From assembly GCA_019635775.1 (NCBI GenBank), contig JAHBYU010000002.1:186001-250000 (forward strand): 64,000 bases of DNA, read 5' to 3'. The position numbers and the translations under genes are program-made. A model generated the notes under the pieces. It was not told the DNA's origin. It did no database searches and saw nothing but the letters and a program-made list of their open reading frames with translations. The stretch is from Rhizobiaceae bacterium. Its GTDB lineage: Bacteria; Pseudomonadota; Alphaproteobacteria; Rhizobiales; Rhizobiaceae. This document shows, piece by piece, positions 1 to 64,000 of this stretch; within the stretch, counting starts at the first letter, position 1; every line of letters begins with the position of its first letter.

Positions 1-285
1 GACCTTGCCTATGTCTCGCCGAAATCCGGACGGGCGGTCTCGCGCGCTGCCGGCGAGCCCTGGCACGACAGGATGCTTGCCTTGCCGGCCTTCCTGCTGC
101 GGGCGGGGCTGCGCGCCGATGCCGTTGCACTCGACGATGCCTTCAGGCTTACAGGCTTCTTTTTCAACAGACACGTTTATGAACCGCGCGGCTTGGCAGG
201 CTCGGAGGCGCGCGCTGCGTTCCTTGGCGCGCTGAAGCGATATAGAAGCGGTTTTGATGAGGGTGGAGGCAGCGCGGTCTCATGA
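1..285 (+). CDS. recO: DNA repair protein RecO, C-terminal part (5' end outside window)
   Basis: The reading frame is open from base 1 and ends at TGA 283-285, giving about 94 residues. RecO loads RecA onto SSB-coated DNA in the RecF pathway and promotes strand annealing. The fragment opens with a [12 protein letters not shown] stretch, followed by LPAFLL and a [13 protein letters not shown] segment, which I recognise as the alpha-helical C-terminal domain of alphaproteobacterial RecO. The N-terminal OB fold lies upstream of the window. The next gene on the same strand begins about 150 bases downstream. Identification rests on a short tail, so confidence is good but not absolute. Confidence 0.8.
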
Positions 286-433
286 GCGGCTGCATGCGCG
301 CGGGCGTACTTGCCAGCCAGAGGTTGGGTGCTATTGCGCTTGACCGTCAGGCTGCCGTGTTCTCGACCCTCCTGCGGCGGCGAAGGTCCATCATGTTCGC
401 GTTCGATTGCTGATGACGATGCTCGGGGTAGAT

Positions 434-3148
434 ATGATAGAAAGTATCGGGGCGATCGCGGTCGTGGTTCTGATCGTTCTGGTAGTCCGCCTGAACGGCC
501 GGGTCAGCCTGCTGGAGCGGGAAATCGGCGCCTTGCGCAGTTTCGTGCTGGCACTCCCCCGGGCGACGGCGGTGTCGACGCGGTCTCAATCTCTCGATCT
601 ACGATCCGAACCGGTTAGTGAACCGGATCAACAGGAGACGCCATCGACCGCTGCTGCGGATGTCGCCGAACCCGTGTCCGCTGCCGATTCAGGCCCGTGG
701 GCCGCGTCCGTCGCGCACGAGCCCGCCATCGCGGCGCAACCGGGAACGGAAACGCCTCAACCACAGCAGTTCACCCGGAAAGACGCAGACATCGAGACTG
801 CGCTCGGCACCAGATGGGCTGTCTGGGTCGGTGGCATCGCATTGGCGCTTGGCGGCATGTTCCTCGTCCGCTACTCGATCCAAGCGGGAATATTCGGACC
901 CGGTGTCCGCCTGGCGCTCGCGGGTCTGCTCGGTGTTGCTCTCGTGGGGGGCGGCGAGTTTATCAGGCGCACCGGTTTCAAGGTTCCCGTTGAGGGGGCT
1001 GCCGGAGCGTACGTGCCCGGAATATTGACCGCCGCCGGAGCCTTCACGCTGTTCGGCACCATCTACGCGGCGTATGCGATATATGGTTTCATCGGACCAG
1101 CGGCAGCCTTCCTGCTTCTGGGCATGATCGGCGTCGGAACAATCGCTGCGGCGCTTGTCCACGGGCAGGCGCTGGCGGGACTGGGTCTGCTGGGCTCGGT
1201 TTTGACGCCGGCGCTCGTTTCCTCGCAGTCGCCCAACGCCTGGGCGCTTTTCGGTTATCTGGCGATCGTTCTGATCGCAAACACCGTCATCGCCCGTATG
1301 CGAAGCTGGACGTCGCTGGCAACCGCCGGTTTCATAGGCATTGGCCTGTGGACGCTGTTCTACATAGCTCAGGCGGGAACGCTCGACTTCATTGTCGTGA
1401 CGTTCATCAGCATCGTTGCGCTGGCAACGCTCGCCTTTGGATGGCTGAAAGCAGAGAGATCGGACAACGGCTTTGACTCGACGAGCGTTGCCCCGGCGTT
1501 CTTCGTGGCGCTCACCGCAACGATGCTGCTCTCCGACCCACTCAACCAGGCTGCAGGAGGCGTATCTTATGGCACGCTCCTGCTGTTCGTCATGTTGCTG
1601 GTCGCCTTCTACAGGCCGACCGCGCTGGCGCTGGTCCATGCCGCAGGCGCAGCAACGGTACTGGTCCATCTGCAACTTGCGCTTGCGGGGACCTTTTCGT
1701 TTGAGTTTGCGGGTGAGGCGCTGACCCTGGACGGGTTCTCAGCATCGCCGTTTGCCTCCACGCTGCGGCCGGCCAGCATGGCGCTGGCGGTGATCTTCCT
1801 TGTTGATGGCTTATGGAGCGCCTGGCGCAGCGTCGACGGCGCACCTTCTCGCGCCGCTGTCTGGGCAGGGTGGGGGGCATTGATACCGCTGACAGTTCTG
1901 GTGTCGCTCTGGTCGGCTTTTGGCAACCTGGATATGGATTTCGCATATGGCGCCGTAGCCGCCGTGCTGGCTGCGGTGTTTGTTGTCGGTGGCGAGGCGA
2001 TTGCCCGGCGAGAGATACCTGCTCTGAAAGGCGGATGGGCAGTATCCTTCGCGTTGCTTGGCGCAGGTGTCGCAGCAGCTCTTGCGCTCCACATGATCTT
2101 TGATCCGCTCTTGACGACGATACTGGTCGGCGCATTCGCCGTCGTCCCAGCCCTCGCCACCCGTTCACGAGGCTACCCGGTGCTCGGCTGGCTTTGTGTT
2201 GGCGCGGTTCTTGTCGTGCTGGGGCGGATCGCGTTCGATCCGACCATCGTCGGCGCCATGGCGCTTGGCCGAACGCCGGCGTTCAATGCGCTTCTTCCGG
2301 GCTATGGCATCCCCGCGTTGGCATTTGCGTTTGCCACATGGCAACTCAGGCGCACAACCGGAGGCCGGCCCCACCTGGTCATGGAGGCGGCGGCGGCCTT
2401 GTTCGCCCTGTTGACAGTCGCGATGCTGGTGCGCCACGCGATGAATGGCGGCGTTATCAACACGGCGGCACCCACGCTCGCCGAACAGGCGATCTACACG
2501 CTGATCGCGCTTGGAGCCGGCGCGATTCTTGTTGCTCTCGACATGCGCTCGCCAAGTTCGGTGTTGCGCATAGGTTCGCTGGCTGCCGGCGTGGTCTCCG
2601 TTGCCTTTGTCGTCGGTCACCATTTCCTGTGGCTCAATCCATTGGTCACGGACGAGGCCACCGGGAGCATCGCGGTCTTCAATCTGCTGTTTCTCGCTTA
2701 TCTGCTGCCGGGAATCGCCGCCGCGGCGCTTGCGCTTTATGCACGCGACCCGAGATGGTACTCGGCAATGCTAGGCCTGCTCGCCTCGGTCCTGCTGTTC
2801 GCCTACGCGACGCTCTCTGTCCGGAGGCTATTCAAGGGCGAGCATATCGGCTGGTGGTCCGGCATGAGCCAGCTCGAGACCTATTCCTATTCCGCTCTCT
2901 GGCTGATCATGGGCGTCGTGCTCCTGGTCGCAGGCGTCTGGCAGAGGTCGCAGGTGTTGCGCATTGCCTCGGGCATTCTAATCGCCGTTGCCGTGGCAAA
3001 GGTGTTCCTGTTCGACATGTCGGAACTGGAGGGCGTGCTGAGGGCGCTTTCCTTCATCGGGCTCGGTGCCGTGCTGATCGGCATAGGACTGTTCTACCAG
3101 AAACTGCTGACGAGGGCAGCCAGGAGCGATGCCAACGCTTCTGGCTGA
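434..3148 (+). CDS. DUF2339 family polytopic membrane protein
   Basis: A very hydrophobic protein of about 904 residues. An N-terminal membrane helix (IGAIAVVVLIVLVV) is followed by a short coiled-coil-like stretch (RVSLLEREIGALR) and a low-complexity Pro/Ala/Glu-rich linker to about residue 125. After that come more than twenty predicted membrane helices to the C-terminus. This arrangement is typical of DUF2339, whose function is unknown. Starts at TTG 407, ATG 413 and ATG 434 are all in frame. I prefer 434 because GGGG lies five bases upstream and the helix follows directly. It converges with the MFS gene, with only four bases between the stops. Confidence 0.85.
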   Translation: MIESIGAIAVVVLIVLVVRLNGRVSLLEREIGALRSFVLALPRATAVSTRSQSLDLRSEPVSEPDQQETPSTAAADVAEPVSAADSGPWAASVAHEPAIAAQPGTETPQPQQFTRKDADIETALGTRWAVWVGGIALALGGMFLVRYSIQAGIFGPGVRLALAGLLGVALVGGGEFIRRTGFKVPVEGAAGAYVPGILTAAGAFTLFGTIYAAYAIYGFIGPAAAFLLLGMIGVGTIAAALVHGQALAGLGLLGSVLTPALVSSQSPNAWALFGYLAIVLIANTVIARMRSWTSLATAGFIGIGLWTLFYIAQAGTLDFIVVTFISIVALATLAFGWLKAERSDNGFDSTSVAPAFFVALTATMLLSDPLNQAAGGVSYGTLLLFVMLLVAFYRPTALALVHAAGAATVLVHLQLALAGTFSFEFAGEALTLDGFSASPFASTLRPASMALAVIFLVDGLWSAWRSVDGAPSRAAVWAGWGALIPLTVLVSLWSAFGNLDMDFAYGAVAAVLAAVFVVGGEAIARREIPALKGGWAVSFALLGAGVAAALALHMIFDPLLTTILVGAFAVVPALATRSRGYPVLGWLCVGAVLVVLGRIAFDPTIVGAMALGRTPAFNALLPGYGIPALAFAFATWQLRRTTGGRPHLVMEAAAALFALLTVAMLVRHAMNGGVINTAAPTLAEQAIYTLIALGAGAILVALDMRSPSSVLRIGSLAAGVVSVAFVVGHHFLWLNPLVTDEATGSIAVFNLLFLAYLLPGIAAAALALYARDPRWYSAMLGLLASVLLFAYATLSVRRLFKGEHIGWWSGMSQLETYSYSALWLIMGVVLLVAGVWQRSQVLRIASGILIAVAVAKVFLFDMSELEGVLRALSFIGLGAVLIGIGLFYQKLLTRAARSDANASG

Positions 3149-3152
3149 GCAG

Positions 3153-4391
3153 TTACTCTGCCGCTGCGAGTGTGAGCCGCTCCACGGGCTTTTCCTGGAT
3201 CGGCCAGTGCACGATCGCCGCGAAGATGCCGAGCGCAACCCCCAGCCACCACACAGGGTCATAGCTGCCGAAATGGTCGTACAGGTAGCCGCCGAGCCAG
3301 ACGCCGAGGAAGGAACCGATCTGGTGCGACAGGAACACGATGCCGCCCAGCATGCCGAGGTGTCGCGTGCCAAACATGACGGCGACGAGACCGTTTGTCG
3401 GCGGCACCGTAGAGAGCCATAGCAGGCCGATCACGATGGCGAAGACGATGACGCTCGTCGGCGTCTGCGGCAGCAGCAGGAAGGCTGTGACCGCAACCGA
3501 ACGACCGAGATAGATGAAGGTCAGGAACTTCGGCTTTGAATAGCGCTGGCCGATGATGCCTGCACCGAGTGACCCGATGATGTTGAAGAAGCCGATCAGC
3601 GCCAGCGCGATGACCGCATAGCGCGCTTCGATGCCGAGGTCACCCACATAGGCCGGAAAATGTGCGGTAATGAACGCAACCTGGAAGCCGCAGACGAAGA
3701 AGCCGGAGACGAGCAGCACGTAGCTGCGGTGCGAGAGAGCCTCGCTGAGAGCCTGTCCGATGGTCTGCTGGGCTGCTTTAAAGGCGGCTTGTGCATTGTG
3801 CGAACTGCCGCGCAGGGGGATGGCGAGGACGGGAATTGCAAGCATCATCACGGCCATGATGATCAGGCTGTCCGACCAGCCATAGGCGTCGATCAGGCCT
3901 TGGCTGATCGGCGCGAAAAGGAACATTCCTGCCGAGCCTGCAGCCGTGCCGATGCCGAAGACAATCGATCGCTTCTCCGGCGGCGTATGGCGCGCGAACG
4001 CCGCCAGCACGATGGAGAAGGAGCCTGCAGCGACGCCGAGCCCGACCAGTATGCCGCCGCCTACGTGCAACATGGTCGGCGAGTCAGCATTCGCCATCAG
4101 ATAGAGGCCTATGGCGTAGATGACGCCGCCGAGGGCAAGAACTCGCCACGTGCCGTACCGGTCGGCAACTGCGCCGAATATCGGCAGGCCAAGGCCCCAG
4201 AACAGGTTTTGAAGCGCCATGGCCAGACCGAACGTGGTTCTGTCCCAGCCCTTTTCAGCCAGCATAGGCAACTGGAAGAAGCCCATCGCCGACCGGGGGC
4301 CAAACGTCAGTCCGGCTATGACGCAGCCGCATATGATGATCAGCCAGGGCACCGTTCTGGTGGTCGAGGCGGTGGATGTCTGAAGGGTCAT
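3153..4391 (-). CDS. Major facilitator superfamily transporter
   Basis: A permease of 412 residues with about 12 membrane helices. The loop between helices 2 and 3 reads GAVADRYGTWRV, matching the MFS signature G-x-L-a-D-r-x-G-x-R. The AGLTFGPRSAMGFF start and overall pattern resemble the oxalate/formate antiporter-like and monocarboxylate-type MFS branch, but the substrate cannot be read from the sequence. A start at 4391 is chosen because GGAGAAA lies six bases upstream; a longer in-frame reading to 4448 has no ribosome site. It is divergent from the GNAT gene at 4690 and may share that 300-base regulatory gap. Confidence 0.85.
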   Translation of the reverse strand: MTLQTSTASTTRTVPWLIIICGCVIAGLTFGPRSAMGFFQLPMLAEKGWDRTTFGLAMALQNLFWGLGLPIFGAVADRYGTWRVLALGGVIYAIGLYLMANADSPTMLHVGGGILVGLGVAAGSFSIVLAAFARHTPPEKRSIVFGIGTAAGSAGMFLFAPISQGLIDAYGWSDSLIIMAVMMLAIPVLAIPLRGSSHNAQAAFKAAQQTIGQALSEALSHRSYVLLVSGFFVCGFQVAFITAHFPAYVGDLGIEARYAVIALALIGFFNIIGSLGAGIIGQRYSKPKFLTFIYLGRSVAVTAFLLLPQTPTSVIVFAIVIGLLWLSTVPPTNGLVAVMFGTRHLGMLGGIVFLSHQIGSFLGVWLGGYLYDHFGSYDPVWWLGVALGIFAAIVHWPIQEKPVERLTLAAAE

Positions 4392-4689
4392 GCAAGCTTT
4401 CTCCGGGAAACGCGTTTTTACTCCGCCGGTCCGCCGGTGCAAAATCAATAGCGCGCATGGAAAGCTTCAATCCCGTTGATGCAACCACAAAAGCAGGGCG
4501 AAAAAAGCAATGCACGCAGCCGACGAACACGGTCGGAAGGGATCATGCGGTTGGCGACGGTGTTCCGGATTCATGTCACAATTCGGCCCAAATCCGGGAG
4601 CGATAGCGCAAATATGCCCTTGGGTCAGAGATTGGGCACATTGAGTCCCGTCAATTTCCGCCCCCTCATTGATGAGGAATTCGGTTCGC
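4392..4689. other. Divergent intergenic gap between MFS and GNAT genes
   Basis: About 300 bases with no supportable gene. It should hold the promoters of the two divergent units. I see a short palindrome CCTCAT-TG-ATGAGG at 4664-4677 that overlaps the ribosome site (GAGGAA) of the GNAT gene, but no convincing -35/-10 pair. Confidence 0.5.
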
Positions 4690-5232
4690 ATGGCTGTCGA
4701 CCTTCGACCGGCGCGCGCAAGTGATGTCGATGCGCTCCTCGCGATCGAAGAAGCGGTGTTTTCTACCGACCGGCTGTCGCGCAGATCGTTCCGCCGCCTG
4801 ATTGCCAGCCCTTCCGCTGCGGTCGTTGTAGCCGAAGTGCAGAACGAGGTCGCAGGCTACTGCGTTATACTCTTCCGGGCAGGGACGAAGGGTGCGCGTC
4901 TTTATTCGCTTGCGACAGCGCCGACACATGCGGCCCGCGGTATCGGACAACAACTGATGGCAATCGCGGAGGGGGAGACCACCGCGAGGCAAAAGCATTA
5001 CCTTGGCTTGGAAGTGCGCGAAGACAATCACCGGGCCATCTCAATCTACGAGCGGGCCGGCTTCCGGCGGACCGGCACACGAAGCGACTATTACCAAGAC
5101 GGAACCACGTCTATCTGCATGAAGAAGCCGGTCCTCCGGGCAAAAGAATCCATGGGTGAACCGGCAACCCCCAGCACAGGTTCATCGTTCTCTCGTGCAG
5201 CGGCCAGGACATCGGGACGGGCAATTCTATGA
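4690..5232 (+). CDS. GNAT family N-acetyltransferase (RimI-like), paired with an ATP-grasp ligase
   Basis: Encodes 180 residues. The acetyl-CoA binding signature is visible as APTHAARGIGQQLM (the Q/R-x-x-G-x-G/A region), followed by LEVREDNHRAISIYERAGF, the classic motif B of RimI-like enzymes. The C-terminal 35 residues are extra and low in complexity. GAGGAA lies ten bases before ATG 4690; alternative in-frame starts lie at 4669 and 4672. The stop overlaps the next start (ATGA at 5229-5232), so the enzyme is probably made together with the RLAN/ATP-grasp protein. It may acylate the product or substrate of that ligase; this role is inferred from gene pairing. Confidence 0.85.
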   Translation: MAVDLRPARASDVDALLAIEEAVFSTDRLSRRSFRRLIASPSAAVVVAEVQNEVAGYCVILFRAGTKGARLYSLATAPTHAARGIGQQLMAIAEGETTARQKHYLGLEVREDNHRAISIYERAGFRRTGTRSDYYQDGTTSICMKKPVLRAKESMGEPATPSTGSSFSRAAARTSGRAIL

Positions 5233-6692
5233 CGTGGGTTATTCTCACCGGCAAGCAGAGCGATCTCGATCAGGTCGCAACCCCACACAAGATCATAACC
5301 AACCGGGATTATCTCGCTCATCCTGCCCTCTTTCGGGGGCAGCGGCCAAAGGTCATCAACCTGTCGAACAATTACGGCTACCAGAGCAGGGGGTACTACG
5401 CTTCCCTGCTTGCCAGTTCGCGCGGTCACCGGGTCATCCCGAGCGTCGAGACGATCATCGACCTGTCCGAGCAGAAGCTTTACGAGAACGCTATCCCCGA
5501 ACTGGAGCTTGCGCTCAACAAGTGCCGCAAGGATCTGGGCGGCACGTTTCCTGCCAAAGCTTCTTTCTTCTTCGGCATTGGTCCGTCCAAGGCGTGGGAT
5601 CGATTTGCAAGGTTGCTGTTCGACTGGTTTCGCGCGCCTTCGCTGGAGGTGTCCATCCGCGACGGCATGGAGTGGGCGTCGATACGCAAAATCGGCTTCC
5701 TGCCCGTGAACAGGCTCGAGCCGGAAGACAAGAAGCGCTTCTTGGCGGGGCTTGAAACATACACGAACCGCGAGTGGCGGGATGGAAAAGCCCGCACGCC
5801 GGCGCGCTACACGTTTGCCACGCTTGTCGATCCGAACGAGGAACTCGCTCCCTCGGAGATTTCATCGCTTCGCCACTGGGCTAGGATTGCCGAAAAGATG
5901 GGCGTGGAGGTTGAACCCATCACCCGCAAGGATCTTGCCAAGCTTGCCAACTACGATGCGCTTTTCATCCGCGAGACGACGTCCATCTCTAACCACACCT
6001 ATCGCTTTGCGCGGCGCGCCCAGCAGGAGGGGATGCCAGTCATCGACGATCCTCTCTCGATGATCCGCTGCACCAACAAGGTCTATCTCAACGAGTTGAT
6101 GGCGCACAACAAGGTGCCTGTTCCGCCGACGATCATGATCGCCAGCCCGTCAGATTTCGAGCTGGCTGCCGACACTCTGGGATTTCCGCTGGTCCTGAAA
6201 ATCCCGGACAGCTCCTTCTCGAAGGGCGTAAAAAAGGTGGGTACGCTGGAAGAACTCAGGAAGCTTGCGACAGCATGGCTGGAAGACTCAGATCTTCTGA
6301 TCGCACAGAAATATCTGCCGACCGAGTACGACTGGCGCGTCGGCGTGCTTGGCGGCCAGCCGCTGTTCGCGGTTCACTATTTGATGGCGAAGAAGCACTG
6401 GCAGATCGTGAATCACGACCGTGCCGGCAAGCCGGTGCAAGGGGGGATCAAGACATTCACGCTGAAGGAGACGCCGCCTCTCGTCGTGGAGACCGCAGTT
6501 AGGGCAGCGCGCTGCATTGGCGATGGCCTTTACGGCGTCGACCTCAAGGAGACGCGCGATGGGGTGTTCGTCATAGAGGTCAACGACAATCCGAATCTGG
6601 ACCACGGTTGGGAGGATTCAGGCGAGAAGGACGAAGTCTGGATCCGCTTGACCCAATGGTTTCTTGACCGGCTGGAACGAACCGCCAGATAG
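5229..6692 (+). CDS. RimK-like ATP-grasp ligase with N-terminal RLAN domain
   Basis: Encodes 487 residues. The first 150 or so residues match the RLAN domain (RimK-like ATP-grasp N-terminal), with the VINLSNNYGYQSRGYY motif typical of it. The C-terminal half is a RimK-type ATP-grasp: the lysine strand FPLVLKIPDSSFSKGV, the DWRVGVLGG strand, and the metal-binding DLKETRDGVFVIEVNDNPN. ATP-grasp enzymes of this kind join carboxylates to amines through an acyl-phosphate. The family has been predicted to synthesise peptides or modify proteins. It overlaps the GNAT gene by four bases. The true substrate is unknown. Protein modification in the manner of RimK, or a small peptide-like metabolite, are both possible. 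Confidence 0.85.
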   Translation: MTWVILTGKQSDLDQVATPHKIITNRDYLAHPALFRGQRPKVINLSNNYGYQSRGYYASLLASSRGHRVIPSVETIIDLSEQKLYENAIPELELALNKCRKDLGGTFPAKASFFFGIGPSKAWDRFARLLFDWFRAPSLEVSIRDGMEWASIRKIGFLPVNRLEPEDKKRFLAGLETYTNREWRDGKARTPARYTFATLVDPNEELAPSEISSLRHWARIAEKMGVEVEPITRKDLAKLANYDALFIRETTSISNHTYRFARRAQQEGMPVIDDPLSMIRCTNKVYLNELMAHNKVPVPPTIMIASPSDFELAADTLGFPLVLKIPDSSFSKGVKKVGTLEELRKLATAWLEDSDLLIAQKYLPTEYDWRVGVLGGQPLFAVHYLMAKKHWQIVNHDRAGKPVQGGIKTFTLKETPPLVVETAVRAARCIGDGLYGVDLKETRDGVFVIEVNDNPNLDHGWEDSGEKDEVWIRLTQWFLDRLERTAR

Positions 6693-6760
6693 CCCGTCAG
6701 TTCGGCTTGCAGTCAAAAAAAGCTTATTAAACAAAGGGCTATAGGACAGACATGATCGGT

Positions 6761-6782
6761 CAGCGTTGCTAGCGTAACGCTG
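6761..6782. repeat. Inverted repeat upstream of the ABC exporter gene
   Basis: CAGCGTT (6761-6767) is complementary to AACGCTG (6776-6782) with an eight-base loop. It lies about 70 bases after the ATP-grasp stop and 95 before the ABC start. There is no T-run, so it could be an operator or a weak terminator stem. Confidence 0.45.
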
Positions 6783-6877
6783 GGTAATCGATAAAATGAT
6801 TCAATGCCCCTCGAATCATGGTATTTTGTGGCCAAAAAGGGGCATCGGGTGGGAACGACCGACGAAAATCCGGGATA

Positions 6878-8803
6878 ATGCCTCGTCCGTTCTGGCGAGG
6901 TTTTCGGTTCGACGGCAACGACTCGGCCGCCTCATCGACTCCTGTATCCTCAATGCGGACCTTCTGGGGACTGATGAGGGCCTACTGGTTCTCGGAGCGC
7001 TGGAAGGAAGCATGGACCCTGACGGTCGTCATTGCGCTTTTCACTGCGGCTGCGAGCAAGACCAGCGTCTGGATGGCGGAAGCTTCCGGCGAGTTGGTGA
7101 ATGCGATTGCCAAATTCCACGATCCGGAAAATATCGAGCCGCTTTCCTACCTGCTTACCAGTGCCGGGGTGCTTGTCCTTCTCGTGGTCATCAAGGATGT
7201 CGGGATCATCGGAGCTCGCCATCTCTGCTCCACGACGTTGCATCGAAAATGGCGAGGTTGGTTGAACGGCCGGTTCAACGACGCGTTGCTCGATTCTAAT
7301 CATACCCACTTTCATCTCCAGAACGGCGGGCGTGACGCCAGCGGCGCCAGAGTTGACCCGCCCGACAACGTCGATCAGCGCGTCCAGGAATCCATAAAGG
7401 GAATGACGGGCGGGGCGATCGGCCTGGCAATGGGTATCATCGGTGTCGCCACGTCGCTCTTCTTCGTGGGACAGAAGCTGATCGAACAATCGACCGTGGT
7501 CGACGGGCTCGAATTTCTCGGTGCGTATGGAGGCGCATTGCTCGCCTTCGCCGCGGTGGCGGCTTACGTTCCTCTGAACACCTGGTTCGCGCTTAAGATG
7601 GGCAGGCTGCTCGAGCGCCTTACGGATGCCATGCAGCGCTTCGAAGGATCGTACCGTGGAGAACTGACGACGCTGCTGCGCCGCAGCTTCCATGTCTCTG
7701 CGGCACGGGGTGAGGACGCCCAGAAGCGAATGCACTCCCGTCTTTATTCCGACATCGACAGCACCTGGGCGAAGCTTAACTGGATCCACACCGCCTATGC
7801 ATCCTTCGAGCGCATCTACAATTTTCTGGCTGCGCGCGTTGTGGCGTACCTGCCGGGGCTCGTGCCCTACATGAACGACCGGATCAGCCTGAAGAGCTAT
7901 GTGACCGGCGCCGAGTTGGTGAACTCGCTGATCGTTCAGTGCTCCTGGTTTATCGACGTCATGCCTGCGATCGCCACGCTGAAGGCGAACGCCGGGCGGG
8001 TGACCGGTCTTGCCTGTGCGATCGAGGAAGTCCAGCAGCCGGCCGACTTCTACCGGCGTACCGGTCAGCATGACTTCCGCTATGGCATCCAGGATCCCAT
8101 ATTCGGCCTTACGATCCGCAACCTGGACCTTATGCATCAGGGCAGCGATGCCCGGCCATTCCTGACCATCCGCAATGTCCGTTTCCGGCGCGGCGAATGG
8201 ACCTATGTGAAGGGCGAGTCGGGCAGCGGCAAGACGTCGCTCATCAAGGCCATCAACGGATTGTGGCCGCATGGCCGGGGAGACATCATCTTTCCGGAAG
8301 GTGCGAAGATAATTTACGCCGCGCAGGACGTGAAACTACCGCGATTGACCCTGAAGGAACTCGTTTGCCTCCCGGAACATGAAGGGCAATACACCGACAC
8401 GCAGGTCGCTGCCGCCTTGTTCAAGGCAGGCCTTGGCGACATGATCGAGTATCTGGATCAGGACGCTCGTGAAGGCGGCATATGGGACCAGGTGCTTTCG
8501 GGTGGCCAGAAGCAGAAGCTGGTCTGCTCCCGTATCCTGTTGCAGCAGCCGGGCCTGCTGTTCCTGGACGAGGCAACCGGAGCGCTGGACCCGGATGCCA
8601 AGATCGCATTCCATCAGGCGATCAAGGACAATTGCCCCGACATTACTGTGATCAGCGTGATGCACGACGCGGTGCCGCCGCGATCGGAGGCAGGAGCGTC
8701 CTTCTACGCCACCGTACTCACTGTGGCCGATGGAATCGCTGCGAAGACACAGCTGGGGGCGCGTGCGCGTCCGCGTCTTGGCGAAGTCGTCGGAACAGCC
8801 TGA
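6878..8803 (+). CDS. SbmA/YddA-type ABC transporter, fused membrane and ATPase domains
   Basis: About 641 residues in the chosen form. The N-terminal 350 or so residues form the ABC_membrane_2 type transmembrane domain shared by SbmA/BacA, YddA and peroxisomal ABCD half-transporters. The C-terminal ATPase shows Walker A GESGSGKTS (about residue 445), signature LSGGQKQK (about 540), Walker B LLFLDEA and a switch histidine in SVMHDA. It probably works as a homodimer in the inner membrane. Substrates in this family include peptides, cobalamin and acyl-CoAs; the one here is unknown. The start is uncertain: ATG 6818, 6878 and 6953 are in frame and none has a strong ribosome site. Confidence 0.85.
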   Translation: MPRPFWRGFRFDGNDSAASSTPVSSMRTFWGLMRAYWFSERWKEAWTLTVVIALFTAAASKTSVWMAEASGELVNAIAKFHDPENIEPLSYLLTSAGVLVLLVVIKDVGIIGARHLCSTTLHRKWRGWLNGRFNDALLDSNHTHFHLQNGGRDASGARVDPPDNVDQRVQESIKGMTGGAIGLAMGIIGVATSLFFVGQKLIEQSTVVDGLEFLGAYGGALLAFAAVAAYVPLNTWFALKMGRLLERLTDAMQRFEGSYRGELTTLLRRSFHVSAARGEDAQKRMHSRLYSDIDSTWAKLNWIHTAYASFERIYNFLAARVVAYLPGLVPYMNDRISLKSYVTGAELVNSLIVQCSWFIDVMPAIATLKANAGRVTGLACAIEEVQQPADFYRRTGQHDFRYGIQDPIFGLTIRNLDLMHQGSDARPFLTIRNVRFRRGEWTYVKGESGSGKTSLIKAINGLWPHGRGDIIFPEGAKIIYAAQDVKLPRLTLKELVCLPEHEGQYTDTQVAAALFKAGLGDMIEYLDQDAREGGIWDQVLSGGQKQKLVCSRILLQQPGLLFLDEATGALDPDAKIAFHQAIKDNCPDITVISVMHDAVPPRSEAGASFYATVLTVADGIAAKTQLGARARPRLGEVVGTA

Positions 8804-8814
8804 TCCCGGGCTAT

Positions 8815-9429
8815 TCAGGAGGCCTTTAGCCCTTCAAGTTCCGCAAAGCGCTTGAGGAACAGCGTCTGGATTGTCTTGGCGGGTTTGCACGCAAGGTCGA
8901 ACGTTTCAGGCGAGAAACCACGTGGCCTCCCGAAGAACTGCGTGGCTTCCCCCACCGAGAACCCCGCAAGCTTTGTCGCCTCGAAATACGCAGCTATCTG
9001 GTCTGCCCGCTTGATGTCCTGCTTGAGCCGGTCAGCGGTGTCGGCCGGCAGGCCGAAGCGGATGTGGACCACGCGCTGCAACCTCTCTTCTACCGCCTTA
9101 TATCCGCCGCCGACAGCCGATTTGAAAGGCGAGATCATGTCGCCGATCACATATTCGGGTGCATCGTGCAGCAACGCCGTCAGCCGAGCGTCAGGCGATG
9201 CATCCGGTGCAATGATCGAGAAGATGTCCTCAACCAGCAGTGAATGCTGGGCGACCGAAAACGCATGGTCTCCGGACGTCTGCCCGTTCCAGCGGGCGAC
9301 GCGCGCAAGACCGTGGGCTATGTCGCCGATCTCGACATCGAGCGGCGAAGGATCGAGCAGATCGAGCCTGCGGCCGGACAGCATGCGCTGCCAGGCTCTG
9401 GGTGGTGCACCGGCGCGATCGGCCGCCAT
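8815..9429 (-). CDS. HD-domain phosphohydrolase (YfbR-like)
   Basis: Encodes 204 residues. The HD metal site is visible as GDHAFSVAQHS, then LTALLHDAPEY with the paired His-Asp, and a distal aspartate in KRADQ. The pattern resembles YfbR-type 5'-deoxynucleotidases, which hydrolyse dNMPs, though other HD nucleotidases look alike. ATG 9429 overlaps the stop of the upstream YgfZ gene in a four-base ATGA, so the two are probably translated together. The gene ends 11 bases from the converging ABC transporter. Confidence 0.8.
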   Translation of the reverse strand: MAADRAGAPPRAWQRMLSGRRLDLLDPSPLDVEIGDIAHGLARVARWNGQTSGDHAFSVAQHSLLVEDIFSIIAPDASPDARLTALLHDAPEYVIGDMISPFKSAVGGGYKAVEERLQRVVHIRFGLPADTADRLKQDIKRADQIAAYFEATKLAGFSVGEATQFFGRPRGFSPETFDLACKPAKTIQTLFLKRFAELEGLKAS

Positions 9430-10286
9430 CAGTCGTGTTCGCCTGAAGCTTGCGCCGGATAAGCAAAAGCTGCCCATCTCGGAATGGCGACGGACACCGG
9501 GGCGCCGCCGGCAACAATCGGAACTCCGGCATCGAGCGCATCCTTGACCTTGTCGATGCGGAGGATGGCCAGCCCCTTGCCGCCCGCGTTGGAACCCAGT
9601 GTTCCTACAGGCCGGCCGTTGATGAGAATATCAGTACCGGGTTCAGGCAGTTCCTGGCCAGACACGATCAAAACGCGGCGTCTCGCGGTCCCGCGATGCT
9701 GCATGCGTGAAACGACTTCCTGCCCGACGTAACAGCCTTTGCGGAAGCCGACGCCACCATTCTGGTCGAGAAGCACGTCATGTGGGAACGCGTCGCCCAG
9801 TGCATAGTCGCTGCCGCTCTCGGCGACGCCGCTTGCGATGCGAAATGCATGCCATGCCGACGCGTCCGTATCAGCGGACTGTTCGGTGTAGGAGCGCCAT
9901 GCCGGTGCATCCTCAGGGAAGCGACGGTCGCGCAACCAAGCTGAATCGGTTTCTGGGGGAGATGAATCGATGTCCCATGAAGCGCTGACAACCGATTCAT
10001 CCTGCTTGGAAATCTGGACCTTGGCGCGCAGCCTGTAGAGTGTCAGCCGGCGGACGAAATCGTCAGCAATCTCTGCGCGGCACTCCAGAAGAAGCGAGCC
10101 TTCGCCCCCGCGTGAAACCAGGAAGTCGAAGAGAATCTTGCCTTGCGGCGTCAAAAGCGCCGAGGGCCTCGCTTCCCCTTCCTTCAAGGTTTCGAGGTCT
10201 AGCGTGATGATATTCTGCAGGAAATGTTCCGCGTCCGGGCCGGAGACGGAGATGAGCGTGCGGTCGTCTAGGCGAGCGGTCGGCAT
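9429..10286 (-). CDS. ygfZ: Folate-binding protein YgfZ / CAF17-like
   Basis: Encodes 285 residues. It belongs to the glycine-cleavage T-protein (GcvT) fold family. The diagnostic motif KGCYVGQEVVSRMQHRGT is present with its cysteine. YgfZ proteins bind tetrahydrofolate and support assembly or repair of some Fe-S enzymes. The start at ATG 10286 gives the usual MPTARLDDR... N-terminus; a TTG at 10313 is an in-frame alternative. It is divergent from the dihydroorotase-like gene with 84 bases between, and is coupled to the HD gene downstream by an ATGA overlap. Confidence 0.85.
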   Translation of the reverse strand: MPTARLDDRTLISVSGPDAEHFLQNIITLDLETLKEGEARPSALLTPQGKILFDFLVSRGGEGSLLLECRAEIADDFVRRLTLYRLRAKVQISKQDESVVSASWDIDSSPPETDSAWLRDRRFPEDAPAWRSYTEQSADTDASAWHAFRIASGVAESGSDYALGDAFPHDVLLDQNGGVGFRKGCYVGQEVVSRMQHRGTARRRVLIVSGQELPEPGTDILINGRPVGTLGSNAGGKGLAILRIDKVKDALDAGVPIVAGGAPVSVAIPRWAAFAYPAQASGEHD

Positions 10287-10370
10287 AAATGGGACGGGAA
10301 CCTGATCTTGCAAACGGGGCAGCCATTACGTAAGCCCCGGCGGGCGAAGCGACAAGAGCGGCGAGACGTC

Positions 10371-11702
10371 ATGGCAGTGACCTACGACCTCATCCTGACA
10401 GGCGGCACAGTGGTCAATCACGACGGGCAGGGCACGCGCGACGTTGGCGTTCGCGGCGGGCGCATCGTTGCAATCGGCGATCTCTCGCAGGGTTCGGCGG
10501 GTACGCGCATCGATTGCCGAGGGCTGCATGTCCTGCCGGGGGTGATCGACAGCCAGGTGCATTTTCGAGAGCCGGGGCTCGCACACAAGGAAGACCTCGA
10601 AACGGGTTCGCGCGCAGCCGTCCTTGGCGGAGTCACCGCCGTGTTTGAAATGCCCAACACGAATCCACTAACCATCAGCGAGGCGGCACTTGCGGACAAG
10701 GTGAGGCGCGCGACGGGACGGATGCACTGCGACTTCGCCTTCTGGGTTGGCGGCACGCGGGAGAACGCCGGCGATGTCGGTGAACTTGAACGACTGCCTG
10801 GTGCCGCAGGCATCAAGGTTTTCATGGGCTCTTCGACAGGCAATCTTCTGGTTGAGGACGACGAGGGGGTCGCGTCCATCCTCAGGAATACCCGACGCCG
10901 TGCCGCATTCCATTCCGAGGACGAGTTCAGGTTGCGGCAACGTCTTGCGGAGAGGATCGAGGGCGATCCGTCGTCGCACCCCGTCTGGCGTGACGAGATT
11001 GCAGCATTTCAATGCACGGAACGGCTGGTTCGCATTGCCCGGCAGTCGCGCGCCAGAATCCATGTGCTGCATATCTCGACGGCCGAGGAAATCGAGTTCC
11101 TCGAGGCGCACAAGGATGTCGCGACGTGCGAGGCGACGCCGCATCACCTGACCATGTCCTCGGATGACTATGCGCGGCTCGGCACCCTTCTGCAGATGAA
11201 CCCTCCGGTGAGAGACAGTCGTCACCGCGAGGGCATATGGCATGGCATCTCGCAGGGCGTTGTCGATGTGCTCGGTTCCGACCACGCTCCGCACACGCTC
11301 GATGAAAAGGGCAAGACCTACCCCGCCTCTCCCTCGGGCATGACGGGCGTGCAGACATTGGTGCCGATCATGCTCGACCATGTGAATGCCGGCCGCCTCA
11401 CGCTGGAAAGGTTCGTCGACCTGTCGAGCCACGGCCCGAACCGCATTTTCGGCATCGCACGCAAAGGGCGGATCGCCGCCGGCTACGATGCGGATTTCAC
11501 GATCGTCGACCTGAAGCGCACGCAGACCATCACCAACGCGCAGCAGGGTTCGAAAGCCGGCTGGACGCCGCATGACGGTAAGCAGGTCACCGGGTGGCCT
11601 GTGGGCACGATCGTCCGCGGCAACCGCGTGATGTGGGAAGGCGAGATAATACAAAAAGGGCAGGGGCGTCCTGTCGAGTTTTCCGAGGCCCTGCCGGCTT
11701 AG
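10371..11702 (+). CDS. Dihydroorotase-family amidohydrolase lacking the first HxH histidine
   Basis: Encodes 443 residues of the class I dihydroorotase/allantoinase (COG0044) group. Visible landmarks are VIDSQVHFREPG (residues 58-69), GIKVFMGSS with candidate carboxylated Lys149, His181 in FHSED, His234 in HVLHIST, and Asp304 in SDHAPH. The canonical D-x-H-x-H metal pair reads D-S-Q-V-H: Gln62 replaces the first histidine. The rest of the site is intact, so the gene is not decaying. It may be a dihydroorotase with altered metal binding or an amidohydrolase with another substrate, so I give no pyrC symbol. ATG 10371 is used because it gives the usual N-terminus; an in-frame start exists at 10308. 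Confidence 0.8.
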   Translation: MAVTYDLILTGGTVVNHDGQGTRDVGVRGGRIVAIGDLSQGSAGTRIDCRGLHVLPGVIDSQVHFREPGLAHKEDLETGSRAAVLGGVTAVFEMPNTNPLTISEAALADKVRRATGRMHCDFAFWVGGTRENAGDVGELERLPGAAGIKVFMGSSTGNLLVEDDEGVASILRNTRRRAAFHSEDEFRLRQRLAERIEGDPSSHPVWRDEIAAFQCTERLVRIARQSRARIHVLHISTAEEIEFLEAHKDVATCEATPHHLTMSSDDYARLGTLLQMNPPVRDSRHREGIWHGISQGVVDVLGSDHAPHTLDEKGKTYPASPSGMTGVQTLVPIMLDHVNAGRLTLERFVDLSSHGPNRIFGIARKGRIAAGYDADFTIVDLKRTQTITNAQQGSKAGWTPHDGKQVTGWPVGTIVRGNRVMWEGEIIQKGQGRPVEFSEALPA

Positions 11703-11705
11703 CTT

Positions 11706-12482
11706 TTATTCGCCCGCAACGAAGAAAGCCCATTCGCCTTCAGGCGTGATACCCGCGCGATAGAAGATGTAGGAGCCGAACTGCTTCATGTCTTCGAGGT
11801 CGCCGGCGGTCACGATCTTGAACAACTCCACCTTCTGGCGGGCGTCGAGCTTGTCGAGCGGAATGCCGAAGAAGTAAGGCCAGACGTAGATTTCGTTCGG
11901 CGTACCGGGTTCCAGATGCACGAAACCGGCATTCAGAATTTCTTCCAGGATGGCGAGGATTTCCTGCCCTTCCTCGTCTCCTGAGTTACCCTTCAGGATC
12001 TGGATGGGATCGCCATCGGGGTCGCCGAATGACAACAGCGTCTTGCCATCACCAAGCCCCAGAAGCGGTCGAAGTTTTTCGATATCACCGGTCTTGGCCG
12101 CCTCGACGATCCGATCATGCATCCGCCGGACGGGCTCGGGAAGACGGTCCAGATTGTAGACGATCTCCGGCAGTGGTCCGTTCTCGTCGATCTCTGGTCG
12201 CGCAATGCCATTCGGGTCGCCGTCCTCTACGGGTGCAGTCGGCGTTGCAGCATCGTCGCCTGGAACGGTGGCGTCAGGCGCCGCCGTATCGGGGACGACG
12301 CCGGGAGCCGCAGGTGTCCCCTCGGGCGGCGGCAGATCCTCGCGGTTTATCTCGCTGAGAGCGAAAGCTTTTGTCGGACCGAAGGCAGCTACACCTGCCA
12401 GGAACAACACGGCTGGCCAGAAAGACCTAAGCCTGCGCGGAGAATCGATCGTGTACCTACTATGCGCCGTCAATTCCTGCAT
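11706..12482 (-). CDS. Conserved secreted hypothetical protein with Pro/Ala/Asp-rich linker
   Basis: Encodes 258 residues. A basic N-terminus followed by FWPAVLFLAGVAAFG and ...TKAFALS looks like a signal peptide cut near residue 41. A low-complexity acidic Pro/Ala/Thr stretch (about 50-100) leads to a compact domain ending FGSYIFYRAGITPEGEW. I do not recognise a named family with certainty; it resembles conserved exported proteins seen across rhizobia. GGAAGGG precedes ATG 12482. The stop converges with the dihydroorotase-like gene three bases away. Confidence 0.7.
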   Translation of the reverse strand: MQELTAHSRYTIDSPRRLRSFWPAVLFLAGVAAFGPTKAFALSEINREDLPPPEGTPAAPGVVPDTAAPDATVPGDDAATPTAPVEDGDPNGIARPEIDENGPLPEIVYNLDRLPEPVRRMHDRIVEAAKTGDIEKLRPLLGLGDGKTLLSFGDPDGDPIQILKGNSGDEEGQEILAILEEILNAGFVHLEPGTPNEIYVWPYFFGIPLDKLDARQKVELFKIVTAGDLEDMKQFGSYIFYRAGITPEGEWAFFVAGE

Positions 12483-12542
12483 GTCCCTTCCATCGGATCC
12501 GTTGAAACAGGCTCCTCCGCTCCTGTCCCCGGCCTGTTCGGC

Positions 12543-12800
12543 TCAATGCCTTGCCTGCTCCGGCACAAATTCCCCGGCGATGACACGCTCGCGCACGCGC
12601 TCTATAAGCGCCAGCGCGGCGGTTTCCCCGCTTGAGCGAAGCAATTCGCCAATGGCTGTCGTCAGCGCAGCCTCGGCGATGATTTCTGGTTCGATTCCCG
12701 CCGAAAGGCCTTCGGCCCAAGCTTCGCTATGGTTTTCAACCGCAGTCAGCCGCTTTTCTTCCCTGACAAGTGCGTCAAGGTCGGTGAAGCCATGTGCCAT
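12543..12800 (-). CDS. Small conserved hypothetical protein (85 aa)
   Basis: A short, soluble, helical and mildly acidic protein. An in-frame extension to 12914 exists, but ATG 12800 has AAGGTGGAA six bases upstream and starts a cleaner sequence (MAHGFTDLDALVREEKRL). No metal or nucleotide motif is visible. It sits between two exported proteins on the same strand. Function unknown. Confidence 0.65.
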   Translation of the reverse strand: MAHGFTDLDALVREEKRLTAVENHSEAWAEGLSAGIEPEIIAEAALTTAIGELLRSSGETAALALIERVRERVIAGEFVPEQARH

Positions 12801-12935
12801 GCCCAATTCCACCTTCTGCAGGTCGCCGGAGCCTGATCGATCCAACTTGACCTGTCCCTTTAATGTCCCGTTAAGCTTCCTAGCACAGCTGTTCGGCAAT
12901 GTACGCCCTGGCATGGGCGAAAAGTTAACGACAGC

Positions 12936-13313
12936 TTAATTGCCGTAGCGGGAAGCGAGGTCGCGGGCCAGGTTTTCGCCCTCCACAGTGTAGCGGGCGA
13001 TCGCCTCAGTGGCGGATGCCGTGCATGTCGTGTAGGTGCTTTCGAACGTGCGATAGCCTCTGTTGAAGCTCGCGATAAAGCGGGCGCGCCGTTCCGGATC
13101 TGGATTTTCCGCCGCGATCAGCCGTTCCATTGTCTGGCGCCACTGGTCGCCCTTGTCGCCGCACAGATTGCGCAGGAAGTGCAGCGAGCCCATCACCTCG
13201 GCGATACGCAGCAAGCCGGGCTCGTAGGGCGCATCGACGGCCGCCGCCGGGCGCGAAAGCGCAAGGGGTACCATCAAGGCCGTTGCAACGATGATTGCTG
13301 TTTTCCGCCGCAT
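12936..13313 (-). CDS. TIGR02301 family periplasmic protein
   Basis: Encodes 125 residues starting with a clear signal peptide (MRRKTAIIVATALMVPLALS, cleavage after AAA near residue 25). The mature part contains GSLHFLRNLCG, RRARFIASFNRGYRTFESTY and a second cysteine in TTCTASA. This is the pattern of the alphaproteobacterial family TIGR02301, which has no assigned function; the two cysteines could form a disulfide in the periplasm. It is followed on the same strand by the small 85-residue gene. Confidence 0.75.
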   Translation of the reverse strand: MRRKTAIIVATALMVPLALSRPAAAVDAPYEPGLLRIAEVMGSLHFLRNLCGDKGDQWRQTMERLIAAENPDPERRARFIASFNRGYRTFESTYTTCTASATEAIARYTVEGENLARDLASRYGN

Positions 13314-13411
13314 GCGCCCTTGTGGCGAAACAATTTGACCGCTGCAAGGCGGATTTTGGGGCTCGATCCCCTTTCGTGGCGCATTGGTCTTTTGCCGGGC
13401 TGGGATACGGG

Positions 13412-13837
13412 TTATCGGGCGGTATCCGATTTCTCGGGAATGCCCCGACCTTCAAGCAAGCCGCGACCGACCTCCAGCACGTCGGCGAGGATCGGCAGGT
13501 CTTCCATCTCGGCGAGCGTGAAGAAGGCCGCTTCGTCGGCGTCGTCATCGGCGACCGGCTCGCCTCCCGTATAGTGGCCAAGAAACACCTGCAGGTCGTA
13601 GTCGAATTCGTCGCCCATCGCCCGCACGAGGATCAGTGGCGAAAGCGCGCCGGCTGGCAGACCCGTCTCCTCGGAGAGCTCGCGCCTTGCCGCTTCTTCG
13701 AGCGTTTCTCCGTCTTCCACCCGGCCGCCGGGAAATGCGTAGAAGCCGAAGGAAGGCGGCCGGCCGCGCCGAACGAGCAAAAGACGGTCGCCGCGTAGCA
13801 AAGCGACGGAAACGGCGGGGAGTATGGGTTTTGTCAT
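13412..13837 (-). CDS. Nudix hydrolase
   Basis: Encodes 141 residues. The complete Nudix box is present at about residues 37-59: [20 protein letters not shown], then ETGL, fitting G-x5-E-x7-R-E-U-x-E-E-x-G-U. Such enzymes hydrolyse nucleoside diphosphates linked to another group. The substrate is not readable; MutT-like or ADP-ribose-type activities are possible. It is divergent from the SRAP gene. Confidence 0.85.
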
Positions 13838-13919
13838 CTGCGGTTATCCACCGGTGATCCTTGCCGGCTGTTCATTCAGCCCCCACCTTGTGCCCGACGA
13901 ATCGAAAGCTTCAAGGAAA

Positions 13920-14693
13920 ATGTGCGGACGGTTTTCGCTGACGGCCGAACCGGGGGAAGTTGCGGAGTTCTTCGCGCTGCTGGGCGTCGAGGATTTTCCG
14001 GCGCGCTACAACATCGCTCCCACCCAGCCGATCCTGCTGGTCATCGCCGGCGACAGGCCGGAGCCTGGTTCCAACATGCCCGACCGGCGCGCCATGCTGG
14101 CGCGATGGGGCTTGGTCCCCGCATGGGCGAAGAACCCGGCCGACATGCCACTTAACATCAATGCGCGCTCGGAGACGGCGGCAGAAAAGCCATCGTTCAG
14201 GACGGCCATGCGGCACAGGCGCGTGCTGGTGCCGGCCTCAGGCTTCTACGAATGGCAGCGCGACGGTGCAGGCAAGCGTGCCCAACCCTACTGGATGAGG
14301 CCCAAGCATGGCGGTATCGTCGCTTTTGGCGGGCTGATGGAAACCTATGCGGAGCCGGGAGGGTCGGAAATAGACACGGCTGCCATCCTGACGACTGCGG
14401 CAAGCGATGACATTGCGCCCATCCATGACCGGATGCCCGTGGTGATCCGTCCCGAGGACTTTGAAGCGTGGCTGGACTGCCGAACGCGCGAACCGCGAGA
14501 CGTTGCGCATCTGATGCGCGCGCCCGAGCAGGGGTTCTTCGTGCCTATCCCGGTGTCAGACAAGGTGAACAAGGTCACAAACACAGGGCCGGACCTTCAA
14601 GAGCGGGTGGAAGCGGAAATCCTTTCCGCAAGCAAAGAACAGGCTTCAGAAAAGCAAAAGCCCGGCAATGCCGGGCAACTGTCGCTGTTCTAG
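13920..14693 (+). CDS. SRAP domain protein (YedK/HMCES family)
   Basis: Encodes 257 residues. SRAP proteins protect abasic sites in single-stranded DNA by forming a thiazolidine crosslink through Cys2. The N-terminus is MCGRFSL, and start 13920 (AAGGA three bases upstream) leaves cysteine as residue 2 after methionine removal, which decides the start. Other hallmarks are NIAPTQP, NARSETAAEKPSF, the catalytic glutamate in PASGFYEWQ, and HDRMPV. The last 20 or so codons overlap a hairpin that looks like a terminator for opposite-strand transcription. Confidence 0.9.
   Translation: MCGRFSLTAEPGEVAEFFALLGVEDFPARYNIAPTQPILLVIAGDRPEPGSNMPDRRAMLARWGLVPAWAKNPADMPLNINARSETAAEKPSFRTAMRHRRVLVPASGFYEWQRDGAGKRAQPYWMRPKHGGIVAFGGLMETYAEPGGSEIDTAAILTTAASDDIAPIHDRMPVVIRPEDFEAWLDCRTREPRDVAHLMRAPEQGFFVPIPVSDKVNKVTNTGPDLQERVEAEILSASKEQASEKQKPGNAGQLSLF
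14651..14677 (-). terminator. Rho-independent terminator reading on the minus strand, embedded in the SRAP 3' end
   Basis: GCCCGGC (14661-14667) and GCCGGGC (14671-14677) form a seven-pair GC stem with a three-base loop. On the minus strand this is followed by TTTTGCTTTT. It fits termination of a minus-strand transcript such as the microprotein gene at 14802-14945, and it lies inside the plus-strand SRAP coding region. Confidence 0.65.
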
Positions 14694-14801
14694 CACTCCA
14701 ATTGCGGCGTGCCGCTTTTGTCAGCCGGATTTCATGAACCGCTCACCGGCCGATTTTGCCGGACTGCAGGCCCGTCGCCGTCACCCTTTCGGGTCGGCTT
14801 T

Positions 14802-14945
14802 TCAGGCAGGCTTGGCGGCCTTTTTCTTCGGCGCGCAAAGCAACGCCGCAACGACGGCGGCCGGTCCGATGGCTCGGTACTGCGTGGCGAGAGCCGGGGC
14901 CGCCTTGGCAGGCGCTTTTACGGCTTCGCTCTTCTTCGGTAACAT
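14802..14945 (-). CDS. Lys/Ala/Pro-rich microprotein (47 aa)
   Basis: The reading frame MLPKKSEAVKAPAKAAPALA... ends in CAPKKKAAKPA. A hydrophobic centre (IGPAAVVAALLC) is flanked by Lys/Pro/Ala-rich arms. GGGAAGAG and AGAAG precede ATG 14945, and a good minus-strand terminator lies 125 bases downstream of the stop. Both support a real gene. An upstream extension to 15023 has no ribosome site. I do not recognise a family. A second basic microprotein with similar composition occurs at 45895-46020. Confidence 0.5.
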   Translation of the reverse strand: MLPKKSEAVKAPAKAAPALATQYRAIGPAAVVAALLCAPKKKAAKPA

Positions 14946-15221
14946 TTCTTCTCTCTTCCCTAAGGTCATGATCGTGATTGCGAGCCTTGCAGATGGTGTC
15001 CGAATGGGACCAAATCGTGACATTCTGCCGGATTTCCCGCCTTCTCCCTGAATTGATGTCCAGACAGGTTTAATAGAATCTTACCAATCCGGAGCTCCCA
15101 GCAGATTGCATCTACACTGAGTCCCGACTGCCACACTTCAGTAAAAGCACAATGTATCCGCGTTTTGCCGCAAGTGTTGCGGCGCGGTTACAAGCCGGTA
15201 GCCCTTTCCGGCAGCACACGC

Positions 15222-15250
15222 TTGACGCGACAGCCCCTCCGGCCGCATAA
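15222..15250 (+). promoter_or_regulatory. Candidate promoter for cysS leader
   Basis: TTGACG at 15222-15227 and GCATAA at 15245-15250 are 17 bases apart, close to the alphaproteobacterial housekeeping pattern. Transcription would begin near 15257, about 125 bases before cysS. Pattern match only. Confidence 0.4.
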
Positions 15251-15258
15251 GCAAAGCC

Positions 15259-15303
15259 ATGAAAACGTCTTTTGCCATTTGCGGCATTTGCATTATTGGC
15301 TAG
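15259..15303 (+). CDS. Possible Cys-codon leader peptide upstream of cysS (14 aa)
   Basis: An ATG at 15259 opens MKTSFAICGICIIG and stops at TAG 15301. It carries two TGC cysteine codons (15280 and 15289) and lies 78 bases before the cysteinyl-tRNA synthetase start. The ribosome site is weak or absent; if the candidate promoter is real the message would be almost leaderless. Its first codons overlap a segment that can pair with a downstream one. It could be an attenuation peptide or chance. Confidence 0.3.
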   Translation: MKTSFAICGICIIG

Positions 15304-15355
15304 CGCCAGCGCTGGTCCGGACGTTTTCGCCTTCTTCTTGAGAGATGAAAAAACG
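15261..15355 (+). promoter_or_regulatory. Candidate alternative-stem leader of cysS
   Basis: Segment A GAAAACGTC (15261-15269) is a perfect complement of segment B GACGTTTTC (15320-15328). Segment B can instead pair with segment C GAAAAAACG (15347-15355), with one or two bases bulged. A:B and B:C are mutually exclusive. Neither stem is followed by a T-run, so control of translation or a non-classical mechanism would be needed. Confidence 0.3.
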
Positions 15356-15381
15356 CCCAGGCCGGCAGGCAGGGGTGACTT

Positions 15382-16818
15382 ATGGTTGAAGCTAACAAGG
15401 GCTTGCGGCTCTACAATACGCTGACGCGGACGAAGGAGGATTTTGCCCCCATCAATCCCGCAAATGTGCGCATGTATGTCTGCGGGCCGACCGTCTACGA
15501 CTTCGCCCATATAGGCAACGCCCGACCCGTCATCGTGTTCGACGTGCTGTTCAGGCTGCTGCGCCACCTCTACGGTGACGAGCACGTGACCTATGTCCGG
15601 AACATCACGGATGTGGACGACAAGATCAACGCGCGTGCCGCGCGAGACTTCCCCGACCTGCCGCTAAACGAGGCGATCCGCAAGGTGACGGAGGCGACCA
15701 ACACCCAGTTCCAGGCTGACGTGAAGGCACTCGGTTGCCTCGATCCGAGCTTCCAGCCTCGCGCCACCGAACATATAGACGGTATGAAGGCGATGATCGA
15801 ACGCCTGGTCGATCTCGACGTCGCCTATGTAGCGGAAGGCCACGTGCTGTTTTCGCCAAAGCGGATGAACGCCAGGGTGAAATCGCCGCGCTATGGGGCG
15901 CTGGCGAAGCGCTCACTGGACGAGATGCTGGCGGGCGCACGCGTTGACGTCGCCTCCTACAAGGAGGACGAGATGGATTTCGTGCTCTGGAAGCCGTCGA
16001 AGGAGGGGGAGCCGGGCTGGCCTTCGCCTGCCGGGATCGACGGTCTGGGGCGGCCAGGCTGGCATATCGAGTGCTCGGCAATGTCGATGGCCAAGCTGTT
16101 GGAGCCCTTCGGCGGCGGGCTCAAATGCGATGATCCGCAAAAGAACGTCTTCGACATCCACGGCGGCGGCATCGACCTCGTCTTCCCGCATCACGAGAAC
16201 GAGATCGCGCAGTCCTGCTGCGCTTTTGGCACCGAGCGCATGGCCAACATCTGGATGCACAACGGCTTCCTGCAGGTCGAAGGCCGCAAGATGTCCAAGA
16301 GCGAGGGCAACTTCGTTACGATCAACGAACTGCTGAACACGGAGACGTTTGGCGGAAGAAAATGGCCCGGCGAGGTGCTGCGGCTGGCCATGCTGATGAC
16401 GCATTATCGCGAACCAATCGACTTTTCGGTACGGAAGCTGGCAGAGGCTGAGAGCCTCCTTGCCAAATGGCGAAGGAAAGCGGCGGGTACAACCCCCGGT
16501 GCGGTTGATGGCACTTTCCTTTCGGCGCTGGGCGACGACCTCGATATGGCTGAGTATCTGCGGCTGATGAACTCTGGCGACCTGCAACCTTCCACGTTGC
16601 TTGCGGCCGCCAGCCTGATCGGTCTCGATCTGTCCGAACTGGAAACGGATGTCGATGTAGCCGGGTTTGTTGCGCGGCGCCTCGCCTTGATAGCCGAAAA
16701 GAACTGGGCCGAGGCCGACCGTATCCGCGACGAACTTCTTGCGCAGGGCATCCAGCTTAAGGACGGCAAGGATCCCGCCACCGGCGAACGTGTAACCACA
16801 TGGGAGGTGATGCGATGA
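15382..16818 (+). CDS. cysS: Cysteinyl-tRNA synthetase
   Basis: Encodes 478 residues, the usual size. This class I synthetase charges tRNA-Cys in the cytoplasm. The HIGH motif appears as FAHIGNARP preceded by the zinc-binding cysteine in CGPTVYD. The ERGGDP-equivalent region contains [11 protein letters not shown], the second zinc site is [14 protein letters not shown], and KMSKS appears as [10 protein letters not shown]. The C-terminal anticodon-binding part holds [11 protein letters not shown]. The stop overlaps the VOC gene start (ATGA, 16815-16818). Upstream is a possible Cys-codon leader described separately. Confidence 0.95.
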
Positions 16819-17210
16819 TCGACCATATCGGCATTTGCGTGAAGGACTACGACGAATCGAAAGCCTTCTACGACGCAGCGCTCGGGGCCATCGGCGCAAC
16901 GATGGTGATGACCGTTCCGGAGGAACTCACCAACGGCGTGAAGATGGGTGGCTACGGACACGAGAAGCCGGACTTCTGGCTGACTGGTGCGGGTGATCCC
17001 GGGCCGGGTCGCCACATCGCGTTTTCGGCGCGCTCCCGTGCCGAGGTGGATGCTTTCTATAAGGCTGCGATGGAGGCCGGCGGCCGCGACAACGGCAAGC
17101 CCGGCATCCGTGAGCACTATCACCCGCACTACTACGGCGACTTCGTCTTCGATCCGGACGGAAACAATGTCGAAGCCGTCTGCCACAAGCCAGACCATGA
17201 GAGAGAGTAA
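16815..17210 (+). CDS. VOC family (glyoxalase/bleomycin-resistance fold) protein
   Basis: Encodes 131 residues. The single VOC domain starts [23 protein letters not shown] and ends [16 protein letters not shown]. The metal-ligand positions His4 and the final glutamate in NNVEAV are kept. The substrate is unknown; members include dioxygenases, lyases and resistance proteins. It overlaps cysS by four bases, with GGAGGTG inside the cysS end serving as the ribosome site. Confidence 0.85.
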
Positions 17211-17260
17211 ACAAAAACAATGGCTTGCACATTTTCCATGAATCTTTTCGGGAGGCCGTC

Positions 17261-18743
<1,483 letters not shown>

Positions 18744-18765
18744 CCGGGCGGCAAAGGAAAACGGC

Positions 18766-20385
18766 ATGACCGGAAAAGAGCGGATATTCCTCTTCGACAC
18801 GACACTGCGCGACGGCCAGCAGACGCCGGGCATCGACTTTTCGGTGGAAGACAAGATCGCCATCGCGAAAATGCTGGACGAGTTCGGACTGGACTATGTC
18901 GAGGGGGGCTATCCGGGCGCAAACCCGACCGACACCGCCTTCTTCCAGCAGAGGCGGACCCGCACGGCGAAATTCGTCGCCTTCGGCATGACCAAGCGCG
19001 CCGGAGTTTCGGCCTCGAACGATCCGGGGTTGGCGGCGCTGGTGCAGGCGCAGTCCGATGCGATCTGTTTCGTCGCGAAAAGCTGGGACTACCACGTGCG
19101 CGTGGCGCTCGGCTGCACCAACGAGGAGAACCTCGAAGCGATCCGCGCCTCGGTTCAGGCGGCGACGTCGGTCGGCAAGGAAGCGATGGTCGATTGCGAG
19201 CATTTCTTCGACGGCTACAAGGCCAATCCCGACTATGCGCTTGCATGCGCCAAGGCGGCCTTCGACGCCGGCGCGCGGTGGGTGGTGCTGTGCGACACTA
19301 ATGGCGGCACGCAGCCCTCGGAGGTGCATGCGATCGTGGAAGCTGTTGTCGCAGCGGGTATCCCAGGGGAAAACCTCGGCATTCATGCGCATGACGACAC
19401 GGGGCAGGCTGTCGCCAATTCGCTTGCAGCGGTGGAAGCCGGCGTGCGCCAGATACAGGGTACGCTGAACGGCATCGGCGAACGATGCGGCAACGCAAAC
19501 CTGATCTCGATCATCCCCACGCTGGTGCTGAAAGCTGCCTTCGCTGAACGCTTCGAAACCGGCATATCGCAGGAGGCGCTGGCCGGCATCTCGCGCCTTT
19601 CCCGCAATTTCGACGAGTTGCTGAACCGCGCGCCTGAGCCGCAGGCTCCCTATGTCGGCCAGTCGGCTTTCGCCACCAAGGCGGGCATCCATGCCTCGGC
19701 GATCGTCAAGGAGCCGAAGACCTACGAGCATGTGCCGCCAGAGTCCGTCGGCAACCGTCGCCGGGTCATGGTGTCAGACCAGGGTGGCAAGGCGAACTTC
19801 ATAACCGAACTCAAGCGGCGCGGCATCGAGGTCCCGGCGGACAGCCAGCGGCTCGACACGCTGATTGCGATCGTCAAGGAGCGCGAGGCGCAGGGCTATG
19901 CCTATGAAGGCGCCGACGCCAGCTTTGAACTTCTGGCGCGCCGGACGTTGCATAGCGTACCGGAGTTCTTCAACGTGACTTCCTTCCGCTGCATGGTCGA
20001 AAGGCGGTTCGACGCGCTGGGTCATCTCAAGACGGTTTCTGAGGCGGTGGTGAAGGTCGAGATCGACGGCGAGGAGCGTATGTCGGTCGCCGAAGGGCAG
20101 GGGCCGGTCAACGCGCTCGACATCGCACTGCGCAAGGATCTCGGCAAATACCAGAACGAGATCGGCGACCTCGAACTGGCCGACTTCAAGGTGCGCATCC
20201 TCAACGGCGGCACCGAGGCCGTCACACGCGTCCTTATCGAGTCGCGAGACCAGGCCGGCGCCCGTTGGTGGACCGTCGGTGTATCGGAAAACATCATTGA
20301 CGCCTCGTTCCAGGCGCTGATGGATTCGATCATCTACAAGCTGATGAAGAACCGCGAGATGGCTGGGCTGGTGGCCGCTGAGTAG
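18766..20385 (+). CDS. cimA: (R)-citramalate synthase
   Basis: Encodes 539 residues. It belongs to the TIM-barrel DRE/HMGL family plus a LeuA-like allosteric C-terminal domain. CimA condenses pyruvate and acetyl-CoA, giving a threonine-independent route to isoleucine. The catalytic motif reads LFDTTLRDGQQTPG, the metal histidines are in LGIHAHDDTG, and GTLNGIGERCGNANL closes the barrel. The GIDFSVEDKIAIAKMLDEFG start is characteristic of the citramalate rather than isopropylmalate synthase group. AAAGGAAA precedes ATG 18766; an earlier in-frame start overlaps pip. Confidence 0.85.
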   Translation: MTGKERIFLFDTTLRDGQQTPGIDFSVEDKIAIAKMLDEFGLDYVEGGYPGANPTDTAFFQQRRTRTAKFVAFGMTKRAGVSASNDPGLAALVQAQSDAICFVAKSWDYHVRVALGCTNEENLEAIRASVQAATSVGKEAMVDCEHFFDGYKANPDYALACAKAAFDAGARWVVLCDTNGGTQPSEVHAIVEAVVAAGIPGENLGIHAHDDTGQAVANSLAAVEAGVRQIQGTLNGIGERCGNANLISIIPTLVLKAAFAERFETGISQEALAGISRLSRNFDELLNRAPEPQAPYVGQSAFATKAGIHASAIVKEPKTYEHVPPESVGNRRRVMVSDQGGKANFITELKRRGIEVPADSQRLDTLIAIVKEREAQGYAYEGADASFELLARRTLHSVPEFFNVTSFRCMVERRFDALGHLKTVSEAVVKVEIDGEERMSVAEGQGPVNALDIALRKDLGKYQNEIGDLELADFKVRILNGGTEAVTRVLIESRDQAGARWWTVGVSENIIDASFQALMDSIIYKLMKNREMAGLVAAE

Positions 20386-20487
20386 GCCAATTCTGCCTGA
20401 AACCGCAACTGATCCATCAACCGGAAGCTGTTGATCCATCAGAATTTTGAAGTGGTCATCGTCGCCAAGCGGGACCATATCGCAAGC

Positions 20488-21426
20488 ATGAGCGCTGAGG
20501 CACCCAACGCGACCCATACGCAGGTGGAGACCGGCGACGCCGCTACGCGCGGCTTCTTCTTTGCGCTTGCAGCCTATGGCCTTTGGGGCTTCCTGCCCGT
20601 CTTTCTCAAGCTGGTCAGCCACATTCCAGCCTTCGAGGTGGTGGCGCACCGTATCCTCTGGTCCATTCCCATTGCCGGCGCGGTGCTGCTGGCGCTTGGC
20701 CGGACCGCCGACATCAAGGCTGCGCTCCGGTCCCCACGTACGCTCGGCATGGCCGCGCTGACGGCCGCTCTGATCTCGATCAATTGGGGAATCTACCTCT
20801 GGGCTATCGCTGCGGACCGCACGATCGAGGGTGCCCTCGGCTACTACATAAACCCTCTGATGACGGTCGCCCTTGGCGCTGTCTTCCTCGGGGAAAAACT
20901 TGGCCGAGCCCAGATCCTTGCCGTCTGCCTGGCTGTCGCCGCAGTCTTGATCCTGACATTCGAGGCCGGCGGCCTGCCTTGGATTTCCCTTGCTCTTGCA
21001 TCAACCTTCGCCGTCTACGGTTTCCTGCGAAAGACGCTGCCGATAGGTCCAAGCCAAGGATTTTTCCTGGAAATACTCCTTCTCAGCGTTCCCGCTCTCG
21101 CCTACGTTATCTGGCTTGCGATACGCGGAGAAGGACATTTCGTACCGTTGGAGCCGGAGAACATACTGTTGCTGATCCTGTGCGGTCCTGCGACGGCGGT
21201 GCCGCTGATGCTCTATGGTTTCGGAGCGAAATTGCTGCGCATATCAACGATCGGGATCATGCAGTACATCGCCCCGACGATGATCTTCCTGATCGCTGTC
21301 TTCATTTTCGATGAACCCTTCAGCGTCTGGAAGATGGCGGCTTTCGTGCTGATCTGGATCGCGCTGGCGATCTATTCATGGTCGATGTTCTTCGCAAAGA
21401 GCCTACCTCAAGCCTACACTCGATGA
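20488..21426 (+). CDS. rarD: EamA-family transporter RarD
   Basis: Encodes 312 residues with ten predicted membrane helices in two EamA repeats. The FFFALAAYGLWGFLPVFLKL opening, EVVAHRILWSIP and the ANWGIYLWAI-like sequence INWGIYLWAIA match RarD proteins, annotated as chloramphenicol-sensitive or drug/metabolite transporters. The real substrate is unknown. ATG 20488 is used; an upstream TTG (20431) adds residues unlike the family. Confidence 0.85.
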   Translation: MSAEAPNATHTQVETGDAATRGFFFALAAYGLWGFLPVFLKLVSHIPAFEVVAHRILWSIPIAGAVLLALGRTADIKAALRSPRTLGMAALTAALISINWGIYLWAIAADRTIEGALGYYINPLMTVALGAVFLGEKLGRAQILAVCLAVAAVLILTFEAGGLPWISLALASTFAVYGFLRKTLPIGPSQGFFLEILLLSVPALAYVIWLAIRGEGHFVPLEPENILLLILCGPATAVPLMLYGFGAKLLRISTIGIMQYIAPTMIFLIAVFIFDEPFSVWKMAAFVLIWIALAIYSWSMFFAKSLPQAYTR

Positions 21427-21489
21427 AGGATGTAATCCTGCGGAGGATGCGCTAGACTGTTCCTGAGGGCGATATCTCGGAGGTTTCCA

Positions 21490-22020
21490 GTGCACACACA
21501 CGTCAAAGCCTTGTTTATTTCCGTTTCGCTTGGGCTTCCTTTGCTCGGCGCTCCTGCGTTTGCCGTTGGAGACGGCGGTGCTAGTGACACGCCGACTTGT
21601 CCGAAAGGCAAGGCATACGACAAGAAGTCCGGAACCTGCAAGGATGCCCAGCGCGGCGCGCTCGATGACGACAGCCTTTACGAATACGGACGCTCGCTGG
21701 CCCATCAGGGCCGCTATGGCGAGGCGATCACGATCCTCGGGCTGGCCGCCGACAAGACCGATCCCCGCATCCTTAACTACCTTGGATATTCGCATCGCAA
21801 GGCGGGGCGTGTAACGGTCGCGCTCGGCTACTATGAGGAAGCGCTCCGCCAGAACCCCGACTACACGCTGGCGCGCGAATATCTCGGCGAGGCCTATCTT
21901 CAACGGGGCGATGTGGATGCCGCGCGCAGCCAGCTTTCAGAGATCGAGAAGCGGGCAGGCAGCGAAAGCCCCGAATATGTCCTGCTCTCCGAGCAGATCG
22001 AATCCTATCTAAAGGGCTGA
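21490..22020 (+). CDS. Exported tetratricopeptide-repeat protein
   Basis: Encodes 176 residues from a GTG at 21490 with GGAGG six bases upstream. The signal peptide (ALFISVSLGLPLLGAPAFA) is cleaved near residue 25. The mature N-terminus has a Cys pair (TCPKGKAYDKKSGTC), then at least three TPR helices (YEYGRSLAHQGRYGEAI, NYLGYSHRKAGRVTVAL, AREYLGEAYLQRGDVDAA). It probably acts as a periplasmic scaffold; no partner is evident. Confidence 0.8.
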   Translation: MHTHVKALFISVSLGLPLLGAPAFAVGDGGASDTPTCPKGKAYDKKSGTCKDAQRGALDDDSLYEYGRSLAHQGRYGEAITILGLAADKTDPRILNYLGYSHRKAGRVTVALGYYEEALRQNPDYTLAREYLGEAYLQRGDVDAARSQLSEIEKRAGSESPEYVLLSEQIESYLKG

Positions 22021-22024
22021 GAGC

Positions 22025-22056
22025 AAAAAAGAAGGGGCTGCCTGAGCAACCCCTTC
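22025..22056 (-). terminator. Rho-independent terminator of the CsbD gene
   Basis: On the minus strand GAAGGGGTTGC pairs with GCAGCCCCTTC around a short loop (22031-22056), followed by TTTTTT (complement of 22025-22030). It lies directly after the CsbD stop and also between the two converging genes. Confidence 0.8.
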
Positions 22057-22066
22057 GAACCCTGGA

Positions 22067-22267
22067 CTAGTTCAGCCGTCCATACCAGTCATCGATATCG
22101 CGCCGCACGCGATCACGTTCGATGCCATAGCGTTCCTGGATCTTTCCTTCGAGCTGATCGCGCTTGCCGGCGATCTGGTCGAGGTCGTCATCCGTGAGCT
22201 TGCCCCACTGTTCCTTGACCTTGCCCTTGAACTGCTTCCAGTTTCCTTCGACGCGGTTCCAATCCAT
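22067..22267 (-). CDS. CsbD family stress-response protein
   Basis: Encodes 66 residues. The sequence MDWNRVEGNWKQFKGKVKEQ followed by WGKLTDDDLDQIAGKRDQL is a textbook CsbD domain. These small, hydrophilic proteins are induced by general stress in many bacteria; their biochemical role is unknown. AAGGAGAAA precedes the start. A strong terminator follows the stop. Confidence 0.95.
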   Translation of the reverse strand: MDWNRVEGNWKQFKGKVKEQWGKLTDDDLDQIAGKRDQLEGKIQERYGIERDRVRRDIDDWYGRLN

Positions 22268-22415
22268 GGCGTTTCTCCTTTTTCAGTATCCACAAAACCC
22301 CTTGCGGGGAGCGCGGATCTTGCGGGGAGCAAGACCCTTGCATCACCCACAGGGCGACTGCCTCAACAATGAATCGCAAGGCTGAAGGTTCCGAGAAAGG
22401 TACGCTACAGCGTCG

Positions 22416-23552
22416 TCAGTCAGCCCGGCTGAGCCGAACGATCTGGCCGTTGCGGGCGTCGGTGAGAAGCCAGATAGAGCCATCCGGCGCGACGTTGACG
22501 TCCCTGATCCGTCCGAAAGCCCCTTCGATCATCCGTTCTTCGCTTCGGATGGTGCCGTGTTCGTCACGGTCCAGCCGCGAGACGAGCGCGAATTTGAGCG
22601 ATCCGACGATCAGGTCGCCCTTCCATTCCGGGAACATGTCGCCCTGGTAGCTGGCAAGGCCCGAAGGCGCAATCGACGGGTCCCAATAGAATAAGGGCTG
22701 TTCGTAGCCGGGCGCTTCCGTTCCAACGCCGATCTTGTCGTCGCCATAGGTTACGCCGTAGCTGATCACGGGCCAGCCATAGTTGAGTCCAGCCTGAGGA
22801 AAATTGATTTCGTCGCCGCCCTTGTCTCCATGCTCGGCCGTCACCAGCCCGCCCAGAACCGGATCCCACGCTGCGCCCTGCGGGTTACGATGACCCTTCG
22901 ACCAGATTTCCGGAAGGTGCTTGGTTCCATCTGGAGAGGGATTGTCGGCTGGTATGGAACCATCTGTGTTGATGCGCAGAATGGCGCCTGCATGATCCTG
23001 CATGTCCTGGGCGCGGTTGCGCGCGCCGCGGTCCCCAGTGGTTATGAAAAGTGTCCCGTCGGGTGCAATGACAAGGCGCGAGCCGAAATGACGGGTCACC
23101 CTTGACTTCTTCGCCATCGAGAAGATGACTTCGACGTCCTCGAGGCGAGCGCCTCCGTCCTCGCGAACAAGACGGGCACGGGCCACCGCGGTACCGGAAC
23201 CACCCGTACCGGCCTGGGAGAAGCTAAAGAAGACCAGGTTGGATGTCGCGAAATCGGGCGATGCAACAATATCGAGCAGTCCCCCTTGGCCACGAGCCAC
23301 GACTTCAGGCACGCCTTCGACTGGCGGTGAGAGTTCGTGCTGCGGCGATATGATCCGGATTTGGCCGGAGCGCTCTGTAACTACGGTGCTGCCGTCCGGT
23401 AGGAAATCCAGTCCCCATGGATGCCTCAGTCCATTGGCGATCACTTGCGCCTCTAGGGGCACGGCCTCCGTCCGGAATGTCAGTTCTGAGGCGGTTGCCG
23501 CACAGGTCAATGATGCGGAGGCGATGAAACAGGCAATGGCGGTGGTCTTCAT
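22416..23552 (-). CDS. PQQ-type soluble aldose sugar dehydrogenase
   Basis: Encodes 378 residues with a signal peptide (MKTTAIACFIASASLTCAAT, cut near residue 22). The six-bladed propeller of the glucose/sorbosone dehydrogenase family is indicated by GLRHPWGLDFLPDGSTVVTERSG, the catalytic-His region SRVTRHFGSRLVIAPDG, IWSKGHRNPQG and EHGDKGGDEINFPQAGLNYGWP. Such enzymes oxidise aldoses in the periplasm with PQQ and calcium. No PQQ biosynthesis gene is in the window. A candidate terminator stem (TCTTGC/GCAAGA near 22317-22335) lies downstream. Confidence 0.85.
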   Translation of the reverse strand: MKTTAIACFIASASLTCAATASELTFRTEAVPLEAQVIANGLRHPWGLDFLPDGSTVVTERSGQIRIISPQHELSPPVEGVPEVVARGQGGLLDIVASPDFATSNLVFFSFSQAGTGGSGTAVARARLVREDGGARLEDVEVIFSMAKKSRVTRHFGSRLVIAPDGTLFITTGDRGARNRAQDMQDHAGAILRINTDGSIPADNPSPDGTKHLPEIWSKGHRNPQGAAWDPVLGGLVTAEHGDKGGDEINFPQAGLNYGWPVISYGVTYGDDKIGVGTEAPGYEQPLFYWDPSIAPSGLASYQGDMFPEWKGDLIVGSLKFALVSRLDRDEHGTIRSEERMIEGAFGRIRDVNVAPDGSIWLLTDARNGQIVRLSRAD

Positions 23553-23854
23553 GAGGCAGACTTAGGTCATCTCTGGTGGACGGCAACGTCTGCGTGGCCG
23601 CGTTGCCGGTCAATCGCTTTCACGATCCGTTGACCTCGCGCCTCGCAACAGGTCAACGGCGGCTGATCACGCGAAAACAGCTGTACCAGCGCCTGAGGCC
23701 TGCTTTTTTTCGTGAAAATGCCAGCAGGAATGCTATATTCCGACCGTTGAGTTCAAGTGGTTCCGCCAGTGAATGCTGCCGGGCCGCTTTTATTTTTTGC
23801 CCCGCCCATCCCGAACGCGGAAGAAAACTCGGGCGGAACGAAAGGTAGAGAGAA
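23553..23854. other. Divergent gap between the sugar dehydrogenase and greA
   Basis: About 300 bases without a gene. It contains a perfect nine-base inverted repeat (23627-23659, listed separately), a T-rich patch near 23705 and a TATATT near 23733 that could be a -10 element for greA, without a clear -35. Confidence 0.5.
23627..23659. repeat. Nine-base inverted repeat in the greA upstream region
   Basis: CCGTTGACC (23627-23635) and GGTCAACGG (23651-23659) are perfect complements separated by 15 bases. The spacing suits either a dimeric DNA-binding protein touching two turns of helix or an RNA stem. No T-run follows. Confidence 0.5.
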
Positions 23855-24328
23855 ATGAACAAGGTGCCGATGACCGCTAACGGCTTTGAGACGCTCAAGG
23901 AGGAGCTGCGCTGGCGTCAGCAGGAGGAGCGGCCGCGCATCATCGAGGCGATCTCCGAGGCGCGCTCGCACGGCGACCTTTCCGAAAACGCCGAATACCA
24001 CGCCGCCAAGGAGCAGCAGAGCCTGAACGAGGGCCGCGTCAACGAATTGGAGGACCTGATCGCGCGCGCGGAGGTCATCGATGTTTCCAAGCTTTCCGGC
24101 GACAAGGTCAAGTTCGGCGCGACCGTCGTGCTGGTCGACGAGGATACCGAGGAAGAGAAAACCTACCAGATCGTTGGCGATCAGGAGGCCGATGTTAAGG
24201 CCGGCCGCATCTCGATTTCCTCGCCAATAGCGCGCGCGCTGATCGGCAAGGAGGTCGGCGACGCGATCGAGGTCAATGCGCCCGGCGGAGCGCGAGGCTA
24301 CGAGGTCCTCAAGGTCCAGTACATCTAG
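23855..24328 (+). CDS. greA: Transcription elongation factor GreA
   Basis: Encodes 157 residues, the usual size. GreA rescues backtracked RNA polymerase by stimulating transcript cleavage. The N-terminal coiled coil holds the catalytic acidic tip region [20 protein letters not shown], and the C-terminal FKBP-like domain ends [18 protein letters not shown]. The ribosome site AAAGGTAGAGAG precedes ATG 23855. LPS-core glycosyltransferase genes follow on the same strand. Confidence 0.95.
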
Positions 24329-24412
24329 TCCGGTCCAGGGCCGCGGCGGGTGGACATCGTGGCTTCTTCCCATCAATCCGGCAAGTTGGAAGTGTCCTCC
24401 GGGACGGTCGAG

Positions 24413-25453
24413 ATGTCCCGGATCGAGGTAATCGCGCCAAATCTCAAATTCCGGCTTTCCGGCGTCACCAGCACGATCGTACAACTTGTGCCGGTGCAGG
24501 CGCGTACGCTCGGCATAGCCACATTGGGCCCGGGTTTGCCCGACAGCCTGCCGAAGATGCGCTGGTGGCAGTTGCCGGCCCTGCTGAAACGCCCCGCTTC
24601 CGGGCGCAAACGGGTCTGGCATGCGCGCCGAAACACCGAGATGGTGGCCGGGCTTGTCGCCCGGTCGCTCTTTCGCGCGCCTCTCCACCTGCTTTTCACC
24701 TCCGCCGCCCAGCGCGATCACAGGCCATTCACGAAATGGCTGGTCCGAAGGATGGACGCTGTGATCGCCACCAGCGCGCGCTCAGGCTCCTATCTCGACG
24801 TTCCGCACGAAGTGGTCATGCACGGCGTCGATCTTGACCGCTTCCATCCTCCCCGGGGTCGTGAAGACGAATTCTCGGCGTCCGGCCTGCCGGGGCGCTT
24901 CGCCGTAGGGTGCTTCGGGCGGATAAGGGAGCAGAAGGGGACCGATCTGTTCGTCGACAGCATGATCGAACTGCTGCCGCGTTTCCCGCAATGGGCCGCC
25001 ATCATCACGGGCCGGGTGACCGCGGAGAACCGCGATTTCGCTGACATGCTGAAGCAGAAGGTGGCGGCAGTCGGTCTGTCCGAGCGCATCGTCTTCCTGG
25101 GCGAGGTGCCGGATGTGAAGGTCTGGTTCCGGCGCATGACGCTTTACGTGGCGCCCTCGCGCAACGAGGGCTTCGGGCTGACGCCGCTCGAAGCGATGGC
25201 TTCGCAGACCGCAGTGGTGGCAAGCGATGCGGGTGCCTATGCGGAGATGGTCGTGCCCGGCGAAACGGGTGCGGTTGTGCCGGCCGGCGACGGAAGGGCG
25301 CTGACGGCAGCGTTACAGCCCTATCTGGCAGACCCTGCGCTGGCCGAAAGGCAGGCACTCAAAGCGCTGGAGCATGTCAGGCGGAATTTTCCCCTTGCGC
25401 GAGAGGCCGATGGGGTCCGCAGGGTCTATGACAGGCTCTGGAACGGGCAATGA
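24413..25453 (+). CDS. lpcC: LPS core mannosyltransferase, LpcC-like (GT4)
   Basis: Encodes 346 residues of the GT-B fold. The N-terminus IEVIAPNLKFRLSGVTSTIVQL and RMDAVIATSARSGSYLDVP, VMHGVDLDRF are characteristic of rhizobial LpcC, which adds mannose to the Kdo of the LPS core. The C-terminal donor site is EGFGLTPLEAMASQTAVVASD. ATG 24413 fits the family length; a GTG at 24350 is the alternative. The stop overlaps the next glycosyltransferase by ATGA. The specific sugar is inferred from family resemblance. Confidence 0.75.
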   Translation: MSRIEVIAPNLKFRLSGVTSTIVQLVPVQARTLGIATLGPGLPDSLPKMRWWQLPALLKRPASGRKRVWHARRNTEMVAGLVARSLFRAPLHLLFTSAAQRDHRPFTKWLVRRMDAVIATSARSGSYLDVPHEVVMHGVDLDRFHPPRGREDEFSASGLPGRFAVGCFGRIREQKGTDLFVDSMIELLPRFPQWAAIITGRVTAENRDFADMLKQKVAAVGLSERIVFLGEVPDVKVWFRRMTLYVAPSRNEGFGLTPLEAMASQTAVVASDAGAYAEMVVPGETGAVVPAGDGRALTAALQPYLADPALAERQALKALEHVRRNFPLAREADGVRRVYDRLWNGQ

Positions 25454-26379
25454 TCGACACGCTCATCGTCGTCAAGAACAACAGCTACGGGCTGACCCGC
25501 GACGCCGAGCTTCTGGCCCGTGCGTTGCGAGATGCCGGTGTAGATACCGCAATCGCCGGCATAAAAGAGCGCTCGCTTGCCGACCGGATTTTCAGGCGCA
25601 AGCTGGCGCGGCGGATCATCCACCTGGAACGCGTCTTTCCGCGGTGGATCGGGGCTGGCGAGATCAACATGCTGGTTCCCAACCAGGAGCGCTTTCCCCA
25701 CCGCCACATCCGCAGACTTCGGCACATCGACCTCATTCTTGCCAAGACAGGGGAGGCGTTGCGGGTTTTCACCGGCTGCAAGCCGCCCGTCGAGCTTCTG
25801 GGCTTCACGTCGGAGGACAGGCACGACGCTGGCGTGTCAAAGGACTGGAACCGTTTCCTCCACCTCGCCGGGGGTAGTACGCTAAAGGGTACGGAAGACG
25901 TGCTGGCGCTCTGGCGCCGGCATCCGGAATGGCCGGAACTCGTTCTGGTGCAGAAAAGCCAGAACGCGCCTGCCACTGTTCCGAAAAACGTGACGCTGCT
26001 CGACGGCTACATGGACGATGCGAAGCTGCGCCTCCTGCAGAACGAATGTGGCATCCATCTATGTCCCTCGCGCTCCGAGGGCTGGGGCCACAACATAGTC
26101 GAGGCACTGTCATGCGGTGCGCTGGTAATCACGACGGATGCCCCACCCATGAACGAGCATGTGGAAGCCGGCTGCGGGCTGCTCGTGAGGTCGGGCCGGG
26201 CCGAGCCGCGCCATCTTGGAACGTCCTATTTCGTCGATCGAGCCTCGCTGGAGGCGGCGATCGAAACAGCCATCGCGATGCCCGAGACGCATAAGGCCGC
26301 TTGCGGCAAGGCTGCTCGAGTGCGTTTCGAGCAGATTGAACGCCAGTTCCGTGCTTCGGTCAGGCGCTTGCTCGCCTGA
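25450..26379 (+). CDS. Glycosyltransferase (GT4-like), probable LPS core assembly
   Basis: Encodes 309 residues, shorter than most GT-B enzymes, with a reduced N-terminal domain. The donor-binding half is clear: LHLAGGSTLKGTEDVL, YMDDAKLRLLQNECGIHLCPSRSEGWGHNIVEALSCGALVITTD with the E-x7-E pattern. Overlap with the LpcC-like gene (ATGA) suggests they act on the same glycan. Acceptor and sugar are unknown. Confidence 0.75.
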   Translation: MIDTLIVVKNNSYGLTRDAELLARALRDAGVDTAIAGIKERSLADRIFRRKLARRIIHLERVFPRWIGAGEINMLVPNQERFPHRHIRRLRHIDLILAKTGEALRVFTGCKPPVELLGFTSEDRHDAGVSKDWNRFLHLAGGSTLKGTEDVLALWRRHPEWPELVLVQKSQNAPATVPKNVTLLDGYMDDAKLRLLQNECGIHLCPSRSEGWGHNIVEALSCGALVITTDAPPMNEHVEAGCGLLVRSGRAEPRHLGTSYFVDRASLEAAIETAIAMPETHKAACGKAARVRFEQIERQFRASVRRLLA

Positions 26380-26394
26380 GTCTCCAGGCGACGA

Positions 26395-27179
26395 TCAGGC
26401 CTTCTGGCTCAACTCGAAGAGCTTCGCCTCGGTCAGGTGGGAGTATATCGCCATCGTGGCTGCGTAGTCGAAACCGGCCCGGCCGCAGAGGAAATACCGC
26501 TTCAGCAGATAAAATTTCAGGAACGTGTAGGGTGGCGACAGCAGGAGTTTGAACCAGCTCGGCCTCGTGCCCTTGTCCAGAAGGGCGGCGGCCTTCAGGC
26601 TGGAGTAGGTGTTGGCGCGGGCGATGTCCTCTTCGAGCGAGACTTCGCGCAGATGCAGCAGCGCGCCATCTTCGATCACCCTGGTCTTGCCGGTGACGGT
26701 GTAGGATTCGTGGACGCGTTCGCTGATGTCCATCGAGGCACTGTCCCGCCTGAACAGCCGAAGGAGCCTGTTGTGCAACACGCCCGGATGAGCCGGACCG
26801 TATCCTGCCAGCCTGTCGCGCCGCCTGACGTACCATCCGGAAACCGATTCGTCGTCCTTGGCGATCACCCGCTGAACTGCCGCGCTGAGTGCGTCATCCA
26901 GCTTTTCGTCCGCGTCCACCGAAATGCACCAGGGTTGCGTTGCCCGCTCCAGCGCGAACCTGCGCTGCCGCGCGAAGCCGGGCCAGTCGTTGTGCAGCAG
27001 TTTGATCGGATAGCCGTCCGCCCGATAGCGCTCTACGATATCGAGTGTTCCGTCCGTCGAGCCGGAGTCGACGACGACGATCTCGGCGCAGAAATCCAGG
27101 CTGGCGAGGGTGTCGGCGATGAAGTCGGCCGAATCCTTGCAAATGATCAACGCTGTGACCGGACTGGAGAACCGCGGGG

Positions 27180-27183
<4 letters not shown>
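26395..27183 (-). CDS. Family 2 glycosyltransferase (WaaE/KdtX-like)
   Basis: Encodes 262 residues. The GT-A fold is shown by VTALIICKDSADFIADTLASL, VVVDSGSTDGT and the metal site SVDADEKL (DxD). HLREVSLEEDIARANTYSSL and the FYLLKRYFLCG tail resemble the WaaE/KdtX group, which glucosylates the LPS inner core. ATG 27183 overlaps the stop of the Lrp gene (ATGA), while its own stop converges with the preceding glycosyltransferase. The coupling to an Lrp-type regulator is unusual. Confidence 0.8.
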
Positions 27184-28850
<1,667 letters not shown>

Positions 28851-28911
28851 CCGCCCGGCGTATCGACCGGGAATACCAGATCGGCGCAAAGCCGGCTGAC
28901 GAGGGGAAGTG

Positions 28912-29808
28912 ATGAGTCTGGACTGGGATAAGCTACGCGTGTTCCACGCCGCGGCGGAGGCGGGTTCGTTCACGCATGCCGCGGAGACTTTGCGCCTGTC
29001 CCAATCGGCGATTTCCCGCCAGGTCAGCGCCTTGGAGCATGATGTTGGCGTCCCGCTTTTCCATCGCCATGCGCGTGGTCTTGTTCTGACGGAGCAGGGC
29101 GAAATCCTGTTTCGCACGGCGCATGACGTGCTGATGAAGCTTGAAGCGGTCAAGAACCGGCTGACGGAGACGAAGGACAGGCCGTCAGGTGTGCTGCGTG
29201 TAACGACCACGGTTGGACTGGGGGCAGGGTGGCTGACACAGCGTCTCCACGAGTTCACCGAGCTTTTCCCGGAAATCAGCCTGCAGCTGATCCTCGCAAA
29301 CGAGGAACTTGACCTCACGATGCGCCAGGCGGATTGCGCACTGCGGTTGAGGCAGCCCCAGCAGCCCGACCTGATCCAGCGGCGGTTGTTCACCGTGCAT
29401 TTCCATCTCTACGCGTCGCCAGCCTACCTTGTGAAGCATGGGAAGCCGGAGTCGATAAACGACCTGAAGGACCACAGGATCGTGACCTTCGGGGTGCCTG
29501 TGCCTACCCATCTGAGCGAGCTTAACTGGTTAGAGACAGTCGGCGACTTTGAAAGCGGCCAGCGCGTCCCGACGCTCCAGATCAACGATCTTCTCTCGAT
29601 ACGGCGCGCAGTCCAGACAGGCGTGGGCATAGCCATGCTGCCCGACTACCTCATCGAGAAGGATTCCGGGCTGGTGCAACTGCTTCCTGAGACGGAAGTA
29701 CCGTCATTCGACACCTATTTTGCCTATCCGGAAGCCATGAAGGACCAGGCTAAACTTCATGCGTTCCGGGATTTCGTCATCTCGAAAGCGCGTAGCTGGT
29801 CCTATTGA
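28912..29808 (+). CDS. lsrB: LysR-type regulator of the LsrB/VtlR group
   Basis: Encodes 298 residues. The N-terminal winged helix reads LDWDKLRVFHAAAEAGSFT, LRLSQSAISRQVSALEHDVG, and the effector domain runs to the C-terminus. Length, opening residues and position after trxB match LsrB of Sinorhizobium and VtlR of Brucella. Those proteins are known to influence LPS, redox balance and, for VtlR, to activate an AbcR small RNA. An AbcR-like RNA lies directly downstream here. GAGGGGAAG precedes ATG 28912; a GTG three bases earlier is possible. The symbol rests on resemblance and context. Confidence 0.85.
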   Translation: MSLDWDKLRVFHAAAEAGSFTHAAETLRLSQSAISRQVSALEHDVGVPLFHRHARGLVLTEQGEILFRTAHDVLMKLEAVKNRLTETKDRPSGVLRVTTTVGLGAGWLTQRLHEFTELFPEISLQLILANEELDLTMRQADCALRLRQPQQPDLIQRRLFTVHFHLYASPAYLVKHGKPESINDLKDHRIVTFGVPVPTHLSELNWLETVGDFESGQRVPTLQINDLLSIRRAVQTGVGIAMLPDYLIEKDSGLVQLLPETEVPSFDTYFAYPEAMKDQAKLHAFRDFVISKARSWSY

Positions 29809-29866
29809 AGGGCGTCACTGCACCACAGATTTGCTTTTTTGCATGGGAGGTGTGCGAGAAGGATGC

Positions 29867-29895
29867 TTGTTCATTGGGCACAAAGCGCCCATATA
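29867..29895 (+). promoter_or_regulatory. Candidate promoter and LysR-type site of the AbcR sRNA
   Basis: TTGTTC (29867-29872) and CATATA (29890-29895) are 17 bases apart, close to the CTTGAC/CTATAT-like pattern of alpha-r15 promoters. TTGT (29867-29870) and ACAA (29880-29883) form an interrupted palindrome over the -35, a plausible place for LsrB/VtlR to bind. Confidence 0.55.
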
Positions 29896-29901
29896 ACAAT
29901 C

Positions 29902-30013
29902 ATCTCAAGGGCGTGTTCTCCTCCCATTAACGCTCTTGAGTGTTCCCCTCTGGAGGTTTTGCCTTTTGGCACTCCAATCAAACTCAGCCGGATCATTTGA
30001 TCCGGCTTTTTTT
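29902..30013 (+). ncRNA. abcR: AbcR-type trans-acting small RNA (alpha-r15 family)
   Basis: About 112 bases. The first stem pairs CTCAAGGGCGT with ACGCTCTTGAG (11 pairs) and exposes CTCCTCCCA in its loop, an anti-Shine-Dalgarno seed typical of AbcR motif M1. Next comes TGTTCCCCTCTGGAGG with TTTTGCCTTTTGGCACT, the second conserved block. The RNA ends in an AGCCGGATCA/TGATCCGGCT stem followed by seven Ts. AbcR RNAs act with Hfq to silence many ABC-transporter mRNAs. Position right after an lsrB/vtlR-like gene supports the call. Family assignment is from memory of the consensus. Confidence 0.85.
29986..30013 (+). terminator. Rho-independent terminator of AbcR
   Basis: AGCCGGATCA (29986-29995) pairs with TGATCCGGCT (29998-30007), then a T-run to 30013. 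It also closes any read-through from lsrB and faces the converging msrP gene. Confidence 0.9.
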
Positions 30014-30083
30014 GTATCCCCCGACATTTCCACTCTGTGCACATCGATTAATCACAGATTAGGGGTGATGAAATTTTAGGCGC

Positions 30084-31046
30084 TCACATGTAGAGTGTGG
30101 ATGGGTCCATGCCGACATACAAATCGGCGACTTCAGCCGCGTAGCCGTTGAAGAGCAGGGTGGGGATGCGCTCTCCGGTGTCGAGTACTCGCTCTGTCGC
30201 CTGGCTCCAGCGCGGATGGGCAACCTCTGGATTGACGTTCGCCCAGAACCCGTATTCCGACGGCTGGAGAGCTTCCCACAACCCGACTGGACGCTCCTCC
30301 ACAAAGGAGATTTTCCGGATCGACTTGATTGACTTGAAGCCATACTTCCAAGGCATGTGAAGCCGAAGCGGAGCGCCGTGCTGCTTGGCAACCGGCTTGT
30401 CGTAGGCTCCGGTCACCATGAAGGAGAGATCGTTGCCGGCTTCCTCGATCGTCACGCCCTCGATGTAGGGCCACGGATAAAGGAAGTTGCCTTGTCCGCT
30501 GGCCATGTCGGGATCGAGGAAAGTCTCGAACCTCACATATTTCGCCGAAGCCTGCGGATTGGCCATCGCAACAAGCGATTTCAACGGAAAACCGGCCCAC
30601 GGTATTGTCATCGACCAGGCTTCGACGCAGCGATGGCGGTAAAGGCGGGTCTCCAGCGGAATCTTGCGAACCAGATCGTCGAGGGCGATCGTGAAGGGCT
30701 TTTCGACCAGACCGTCTATCGTGATTTCCCATGGCCGGACGACGAGGTTCTGCGCATTAGCCGCGATGTCCTTGCTCGTGCCGAACTCATAGAAATTGTT
30801 GTAGTTGGCGTTGATCTCCTCCGGCGTCACGGGACGGTCGATCTTGTACTTCTCATTCTTTTTGGCCGGGTACAGGTCCGCTGTAGGGTCCGCTTCCGCC
30901 GCTGCGACAACGGCACCGTGAGAAAGCGCGGCTGCTGCCCCGAATCCCATCCCTTTCAGGATCGAGCGTCGATTGAGGTAGACGGACTCTGGCGTGGCCA
31001 GACGCTCGGCGATCTCCCAGGAGGGGCGGCGAATTATGGCAACCAT
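30084..31046 (-). CDS. msrP: MsrP (YedY) periplasmic methionine-sulfoxide reductase, molybdopterin subunit
   Basis: Encodes 320 residues. A twin-arginine signal (NRRSILKGMGFG, near residues 26-37) directs export of the folded Mo-enzyme. The molybdenum-ligating cysteine is in YRHRCVEAWSM, followed by IPWAGFPLKSLV and the QHGAPLRLHMPWKYGFKSIK block diagnostic of YedY. It repairs oxidised methionines in periplasmic proteins. AAGGAG precedes ATG 31046. The usual membrane partner MsrQ is not next to it in either direction. Confidence 0.9.
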   Translation of the reverse strand: MVAIIRRPSWEIAERLATPESVYLNRRSILKGMGFGAAAALSHGAVVAAAEADPTADLYPAKKNEKYKIDRPVTPEEINANYNNFYEFGTSKDIAANAQNLVVRPWEITIDGLVEKPFTIALDDLVRKIPLETRLYRHRCVEAWSMTIPWAGFPLKSLVAMANPQASAKYVRFETFLDPDMASGQGNFLYPWPYIEGVTIEEAGNDLSFMVTGAYDKPVAKQHGAPLRLHMPWKYGFKSIKSIRKISFVEERPVGLWEALQPSEYGFWANVNPEVAHPRWSQATERVLDTGERIPTLLFNGYAAEVADLYVGMDPSTLYM

Positions 31047-31082
31047 CGGAAACTCCTTGGCGAAAGACATATGCTGATGCGA

Positions 31083-31103
31083 GGCGGGGTCAACCCGCCT
31101 TGC
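31083..31103. repeat. GC-rich inverted repeat between the EF-G paralogue and msrP
   Basis: AGGCGGGGT and ACCCGCCT flank a two-base loop. It lies about 50 bases after the EF-G-like stop and 40 before the msrP start. There is no T-run; it may separate the two minus-strand genes. Confidence 0.45.
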
Positions 31104-31148
31104 ATCACGTTCGCGTGGCGACGGCCTTTGTTACATCATCCGTTGATT

Positions 31149-33206
31149 CTAGGCCGCCTTGCCGCCCGCCTGCTGGCTCATCACCTGATCCGCCAGCCTG
31201 CCGGTCAGTTCCGCCATGTGGTCGAATGTCGCCTTGTAGGTGGCAACACCTGCTGTGGCCGAGCGCAACTCGATTATCAGGTCACCGATCTCGGCCTGCG
31301 GCATGGTGGCCTCCACGATATCCCAGCCGGGCCAACCAGGCCGCGCGTCGAATCCCAGAATTTGCCCGCGACGCTGTGGAATAAGCGCCGTGATGCGCGC
31401 CGTCGCCTCGGACGGTGTGGCGATCTCGACCTTCATGATCGGTTCGAGCAGCACGGGCGAACATTGCGCCATTCCTTCCTTCATGCCGAGCCGTGCCGCC
31501 ATCTGGAACGCCATGTCCGAGGAGTCGACTGCATGGTACGAGCCGTCGGACAGGTTCACCGCTATGTCCACCACCGGAAAGCCCAGCGGTCCCGATTTCA
31601 GGAAGTCGCGCACGCCGGCCTCCACGGACTGGATATATTGCTTCGGCACCACGCCACCCGTGATCGTGTCGGTGAACTGAAAACCCGAACCGCGGGGCAA
31701 CGGCTTTATCTCGAGAACGACGTCGCCGAACTGGCCGTGTCCGCCAGACTGCTTCTTGTGCCGGCCCCGTTGCGTCACACCCTTGCGGATGGTTTCGCGA
31801 TACGGGACGAGGGGCGGACGCACCTCGACTGGGATCTGGTTCTTGCCTTCCAGCCGTTCGACTGTGACGCGCAAATGCATTTCGCCATGGCCGGACAGCA
31901 CAGTTTCACCCGAGTCCTGGTTCTGGTGCAGGGTCAGCGACGGGTCTTCCTCGGCAAGGCGCTGGATTGCAGCCGACATGCGAACATCGTCCTTGCGTTC
32001 GCGTGGACGCAGGGAGAAGGCGAAGACCGGTTGCGGCGGTTCGAGCGCGACCAGTTGTTCGGTGCCGCCCTTTTTCGTGGAGAGCGTCTGCCCGGTCCGG
32101 ATGCCGTCAAGCTTGCCCAGCGCTACAGTTTCCCCGGTCGTGGCAGAGGCGGTCTTTGACTGGTCCTTTCCGAGCAGCCTGTATATTCCTGATATCCTTG
32201 CGCTTTCCGGCCCAGCAGCCCAGAGTTCAGTGCCATCCGTAACAGTTCCGGAAAGGATGCGGGAAACCGACAGCTTTCCGCCGTGCGGCGTATGGATCGT
32301 CTTCATCACCTGGATGATCGCGGTATCGCCGGCAGCGACGCCGAGACGGCTGCGCGTCATCTCGATGTCGGGTGCATCGTGCCGGATCGCCTTCAGGAGG
32401 CGAAGGACGCCGTTTCCCTTTTCCGCTGTGCCGATAAGGACGGGCGTCACTGAGCCGGCCCGGAGATCGGCTGAAAGGTCGTCGAAAACCTCGTCGCGGG
32501 GTGGCTCCTTCTCGTCCAGGAGCTGCTCCATCAGCAGATCGTCATGGTCTGCGAGCGTTTCCAGCATAGAGAAGCGCGCCTCGATCTCGCGCGCCTTTTC
32601 ATCGTCAGGAATCTCGGCAACCTCGCTTTCGGCGAAGTCACGCCAGACATAGGCCCGCTCCAGCGCAAGGTCTATGGATCCGACAACGGCGCCTTCCCGG
32701 CGCAGCGGTATCTGGCGCAGCAGGAGCGGTGTGGTGCTGACGGGTTGCAGGAGCTTCAGGGTATCGCGCACGCCGGCGGCGGTCCTGTCGATCTTGTTGA
32801 GGAAAAGGATGCATGGCACGCCGAGGTCGTCTAGCTTGCGCATGATGAGCTGAAGCGCGGGGATTTTCTTCTCGTCCGCCTCGGCAACGACGACGGCGAG
32901 ATCGCAGGCCGCCAGCACCGCATCCCCCTCGAAGGCGAATTCGATTGAGCCGGGGCAGTCGATGAAAGTCAGGCTTTCGCCCATGAAATCTATGGTGGCT
33001 ACAGAAGCCTCGACGCTCATCGCATGAGCCTTGGCCTCGGGAGAATGGTCGGAAACCGTATTGCCGGACGAGACCGGATTCTGGCGTGGAATTGTGCCTG
33101 TCCGGGCGAGAATTGCTTCAAGAAGTGTGGTTTTTCCGCTGGCGAAGGGACCGACGATGGCGATGCATTTCGGTCCCGTGCGTCTTCCTCCGGCGCGACT
33201 TCCCAT
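31149..33206 (-). CDS. EF-G-like translational GTPase paralogue
   Basis: Encodes 685 residues with the full five-domain EF-G layout. G1 is GPFASGKTT (residues 19-27) and G4 is NKID (137-140). The switch regions differ from canonical EF-G: G3 reads DCPGS (83-87) instead of DTPGH, so the catalytic histidine is a serine, and the switch I GITI sequence is absent. Domain IV keeps a GGHGQFGDV loop. It resembles EF-G2-type paralogues of unclear role. ATG 33206 is chosen because GGAGG lies eight bases upstream; ATG 33236 would fuse part of a repeat to the protein. Confidence 0.85.
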   Translation of the reverse strand: MGSRAGGRRTGPKCIAIVGPFASGKTTLLEAILARTGTIPRQNPVSSGNTVSDHSPEAKAHAMSVEASVATIDFMGESLTFIDCPGSIEFAFEGDAVLAACDLAVVVAEADEKKIPALQLIMRKLDDLGVPCILFLNKIDRTAAGVRDTLKLLQPVSTTPLLLRQIPLRREGAVVGSIDLALERAYVWRDFAESEVAEIPDDEKAREIEARFSMLETLADHDDLLMEQLLDEKEPPRDEVFDDLSADLRAGSVTPVLIGTAEKGNGVLRLLKAIRHDAPDIEMTRSRLGVAAGDTAIIQVMKTIHTPHGGKLSVSRILSGTVTDGTELWAAGPESARISGIYRLLGKDQSKTASATTGETVALGKLDGIRTGQTLSTKKGGTEQLVALEPPQPVFAFSLRPRERKDDVRMSAAIQRLAEEDPSLTLHQNQDSGETVLSGHGEMHLRVTVERLEGKNQIPVEVRPPLVPYRETIRKGVTQRGRHKKQSGGHGQFGDVVLEIKPLPRGSGFQFTDTITGGVVPKQYIQSVEAGVRDFLKSGPLGFPVVDIAVNLSDGSYHAVDSSDMAFQMAARLGMKEGMAQCSPVLLEPIMKVEIATPSEATARITALIPQRRGQILGFDARPGWPGWDIVEATMPQAEIGDLIIELRSATAGVATYKATFDHMAELTGRLADQVMSQQAGGKAA

Positions 33207-33226
33207 GATGCTGGCCTCCACTCTGG

Positions 33227-33307
33227 CGTTTCCCATTGAGCGGCGGCCGGCCTTCGGCCGTCGCGGGCGTTTCCAATTAGCGGCGGCCGGCCTTCGGCCG
33301 TCGCGGG
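33227..33307. repeat. Two tandem 40-41 base GC-rich repeats in the EF-G paralogue leader
   Basis: Copy one (33227-33267) and copy two (33268-33307) share GCGTTTCC and AGCGGCGGCCGGCCTTCGG, differing by a base change and a deletion. Each copy contains complementary CGGCCG segments able to form a very stable hairpin. On the minus strand they end about 20 bases before the start codon. Confidence 0.75.
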
Positions 33308-33440
33308 GCGGGGTCTTCTGCCTCCTGCCTGAAGCTTATCGTTCCACGGGTTTGCCCGTAGGGCAAGGGGCATCCAGATGGCTGATGCCTCAGGGCGGGA
33401 AAATCGCTAGACTTGCAGAACATGGCAAAAGGAGCGGCTC

Positions 33441-33839
33441 ATGAAGATCATGCCCTGCGGCAGCGTCGCCACGGTTCATCCGCCGGAGGCCTATTTTACC
33501 GGGCGGGTTATCCAGCAGCCCATCATAGAGGCAGAGGCACCAGCCCGCGTGCGCGCTGCACTCGTCAGTTTCGAACCAGGCGCGCGCACAGCCTGGCATA
33601 CCCATCCGCTGGGCCAGACCCTGCATGTCGTCTCTGGATCAGGTCTTGCGCAGGTCTGGGACGGTCCGGTCCAAGCGATCAAGGCGGGCGACGTCGTCTT
33701 CTTTCCGCCCGGCGAGAAGCATTGGCACGGAGCCGCTCCCACGACCGCGATGACACACATGGCGATCCACGAGGCGTTGGACGGCGTTCATGTAGAATGG
33801 CTGGAGAAGGTTTCCGACGAGCAATATTCCGCAAAGTGA
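33441..33839 (+). CDS. Single-domain cupin, hydroxynitrile-lyase-like
   Basis: Encodes 132 residues. The first cupin motif is [21 protein letters not shown] and the second is [20 protein letters not shown]; the metal ligands His, His, Gln and His are in place. The sequence is strikingly like the manganese cupins shown to have hydroxynitrile lyase activity in acidobacteria, and related to carboxymuconolactone-type cupins. The natural substrate is unknown. AAGGAG lies seven bases before ATG 33441. Confidence 0.8.
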
Positions 33840-33860
33840 CACGCGGGGCGCGTATGCGGC

Positions 33861-35045
33861 CTATATCCTGTTGTCCATGACATCGGCGATGCGCCGCCGG
33901 ATCATCTTGCGCTGATTGATGTCGAATTGCGATCTGAGTTCGTCAGCGAGGGCGCGTGCCCGCCTAGCCATGGCCGCATCCTCGTAGGCGTTGAGGATGG
34001 TTGAACGAAACAGGTGTGCTGGCAGGTCTTTGTCGTCAATAAGTTGCATTATCCCGCGCCGCTCGACGGCTTCGGCATTGTATTGCTTTTCCAGATCAGA
34101 CGGTCTTGAAACCTGCGGCAGTCCTGATGCGATGCCGAGGCACGTAATCCCATGTTGTGCGGCGCTGACGATAAGCCGACTTCGCTTTGCTATCAGATTG
34201 ACGGGAACGGCAGCCCGTTCGACCCGGATATTGAGCGAACTGAATGAAGCGGCAAGGCTTGGGTCGAGCTTGGGTATGAAGAGTCGAACAGGTCGACCGA
34301 TATTGCCGATCGCCTCGATGAACGCCGGATCCGCCATCTTGGCGTTTGACAGATAGACAAAGATCTCGTCTCCGTCCGAAACGGGCCCGACCTCGCCACC
34401 CATCATGGGGGGTAGGCTGGGCATTGCGCGCCACGCCGCATAGGGATCCAGCATGTCGATGGAGAAAATGATCTGGTCTGTCGCCTGGTATACTTCCGGG
34501 AGCCCTGCCAATTCAGGAACGCCAAACTCGGTAACGACTGAGTTGACGATCTCAAGCGTTTCAGCTTCGTCGTAGATACAAGTGGAGTGCTGCGACAAAA
34601 GAATAGGAAAGCGCGGCATCGCCGGAGGTGGCGTCAGATATCCGGTGCTGATTGCTACGCTTGGGATGCCAAGTCCTCTCGCGGCCATCAGCGCGCAGGG
34701 AGCGCAGTCGGCTATCACCAGCGAGATGTCGCATTCGCGCATGACTCCCTGCCACCAGCCGATGCTCTCGCGCAGGATTTCAGGCCGTCGGAAGCCGACA
34801 TCCCCTAGAAATTCGCCCCAGGTCGCCCTAGGCGGGCTTCCTCGTGCCTTGCGATCGTCCTCAAAAAGCGGAAGCCATGGCCCCTGCACCGGCGTGCACA
34901 GGCCTGAAAGTGCGCCTGCATGGGTGAGGTCGCAAAGTGCTGCATCGAATGTGAAGCGGTCGTCGACAGCCTCGGCAACCGTCTTCAGCGTGACGATATG
35001 GCCCATGCCCCCGCCATGTTCCCAGGCCAGGAGGGCTCCGAGCAT
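33861..35045 (-). CDS. UGT-like (GT1) glycosyltransferase
   Basis: Encodes 394 residues. The N-terminal domain has WEHGGGMGHIVTL, a glycine-rich loop of GT-B enzymes acting on small molecules. The C-terminal half has IVSAAQHGITCLGIASGLPQV and DLEKQYNAEAVERRG, matching the HGG-T-x-E-x-l-x-x-GvP and dQ-x-x-NA pattern of MGT/UGT enzymes in degenerate form. Acceptor unknown. It follows aatA by 19 bases and could be co-transcribed. Its codon choice looks less GC-biased than its neighbours, hinting at separate ancestry. Confidence 0.7.
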   Translation of the reverse strand: MLGALLAWEHGGGMGHIVTLKTVAEAVDDRFTFDAALCDLTHAGALSGLCTPVQGPWLPLFEDDRKARGSPPRATWGEFLGDVGFRRPEILRESIGWWQGVMRECDISLVIADCAPCALMAARGLGIPSVAISTGYLTPPPAMPRFPILLSQHSTCIYDEAETLEIVNSVVTEFGVPELAGLPEVYQATDQIIFSIDMLDPYAAWRAMPSLPPMMGGEVGPVSDGDEIFVYLSNAKMADPAFIEAIGNIGRPVRLFIPKLDPSLAASFSSLNIRVERAAVPVNLIAKRSRLIVSAAQHGITCLGIASGLPQVSRPSDLEKQYNAEAVERRGIMQLIDDKDLPAHLFRSTILNAYEDAAMARRARALADELRSQFDINQRKMIRRRIADVMDNRI

Positions 35046-35064
35046 GGCCGGGTCTCAGGCAGGG

Positions 35065-36405
<1,341 letters not shown>

Positions 36406-36460
36406 TTAACGACCGGTAAAACCTTCCCATTCATAAGGAGATTGGATAGTTCGTGGAGTA

Positions 36461-37363
36461 TTGCGTCAGGTGGCTGCAAGTAGCGGTTCGCGCATCGTTC
36501 GCCAGGAAGGCGGTACCTGGGAGGCTTCCTGGGCGCCATTCCTGCTGAAAACCGCGTTCCAGCCGATCTTCGAATTCAGCGATGGCAAGCTCTCGATCGT
36601 AGCTTACGAGGCGCTTCTGAGGCCGTTCCGTGACGGCCAAGGCTCGCCGCCCATGGCATTTTTCGGTGGCCTTCCGTTGACCGAGAGGATCGCAGTCGAG
36701 AACCTTTCGCACCAGATGCATCTGCTTAACGCCGCTGCGTGCCTGCCGGCTGACGCGCAGATTTTCGTCAATTTCGATCCGTCGATCTTCATTGATCATG
36801 CCGTTGTCGAGACCGCCATCCGGGAGATGCGTCTGACGCTGGCCCGGACCGGCGTCGATCCACTCCGTGTCGTCTGCGAGGTGACGGAGCGCGAATGCGT
36901 TTCGCAAGAGACGCTTTTCGCGCTTGTAGGGTCCCTCAAGGCAAGCGGATTTCGGATCGCAATCGACGACTACGGTGCAGAGAGCTCCGACATGGGGCGA
37001 ATACGGGACCTGCATCCCGATATCGTGAAGTTCGACGGGGATTGGGTGTCGCGCCTGATGGCGTCGGCGCCTGGCATGGCGCTGCTTGCAACGATGGTTT
37101 CGATCTTCTCCGAGCAAGGAATACGTACGCTTTTCGAAGGGATAGAGGAGGGCCGGCAGATCGAGCTGGCGGAGAGCGCAGGCGTCGATTTCGTTCAGGG
37201 CTTCGCACTTGCACACCCGGAAATGGCAGTGGCAAATCCTGCTTTGATCGAAAAGACAGGCGGCGACAAGTTCGGTCAACCGGGCAGATCCCCTAGAAGC
37301 GCGAATACCGCCACGATAGGCGAAACGCGCCATATCAGGACGTTCGGGCGCCGGGTGACCTGA
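36461..37363 (+). CDS. EAL-domain c-di-GMP phosphodiesterase, canonical active site
   Basis: Encodes 300 residues, essentially a stand-alone EAL domain. All catalytic positions look intact: Glu50 in YEALLRP, Asn104 in FVNFDPS, Glu140 in CEVTERE, Asp169-Asp170 in IDDYG, Lys190 in VKFDG, Glu226 in FEGIEE and Gln246 in VQGFAL. It should hydrolyse c-di-GMP to pGpG in the cytoplasm. No sensor or membrane segment precedes it. The start is a TTG at 36461, or GTG at 36470, after GGAG. The next gene, a degenerate EAL protein, begins two bases after its stop. Confidence 0.85.
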   Translation: MRQVAASSGSRIVRQEGGTWEASWAPFLLKTAFQPIFEFSDGKLSIVAYEALLRPFRDGQGSPPMAFFGGLPLTERIAVENLSHQMHLLNAAACLPADAQIFVNFDPSIFIDHAVVETAIREMRLTLARTGVDPLRVVCEVTERECVSQETLFALVGSLKASGFRIAIDDYGAESSDMGRIRDLHPDIVKFDGDWVSRLMASAPGMALLATMVSIFSEQGIRTLFEGIEEGRQIELAESAGVDFVQGFALAHPEMAVANPALIEKTGGDKFGQPGRSPRSANTATIGETRHIRTFGRRVT

Positions 37364-37365
37364 CG

Positions 37366-38205
37366 ATGGATGCTTTTGCCGCGCTGCGCGCCAGGGTCGA
37401 CGCTGCGATGGCCGTGGACGAAATCGGCATCGAGAGCGGTGGCTACGGGCTTTATAGATTGAAGTGCCTCTATCAGCCGGTATTTGAACGTCGCCGGCAA
37501 TCGTTGCGGCTAGTTGCCGTTGAAGCAACGACGCGGCCGCATGTTGCTGGAGAAGAAGTGCCGGCCGAAGTTTTCCTCGAGGCCGTGGCGGCCGACGATC
37601 TTGGTTTTATCGACCATCTGGCCCTTGCCATTGCGGTGAGAAACTACGCGACTCTCGAGAGCGGGGACATGTCACTGCTCGTTGATCTGCCGTCCAGTCT
37701 GGATACCGCAAAGACACTTCTCTTCATGTCCTTGGAAGCCGAGACGGTTGAACTCGAGACCAGCCGGATCATCTGCACGGTCAGTGAAGCGATAGCTCCG
37801 ACCGGAACCGGGCTTTCCACTCTTGCGATAGAAATTCGTGGCAAGGGGATGGGGGTCGCCATCGCCGATTTCGGCAGTGGTCGATGGTCGGACGGCCAGA
37901 TGGATTTTCTGGCTCCGGATATTGTCAGGATCAATGGAGACTGGTTTCGCAAGATCTGTCGCGATCCGATGACGATCAGGCTCTTCGACACGGTGGTTGC
38001 GCGGCTTCGCGAGCGCAACGCCAGAGTGCTTGTCAGTGGCATCGAGACCGAACAGCATCTGGGTGTGGCGCTGAGGGCTGGAGCCGATCTGTTTGCGGGG
38101 CGGCATCTTGCGCCTGCGGCGCTTGCCGGGTCGTCTTTGGTGGAGAGTGTTTCTCTGCGCGACAAGCTGGGTGGTGCCGAGAAGATCGTGCCGCTTTACG
38201 GCTGA
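37366..38205 (+). CDS. Degenerate EAL-domain protein, probably non-catalytic
   Basis: Encodes 279 residues that align by motif with the preceding EAL protein but have lost the active site. Glu53 remains (VEATTRP). The Asn is Asp107 (LVDLPSS), the E-x-T-E glutamate is Thr138 (CTVSEA), the first of the paired aspartates is Ala167 (ADFG), the lysine is Arg188 (VRING), the EGIE glutamate is Ser224 (SGIET), and VQG has become FAG. It could bind c-di-GMP or pair with its neighbour without hydrolysis. The frame is intact and tightly coupled, so it is not a pseudogene. Confidence 0.75.
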   Translation: MDAFAALRARVDAAMAVDEIGIESGGYGLYRLKCLYQPVFERRRQSLRLVAVEATTRPHVAGEEVPAEVFLEAVAADDLGFIDHLALAIAVRNYATLESGDMSLLVDLPSSLDTAKTLLFMSLEAETVELETSRIICTVSEAIAPTGTGLSTLAIEIRGKGMGVAIADFGSGRWSDGQMDFLAPDIVRINGDWFRKICRDPMTIRLFDTVVARLRERNARVLVSGIETEQHLGVALRAGADLFAGRHLAPAALAGSSLVESVSLRDKLGGAEKIVPLYG

Positions 38206-38306
38206 TCCATCACATTCCCTGATCGTTCGGCGAGGAAAAGTCACTGGAAAGCCGCTTGCCGGTCGATGAATATTGGCTCATGGCCAATATCCGGAGGAGC
38301 GCCTGC

Positions 38307-38924
38307 ATGATCACAATATACGGGATGGTGGAGAGCGGAAATTGCTACAAGCCGCGTCTGCTGATGGCAAAGCTCGGCCGTTCCTTCCGGCATATCGAGG
38401 TGAGTTCCACGGACGGCGGCACCCGCGCGCAGGCGTTTGTGGCCAAGAATCCAAACGCCATGGTACCGTTGCTGGAATATGAAGACGGCCGGCTTCTGGC
38501 GGAATCCAACGCCATGCTGTTGCATCTTGCGGAAGGCACTCGCCTGATACCGAAGGATTCCTACGAACGCGCGCTCGCTTACCAGTGGCTGTTTTTCGAG
38601 CAGTACAGCCATGAGCCTTATATCGCCGTGAGGCGGGCCCTCCTGACTTTCCCGAACCGGAAGAATGACGCCACGCCGGAACGTCTGGCATCGACGCTGG
38701 AGCGTGGCAACAAGGCGCTTGGTGTCATGGAGAAGCGACTTTCTGCCTCAGACTTTTTTGCTGGAAAGACAATGAGCGTGGCCGACATCGCGCTCTACGC
38801 CTATACGCACATGGCGCATGAAGGTGGCTTCGACCTGTCGGGTCATCCATCCGTGCTCGCGTGGCTTAGGCGGGTTGAGAGCGATCCGGGCCATGTGCCG
38901 ATCGGCTGGTTGCCCAAAGCATGA
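38307..38924 (+). CDS. Glutathione S-transferase family protein
   Basis: Encodes 205 residues. The thioredoxin-fold N-domain starts MITIYGMVESGNCYKPRLLMA with NAMVPLLEYEDGRLLAESNAML (the cis-proline and Glu-Ser glutathione site). The all-helical C-domain holds FFAGKTMSVADIALYAYTH. GGAGGAG lies eight bases before ATG 38307. The final two codons and the stop (AAA GCA TGA) are contributed by the first copy of the downstream palindromic repeat, so the native C-terminus may have been altered by repeat insertion. Confidence 0.85.
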   Translation: MITIYGMVESGNCYKPRLLMAKLGRSFRHIEVSSTDGGTRAQAFVAKNPNAMVPLLEYEDGRLLAESNAMLLHLAEGTRLIPKDSYERALAYQWLFFEQYSHEPYIAVRRALLTFPNRKNDATPERLASTLERGNKALGVMEKRLSASDFFAGKTMSVADIALYAYTHMAHEGGFDLSGHPSVLAWLRRVESDPGHVPIGWLPKA

Positions 38925-39131
38925 TCCCGAAAAGTGGGAACCGGTTTTCGGATCGGATCATGCTTTGAGAAGGGTCACATGATCCCGAAAAGTGGGAACC
39001 GGTTTTCGGATCGGATCATGCTTTGAGAAGGTCACTTGATCCCGAAAAGTGGGAACCGGTTTTCGGATCGGATCATGCTTTGAGAAGGTCACTTGATCCC
39101 GAAAAGTGGGAACCGGTTTTCGGATCGGATT
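38916..39131. repeat. Four tandem copies of a rhizobial palindromic intergenic repeat (57-58 bases)
   Basis: Copies begin at 38921, 38979, 39036 and 39093. Each contains GATCCCGAAAAGTGGGAACC followed by GGTTTTCGGATCGGATCATG, and ends CTTTGAGAAGG-TCAC; the last is cut short. The outer arms AAAGCATGATCC and GGATCATGCTTT are inverted repeats. The core is a well-known dispersed element of rhizobial and Brucella genomes. There are no spacers, so it is not a CRISPR array. The first copy overlaps the GST stop codon. Confidence 0.9.
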
Positions 39132-39145
39132 AGGTGTTAAATGAA

Positions 39146-39172
39146 AAAGGCGGGGTCGACCCCCGCCTTCAG
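39146..39172 (-). terminator. Rho-independent terminator downstream of the cold-shock gene
   Basis: GGCGGGG and CCCCGCC flank a short TCGA-centred loop. On the minus strand the stem is followed by TTTTTCATTT. It terminates minus-strand transcription from the csp gene about 160 bases after its stop. Confidence 0.75.
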
Positions 39173-39328
39173 CTTCCAAGGAGACTGACCGCAACCATCC
39201 CGATACGGAGCCGCAGCAATCTGCTGCTTGGCTTCCCGGACCGTTTCGGCCTCGCGCGCCACTGGCGCAGCCATCAGTACATCTGTGACTTGCCGCGCTC
39301 TCCGGTATGCCGGGAGCGCGCGGACAGG

Positions 39329-39541
39329 TCAGCCTGCCTTGGAGAGAGATCCAGCAGCGGACTTGCCGGTACGGCGGTCCTGCTCGATCTCGAAATTGAT
39401 TTTCTGGCCTTCGGTGAGGCTCTGCATCCCGGCACGTTCGACAGCGGAGATGTGGACGAAAACGTCCGGTCCGCCGGCGTCCGGCTGAATGAACCCGTAA
39501 CCTTTGGTGGCGTTGAACCACTTAACGGTTCCAGATGCCAT
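39329..39541 (-). CDS. Cold-shock domain protein (CspA family)
   Basis: Encodes 70 residues. The single OB fold shows RNP1 KGYGFI and RNP2 VFVHI, starting [20 protein letters not shown]. Such proteins bind single-stranded RNA and DNA and melt RNA secondary structure. GAGGAA precedes the start. The 157-base 3' region between its stop and the terminator contains a CGCTCTCCGG/CCGGGAGCG stem but no second gene that I can support. The 185 bases upstream probably form its leader and promoter. Confidence 0.95.
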
Positions 39542-39726
39542 GTGTATTCCTCGTGTTTGCGACGTTGTAGCTCTGCAGGGAAATTGCCCCGCCGTTTAGT
39601 ATCGAGATTTTGGAGATAGACGTCAGCAAACGCGGTTCGCGTGGCCGCTGGATCGATCGGCCGAAAATTTCAACACACTGCATATAGGCAGAGTTGGTGT
39701 AAAACGCAAGACCTTGTAATGCATCG

Positions 39727-40626
39727 TCATTTCTCTTTGAGCTTCACGCCGTTGAGGTCCGCCACGACATCGGAAAGCATCGGAACAAAGTCGTCTGCCC
39801 TGCCGGCGCCGGCTGCAAGAGCGAAGGAATTGCGGACAGCAGCCCCCATCGGATTGGCCGTCTGGGCGGCGTTTGCGTATCCCGAAAGATATGTCAGGTC
39901 CTTGAGCGCGTTGGATATCGTGAAGCGATGGGCGTCGCGATCGCGCTCCAGTACATACTTGAAAAAGGTTTGGTAGAACCCGCAGTCCATGCGGCCGCCC
40001 CGGATCACGCTGTCGAAAACCTGCGGGGTCAGACCGGCCTTTGCGCCGAGCATTAGCGCTTCCGAATAGAGCGCGGCGTAGCCCAGCGAGACGAAATTGT
40101 TGAGCAGCTTCATGGTATGTCCGCTGCCGACGGGTCCTGTCCGTACGATCCTGCCGGCGAATTTTTCGAGCACCGGGCGGATGCGCTCAAATACGGCATC
40201 GTCGCCGCCGGCCATGACGTCGAGTTTTCCGGCTTCCGCATCCTTGGGCGTCCGCGAAAGCGGCGCATCGACCAGCGTAATGCCAAGCGGCGCGAGCGTT
40301 TCCGCCAACTTGACGGTGGAGGAGGGGTCCGATGTCGAGCAGTCGACGACGATCAGCTTCACACCGGATGATGCAATACCGCCTTGACCGGTCAGGATCG
40401 ATTCCACCTGTGGGCTGCCGGTCACGCACAGCACGATTATGTCGGAGGCGGCGGCCAGTTCGTGCAAGGTTGGTACCTCGGTTGCGCCGCGCTTTTTCAG
40501 ATCTTCCACGGGCTCCCGATTGCGGTTCGCGATGATTGTCAGCGGATGACCTTTCTCGACAATGTTCTTGGCCATGCCATGGCCCATCATCCCCAGACCC
40601 ACGAAACCAATGCGCTCCAATGCCAT
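39727..40626 (-). CDS. NAD(P)-dependent beta-hydroxyacid dehydrogenase (HIBADH family)
   Basis: Encodes 299 residues. The Rossmann motif GFVGLGMMGHGMAKN opens the protein; the substrate-binding block DAPLSRTPKDAEAGKLDVMAGG and the catalytic lysine in GPVGSGHTMKLLNN follow. The family includes 3-hydroxyisobutyrate, tartronate-semialdehyde and succinic-semialdehyde reductases; SRTPKDA instead of the common SGG-x-x-GA suggests a less usual substrate. It stands alone on the minus strand. Confidence 0.85.
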   Translation of the reverse strand: MALERIGFVGLGMMGHGMAKNIVEKGHPLTIIANRNREPVEDLKKRGATEVPTLHELAAASDIIVLCVTGSPQVESILTGQGGIASSGVKLIVVDCSTSDPSSTVKLAETLAPLGITLVDAPLSRTPKDAEAGKLDVMAGGDDAVFERIRPVLEKFAGRIVRTGPVGSGHTMKLLNNFVSLGYAALYSEALMLGAKAGLTPQVFDSVIRGGRMDCGFYQTFFKYVLERDRDAHRFTISNALKDLTYLSGYANAAQTANPMGAAVRNSFALAAGAGRADDFVPMLSDVVADLNGVKLKEK

Positions 40627-40749
40627 CTTTCTCTCCCTGAACGTAGTACGCGACCTTATGCGGTTTGAGGTAGTTCGTCACGGTCTGGACAAGAATGATG
40701 CGAGGTCTAATTTGGTTTGGAACTGTTTCCTGCCGGAAGGAGGCAATCC

Positions 40750-41076
40750 ATGAAAAAGATGATTGTTGCAGCAGCGGCGCTTGCCTTGCTGGCCACTGAG
40801 GCGCAAGCGATTTCCAGATACAACTCGACTTCAATGACCTGCGACCGGATCAAGGCGACGGTTCGTGCTGAAGGCGCAGTAATCCTGCGCTGGAAAAGCA
40901 AGAACGGCATTCAGCGTTATGGCCGTTTCGTGGCCGACGGACGCTTCTGCAGCTGGAGCGAGCGCGCGGAGATCTCCTATGTACCTGCCAAGGACAGGCG
41001 ATCCTGTGCGGTCAGGGAGTGCAAGTACTACGATCCTTACGACGACTTCATCTGGCAGCGTCCCGGGTGGCGCTGA
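40750..41076 (+). CDS. Exported small Cys-containing hypothetical protein
   Basis: Encodes 108 residues. A signal peptide (MKKMIVAAAALALLATEAQA) is cleaved near residue 20. The mature protein has four cysteines (MTCDRIK, RFCSW, SCAVREC), likely two disulfides in the periplasm, and ends in an aromatic, acidic tail. GGAGG precedes ATG 40750. I recognise it only as a conserved rhizobial-type exported protein; function unknown. Confidence 0.75.
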   Translation: MKKMIVAAAALALLATEAQAISRYNSTSMTCDRIKATVRAEGAVILRWKSKNGIQRYGRFVADGRFCSWSERAEISYVPAKDRRSCAVRECKYYDPYDDFIWQRPGWR

Positions 41077-41095
41077 TCCAGCTCAACGCCGTCGA

Positions 41096-41662
41096 TCAAA
41101 ACGCGAAGGACTGTTGCGGTGTGGGCGCGGGTCCCACGCGTACACCCTCCAGCGCCAGCATCCTCTCCTTGGTGGTCGATCCTCCCGGAGCTGAAAAGCC
41201 CCCGATCTTGCCGCCAGCCGCCAGGATGCGATGGCAGGGAACGACCAGGGGTACAGGATTTGCGCCAAGCGCCTGTCCGGTTTCGCGCGGCAGGCCTGGA
41301 TGACCCGCGCGTTTGGCCAGTTCGCCGTAGGTCGTAACTTCTCCGAACGCGAGCTTACGCGCCGCCTCGTAAATGGCGAGCCGAAAATCGTCTACGCCCG
41401 CCAGGTCGACCGGCACTTCGGAGAAGTTGATCTTTTCCCCTTGTGCATAGGCCCGGATGTCGTGCAGCAGCGCTTCCACCCACATCGGAAGCGCGTCCCG
41501 GTGTCCTGCGGCCCCTGATCTTTCAAGCAGGCGTTCAATTGCCCCACGGTCGTTCTGGAATAGGCAAAGGCGTGCAAGGCCCTTGGAACTCCAGGCAATT
41601 CCGATGAAGCCCAGATCGGTGTGGAAGACCAGCGACGACATGTTTTCATGCTGACGGGACAT
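41096..41662 (-). CDS. ogt: Methylated-DNA-protein-cysteine methyltransferase
   Basis: Encodes 188 residues in the chosen form. The suicide cysteine is in VPCHRILAAGGKIGGFSAPGG, preceded by the helix-turn-helix region FGEVTTYGELAKRAG. It transfers the alkyl group from O6-alkylguanine to itself. The Ada regulatory domain is absent, so it is the Ogt type. The start is uncertain: in-frame ATGs occur at 41662 and 41641 and further upstream, none with a strong ribosome site; the region overlaps the divergent lytic transglycosylase start region only if the longest form is used. Confidence 0.85.
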   Translation of the reverse strand: MSRQHENMSSLVFHTDLGFIGIAWSSKGLARLCLFQNDRGAIERLLERSGAAGHRDALPMWVEALLHDIRAYAQGEKINFSEVPVDLAGVDDFRLAIYEAARKLAFGEVTTYGELAKRAGHPGLPRETGQALGANPVPLVVPCHRILAAGGKIGGFSAPGGSTTKERMLALEGVRVGPAPTPQQSFAF

Positions 41663-41775
41663 GGAGAAGATCCGGTACAAACCGCGAACATAGTGGCATG
41701 TTCGCGAGCCGCTTGCCACCCGAAACATGCTCTCGCTGCGGGTTGCCCACCCGGGGAGGGTGGTGTAAGCCCAAG

Positions 41776-42621
41776 ATGAGCGGGCCACGAAACAACACTG
41801 AGCGTTCCGATTTGCCGACAGCTAAAAGCGGCGTTCTGACAGGGCTGGTGCTATGTGCCGGATTTCTTGCGGGGTGTTCAACGACCCGGCTGCAGGTTCC
41901 GTCCGATATCGTGCCGCTGTCCGATCCCAAGGTGTTCTCCGCAAACGAAGCGTTAGCATCCGGCGAACGTTCGGTCGTTCTGCCCGAAACGGTCGCGGTG
42001 GTGCCAAGCTCCTATGCCGGATCGACGCCCGGCGGAGACAGCTACCGCCTCGCATCGCTGCCCGGCCCGGCGAGATCTGTTGGCCCGCAGTCCGACGACG
42101 CCACGGACGATGTCTTCTCGGGCGGCCGCTTTCCAAATGAAAATCCAGCACGGGATGTCTTCCCCGAAGCGCCGGAGCCCGGTATTCCAGACGATCCGGC
42201 GGGCGACATCGTCTGGCAGCCAAAGGGAACACCGCGCGGTGAGGTCGACCGGTTGATTGCCAAATACGCCGCGCACTATGAGGTTCCCGAAAGCCTGGTG
42301 CGGCGGGTCGTCAAGCGCGAAAGCAATTTCAACCCGAAAGCGCGTAACGGTCCTTACTGGGGTCTGATGCAGATATTGCACCAGACTGCCAAGGGCATGG
42401 GCTACGACGGCAACGCCAACGGGCTGCTGGACGCCGAAACCAACCTCAAATACGCGGTGAAATATCTGCGTGGGGCCTATCTGGTCGCCGACGGCAACCA
42501 CGACATGGCGGTGCGATATTATGCGCGCGGTTACTATTATGACGCCAAGCGCCGCGGCTTGCTTGAGGCAACGGGACTCGGCAAGGACAGGAAACGAAAG
42601 CGCTCCAACCAGAGCGCCTGA
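41776..42621 (+). CDS. Lytic transglycosylase lipoprotein (SLT domain)
   Basis: Encodes 281 residues. A lipoprotein signal with lipobox LAGC (GLVLCAGFLAGCST) predicts a lipid-anchored envelope protein. A long Pro/Asp-rich linker precedes the SLT domain at about residues 150-260: the catalytic glutamate is in VVKRESNFNPKARNGPYWGLMQI, followed by NLKYAVKYLRGAY and MAVRYYARGYYY. It would cleave peptidoglycan glycan strands to 1,6-anhydro ends. ATG 41776 gives a proper signal peptide; the longer reading from 41698 does not. Confidence 0.85.
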   Translation: MSGPRNNTERSDLPTAKSGVLTGLVLCAGFLAGCSTTRLQVPSDIVPLSDPKVFSANEALASGERSVVLPETVAVVPSSYAGSTPGGDSYRLASLPGPARSVGPQSDDATDDVFSGGRFPNENPARDVFPEAPEPGIPDDPAGDIVWQPKGTPRGEVDRLIAKYAAHYEVPESLVRRVVKRESNFNPKARNGPYWGLMQILHQTAKGMGYDGNANGLLDAETNLKYAVKYLRGAYLVADGNHDMAVRYYARGYYYDAKRRGLLEATGLGKDRKRKRSNQSA

Positions 42622-42629
42622 GGCCGCTG

Positions 42630-42962
42630 TCAGATATCAGGCGCGTTGCCTATTCTTTCCTTGAGTTCGAGGGCCCACGCGCGTCCCTCGTCGCCGCCCC
42701 ACAGAAGCCAAGCCACATAGCCCGCCGAGGGGTTGTCGTCATTGCCGAAGTTCTTGGCGCGCTTGTCGACTTCATGCCGAGCGAAAAACGACACCATGCG
42801 CTTTATGGTGTTGGGTGAAAGCGGCGTGCGGCTTTTCAGTTCGCGGGCCCTGGCCCAGCCGATCTCGGTGCCGCCGCGCCCGAATTTCTCGCGCAATGCA
42901 AGTCCTTTGGCGGCGTTGTCCGCGACAATTTTGGGACAACGAAAATCGATCTCATCCTTCAT
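42630..42962 (-). CDS. Conserved hypothetical protein with RHEVDKR / WLLWGGDEGRAWA motif
   Basis: Encodes 110 residues, acidic to neutral and rich in charged helices. Clear motifs are GRGGTEIGWARARELKSRTP, IKRMVSFFARHEVDKR, NPSAGYVAWLLWGGDEG. I recall the same motif as a small domain attached to phage head or protease-like proteins, but there is no other phage gene here. Function unknown. It converges with the lytic transglycosylase, with nine bases between stops. Confidence 0.65.
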   Translation of the reverse strand: MKDEIDFRCPKIVADNAAKGLALREKFGRGGTEIGWARARELKSRTPLSPNTIKRMVSFFARHEVDKRAKNFGNDDNPSAGYVAWLLWGGDEGRAWALELKERIGNAPDI

Positions 42963-42994
42963 GTGGCCTCCCTTCTGTCCTGGGTCTTAAGGCG

Positions 42995-43996
<1,002 letters not shown>

Positions 43997-44071
43997 GGCG
44001 ATCTCCGGCGTTTGATGGAACAGCCGTCGATATAGGGATGCCGCCAGCCGCTCGCAATGAACGGTATGCCG

Positions 44072-45250
44072 CTATACCGCCGCCTTCGAGTCGGAGGGCT
44101 GTTTGTCTTCGATGTCTTCGTTGGGGTTCTGGTTTTCCGCGGACAGGAAGTTGCCGACGTGTCTCCAGCTGTCGAAGTGATCGCAGAAGACTTTGAACAT
44201 CACCAGGAGGGGCACTGCGATGAGCGCCCCGACGAAGCCCCAGAGCCATGACCAGAAGGCAACCGCAATGAAGATGGAAACCGCGTTGATCTCAAGGCGG
44301 CGACCGACAACGAGCGGCGTGACGAACTGCCCTTCGATAATGTTGCATGCAATCACGAAGGTGGGAGCCAGCAGGGCGTAGGACAGTGTGTCGAAGGTGA
44401 TGAGCGAAATGCATGCGACAAGGACGATGGTCACAAACGCGCCGACATAGGGCAGAAAGTTAAGTGCCGCCGCGGCAACGCCCCAGACGGCAGGATTGGG
44501 CATTCCAAGAGCCCAAAGTCCAAGCCCGATCACCGTGCCGAGCCCGAGATTGATGATGGCGACCGTCAGCAGGTAGCGGGATATTTCGCGTTCGACGTCG
44601 TATACAATGCGAAGAGCGCGCTTCTTCTCGCTCATCCTTGCGAATGACTGGACGATCTTCTCATAAAACATCGTTCCGGATGCAAGAAGGAACAGCGAAA
44701 GCACGAAGGTGATTGCGGCCGTCGTCGAACCGGAAAGCAGGTTGCCGGCCGCCTGCGAAATGATCCCGGGCTGGGCCAGAACAACCCGCTGCACGCCGGG
44801 TTCCTGAGCCGTCTCTGTGACCTTCTCCACCTGTTCCGATGCCTGCATGACGCGTTCGAACGGATGCCGGAACTCTGCCAGCCGCTCGCTGATGCGACGG
44901 CCGATCTGGGGTGCGTCGTTCACCAGGTCCGAAACGGGCCCGGACAGGAAATAGCCAGTGCCGGCGATGGCAAGCACGGATAGAACCACCAGCAATGTAG
45001 CCGAGATGCCTTCCGGGATGCCGTGTTTTCGGAGGAAACGAACGATAGGCGTCAGCGTCAAAGCCAGAAGAAAGGCGAGGGTCACAGGCATGACAAAGTC
45101 CCGCCCGAAGTAGAGGGCATAGACCATTGCCAGGAGGAACATGCAGATAAGTAGCCTGCGCATGAGTCGCGTATCCGAACGTATCTTTGCCAGTTCTGCA
45201 TCCGGCTGTTGCGTGGTTGCAGCCGTCTCGGCATTACTGGCTTCGGTCAT
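44072..45250 (-). CDS. AI-2E family transporter (PerM/UPF0118-like)
   Basis: Encodes 392 residues with about eight membrane helices. The pattern of two early helices (RLLICMFLLAMVYALYFG, VMPVTLAFLLALTLTPIVRF), a long periplasmic amphipathic stretch, and the conserved WALGMPNPAVWGVAAAALNFLPYVG and IEGQFVTPLVVGRRLEINAVSI blocks is diagnostic. Members have been linked to autoinducer-2 export or cation/proton antiport; the role here is not evident. The C-terminus ends in a charged tail. Confidence 0.85.
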   Translation of the reverse strand: MTEASNAETAATTQQPDAELAKIRSDTRLMRRLLICMFLLAMVYALYFGRDFVMPVTLAFLLALTLTPIVRFLRKHGIPEGISATLLVVLSVLAIAGTGYFLSGPVSDLVNDAPQIGRRISERLAEFRHPFERVMQASEQVEKVTETAQEPGVQRVVLAQPGIISQAAGNLLSGSTTAAITFVLSLFLLASGTMFYEKIVQSFARMSEKKRALRIVYDVEREISRYLLTVAIINLGLGTVIGLGLWALGMPNPAVWGVAAAALNFLPYVGAFVTIVLVACISLITFDTLSYALLAPTFVIACNIIEGQFVTPLVVGRRLEINAVSIFIAVAFWSWLWGFVGALIAVPLLVMFKVFCDHFDSWRHVGNFLSAENQNPNEDIEDKQPSDSKAAV

Positions 45251-45431
45251 GATCGCCCCTCAGATGCCCATGCGGGCACCAAACAATGCGTGAGCCCGTG
45301 CTAAAGTTCCGCTTTTATCGGCAAATCAGGCTGGCCCATTCAATTTTCATGGGAGAGATGCGTCGAAACGGGTTGAACTCTCGCCTGTGATGCGTATTTA
45401 AGCGGCGCTTGGAATACTTCAGGGACTGACA

Positions 45432-45839
45432 TTGGCTGTATATAGAGAAAAGGATATCTTCGAGCGCCGTAGTGCGGCGAACGAAGCCAAGAAGGCTTTG
45501 CTTGCTCGTTTCAAGGCAAAGCCCGCGGAAGACGATCCGGCGGTGCTTGCGCGCAAGGCCGAGCGGCAGCGGATCCTCGAGGAGCGCGAGAAGCGCAACA
45601 TCGAGAAGGAAAGGCTGAAGCAGGAGCGTCTGGCACGCGAGGCGGCTGAGCGCGCCGCGCGCGAAGCTGCCGAGGAGGCTGCAAGGCTTGAAGCTGAAGC
45701 CCGTGCTGCCGAAGAGGCGAAAATCCGCGAGGCCGAAGAAAACGAGCGTATCGCCCGCCTGCTGGCGGACGAGGCGGAGCGCAAGGCAAAGCGCGATGCG
45801 CGCTATGCTGCCCGCAAGGCAAGGGCCGGTCGGCACTGA
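45432..45839 (+). CDS. DUF6481 family highly charged coiled-coil protein
   Basis: Encodes 135 residues, almost entirely Ala/Glu/Lys/Arg. After AVYREKDIFERRSAANEAKK it forms one long predicted helix or coiled coil with alternating AAREAAEEAA and RKAERQRILEEREKR blocks. The composition and N-terminus match DUF6481, common in rhizobia; function unknown. The start is TTG 45432, preceded by GGGA. A GGTCGGC/GCCGACC stem spans the stop codon and may help terminate transcription. Confidence 0.75.
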   Translation: MAVYREKDIFERRSAANEAKKALLARFKAKPAEDDPAVLARKAERQRILEEREKRNIEKERLKQERLAREAAERAAREAAEEAARLEAEARAAEEAKIREAEENERIARLLADEAERKAKRDARYAARKARAGRH

Positions 45840-45894
45840 GCCGACCGGAAGACTTTCGGACTATATGACTGGATGAGCGACCGTCGGCAGGCGG

Positions 45895-46020
45895 TCACTT
45901 GTCCTTTTGGCGTGTGGCCGCTACGGGAGCCGCCTTGAGCGCCGGGGCTGCCACGGGCTTCTTGGCCTCCTTCTTCGGCTTGCGAACTTCCTTCTTCGCC
46001 TTCATCTGACCTTTGGCCAT
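45895..46020 (-). CDS. Lys/Ala-rich microprotein (41 aa)
   Basis: MAKGQMKAKKEVRKPKKEAK leads to a Pro/Ala-rich tail ending in TRQKDK. A third of the residues are basic, with no hydrophobic core, so it is probably disordered and could bind nucleic acid or ribosomes. GGAGCG five bases before ATG 46020 supports translation; a longer reading to 46218 lacks a ribosome site. It recalls the other basic microprotein at 14802-14945 but is not obviously homologous. Confidence 0.6.
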   Translation of the reverse strand: MAKGQMKAKKEVRKPKKEAKKPVAAPALKAAPVAATRQKDK

Positions 46021-46137
46021 GATTCGCTCCTGCAATTGAGGGACGGCGGAGTGAACCAAGTCTCCAGTTGAACGGCAAGTGGCAGTTGCTTCTCGACGCC
46101 TCTGCGTTCTACGCTTCTTGGAACCGAGGAGGGGTGT

Positions 46138-46542
46138 ATGAAGATCGATGGTGGTTGCCACTGCGGCGCAATTCGCTACGAAGCCGACATTGACCCCGAG
46201 ATGGTCAGCATCTGCCATTGCACGGATTGCCAGACGCTTTCCGGGACTGCGTTTCGGGTTGTCGTCTTCGCGCCGGCCGACAAGTTCAGCCTCACGCGAG
46301 GCGAGCCAAAAATTTATGTAAAGGTTGCCGAAAGTGGAAATCGACGCGCGCAGGCCTTCTGTGCCGAATGCGGCTCACCGATCTACGCGACGTCTGCCGA
46401 CGAAAAGCCGACTGCCTACGGACTGCGTGTCGGCACTGTGACCCAGCGCGACCAACTGCCGCCGAAGCGCCAGATATGGCACAGGTCTGCGGTGGCGTGG
46501 CTGCCTGAGATGGATGGTTTGGTTACAAAGGAAACGACGTAA
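46138..46542 (+). CDS. GFA family protein
   Basis: Encodes 134 residues. Zinc-binding cysteines occur in GGCHCGAIRYEAD, ICHCTDCQTLSG and FCAECGSPIYA, the complete GFA set. It is shorter than the member at 17261 and belongs to another subgroup. GGAGGGG precedes ATG 46138. Real substrate unknown. It converges with rmuC, with 24 bases between stops. Confidence 0.85.
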   Translation: MKIDGGCHCGAIRYEADIDPEMVSICHCTDCQTLSGTAFRVVVFAPADKFSLTRGEPKIYVKVAESGNRRAQAFCAECGSPIYATSADEKPTAYGLRVGTVTQRDQLPPKRQIWHRSAVAWLPEMDGLVTKETT

Positions 46543-46566
46543 CGCGCGTGCACTGACGTGTGGGCT

Positions 46567-47817
46567 TCAGGCCCCGTCGTCGACCACCCGAAGCCGCAAC
46601 TGACCGCTTTTGCTGCCCACCGACGCGCTTTCGTTTGCGGCTGGCAGGGACCGGGAGGTTTCGCCGGCGCTTTCCGAGTTGAGCTCCAGTGCCTCGATTT
46701 TCTGACCGCGCTTGAGCACCTTCGACGACGATACAAGGATGTCGTCCACGTCCTTGGCCGCCTGCCCGAAATGGCCCTGCAGCTTGCGAACCCTGTCGTC
46801 GAGGCGGTTGACGTCCTCCATCAGCCGCACCACCTCGTCCTGTATGAGATGCGCCTGCTCTCGCATGCGCGCATCCTTCAGGATTGCCTGCACCACCTGG
46901 ATCGAGAGCATCAGCAGCGATGGCGAGACGATGACGACGCGCGCCCGGTGCGCCTTCTGCACGATAGCTTCGAAATTTTCGTGGATCTCGGCGAAGATCG
47001 ACTCCGAGGGCACGAACATGAAAGCCGTGTCCTGCGTCTCTCCCGGAATGAAGTACTTTTCCGCGATCGCCCGGATGTGGACTTCCATGTCGCGCCGGAA
47101 AAGCTGGCCGGCGCGCGCACTGTCCGCCTCGGAACCGGCGTCCCTGATGGAGTTCCACGATTCAAGCGGAAACTTCGCATCAATGACGAGTTTCGGCGCG
47201 TCGTTCGGCATGTGGATGACGCAGTCGGGCCGGTTGCTGTTGGAAAGCTTCCACTGGAACTCATAGCCGCCATGTGGCAGGCCATCCGCGACGATCGCCT
47301 CCATGCGAGCCTGGCCGAATGCGCCGCGCGTCTGCTTGTTTGACAGGATGGCCTGCAACTGGACGACCTGTCCGGCCAGCGACTGGATGTTGTTCTGTGC
47401 GCTGTCGATAACCGCGAGTCGCTCCTGCAGCTTCGCCAGAGAGTCGTGGGTGGACTTCGTCTGCTCGGTCATGGTTTGGCCGATGCGGCCGGTCATCGCA
47501 TCGAGCCGCTGGTTCAGCGACTGGTTCAATTCCGCCTGCCTTGCCCCAAACACCTCTGCGACGGTGCCGAGACGGCCCTGCATTTCCGCCTGCGCCTGCA
47601 CAATGGCGGCCATGCGCGCCTCTGCCTCGCGGGCACGCTCGGCCGCTTCCGTTGCCGCCAGCGTCCTGGCTCGGGACGAACTCCAGAGCGCTATGCCCAG
47701 AGCCATCAGCAAAAGCATAAACAGGACGGCTGCAATGGACAGGGCATGACCCAGCGTGATGCTGGTCGCGCCGAGTGTGGCGATCGGCGAGCAGAGAATC
47801 GCGGCAAGCTGGTCCAT
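46567..47817 (-). CDS. rmuC: DNA recombination protein RmuC
   Basis: Encodes 416 residues. An N-terminal membrane helix (LSIAAVLFMLLLMALGIALW) is followed by a coiled coil (about 50-150) and the RmuC nuclease-like core with GGYEFQWKLSNSNRPDCVIHMP, VIDAKFPLESWNSI and FMFVPSESIFAEIHE; the D-x-n-A-K cluster fits the restriction-like fold. RmuC is thought to limit DNA inversions. Divergent from def. Confidence 0.9.
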   Translation of the reverse strand: MDQLAAILCSPIATLGATSITLGHALSIAAVLFMLLLMALGIALWSSSRARTLAATEAAERAREAEARMAAIVQAQAEMQGRLGTVAEVFGARQAELNQSLNQRLDAMTGRIGQTMTEQTKSTHDSLAKLQERLAVIDSAQNNIQSLAGQVVQLQAILSNKQTRGAFGQARMEAIVADGLPHGGYEFQWKLSNSNRPDCVIHMPNDAPKLVIDAKFPLESWNSIRDAGSEADSARAGQLFRRDMEVHIRAIAEKYFIPGETQDTAFMFVPSESIFAEIHENFEAIVQKAHRARVVIVSPSLLMLSIQVVQAILKDARMREQAHLIQDEVVRLMEDVNRLDDRVRKLQGHFGQAAKDVDDILVSSSKVLKRGQKIEALELNSESAGETSRSLPAANESASVGSKSGQLRLRVVDDGA

Positions 47818-47919
47818 TGCATCACCATAGCCGATTCCCGACTTGATACCAGATCAAAACAAGAACATCCTGTCCCACGGCCTGTTGACGCCTCGCGGGC
47901 GAGGTCTTAGGTGAGGCGC

Positions 47920-48450
47920 ATGTCGATCAAGCCCCTCGTCATCCTTCCGGATCCGGTCCTGCGCCTTGTCTCCAAGCCGGTAGAGCGCGTGGATGCGCCT
48001 TTGCTCAAGCTTGCCGACGACATGCTCGAGACGATGTATGACGCGCCGGGCATCGGCCTTGCCGCCATTCAGGTTGGACAGCCCTTGCGCATGTTGGTCA
48101 TCGACCTTGCCAAGGAGGGTGAGCCGCCAGCGCCGATGGTGATCATCAACCCCGAAATCCTCGACTCCAGCGACGAACGCTCGGTCTATGAGGAGGGATG
48201 CCTGTCCATCCCGGATTACTATGCAGAAGTTGAACGCCCGGCGAAGGTGCGCGTGCGTCATCTCGACCGCGAGGGAAAGCAGCAGGAAATGGAGGCCGAC
48301 GGGTTGCTGGCCACCTGCGTTCAGCACGAGATTGATCACCTCAACGGCGTGCTTTTCATCGATCATATCTCGAAGCTGAAACGTGACATGGTCGTCAAGA
48401 AGTTCAAGAAGATGGCCAAGGACCGTCCGCCGGCCAAGATGGTGGGCTGA
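47920..48450 (+). CDS. def: Peptide deformylase
   Basis: Encodes 176 residues. The three signature motifs are present: [26 protein letters not shown] and [14 protein letters not shown], supplying the Cys and two His metal ligands and the catalytic Glu. It removes the formyl group from nascent proteins. ATG 47920 follows GGTGAGG; a GTG at 47911 is in frame. It starts the def-fmt-GNAT-truA cluster. Confidence 0.95.
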
Positions 48451-48495
48451 GCCCTCGGTCGGTCAAGCCACAGTCCGATCGCCCGGAAAGCGAAC

Positions 48496-49431
48496 ATGCC
48501 GCTCCGCATCGTCTTCATGGGAACACCCGAATTCTCCGTGCCGACACTCAGCGCCATCGCTGGAGCCGGCCACGAGATCGTGGCCGTCTATACGCAGCCG
48601 CCACGCCCGGCGGGCCGTCGCGGGCTGGAACTGACGCCTTCGCCGGTCCAGCGCGAGGCTGAGCGGCTCGGCCTTGAGGTGCGCACGCCCGGCAGCCTGC
48701 GGGGCGAGGCAGAGCAGGCTGACTTTGCCGCGCTCAACGCGGATGCAGCCGTGGTCGTCGCCTATGGGCTTCTGCTGCCCCCGCCGGTTCTCGCGGCAAC
48801 GCGGCTCGGTGCCTTTAACGGCCATGCCTCGCTGCTGCCGCGCTGGCGCGGAGCGGCACCCATCCAGCGCGCCATCATGGCGGGCGACCGCGAGACAGGC
48901 ATGATGATCATGAAGATGGAGGCCGGGCTCGACACGGGGCCGGTGGCGCTGGTCGAAAAGCTGGTGATAAGCCCGGACGAGACTGCCGGCGACCTTCACA
49001 ACAGGCTGATGTCGGCCGGTGCGGCGCTCATGGTGAAAGCTTTGGATAAACTTGAGGCGGGCACACTTGCACTGACGCCGCAATCCGAAGTTGGCGTAAT
49101 TTACGCCAGAAAGATCGACAAGGCTGAGACGCGCATCGACTGGAGCCTTCCTGCGGACAAGGTGCACAACCACATTCGCGGGCTTTCGCCGTTTCCGGGC
49201 GCATGGTGCGAGACGAGCGTTTACGGGAAGGCCGAAAGACTGAAAGTTCTCCGTTCGACGCTGGCGTCCGGAACGGGCAGGCCCGGCGAGGTGATCGGAG
49301 ACCTGATGACGGTTGCCTGCGGAGAAGGTGCCGTGAGGCTTACGGAGTTGCAGCGGGCCGGGGGCAAGCCGTTGACGGCGGATGAGTTCCTGCGTGGTGC
49401 GAAGATGGAAGAAGGAATGACACTGTCATGA
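48496..49431 (+). CDS. fmt: Methionyl-tRNA formyltransferase
   Basis: Encodes 311 residues. The Rossmann formyltransferase domain starts [17 protein letters not shown]; the catalytic Asn-His-Asp set appears in [20 protein letters not shown] (His) and [12 protein letters not shown] (Asp). The C-terminal OB-like domain holds [16 protein letters not shown] and PFPGAWCE. It makes fMet-tRNA for initiation. GGAAAG precedes ATG 48496; the stop overlaps the following GNAT gene by ATGA. Confidence 0.95.
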
Positions 49432-49937
49432 GCATGATGTCGATCAGGGCGGCCACCATTAAGGATCGAGAAGCGATCCGCCTCGTGGAGGAACACGCAT
49501 TTGGCCAGCAGGCCGAGGCCGGGCTCGTGGATGCGCTGGTGGCCTCCGGCGATTCCGTGCTCGAACTGGTCGCCGAGGAAGACGGCCAGGTCGTCGGCCA
49601 CGTCCTTTTCTCTCGCCTCTATGTCGAGACCAACGGACATCGCCATCCCGCGGTAGCGCTTGCGCCGCTCGCCGTCGAACCGTCCTTCCATGGCACGGGC
49701 ATCGGTGGGGCGCTGGTGCGCGAGGCCCATCTGCGCCTCAAGCAGGCCGGCGAGACGCTTTCCATAGTGCTTGGCGAGCCGGCTTATTATGGCCGTTTCG
49801 GCTACAGTCACGCCCGGGCCTCAGCGTTCCAAAGCGACTACCAATGCGAGGCTTTGCAGGCGCAGGCGTGGGGCGAGGCTCCCGAGAGCGGAAAGCTGGT
49901 CTACGCGCCGGCCTTCACGTCGGAACTGGCGGCGTAG
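49428..49937 (+). CDS. GNAT N-acetyltransferase (YhbS-like)
   Basis: Encodes 169 residues. The acetyl-CoA motif is [20 protein letters not shown], followed by [16 protein letters not shown], characteristic of the YhbS (COG3153) group. The substrate is unknown. It is inserted between fmt and truA with overlap or near overlap on both sides (ATGA to fmt; seven bases to truA), so it is co-expressed with translation genes; whether it modifies a tRNA or protein is open. Confidence 0.85.
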
Positions 49938-49944
49938 GCGGGCC

Positions 49945-50694
49945 TTGGCGCGCTATCGACTGGACATCGAATATGACGGGACGCCCTATGCCGGCTGGCA
50001 AAGGCAGGCCGGGCAGCACACGGTGCAGGCGGCGCTCGAACAGGCGATCCTGAAGTTCAGCGGCGAGAGCATCACCTTACGCGGCGCCGGCCGCACCGAT
50101 TCCGGCGTTCACGCAACGGGGCAGGTGGCGCATATCGACCTTGCCAGGGAGTGGCCGCAGGATAAGGTTCGCGATGCCATCAACGCACATCTGAGGCTTG
50201 TTGCTGAAGCCGTTTCGGTAACGCGGGCATTGCGCACGAGCGACGATTTCGACGCCCGCTTCTCTGCCACGGCCCGGCACTATCTCTATCGCATCCTGAA
50301 CCGGCGCGCGCATCCGGCGCTCGAGAAGAACCGTTCGTGGTGGGTGCCGACGCCGCTCGATGCCGAGGCGATGCAGGAAGCAGGCCGCCATCTGCTCGGC
50401 CGCCATGATTTCACGACCTTCCGCTCTTCCCAATGCCAGGCGAACAGCCCGCTGAGAACGCTCGACCTGCTCGACGTGACACGCATAGGGGACATCATCG
50501 AGGTCCGGACCTCAGCGCGTTCCTTCCTGCACAACCAGGTGCGCTCGATGGTTGGCACGCTCAAGCGTGTGGGCGAGGGAGGCTGGACCGCAGCTGACGT
50601 CAAGGCCGCGCTGGAAGCGAAGGATCGTGCGGCCTGTGCGGGCATAGCGCCGCCCGAGGGCCTGTATCTGACAAAGGTGGACTATTCGGCCTGA
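49945..50694 (+). CDS. truA: tRNA pseudouridine(38-40) synthase
   Basis: Encodes 249 residues, the usual TruA length, from a TTG at 49945. The family opening [19 protein letters not shown] and the catalytic aspartate in [17 protein letters not shown] are present, as is [20 protein letters not shown]. It isomerises uridines in the anticodon arm. An in-frame ATG at 49771 lies inside the GNAT gene and adds a non-homologous N-terminus, so the TTG is preferred. It overlaps the converging membrane gene by 13 bases. Confidence 0.95.
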
Positions 50695-51287
50695 ACCGTA
50701 GGGGTCAGTCCAAACGCGCTCTGCAAAATGAAGAGTGTCAGCAACGAAACCATGAACATGCCGATAAAGACGGCGGTAGCCATCGCGGCTCCCTTCCCGA
50801 GTGCAGCGTTGGTCATGCGCCATGTCAGTGCGAGTGTTACAAGGAAGATCAGCAGGGAAAGAACGTCGCTGACGCCCCTTGACCCCGGCAGCACGAGATC
50901 GACCAGCGAAGCCGGCAGCATCAGCCACGCGATGACAGCCGACGCCCAGTTTCCCGCGACGACGAGATGAACGAGGCGATCTGAGATGCCGGCCGGCTTT
51001 GCCACCAGCGCCAGCACGACCAGCGGTGCCACCCAGGTCGCGAAGTCAAGGACGGCGAGCCTCAGCACGATGGAAAGCCTGCTGCCGAAGGCGTCGGTCA
51101 GCGCAGTGAGGTCGTTGGCGAAGACCACCCATCCGACAACCAGCGCCGGCACTGCCACGAGCATGGCGTAAAAGGAGTTCCAGAAGCCGTCTGCGCTGAG
51201 GTCGAGCAGCCGAAGCCCTTCGGTTTTGCCCATCATGAGCCGCCAGGCACCGGTGAGGTATCGCTGGACTTCTTCGCCGGTTGGCAT
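50682..51287 (-). CDS. Conserved five- or six-helix membrane protein (Yip1-like)
   Basis: Encodes 201 residues. After a soluble N-terminus ([20 protein letters not shown]) there are five or six membrane helices. The layout recalls Yip1/YIF1-type proteins but no diagnostic motif is visible. ATG 51287 lies four bases after the dapE stop, so it belongs to the dap cluster. Function unknown. Confidence 0.7.
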
Positions 51288-51291
51288 CTGC

Positions 51292-52479
51292 TTACCCGAA
51301 CCAGTCCTCGAGGAAACGACCGTATATGTTCGTCAACGTCTCAAGATCCGCTACCGGGACACGCTCGTCGACCATGTGCATCGTCTTGCCCACGAGGCCG
51401 AATTCGACGACCGGGCAATAATCCTTGATGAACCGGGCATCCGAGGTGCCGCCGGACGTGGAAAGGGTTGGGGTGCGTCCGGTGACGGCGGAGACTGACC
51501 CTGATAATGCCGAAACGAGCTTGTCATCCCGCGTGAGAAAGACATGGCTCGGACGGTCGCGCCAGACGAGGTCGAAGGCGATAGGCTCCTTGCGGCCATC
51601 ACGGTATTTTTTACGGCCGCTCGCGCGGTCGAGGCGGTTGTGGATTTCCGCCTGCAGCGTCTCGTCGGTCCACGTGTCGTTGAAGCGGATGTTGAAGGAG
51701 AGCGACGCCTTCGCGGGCAGGACGTTGACCGAGGGGTTGCCGACATCGATGGAGGTGATCTCCAGATTGGTCGGCTGGAAATCCTTTGTTCCCTCGTCGA
51801 GCGGGGGGGCCAACAAGGCGTCAGCGAGCGTCAGAAGACCGCGGACGGGATTGTCGGCGAGGTGCGGATAGGCGACGTGACCCTGCACACCGTTGACAGT
51901 GACGATGCCTGAGATCGACCCGCGCCGGCCGATCTTGATCATGTCGCCGAGCTTGTCCGGATTGGTTGGCTCGCCGACAAGCGAAGCATCCCATTGCTCG
52001 CCCTTTGCAGCCGCCCATTCCAGCAGCTTGGATGTCCCGTTGATGGACGGGCCTTCCTCGTCGCCGGTGATCAGCAGGGACACGGAACCCTTGAAGCCGC
52101 CCTTTTTTTCGACGTGACGTGCCACCGCCGCGACGAAGCAGGCAATGCCACCCTTCATGTCGACTGCCCCTCGGCCGTACATCTCGCCGTTGTGGACCGC
52201 TGCCGAGAAAGGCGGATGGCTCCACGAGGCTTCGTCACCCGGCGGAACAACGTCGGTGTGCCCCGCGAACATCAGATGCGGCCCGTTGCCGGATCGGCGG
52301 GCATAGAGGTTCTCGACGTCAGGAGTTCCCTCTTCCGAGAATAACGGTCTTTCGACCGCGAAGCCGAGCGGCTTCAGCATCGCTTCAAGCGCGCCTAGTG
52401 CTCCACCCTCGGCAGGTGTCACCGAAGGACAGCGAATGAGGGTGGCGAGATTTTCTGCCGGGTCGGTCGGGAGCTTCAT
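51292..52479 (-). CDS. dapE: Succinyl-diaminopimelate desuccinylase
   Basis: Encodes 395 residues of the M20 metallopeptidase family. Zinc-binding motifs are visible in [28 protein letters not shown] and [12 protein letters not shown]; the dimerisation domain and [12 protein letters not shown] with C-terminal His complete the fold. It releases LL-diaminopimelate from its N-succinyl form in lysine and peptidoglycan synthesis. ATG 52479 is preferred over TTG 52497. dapD lies upstream on the same strand, separated by three small genes. Confidence 0.95.
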
Positions 52480-52528
52480 GCGGGCGGGATAATCCAAAGA
52501 ACGAAAAATGTCACTTGCGGTGAAAACG

Positions 52529-53251
52529 CTATGCCGTGCGGATCAGGCTTTCGATCATCGTGATCTTCTGCCAGATCTTGCGCGAAAGGTTCGAGCCGAG
52601 CTCCTCGATGTCGTTTACGGCTGCCACGACAATATCGTCATTGACCGATTGGGCATAAAGCGCCGCGAGCTTGCCGGTGATCGAGAGCATTTCCGTGCAG
52701 TAGTCCAGATACCGGGCAAGATCCCTCGGGTTTGTGATCCGCGACGGCGAGTGTTCGGTCGGCTTGAAGTCGTCAGACAGCGCCGCCGGATCCTTGGTCA
52801 ACTGGTGCATGTCGATCACATGGATCAGCGACCGCAGCGAATGAAGGTCTGCGAACACGCGCCTGCGCTTTATGCGCTCTTCGGTACGGGTCAGCGCAAT
52901 GAAGCCAAGTCCCGCAAGCAGGATCGTGTTGATGGACGCCTCCACGCCCTGCACGAAGTCGAAGGCCTCGTCCGTCGAGATTCGGTCGAACGACAGGATC
53001 GTGCCAACGAACAGGAAGATCAGCGCTCCCGCCGCGATTGCCACTCCGATCAGGATTCGAATCCACCAGATTGGCGCTTCCAGTGCCTTGGCGGACATGG
53101 AAGCGTCCTGCGCCAGAAGGGCGAGTTCCTTGGACACCCGGGAAAGGCCGCTGTCGGGAAATCGGTCGGCGACCCGGCTCTGGAGCTTATCGGCCGTCTC
53201 GATGATGAGCCTAGGGTCGAGGTGGCGATAACGGCGCGAACCGTCTGGCAT
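52529..53251 (-). CDS. Hypothetical protein with two membrane helices, in the dap cluster
   Basis: Encodes 240 residues. An N-terminal soluble helical part precedes two membrane helices ([20 protein letters not shown] and [15 protein letters not shown]), then a long helical cytoplasmic tail ([20 protein letters not shown] to the end). No known domain recognised. ATG 53251 begins one base after the upstream DUF805 stop; ATG 53287 would overlap it. Confidence 0.65.
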
Positions 53252-53252
53252 T

Positions 53253-53630
53253 TCAGGTGCCGGCAGGGGCGTTGGGACGGGAACCATACTGGTTCGGTCC
53301 CGGATTGCCGGGGATCAGGCAGAGCGCGATAAAGGCAACGATGGAAATGATGGGTATGAAGAGCGCCGCCGCGATGATGCCTGGTTTGCCTATGTCATGC
53401 AGCCGCTTGACGCTTAACGCGATGTTCGACCAGATCGCGACGACCATGACCAGCCAGAAGGCTACCGCCCAGCCCTGACCGGCGGTGCTGTCTTCCGGCA
53501 CCAGCGTGAAGCGATAGAGCAGGAACGCCTGCACGATCGCCAGCAAAAGGCCGGCGAGGAAATAGGCCGCGCGGCTTACGCGGCCCGAAAAGCGAAAGAA
53601 CAACCAGATAAGCTTGTCTTTTTCAGGCAA
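53253..53630 (-). CDS. DUF805 membrane protein, copy 2
   Basis: Encodes 125 residues with four predicted helices. The opening FFRFSGRVSRAAYFLAGL and VKRLHDIGKPGI match DUF805. It overlaps the preceding DUF805 gene by eight bases, so the pair probably arose by duplication and diverged. Function unknown. Confidence 0.85.
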   Translation of the reverse strand: MPEKDKLIWLFFRFSGRVSRAAYFLAGLLLAIVQAFLLYRFTLVPEDSTAGQGWAVAFWLVMVVAIWSNIALSVKRLHDIGKPGIIAAALFIPIISIVAFIALCLIPGNPGPNQYGSRPNAPAGT

Positions 53631-53976
53631 GGGGGTCGGGTCCGTATCTGTTGGGCCCGCGATTACCTTCGAGGATGCCGAGTTCGATGAGCATCCAGAT
53701 GCCGCCGATGATCGGTACGAGCCCTATCAGGCTCCACCAGCCCGACTTGTCGCGGTCATGCCAACGCTTCGCATAGAGCGCAAGCGCGAAATAGATGGAC
53801 CCGATGGCCACGATCAGGCCCAGAATGCCAAACCCGCTGTCGCTGATCTGCAGGCCGATTATCGCGTCCAGTATCGACGCAACTATGCTGATGGCGATGA
53901 GAACACCGATGCCGGCCCAGAACTTGGCGCGGTTGATCCTGCCTTCGAAGCTCGTGAAAAGATATTTCCAGTCCAT
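53623..53976 (-). CDS. DUF805 membrane protein, copy 1
   Basis: Encodes 117 residues with four helices. MDWKYLFTSFEGRINRAKFW and AKRWHDRDKSGWWSL are typical DUF805 motifs (FSGR-x-x-R and KR-x-H-D). GGAGGGG directly precedes ATG 53976. It lies 69 bases after dapD and probably belongs to the same transcript. Confidence 0.9.
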   Translation of the reverse strand: MDWKYLFTSFEGRINRAKFWAGIGVLIAISIVASILDAIIGLQISDSGFGILGLIVAIGSIYFALALYAKRWHDRDKSGWWSLIGLVPIIGGIWMLIELGILEGNRGPNRYGPDPLA

Positions 53977-54045
53977 CAACCCCTCCATGGATGGTCGCGC
54001 CAATGAATCGACGCGCGCGGAAGGTGCGTCCGATTCAGGGAAAGA

Positions 54046-54900
54046 TCAATCTCTCAGCAGTTCATTGATGGAGGTCTTGGACCGCGTCTGTGCGTCCACG
54101 CGCTTGACGATGACGGCGCAATAGAGGTTGGGGCCGGGTTCGCCATTGCCCATCGGCTTGCCCGGCATAGCGCCTGCTACAACCACCGAAAATGGCGGGA
54201 CCTCGCCATAGGTCACCGCTCCTGTCGCGCGGTCGACGATCTTGGTCGACTTGCCGATGAAGACGCCCATGCCGAGCACCGCGCCTTGGCGCACGATGCA
54301 GCCTTCCACCACTTCGGAGCGTGCGCCGATAAAGCAATCGTCCTCGATGATCGTCGGACCTGCCTGCATCGGCTCAAGCACGCCGCCGATCCCGACACCG
54401 CCCGACAGGTGAACGTTCTTTCCGATCTGTGCGCAGGAACCGACCGTCGCCCAGGTATCGACCATCGTGCCCTCGCCGACAAAGGCGCCCAGATTGACGA
54501 AAGATGGCATCAGGATCGCGCCCGGCGCGATATAGGCGGAACGGCGCACCACAGCGGACGGCACGGAGCGGAAGCCGGCCTGCTCGTGGTCGGCGGCGGT
54601 CCAGCCGTCGAACTTGGAGGGCACCTTGTCCCACCACGTCGCGTTGCCCGGACCGCCCTTGATGATGTCCATAGGGTTCAGCCGGAACGAGAGCAGGACA
54701 GCCTTCTTCAGCCACTGGTTCACCGTCCATGTTCCGTCGGACTGGCGCTGCGCGACCCTCACCTCGCCCCTGTCGAGCAGGCCAAGCGCCGATTCGACGG
54801 CATCGCGAATCTCGCCCTTCGTGGACGTCGAGACTGTGTCGCGCGCGTCAAACGCCTTTTCGATGACGTTTTCGAGCTCGGACAGGTTGGCCATCGCCAT
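54046..54900 (-). CDS. dapD: Tetrahydrodipicolinate N-succinyltransferase
   Basis: Encodes 284 residues. The left-handed beta-helix of hexapeptide repeats covers about residues 110-230 ([55 protein letters not shown]). It adds succinyl to tetrahydrodipicolinate, the step before DapC and DapE. AGGGGAA precedes ATG 54900. Divergent from the LOG-family gene. Confidence 0.95.
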
Positions 54901-55042
54901 GAAATTCCCCTATTACAACGTGCCGTTAAATCTCTGGCCGGTAAGCTTGGCCGAAAGCGCGCGCGACCCTATGGCAAGCCTCCGGACGGGTCAATCGCGG
55001 CAGCGCCGCGCGATGGCGCAGAAAAGAAGTAGGGGCTGGAGA

Positions 55043-55882
55043 ATGAATCCGACTGAAAAGGCGGGCTGGACGCCGCTGCCACATTCCGACGAGGACCTCG
55101 AGCGCGCCAAGAGCGTGCCGGTCACGCCACAGACCACGGCTCCGACCTATCGTCTCGCCTGGAATGACGAGGACTTCATGACGCGACGCGAGTTGCGTCC
55201 CGTCAGGCTGCAACTCGAACTGTTGAAGCCCGAAATGGTCCTCTCCGAACGCGGCATCCGTTCAACTGTCATCCTTTTTGGCGGCGCGCGGCTGCCTGAA
55301 CCGGGCGGCGCTGCGTGGGCCGCCAAGAACGAGACGCAGAAGAAGAACCTCGAGGCAAACAGCCGCTACTATGAGGAGGCACGTGCCTTCGCGCGCATCT
55401 GCTCGGAACATTCCGCAGCATCCTACTACCGCGAGTTTGTGGTGGTGACGGGCGGTGGGCCGGGCGTGATGGAGGCAGGCAACCGGGGAGCGGCCGATGT
55501 CGGCGCGCCCTCCATCGGCCTCAACATAGTCCTGCCCCACGAGCAGGCGCCCAATCCCTATGTGACGCCGGAGCTCTGCTTCAATTTCCACTATTTTGCG
55601 ATCCGCAAGATGCACTTCATCATGCGCGCCAAGGCGGTCGCGGTGTTTCCCGGCGGGTTCGGCACGATGGACGAATTCTTCGAGACGTTGACGCTGATCC
55701 AGACCGGCCGCATGGAGCGCGTGCCGATCATCCTGTTCGGCAAGGAATTCTGGCGGCGCGCCCTCGATCTCGACTACCTTGCCGAGCAGGGCACCATCTC
55801 TCCGGGCGACCAGGACATCATCGACTTCGTCGACTCGGCCGATGATGCCTGGAACGTGATCAGGAAGTTCTACAATCTCTGA
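55043..55882 (+). CDS. LOG-family (TIGR00730) nucleotide monophosphate nucleosidase-like protein
   Basis: Encodes 279 residues. The Rossmann-like core carries VVTGGGPGVMEAGNRGA and FPGGFGTMDEFFETLT, the two motifs (G-G-G-x-G-x-M and P-G-G-x-G-T-x-x-E) defining LOG proteins, with Arg and Glu catalytic positions. Family members hydrolyse nucleotide or cytokinin ribotide N-glycosidic bonds. An N-terminal extension of 70 residues is typical of the larger bacterial subgroup. ATG 55043 follows GGAG; a longer open frame upstream crosses dapD and is not real. Confidence 0.85.
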   Translation: MNPTEKAGWTPLPHSDEDLERAKSVPVTPQTTAPTYRLAWNDEDFMTRRELRPVRLQLELLKPEMVLSERGIRSTVILFGGARLPEPGGAAWAAKNETQKKNLEANSRYYEEARAFARICSEHSAASYYREFVVVTGGGPGVMEAGNRGAADVGAPSIGLNIVLPHEQAPNPYVTPELCFNFHYFAIRKMHFIMRAKAVAVFPGGFGTMDEFFETLTLIQTGRMERVPIILFGKEFWRRALDLDYLAEQGTISPGDQDIIDFVDSADDAWNVIRKFYNL

Positions 55883-56742
55883 TCCTCGCCGCCGGCATCG
55901 ACCGGCTGCGGCCTGTGCACCAGGGTGACCAGCACGAAGGATATGATCATCAGCAGGTACCAGGCGCCGAGCTTCTGAATCGAAACCGGCGTCCACTGTT
56001 CGCCCTGGCCGGGATAGAGCCAGGCGCGCGACCACGTGCCGATGTTTTCCGCAAACCAGATGAACAGAGCGACCAGCAGGAAGCCGACCAGCAGCGGCAT
56101 GCGGTGGCGAAAGCGGAACACGCGGTAGTGCACGGTGGTTCGCAGGAAGAGCAGCAATGTCGCTGCGAACAGCGCGTAGCGGATGTCCGGCACGAAATGG
56201 TGCGCGAAGAAGTTCACGTAGATCGCGGCCGCCAGCACGATTGTCGCCCAGAGCGGCGGATAGTGCGAATAGCGCATGTCGAAGATGCGTGAGATGCGCG
56301 CGAGGTAGGAGCCTACGGCTGCGTACATGAAGCCTGAAAAGAGCGGAACGCCGCCGATCCGGAAGAAGGCTTCCTCCGGATAGATCCACGAACCCGCCGA
56401 AGTCTTGAAGAGCTCCATCGCAGTGCCGACGACATGGAAGATCAGGATGACCCTGGCCTCTCCCAGCGTTTCCAGCCGGAACGCCAGCATGGAAATCTGG
56501 ATCGCCAGCGCGGCCAGGAAGAGGAAGTCGTAGCGCGCCAGTCCAAGCGGCTCGGGCGACACATACTTGGTCGCGATGATGAGAAAGAGCATCGCGCCGC
56601 CGAACAGGCACGCCCATGCCTGCTTCAGCCCGAAGACGAGGAATTCGACCAGCGCGCCTGAGAGACCGCCGGCCGGCATGCGGTCGAGCACGCCGTGCGC
56701 GGCATGGTCTATGCGCTGTTCGAGTGATGTGAAGCGCTTCAA
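55870..56742 (-). CDS. DUF817 family membrane protein
   Basis: Encodes 290 residues with about nine membrane helices. The FGLKQAWACLFGGAMLFLII segment, AFRLETLGEARVILIFHVVGTAME, FKTSAGSWIYPEEA and SRIFDMRYSHYPP match DUF817, whose role is unknown. The start is TTG 56742, overlapping the upstream nucleotidase stop (TTGA), which argues for coupling. The 3' end overlaps the converging LOG gene by 13 bases. Confidence 0.85.
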   Translation of the reverse strand: MKRFTSLEQRIDHAAHGVLDRMPAGGLSGALVEFLVFGLKQAWACLFGGAMLFLIIATKYVSPEPLGLARYDFLFLAALAIQISMLAFRLETLGEARVILIFHVVGTAMELFKTSAGSWIYPEEAFFRIGGVPLFSGFMYAAVGSYLARISRIFDMRYSHYPPLWATIVLAAAIYVNFFAHHFVPDIRYALFAATLLLFLRTTVHYRVFRFRHRMPLLVGFLLVALFIWFAENIGTWSRAWLYPGQGEQWTPVSIQKLGAWYLLMIISFVLVTLVHRPQPVDAGGEDQRL

Positions 56743-57446
56743 GCGATCCGCTGTACGATCGATCCGAGGAACGCGCCGAGATCGTCCGTCACGAAGTCCA
56801 CGTCATCCTCGTAATGGGTGTCCTGCTCCCAGATTTCGGAAAAGGTCGGCTTGAAGTTGCGCGGCACGATGAGAACGGTGGTCATGCCGAGCGACTTCGG
56901 CACTGACAGGTTGCGGGCAAGGTCCTCGAACATCACGGCATTGGGCCCGGTGATGGCGTGCAGATCTGCGAAACGCTCATAGGTCTGTCGCGCGGGCTTT
57001 GGCGTCAGCCCTGCGGCGACGATGTCGAATATGTCGTCGAAATGATCGAGGATGCCCAGTTGCCGCGCGGCGCGTTCCGCATGGCTCCGGTTGCCGTTGG
57101 TGAAGATGAACTTGCGTCCGGGAAGCTGGTGGATCGCTGCGCCGAGCGCTGGGTCGGGCACCAGCCAGGTGTAGTCGATGTCGTGCACCTTCTGGAGAAA
57201 GTCGTCGGAATCGATGCCGTGGCGCTGGATGAGGCCGGCAAGCGTCGTGCCGTATTCCCGGTAGAGTTCCTTCTGCAGTTTTCTCGCCTCGTCGCGGGGC
57301 AGGGACAGCAGTTCGGACACGTAGGACGTCATCCGCACGTCAATCTGCGAAAACAGGTTCGAGTGATGCGGATAGAGCGTGTTGTCGAGGTCGAACACCC
57401 AGTCAGTGACGTGGGAAAAGCGGTTTGGGTCGGGAAGCTGTGTCAT
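56739..57446 (-). CDS. HAD-superfamily pyrimidine 5'-nucleotidase (SDT1-like)
   Basis: Encodes 235 residues. HAD motif I is FDLDNTLYP, motif II IFTNGNRSHAERA, motif III lysine TPKPARQTYERF, and motif IV FEDLARNL. This arrangement matches the yeast Sdt1/Phm8 group, pyrimidine or nucleotide monophosphate 5'-nucleotidases. It overlaps the DUF817 gene by four bases. Confidence 0.85.
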   Translation of the reverse strand: MTQLPDPNRFSHVTDWVFDLDNTLYPHHSNLFSQIDVRMTSYVSELLSLPRDEARKLQKELYREYGTTLAGLIQRHGIDSDDFLQKVHDIDYTWLVPDPALGAAIHQLPGRKFIFTNGNRSHAERAARQLGILDHFDDIFDIVAAGLTPKPARQTYERFADLHAITGPNAVMFEDLARNLSVPKSLGMTTVLIVPRNFKPTFSEIWEQDTHYEDDVDFVTDDLGAFLGSIVQRIA

Positions 57447-57609
57447 GCGGGCTCTATGTCACAAATCGCAACGACCAGCCACAGCGCGATCCCGGCGGAA
57501 TTATGTGCATAACAACGACAAAGACGGGTTCCGGTAAAATTTTAATCAGGCGCGAAAGCTGCCGTTGATCGGGGCCTGTCATGACCCTCCCGGGACCTGG
57601 GAGTAGTGC

Positions 57610-58368
57610 ATGAACAGAATTTTTCTGAAATCGGCGGTCGTAGCGTTTTCCTCGCTGGCCGCTTCCATTCTTCTCGCCCTCATAATCGTTCCGGCGTTGG
57701 GGGGTGTCGTGGATGGAAACGCCTGGCTGATGCTCACGATATGTCCGCTGGCGATCGCTTGGCCCGCCAGCGCCTTCACCTTCTGGCAAAGCGAGAAACT
57801 GAAGCGCACGCACCTCGAACTGGCGCGTGCGCATGCCGAGCTGGCCGCCGCTCACGTCAAACTCGAGGAGAAATCGCAGCGCGATCCGATGACGGGGATG
57901 CTCAACCGCGAGACATTCTTCGCCACCTTGGACCTTTCGCGTCGCAAGACGGATCGCGGCGCGCTCCTGATCATCGATGCCGATCATTTCAAGAAGATCA
58001 ATGACAACTTTGGCCATCTGACGGGTGACAAGGCATTGCTTGAGATCGCAGCCGCGATAGCGCGTGCCGTACGTTCGGGCGATGTCCTTGGCCGCATCGG
58101 CGGAGAGGAATTCGGCGCTTTGCTGACGGGGGCGACCGATGAGGAGGCGGCTCGGGTGGCCGAACGCATCCGCCGCGAGGTCGAACTCATTCGCTTCGAG
58201 CCGATGGGCGAGCGTGTGGTGCCGTTGACGGTGTCCATCGGCGGCACGAAATGCCGGAGCGGGGCAAACGTGTCGGACCTAATGCGTGCAGCCGACAAAC
58301 ATCTTTACGAGGCCAAGAATCGTGGCCGCAACCTGGCTGTTCTGGATCAGATGTCCACGGCAGCGTAA
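57610..58368 (+). CDS. Membrane-bound diguanylate cyclase (GGDEF) with I-site
   Basis: Encodes 252 residues. Two N-terminal membrane helices are followed by a signalling helix (LARAHAELAAAHVKLEE) and a GGDEF domain: DPMTGMLNRETFF, IDADHFKKINDNFGH and GGEEF at 164-168. The inhibitory RxxD site is present (RSGD, 155-158, five residues before GGEEF), so the enzyme is likely feedback-inhibited by c-di-GMP. It is tail-to-tail with a class III nucleotidyl cyclase. Confidence 0.9.
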   Translation: MNRIFLKSAVVAFSSLAASILLALIIVPALGGVVDGNAWLMLTICPLAIAWPASAFTFWQSEKLKRTHLELARAHAELAAAHVKLEEKSQRDPMTGMLNRETFFATLDLSRRKTDRGALLIIDADHFKKINDNFGHLTGDKALLEIAAAIARAVRSGDVLGRIGGEEFGALLTGATDEEAARVAERIRREVELIRFEPMGERVVPLTVSIGGTKCRSGANVSDLMRAADKHLYEAKNRGRNLAVLDQMSTAA

Positions 58369-58375
58369 AGGGCGA

Positions 58376-59563
58376 TCAGTAGGCGTAGACTGGCTGGACC
58401 CCTTCGAAACCCTTGAACACCACCTCTCCGGCGAGCGTCGGCGACTTGCAGAGGTCGCCGAGCGCCACTGCTGAGGCCACGCGGGTCTCGCCGAGATCGG
58501 ATGCCGCCGCAAGCAGCCGAGCCGCATAGTTCACCGGTTGGCCGATTGCTGTGAAATCCAGCCGATTTGCGCCACCGATATTCCCGTAGTGGAAGCGGCC
58601 GGCGTGGATCGCCGAACGGAAGCCGACAAGCTGGCCGACTTCGGCCTTGGCCAATGCTTCCTCGCTCTCCATCACGGCCTGGCTGGCCGCCCTGATTGCG
58701 CTGGCCAGTGTCATCTCCCGTCCATAGGGAAAAATCGCGAAGAAGCCGTCGCCGAGGAACTTCAAGATCTCGCCGCCATGCGCTTCGACAGGCGGCACCA
58801 TGACGTCGAAGGCGGCATTGAGCAGCGTCACCAGTTCCGCGCCCGACCGAGTGTTGGCAAGCGTGGCGAAGCCGATAAGGTCGGTGAAGAGGATGGCGGC
58901 GTCGATTTCCTCGCCATCGCCGCGATGGATGCGGCCCTGAAGGATTTGTTCGCCGCTGTTGCGTCCAACGTAGGCTGAAATGATAGAGGCCGCGTTGAGC
59001 CTGAGCAGGTAGGCCTCGACCAGTCGGGCAAACGGCCTGCGGATGCGCTCGAACACGGCGAGCGCGTCGTCGCTCCAGCCGTCCTCATGACGGGTCGACC
59101 AGGTCACCGCATGGGTCTCGCCCGTCGTGAAAATCAGCGGCTGGGCGATATAGTCGGTAAAGCCTTCGGCGACCAGTTCGCCGAGAATGGGATAGTCCGA
59201 AAGCATGTTCGGGTTGGTGAGGCGGCGTCGGATGGCAACCTGCTTGGAAGTGACGGCGGGCAGGGGGTTCTTCACATACTCGTCGCGCGAATGCAGATCG
59301 ATGCCGCCTTCGGTCATCGATACGCCACCCTCCGGCGTCCAGATAAAGCGCCTGCCGGCCACGTTGGGGTGCAGCGTATCAACGAAAAGCGCAAAACGTC
59401 CGATCGGCAGGCCGGCGGCGACGAGGCGACGTCCGATGCCGTCCAGCATGCGGTTCAGTCCACCCGGCCGCGCGCCGTCGATCATCCAGTCGACCAGATC
59501 GTCAATCGCTGCGTTATCGATCACGCTTCTCTCCGGACCGCCTTTTCGTCCGAACCATAGCAT
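58376..59563 (-). CDS. Class III adenylate/guanylate cyclase with N-terminal sensor-like domain
   Basis: Encodes 395 residues. The first 200 form a soluble domain without membrane helices. The cyclase domain follows: metal Asp228 in LFTDLIGF, base-contacting Lys268 and metal Asp272 in ILKFLGDG, then DFTAIGQPVNYAARLL with Asp, Asn and Arg. The Lys/Asp pair suggests ATP as the substrate, so cAMP is the likely product. The start lies eight bases after prfC. The arrangement resembles other rhizobial soluble cyclases. Confidence 0.85.
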   Translation of the reverse strand: MLWFGRKGGPERSVIDNAAIDDLVDWMIDGARPGGLNRMLDGIGRRLVAAGLPIGRFALFVDTLHPNVAGRRFIWTPEGGVSMTEGGIDLHSRDEYVKNPLPAVTSKQVAIRRRLTNPNMLSDYPILGELVAEGFTDYIAQPLIFTTGETHAVTWSTRHEDGWSDDALAVFERIRRPFARLVEAYLLRLNAASIISAYVGRNSGEQILQGRIHRGDGEEIDAAILFTDLIGFATLANTRSGAELVTLLNAAFDVMVPPVEAHGGEILKFLGDGFFAIFPYGREMTLASAIRAASQAVMESEEALAKAEVGQLVGFRSAIHAGRFHYGNIGGANRLDFTAIGQPVNYAARLLAAASDLGETRVASAVALGDLCKSPTLAGEVVFKGFEGVQPVYAY

Positions 59564-59571
59564 GGTCGTTG

Positions 59572-61164
59572 TCAGGCCGCCTTGTCCTGGACCTGATAGT
59601 CCTTGATGGCGACGAAGCGGATGGCCGGCCAGCGTTCCGCCTCGTAGTTGAGCCCGAACTCATGCGGAGCGAGGAAAACCGGATCGCCGTCGAGGTCGCT
59701 CGCCATGTCGCCGCGATGCGCCGCGATGAAGCGCTCGACCTCATCCTTGCTGTCTGCCGAAATCCAGCGGCATATCGAAAAGCGTGACATCTCGAAATCG
59801 ACGGGCAGCGTGTACTCGACGTTCAGCCGTTCCTTGAGAACATCGAGCTGCAGCGCGCCCACCACGCCGACGATGGCAGGCGAACCGTCATCCGGCTGAA
59901 AAAGCTGCACGACGCCTTCCTCGGCCATCTGCTGGAGCGCTTCCTTGAGCTTCTTGGCCTTCATCGCGTCGCCAAGACGGACGCGGCGAAGGATTTCAGG
60001 CGCGAAATTCGGCACCCCGCGAAACAGGATGTCCTCGCCTTCCGTGAGCGTGTCGCCGATCCTGAGCGTGCCGTGGTTGGGGATGCCCACCACGTCGCCG
60101 GCATAGGCCTCGTCGGCAGTGATGCGGCTTCGCGCAAAGAAGAACTGCGGAGCGGAGAGTGACATCGGCTTGCCGGTCCGCACCAGCTTGGCCTTCATGC
60201 CGCGCTCCAGCGTGCCGGAACATACACGCACGAAAGCGATGCGGTCTCGATGGTTGGGGTCCATGTTGGCCTGGATCTTGAACACGAAACTGGTCATCTT
60301 CGGCTCGGTCGCGTGTACCACGCGCAGGTCGGCCTCCTGGTCGCGAGGCGAGGGCGCATAGTCGCCCAGGCCTTCGATCAGGTCGCGCACACCGAAGTTG
60401 CGCAGCGCCGACCCGAAATAGACGGGCGTGAGGTGGCCTTCGCGGAAAGCCTTCAAGTCGAACGGCCGGCACGCCTCGCGCGCCAGCTCCAGCTCCTCGA
60501 TCAGGGTGGCGCGCTCATTCTCGGGTAGCAGGCCGGCCACGTTGTCGGAGTCCGGACCATTGACCTTGGTCCGCTCTACCTCCGCGTCCCCGCGCCTGAC
60601 GGCGTTCTGCGCAAGGTGGTAGGTGCCCGAGAACGTCTTGCCCTGGCCGACCGGCCAGGTGATGGGCGCTGTGTCGAGCGCCAGCTTCTGCTCGATCTCG
60701 TCGAGAATCTCGAACGTGTTGCGCGCGTCACGGTCCATCTTGTTGACGAAGGTGACGATCGGGATATCTCGCAGGCGGCAAACCTCGAACAGCTTCAGCG
60801 TGCGGGGCTCGATGCCCTTGGCCGCGTCGATTACCATGACGGCGCTGTCGACGGCGGACAGGGTGCGGTAGGTGTCGTCTGCGAAGTCCTCGTGGCCGGG
60901 CGTGTCGAGCAGGTTGAAGACGTTGTCGCCATATTCGAACGTCATCACCGATGTGACGACCGAGATGCCGCGCTCGCGCTCGATCTTCATCCAGTCGGAG
61001 CGGGTCTGGATCCGGTCCTTCTTGGCCTTCACCTCACCGGCGAGCTGGATTGCGCCGCCGAACAGCAGCAGCTTTTCGGTCAGCGTGGTCTTGCCTGCGT
61101 CCGGGTGCGCGATAATCGCAAAGGTGCGGCGGCGAGCGACCGCCTGCTTGATGTCTTCGGCCAT
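59572..61164 (-). CDS. prfC: Peptide chain release factor 3
   Basis: Encodes 530 residues, typical for RF3. G1 is AHPDAGKTT, G3 DTPGHEDF with the catalytic histidine, and G4 NKMD. The RF3-specific DWMKIERERGISV, WPVGQGKTFSGTY and PVYFGSALRNFGV blocks are present. RF3 is a GTPase that removes RF1 and RF2 from the ribosome after termination. A class III cyclase follows within eight bases on the same strand. Confidence 0.95.
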   Translation of the reverse strand: MAEDIKQAVARRRTFAIIAHPDAGKTTLTEKLLLFGGAIQLAGEVKAKKDRIQTRSDWMKIERERGISVVTSVMTFEYGDNVFNLLDTPGHEDFADDTYRTLSAVDSAVMVIDAAKGIEPRTLKLFEVCRLRDIPIVTFVNKMDRDARNTFEILDEIEQKLALDTAPITWPVGQGKTFSGTYHLAQNAVRRGDAEVERTKVNGPDSDNVAGLLPENERATLIEELELAREACRPFDLKAFREGHLTPVYFGSALRNFGVRDLIEGLGDYAPSPRDQEADLRVVHATEPKMTSFVFKIQANMDPNHRDRIAFVRVCSGTLERGMKAKLVRTGKPMSLSAPQFFFARSRITADEAYAGDVVGIPNHGTLRIGDTLTEGEDILFRGVPNFAPEILRRVRLGDAMKAKKLKEALQQMAEEGVVQLFQPDDGSPAIVGVVGALQLDVLKERLNVEYTLPVDFEMSRFSICRWISADSKDEVERFIAAHRGDMASDLDGDPVFLAPHEFGLNYEAERWPAIRFVAIKDYQVQDKAA

Positions 61165-61233
61165 GTCAGGAGTCCGTTGGATGGCGGGTTATATAGCCAT
61201 GCGCGACGGCTGTGTCGAGAATGGGTTCCGGCC

Positions 61234-62334
61234 TCAGATCGTCAGGTCGAAGCCTGTTTCTCCCATCGTTTCTCCATTGACCAGCAACTCGATGCGATGG
61301 AAGCCGGCATTGTGCTTGCGTGTGGTGTAGTCCCTGACTGTCTGGCTGATGGCGAGGTCGACTGCGCCCTGAGCGGGAAGATCGATTTCCTTCAGCTTGA
61401 ACACTTTTCGCGAGACGCCGTTCTTTTTCGGGTAGTGGACGGCATAGTCCACGACCAGCCGCTGCCTGTCTTGTGAACGGGACCGCACCTGGGCTTTCAG
61501 GGCAATCCGGTCTCCAAGCCGTATGCTGGCGGGCTGAACCGCAAGGCATTCCACCGTGACACTTGCCTTTCCGGTCGCACCTACGAGAGCCAGAGCCCGC
61601 GGGTCGCCTTTCTTGACGAGTGTCCTGAGCGCATGGCGCACGATCCACGCCGTTGTTCTGTCCTGGCGATCCCAGCCAGACACCTGTTCGAGCAGGAAGT
61701 CCGGATTGTCCTTTCCGATGTCGTTCAGGTGATTGGCGACGGACTTGCGTACATAGAGGCTTGGATCTGCCTTCAGCGCGTCGAGGATAGGCATTGTGGG
61801 CGAGGGGTCTGCGATGAGGTTCTTCAACTGGAAGGACCAGGGCAGGCGGGGCCGTGAGCCCTCGCTCGCAAGCCGCCTGACATGCTCGTTTTCGTCCTTT
61901 GCCCAGCCCGTCATCACGGAAAGGGTCCGGTCGAAGTCGGCAAGCAGGAAGTGTCGAATCGCGAATTCGGATGAGCCGAAGCGGGTCAGGTATCTGAGCG
62001 CTTCGAGCGACCGGTCGAAATGCTTCTGCCCGTAAAGCGCGACATATTCGGAAAGCGAGATGGTCACGAAGGCATGGCCGAGCCGCGGCGCCAGATCTTC
62101 GAGGACGGTCACTGCCTTATGGAAATCCTGCGGCAGTGTCTCGTGCAGGCTGGTCGCCACCCGGCGCATGCGCAGCATGATGCCGAGATCGTCGAGCCCC
62201 TCGGTGGCAAGCTTCACGAACCGCTTGGCGTCGAAGTCCGGCCAGACCGTTTCGGTTTCGCGCGCAATATGCCGCACCCGGTCGCGATTGAAGATTTCCT
62301 TGAGAGCCGGAGCGCCTTGCTCTGAATCCGCCAT
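61234..62334 (-). CDS. HEAT-repeat DNA alkylation repair protein (AlkD/AlkC-like)
   Basis: Encodes 366 residues. It is all-helical with HEAT-like repeats (for example DALKADPSLYVRKSVANHLN, GWAKDENEHVRRLASEGSRP) and the conserved WIVRHALRTLVKKG and RRLASEGSRPRLPW stretches seen in bacterial alkylation-repair proteins of this fold. A C-terminal beta-rich extension (about 260-366) is additional. It would excise N-alkylated bases; activity is inferred from fold similarity. Divergent from dut. Confidence 0.75.
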   Translation of the reverse strand: MADSEQGAPALKEIFNRDRVRHIARETETVWPDFDAKRFVKLATEGLDDLGIMLRMRRVATSLHETLPQDFHKAVTVLEDLAPRLGHAFVTISLSEYVALYGQKHFDRSLEALRYLTRFGSSEFAIRHFLLADFDRTLSVMTGWAKDENEHVRRLASEGSRPRLPWSFQLKNLIADPSPTMPILDALKADPSLYVRKSVANHLNDIGKDNPDFLLEQVSGWDRQDRTTAWIVRHALRTLVKKGDPRALALVGATGKASVTVECLAVQPASIRLGDRIALKAQVRSRSQDRQRLVVDYAVHYPKKNGVSRKVFKLKEIDLPAQGAVDLAISQTVRDYTTRKHNAGFHRIELLVNGETMGETGFDLTI

Positions 62335-62476
62335 GCTCTACGATTCCCGCATTTGCGTAGGTTACTACATGACCGCCCCTGACAGGTGCTGTCAGGAGAA
62401 GATGACTGGGGAAATCGTTTGATTGCGCCGCGCCGAGGTTGACCGGCCTGCCTGTTTCTTCGATAGGTCGGCTTTA

Positions 62477-62950
62477 ATGAAGCTCGTTTCCGGAAAATCT
62501 CCAGTCATCGGTATGGTGCGCCTCCCGCACGGCGAGGGCCTGCCCTTGCCTTCATATGAAACGGCGGGCGCAGCCGGCATGGACCTGCGCGCGGCCGTGC
62601 CGGAGGATCGCCCGCTGGTCATCGTGCCCGGCAGGCGCGCACTGGTGCCGACGGGGCTGGTCATGGAGATCCCCGAAGGGTTCGAGGGGCAGGTTCGCCC
62701 GCGTTCCGGCCTCGCCTTCAAGAATGGCGTGACCTGTATCAACACGCCCGGGACCATCGACAGCGACTATCGCGGCGAGGTCAAGGTGCTTCTCGTCAAT
62801 CTCGGCAACGACGATTTCGAAGTGACGCGCGGCATGCGCATCGCCCAACTTCTGGTTGCGCCGGTTGTACAGGCGATCATCGAGGAGCGTAGCCTTGCAG
62901 GCTCAACCGAACGCGGAGCGGGCGGGTTTGGCTCGACCGGCACCGGTTGA
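62477..62950 (+). CDS. dut: Deoxyuridine 5'-triphosphate nucleotidohydrolase
   Basis: Encodes 157 residues of the trimeric dUTPase family with all five motifs: [33 protein letters not shown] (catalytic Asp), GMRIAQLL and [10 protein letters not shown]. It hydrolyses dUTP to dUMP, keeping uracil out of DNA. ATG 62477 is the family start; an in-frame start at 62423 is less likely. Confidence 0.95.
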
Positions 62951-63050
62951 CGAAGGCGCCTGTCATCTGCCGATTTACAAGCATAAGCCAGTCGCCTTAG
63001 GATCGGGATGCTGGCTGGGGCCGGTATTCGTGTTTGGCTGAGCAGACGGC

Positions 63051-63851
63051 ATGAGCCCAAATTTCCGCGATCTTCACAACGGCGATTTTCCTTTCATCAT
63101 GGCCAACCCGTGGGATATTGGCACGGCGAAGCTGCTTGCTTCCCTGGGGTTCAAAGCTCTCGCAACGACCAGTGCAGGTTATGCGTTCTCGCGCGGGCTT
63201 CCGGACGGAAGCGTAAGCTTCGATGTCATGATACAGCACTGCCGCGAGATCGTCGGCGCTACAGGTCTGCCGGTTTCGGCTGATCTGGAGCGGGGTAAGG
63301 GCGACAGCCCGGCAAGCGCGGCCGAAACCATCTTTGCGGCTGAAGCTGCAGGGCTGGCTGGCTGCTCCATCGAGGACCATACGGGCGATTCGGCGAAACC
63401 AATCTACGATTTCAACCATGCGGTCGAACGCGTAGCAGCGGCGGCCGACGCTGCACGGTCGCTTAAGAAGGATTTCGTCTTTACAGCTCGTGCGGAAAAT
63501 TTCCTTTGGGACCGTCCCGATATCGACGACACGATACGTCGTTTGCAGGCGTTTGAGGCAGCAGGAGCAGACGTGCTCTATGCTCCGGGCCTGAGCGACA
63601 TTGGCACGGTAAGGACCGTCTGCGAGTCGCTGTCGAAGCCGGTCAACGTCCTTGCGCAACCGACTCTGACGCTTCACGAACTTGACGCAGCCGGAGTCCG
63701 GCGCATTTCGCTGGGCTCCAAGCTTGCGACTTTTGCCTATGGTATGATCGAGAAGGCATCGCGCGAAATGCTGGACGACGGAACGTTCGGCTTCGCGCGA
63801 TCAGGCATGGCGTTCTCGCGCGCTCAGGCGCTTTTCACGAAGGACGGCTAA
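63051..63851 (+). CDS. Isocitrate lyase / PEP mutase superfamily protein
   Basis: Encodes 266 residues of the ICL/PEPM barrel. The opening FIMANPWDIGTAKLLASLGF, SADLERGKGDSP, SIEDHT, and FTARAENFLW are typical of the large group of uncharacterised members. The catalytic loop usual in isocitrate lyase (KKCGH) is not present; GKGDSPA occupies the comparable place. It is probably a lyase or hydrolase of a small oxo-acid. The 3' end overlaps the converging EI24 gene by 17 bases. Confidence 0.8.
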   Translation: MSPNFRDLHNGDFPFIMANPWDIGTAKLLASLGFKALATTSAGYAFSRGLPDGSVSFDVMIQHCREIVGATGLPVSADLERGKGDSPASAAETIFAAEAAGLAGCSIEDHTGDSAKPIYDFNHAVERVAAAADAARSLKKDFVFTARAENFLWDRPDIDDTIRRLQAFEAAGADVLYAPGLSDIGTVRTVCESLSKPVNVLAQPTLTLHELDAAGVRRISLGSKLATFAYGMIEKASREMLDDGTFGFARSGMAFSRAQALFTKDG

Positions 63852-64000
63852 CCGCGCCCAAGTTTCGGTGCTCCTGCGCACTGATCGCCTTGTGCAGGTG
63901 GACCATCATGGCCGCTGCAAAAAGTGGCGTAAGCAGATTTAGCAGCGGGACCGCTAGGAAGCCCGCCACGACGAGACCCGCAAGAAATACAGTCAGCCCA
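63835..64000 (-). CDS. EI24/CysZ-like membrane protein, C-terminal part (5' end outside window)
   Basis: The minus-strand frame is open from the window edge to TGA at 63837-63835, giving about 54 residues. The sequence VFLAGLVVAGFLAVPLLNLL followed by TPLFAAAMMVHLHKAIS resembles the last membrane helix and tail of EI24-domain/CysZ-type proteins. Most of the gene lies outside the window, so the name is tentative. Confidence 0.6.
   Translation of the reverse strand, partial: GLTVFLAGLVVAGFLAVPLLNLLTPLFAAAMMVHLHKAISAQEHRNLGAVSRPS

Follow-up and report, generated by a model that had tools for sequence, protein, structure and literature searches.

The question raised by this locus is whether the gap behind a LysR-type regulator gene encodes a small RNA of the AbcR type and, if it does, whether this RNA is controlled by its neighbor and what it might silence. 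The gap lies in a 64,000-nucleotide stretch of DNA from a bacterium of the Rhizobiaceae (the window), and an earlier note had proposed that it harbors an AbcR (alpha-r15, ar15) RNA forming a local module with the LsrB/VtlR-type regulator encoded upstream. In the reading that we favor, with a probability of roughly nine in ten, positions 29902-30013 encode a single-copy, trans-acting AbcR sRNA that would be activated by LsrB and would silence mainly mRNAs of uptake systems. The features of the locus are collected in Table 1.

Table 1. Features of the lsrB-abcR locus, with positions in the window.
Feature	Position	Strand	Remarks
trxB, thioredoxin-disulfide reductase	27678..28850	+	Longest ORF; likely start ATG ~27876
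lsrB ribosome-binding site GAGGGGAA, candidate feedback site	28901..28908	+	Exact complement of aSD2
lsrB/vtlR, LysR-type regulator	28912..29808	+	298 aa from ATG 28912; GTG 28909 also possible
Probable LsrB/VtlR box GCATGGGAGGTGT	29841..29853	+	Consensus GCAT-N3-TG-N3-T, 6/7 fixed bases
-35 element CTTGTT	29866..29871	+	Kept in 81/81 loci
-10 element CCATAT	29889..29894	+	17-nt spacer after the -35 element
AbcR (ar15) small RNA gene	29902..30013	+	Rfam RF02345, 49.2 bits; fold z -6.87; covariation
Stem-loop 1	29904..29940	+	11 pairs; aSD1 inside the loop
aSD1 CUCCUCCC	29918..29925	+	Same motif as published for S. meliloti
aSD2 UUCCCCUC	29943..29950	+	Same motif as published
Intrinsic terminator stem	29986..30007	+	9 pairs, then T run

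The AbcR finding was confirmed as real and correctly named by the covariance search that the earlier note had asked for. The ar15 model aligned over its full length (positions 1-112 of 112), scoring 49.2 bits where the curated cut-off is 40, and this was the sole gathering-level Rfam match in the 64-kb window. That the locus might instead hold something else, either a chance combination of stem-loop and terminator or an RNA of the ar14/NfeR1 or CcsR type whose anti-Shine-Dalgarno loop looks alike, could be argued from a weak match of the ar14 model to the same RNA (21 bits, below its cut-off of 58.8). This idea is refuted, and its likelihood is negligible, by the ar15 score, the presence of both AbcR motifs, the linkage to lsrB, and the position of the true ar14 copies, two of which score over the cut-off (86 and 84 bits) elsewhere in the same genome. 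NfeR1 is presumably itself an ar14-type RNA; ar14 RNAs share loop motifs of the CUCCUCCC type with AbcR but belong to another family model.

The architecture described in the earlier note, namely an 11-pair stem with a motif in its loop, a second conserved block and a terminator, was recovered in full by free folding of the RNA, which gave three hairpins: the 11-pair stem, a small second hairpin, and the 9-pair terminator stem followed by its T run. In this fold CTCCTCCCA lies within the loop of stem 1, which holds aSD1, and TTCCCCTC is unpaired, aSD2 being open between hairpins 1 and 2. The fold energy is -44.5 kcal/mol, and none of 200 shuffled sequences was equally stable. Conservation of pairing was examined in an alignment of 55 distinct RNAs, the window RNA among them, drawn from 87 lsrB loci of the family (two, L231 and L266, were shortened by the end rule). 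All five pairing measures exceeded those of all 500 shuffles and of all slid versions of the structure; standard pairs occupied 83.5% of the structure cells, and two-sided changes were found in 19 of the 29 pairs. Most of this signal came from helices 1 and 4, which correspond to stem 1 and the terminator; helix 2 had no pair with two-sided changes in this alignment and, like some single pairs, was poorly supported. The RNAalifold consensus of the same 55 sequences recovered most of stem 1 and proposed local pairing of the aSD2 stretch, and it did not recover the terminator stem; because the terminator region is raggedly aligned, the stated structure was counted instead. The window RNA is an unremarkable and well-conserved regulatory RNA of the AbcR type, and its host is Mesorhizobium-like.

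Only one ar15 copy over the cut-off was found in the genome of this bacterium (4.95 Mb, 36 contigs). A candidate for a second AbcR on contig C1 (777590-777690, 22.9 bits) was rejected, as it overlaps the two ar14 copies. Within the genus, three of four genomes carry one copy and the fourth carries two, and in the family a match over the cut-off was present in 167 of 247 sampled genomes. A second copy in a genome of the same genus (G298; locus L112, 1501-1592) has no LsrB box and adjoins genes that resemble, by eye, those for an ABC transporter ATPase and permease. As for the two ar14 RNAs of the window's own genome (L002, contig C1, ~777490-777773), they lie in tandem after a short open frame that by eye resembles DUF1127, about 90 nt upstream of which a GCAT-type box is matched on both strands. 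Since LsrB also activates NfeR1 in S. meliloti (PMC10746234), this ar14 pair may be a second LsrB target.

The earlier note had placed the RNA directly downstream of an LsrB/VtlR-type gene, and indeed 93 bases separate the end of that gene from the start of the RNA match. The encoded protein has the Pfam domains HTH_1 and LysR_substrate, and its best solved relative is PDB entry 9hh1 (465.6 bits, full length), a code that occurs in a paper on Agrobacterium LsrB (PMC11975290). Full-length similarity to LsrB and the position after trxB identify it, by sequence, as an LsrB ortholog. The trxB product was matched by NCBIfam TIGR01292 with 386 bits, over the cut-off, from residue 60 of the frame that opens at 27720. 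Beyond the RNA, msrP lies on the opposite strand; it adjoins a gene for an elongation factor G-like GTPase (31149-33236, NF009379 over cut-off), and at 33441-33839 there is a gene for a cupin protein, which exceeds the cut-off set for (R)-mandelonitrile lyase.

The arrangement was followed in 80 relatives, the top 80 when 341 encoding stretches were ranked by LsrB similarity, and thus close kin. Most of them bear the name Mesorhizobium, and Aminobacter and Pseudaminobacter are also represented; YM1C-6-2, which is among the nearest, is catalogued under Phyllobacteriaceae, Hyphomicrobiales. The host of the window is called Mesorhizobium-like on the strength of these resemblances. In all 80, trxB lies directly upstream of lsrB (gap 35-118 nt; one trxB is partial), and the RNA signature CTCCTCCC...TTCCCCT follows lsrB at a distance of 115-3452 nt. 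The gap between lsrB and abcR is about 0.8 kb in many of them, and in one such gap (L009, 4895-5740) a frame of about 165 aa seems to run on the opposite strand, the RNA and its box staying together. As to earlier records from this group, Mesorhizobium loti MAFF303099 is listed as a host genome in the legend to a supplementary figure of an S. meliloti AbcR paper (PMC3712013), and AbcR1/2 are stated to be undiscovered in Mesorhizobium huakuii 7653R (PMC5596092).

How the RNA might be controlled is suggested by the DNA upstream. The consensus published for the LsrB/VtlR box is GCAT-N3-TG-N3-T (PMC7486931), and in S. meliloti the box of abcR1 is reported at -61 to -49, upstream of CTTGAC-N17-CTATAT, the published alpha-proteobacterial promoter consensus (PMC8844928). 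The same interval, -61 to -49, is occupied by the probable box of the window if base 29902, the start predicted from the Rfam match, is taken as +1. The pattern GCATN3[TA]GN3T is found 76-78 nt before aSD1 in all 81 loci, that is, the 80 relatives and the window. The strict TG form is kept in 66 of them; the window has an A for T at one fixed base, a variant common to 15 of the 81. By comparison, the background density of the pattern, true sites counted in, is about 0.16 per kb of strand (217 occurrences in 1.396 Mb over both strands). GCATGGGAGGTGT is therefore likely to be the LsrB box of the window abcR, judging from its match and spacing.

The promoter-like pair pointed out in the earlier note exists, with CTTGTT and CCATAT set 17 nt apart, and the former is invariant among the 81 loci, even though a generic sigma-70 scan did not flag the pair. 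The TTGT-N9-ACAA palindrome that was said to overlap it does start at 29867, but it occurs in only 1 of the 81 homologous promoters; it is thus a chance feature rather than a conserved site, and was rejected as an LsrB site. The suggestion that the LysR protein would bind within 29860-29900 is accordingly probably wrong, the conserved box lying at 29841-29853. The broader proposal of a local regulator-sRNA module is supported, LsrB control being inferred from a conserved box that agrees with the published ones in both type and position.

Over the wider family, the arrangement is less regular. Among 87 lsrB loci, the RNA signature was found in 66, and 59 of these also have the box; the 7 others have the RNA without a box, and the remaining 21 have no signature in the downstream DNA examined (mostly 1.5 or 2.5 kb). 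The arrangement is thus not universal. When ar15 loci were instead collected with the RNA model (4 of 60 being left out, as they have no signature at the match), the box was present in 36 of 39 with lsrB in the examined DNA and in 10 of 17 without it, which indicates that the box is widely tied to AbcR and not peculiar to lsrB-linked copies.

These data bear on whether the RNA, while being a true AbcR, could escape its neighbor, the synteny being simply inherited and another factor, e.g., a stress sigma factor, driving transcription. In S. meliloti AbcR2 depends on RpoH1 (PMC8844928), and the four second AbcR copies examined (L087, L088, L095, and L112) have no box. One paper found no effect of LsrB on the S. 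meliloti AbcR RNAs under its conditions, and a positive effect was reported later (PMC8844928). Control by another factor nevertheless appears improbable for the window RNA, whose box sits at the published position and is kept, like the sigma-70-like -35 element, in 81/81 loci.

Activation by LsrB fits what is known of related systems. The closest counterpart is AbcR1 (alpha-r15, Smr15C1) of S. meliloti, which also lies next to lsrB, carries the same aSD1 and aSD2, and has an LsrB box at the same position in front of a sigma-70 promoter (PMC8844928). In contrast with S. meliloti, there is a single copy here and no tandem AbcR2, the gene beyond the RNA is msrP rather than one of the ArsR type, and LsrB has one cysteine instead of three (PMC11975290). 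Agrobacterium tumefaciens shares the order trxB-vtlR-abcR and the box consensus (PMC7486931), but has AbcR1 and AbcR2 in tandem and a VtlR/LsrB with four cysteines in two pairs (PMC11975290). In Brucella abortus the LsrB/VtlR ortholog similarly activates one AbcR, AbcR2, and the motifs M1 (CUCCCA) and M2 (GUUCCC) described there (PMC5461406) are both contained in the window RNA; the two AbcR genes of that species, however, reside on two chromosomes (PMC7486931). Control of AbcR by LsrB/VtlR is thus already published for three genera, and the window pair adds another example. What is gained is that the LsrB-to-AbcR module known from three model species is extended to a large Mesorhizobium-like group, in which the promoter architecture is near-fixed.

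In the mechanism that we propose, the LsrB protein encoded immediately upstream would bind the GCAT-N3-(T/A)G-N3-T box at 29841-29853 and, once bound, would turn on the sigma-70-type abcR promoter. The RNA would fold into its three hairpins, exposing aSD1 and aSD2, and these would pair with ribosome-binding sites, leading to the silencing of mRNAs mainly from solute-uptake systems. Transcription, LsrB binding, silencing, and the use of Hfq are all predictions for the window AbcR. The two motifs, described in S. meliloti as mRNA-silencing motifs (PMC8844928), are identical in the window RNA, letter for letter.

Predicted targets of aSD1 were sought in the genome of the window itself, where 23 copies of TGGGAGGA have an ATG 5-14 nt downstream, compared with 4 for the reversed control. 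After removal of 7 sites whose frames fall short of 100 aa and of 3 preceded by more than 100 open codons, 13 plausible starts were left, 7 of which belong to uptake-system genes (one ABC ATPase, three Peripla_BP_4, one TctC, one SBP, and one DctP). Two ordinary Shine-Dalgarno sequences served as controls. In the first, 30 of 43 sites were used and gave 15 frames of at least 100 aa, one of which was dropped; in the second, 30 of 95 sites were used and 7 kept, a solute-binding protein gene (L282) being dropped by the start filter and two channel proteins not being counted as uptake systems. Uptake genes amounted to 0/14 and 1/7 in these controls, or 1/21 when pooled, and the enrichment of these predicted targets behind aSD1 complements has, in what is a small test, a Fisher p of 0.002, or 0.006 if L282 is counted. 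The 4.95-Mb genome contains three copies of TGGGAGGAGAAC, the full 12-nt loop complement: one on the opposite strand of the AbcR gene itself, one at an ATG whose frame is just 28 aa long, and one that ends 3 nt ahead of the ATG of a gene for a DctP solute-binding protein (L163, C34:15479-15496). With a ribosome-binding site perfectly complementary to the AbcR loop over 12 nt, this DctP gene would be the best single predicted target.

A different kind of target is suggested by aSD2, as the ribosome-binding site of lsrB, GAGGGGAA, is its exact 8-nt complement (duplex energy -15.3 kcal/mol). AbcR may therefore switch down the gene of its own activator, closing a negative feedback loop in which pairing of aSD2 with this site would lower LsrB synthesis. 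Several observations argue for this loop. Of the 80 relatives, 64 have GAGGGGAA no more than 25 nt from the lsrB start. When an ATG or GTG is required in the next 10 nt, the 80 loci contain 64 such sites at lsrB and a single one elsewhere, or 64 and none if only ATG is considered. For the 56 purine 8-mers with five G, occurrences elsewhere in these loci average 2.3 (median 1), so that GAGGGGAA does not rank among their common site sequences. The columns of the complement outside the GGGG run are kept at 96, 96, 80, and 96%, and the flanks mostly at 52-75%, with three at 83%; the GGGG columns themselves are at 100% by construction, the alignment being centered on GGGG. For the ribosome-binding site of trxB, the start of that gene being assumed, the best 8-mer is present in 33 of 79 loci.

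Against this, translation by itself keeps a ribosome-binding site conserved, and aSD2 pairs with any site rich in G. The average conservation at fourfold sites of lsrB is 79%, and in 2.5% of random sets of eight such sites every member reaches 79% or more. In the wider family the exact 8-mer is present in only 27 of 87 loci, and in the 72 of the 87 that were scored, the pairing energy was reached by shuffled sites at median frequencies of 3.5% (closest band, 28 loci), 12% (19 loci), and 22% (25 loci). These energies come from short accessible stretches only; whole-RNA RNAduplex energies against 5' regions were left unused because they allow implausible bulges. Elsewhere in the genome, GAGGGGAA stands before 13 more ATGs (14 distinct sites in 16 rows, one of them lsrB; L316 was left out, and three open only 2-36 aa). 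The 9 frames of at least 75 aa among them, 4 of which have no Pfam match, include no solute-binding protein. Feedback on lsrB was not mentioned in the passages of LsrB/AbcR papers searched by term, and in PMC10746234 the feedback terms concern NtrBC only. Taken together, the loop is a tentative proposal, with the odds somewhat against it; if true, it would account for the way in which a regulator that has hundreds of indirect targets checks its own level.

The signal that such a circuit would read may also differ in this lineage. Agrobacterium LsrB has the cysteine pairs C144/C273 and C236/C244, of which C144 and C273 are common to the proteins of Agrobacterium, S. meliloti, and B. abortus; C273 is reported to be needed for H2O2 resistance, its replacement by Ser causing a sensitivity like that of the deletion (PMC11975290). 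The window LsrB has a single cysteine, C142, equivalent to C144; the other three positions are occupied by Val, Met, and Ala, the last of these at the C273 equivalent. A single cysteine is likewise found in 77 of the 80 relatives, the 3 others also having the C273 equivalent, and 32 of the 87 family loci have no such residue, so that its absence bears on redox sensing and not on orthology. The C144/C273 pair is a functional rather than a defining feature of LsrB. Among the 30 family loci with at least 84% LsrB identity, the C273 equivalent is absent in 22 and present in 8, and hence loss and retention are mixed. Since the RNA and the box are present together in 24 of 32 loci without the C273 equivalent and in 35 of 55 with it, the wiring is independent of this thiol. 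No mention of the loss of C273 in such proteins was found in the portions of the LsrB/AbcR literature searched.

With the C273 thiol lost in this lineage, the circuit would sense something other than peroxide through that disulfide. The combined proposal for Mesorhizobium and Aminobacter, a self-limiting LsrB-AbcR circuit in which aSD2 silences lsrB and, C273 being lost, peroxide is not read via that disulfide, is unlikely as a whole, slightly more so than the feedback loop by itself. Feedback and lost cysteine are leads and not results; the missing cysteine makes what LsrB senses directly testable across lineages.

Elsewhere in the family, the DNA behind lsrB can be organized differently. In one genome (L256), 12 [CT]CCTCCC motifs follow lsrB at regular spacing over about 1 kb, a row that is perhaps an array of anti-Shine-Dalgarno RNAs.
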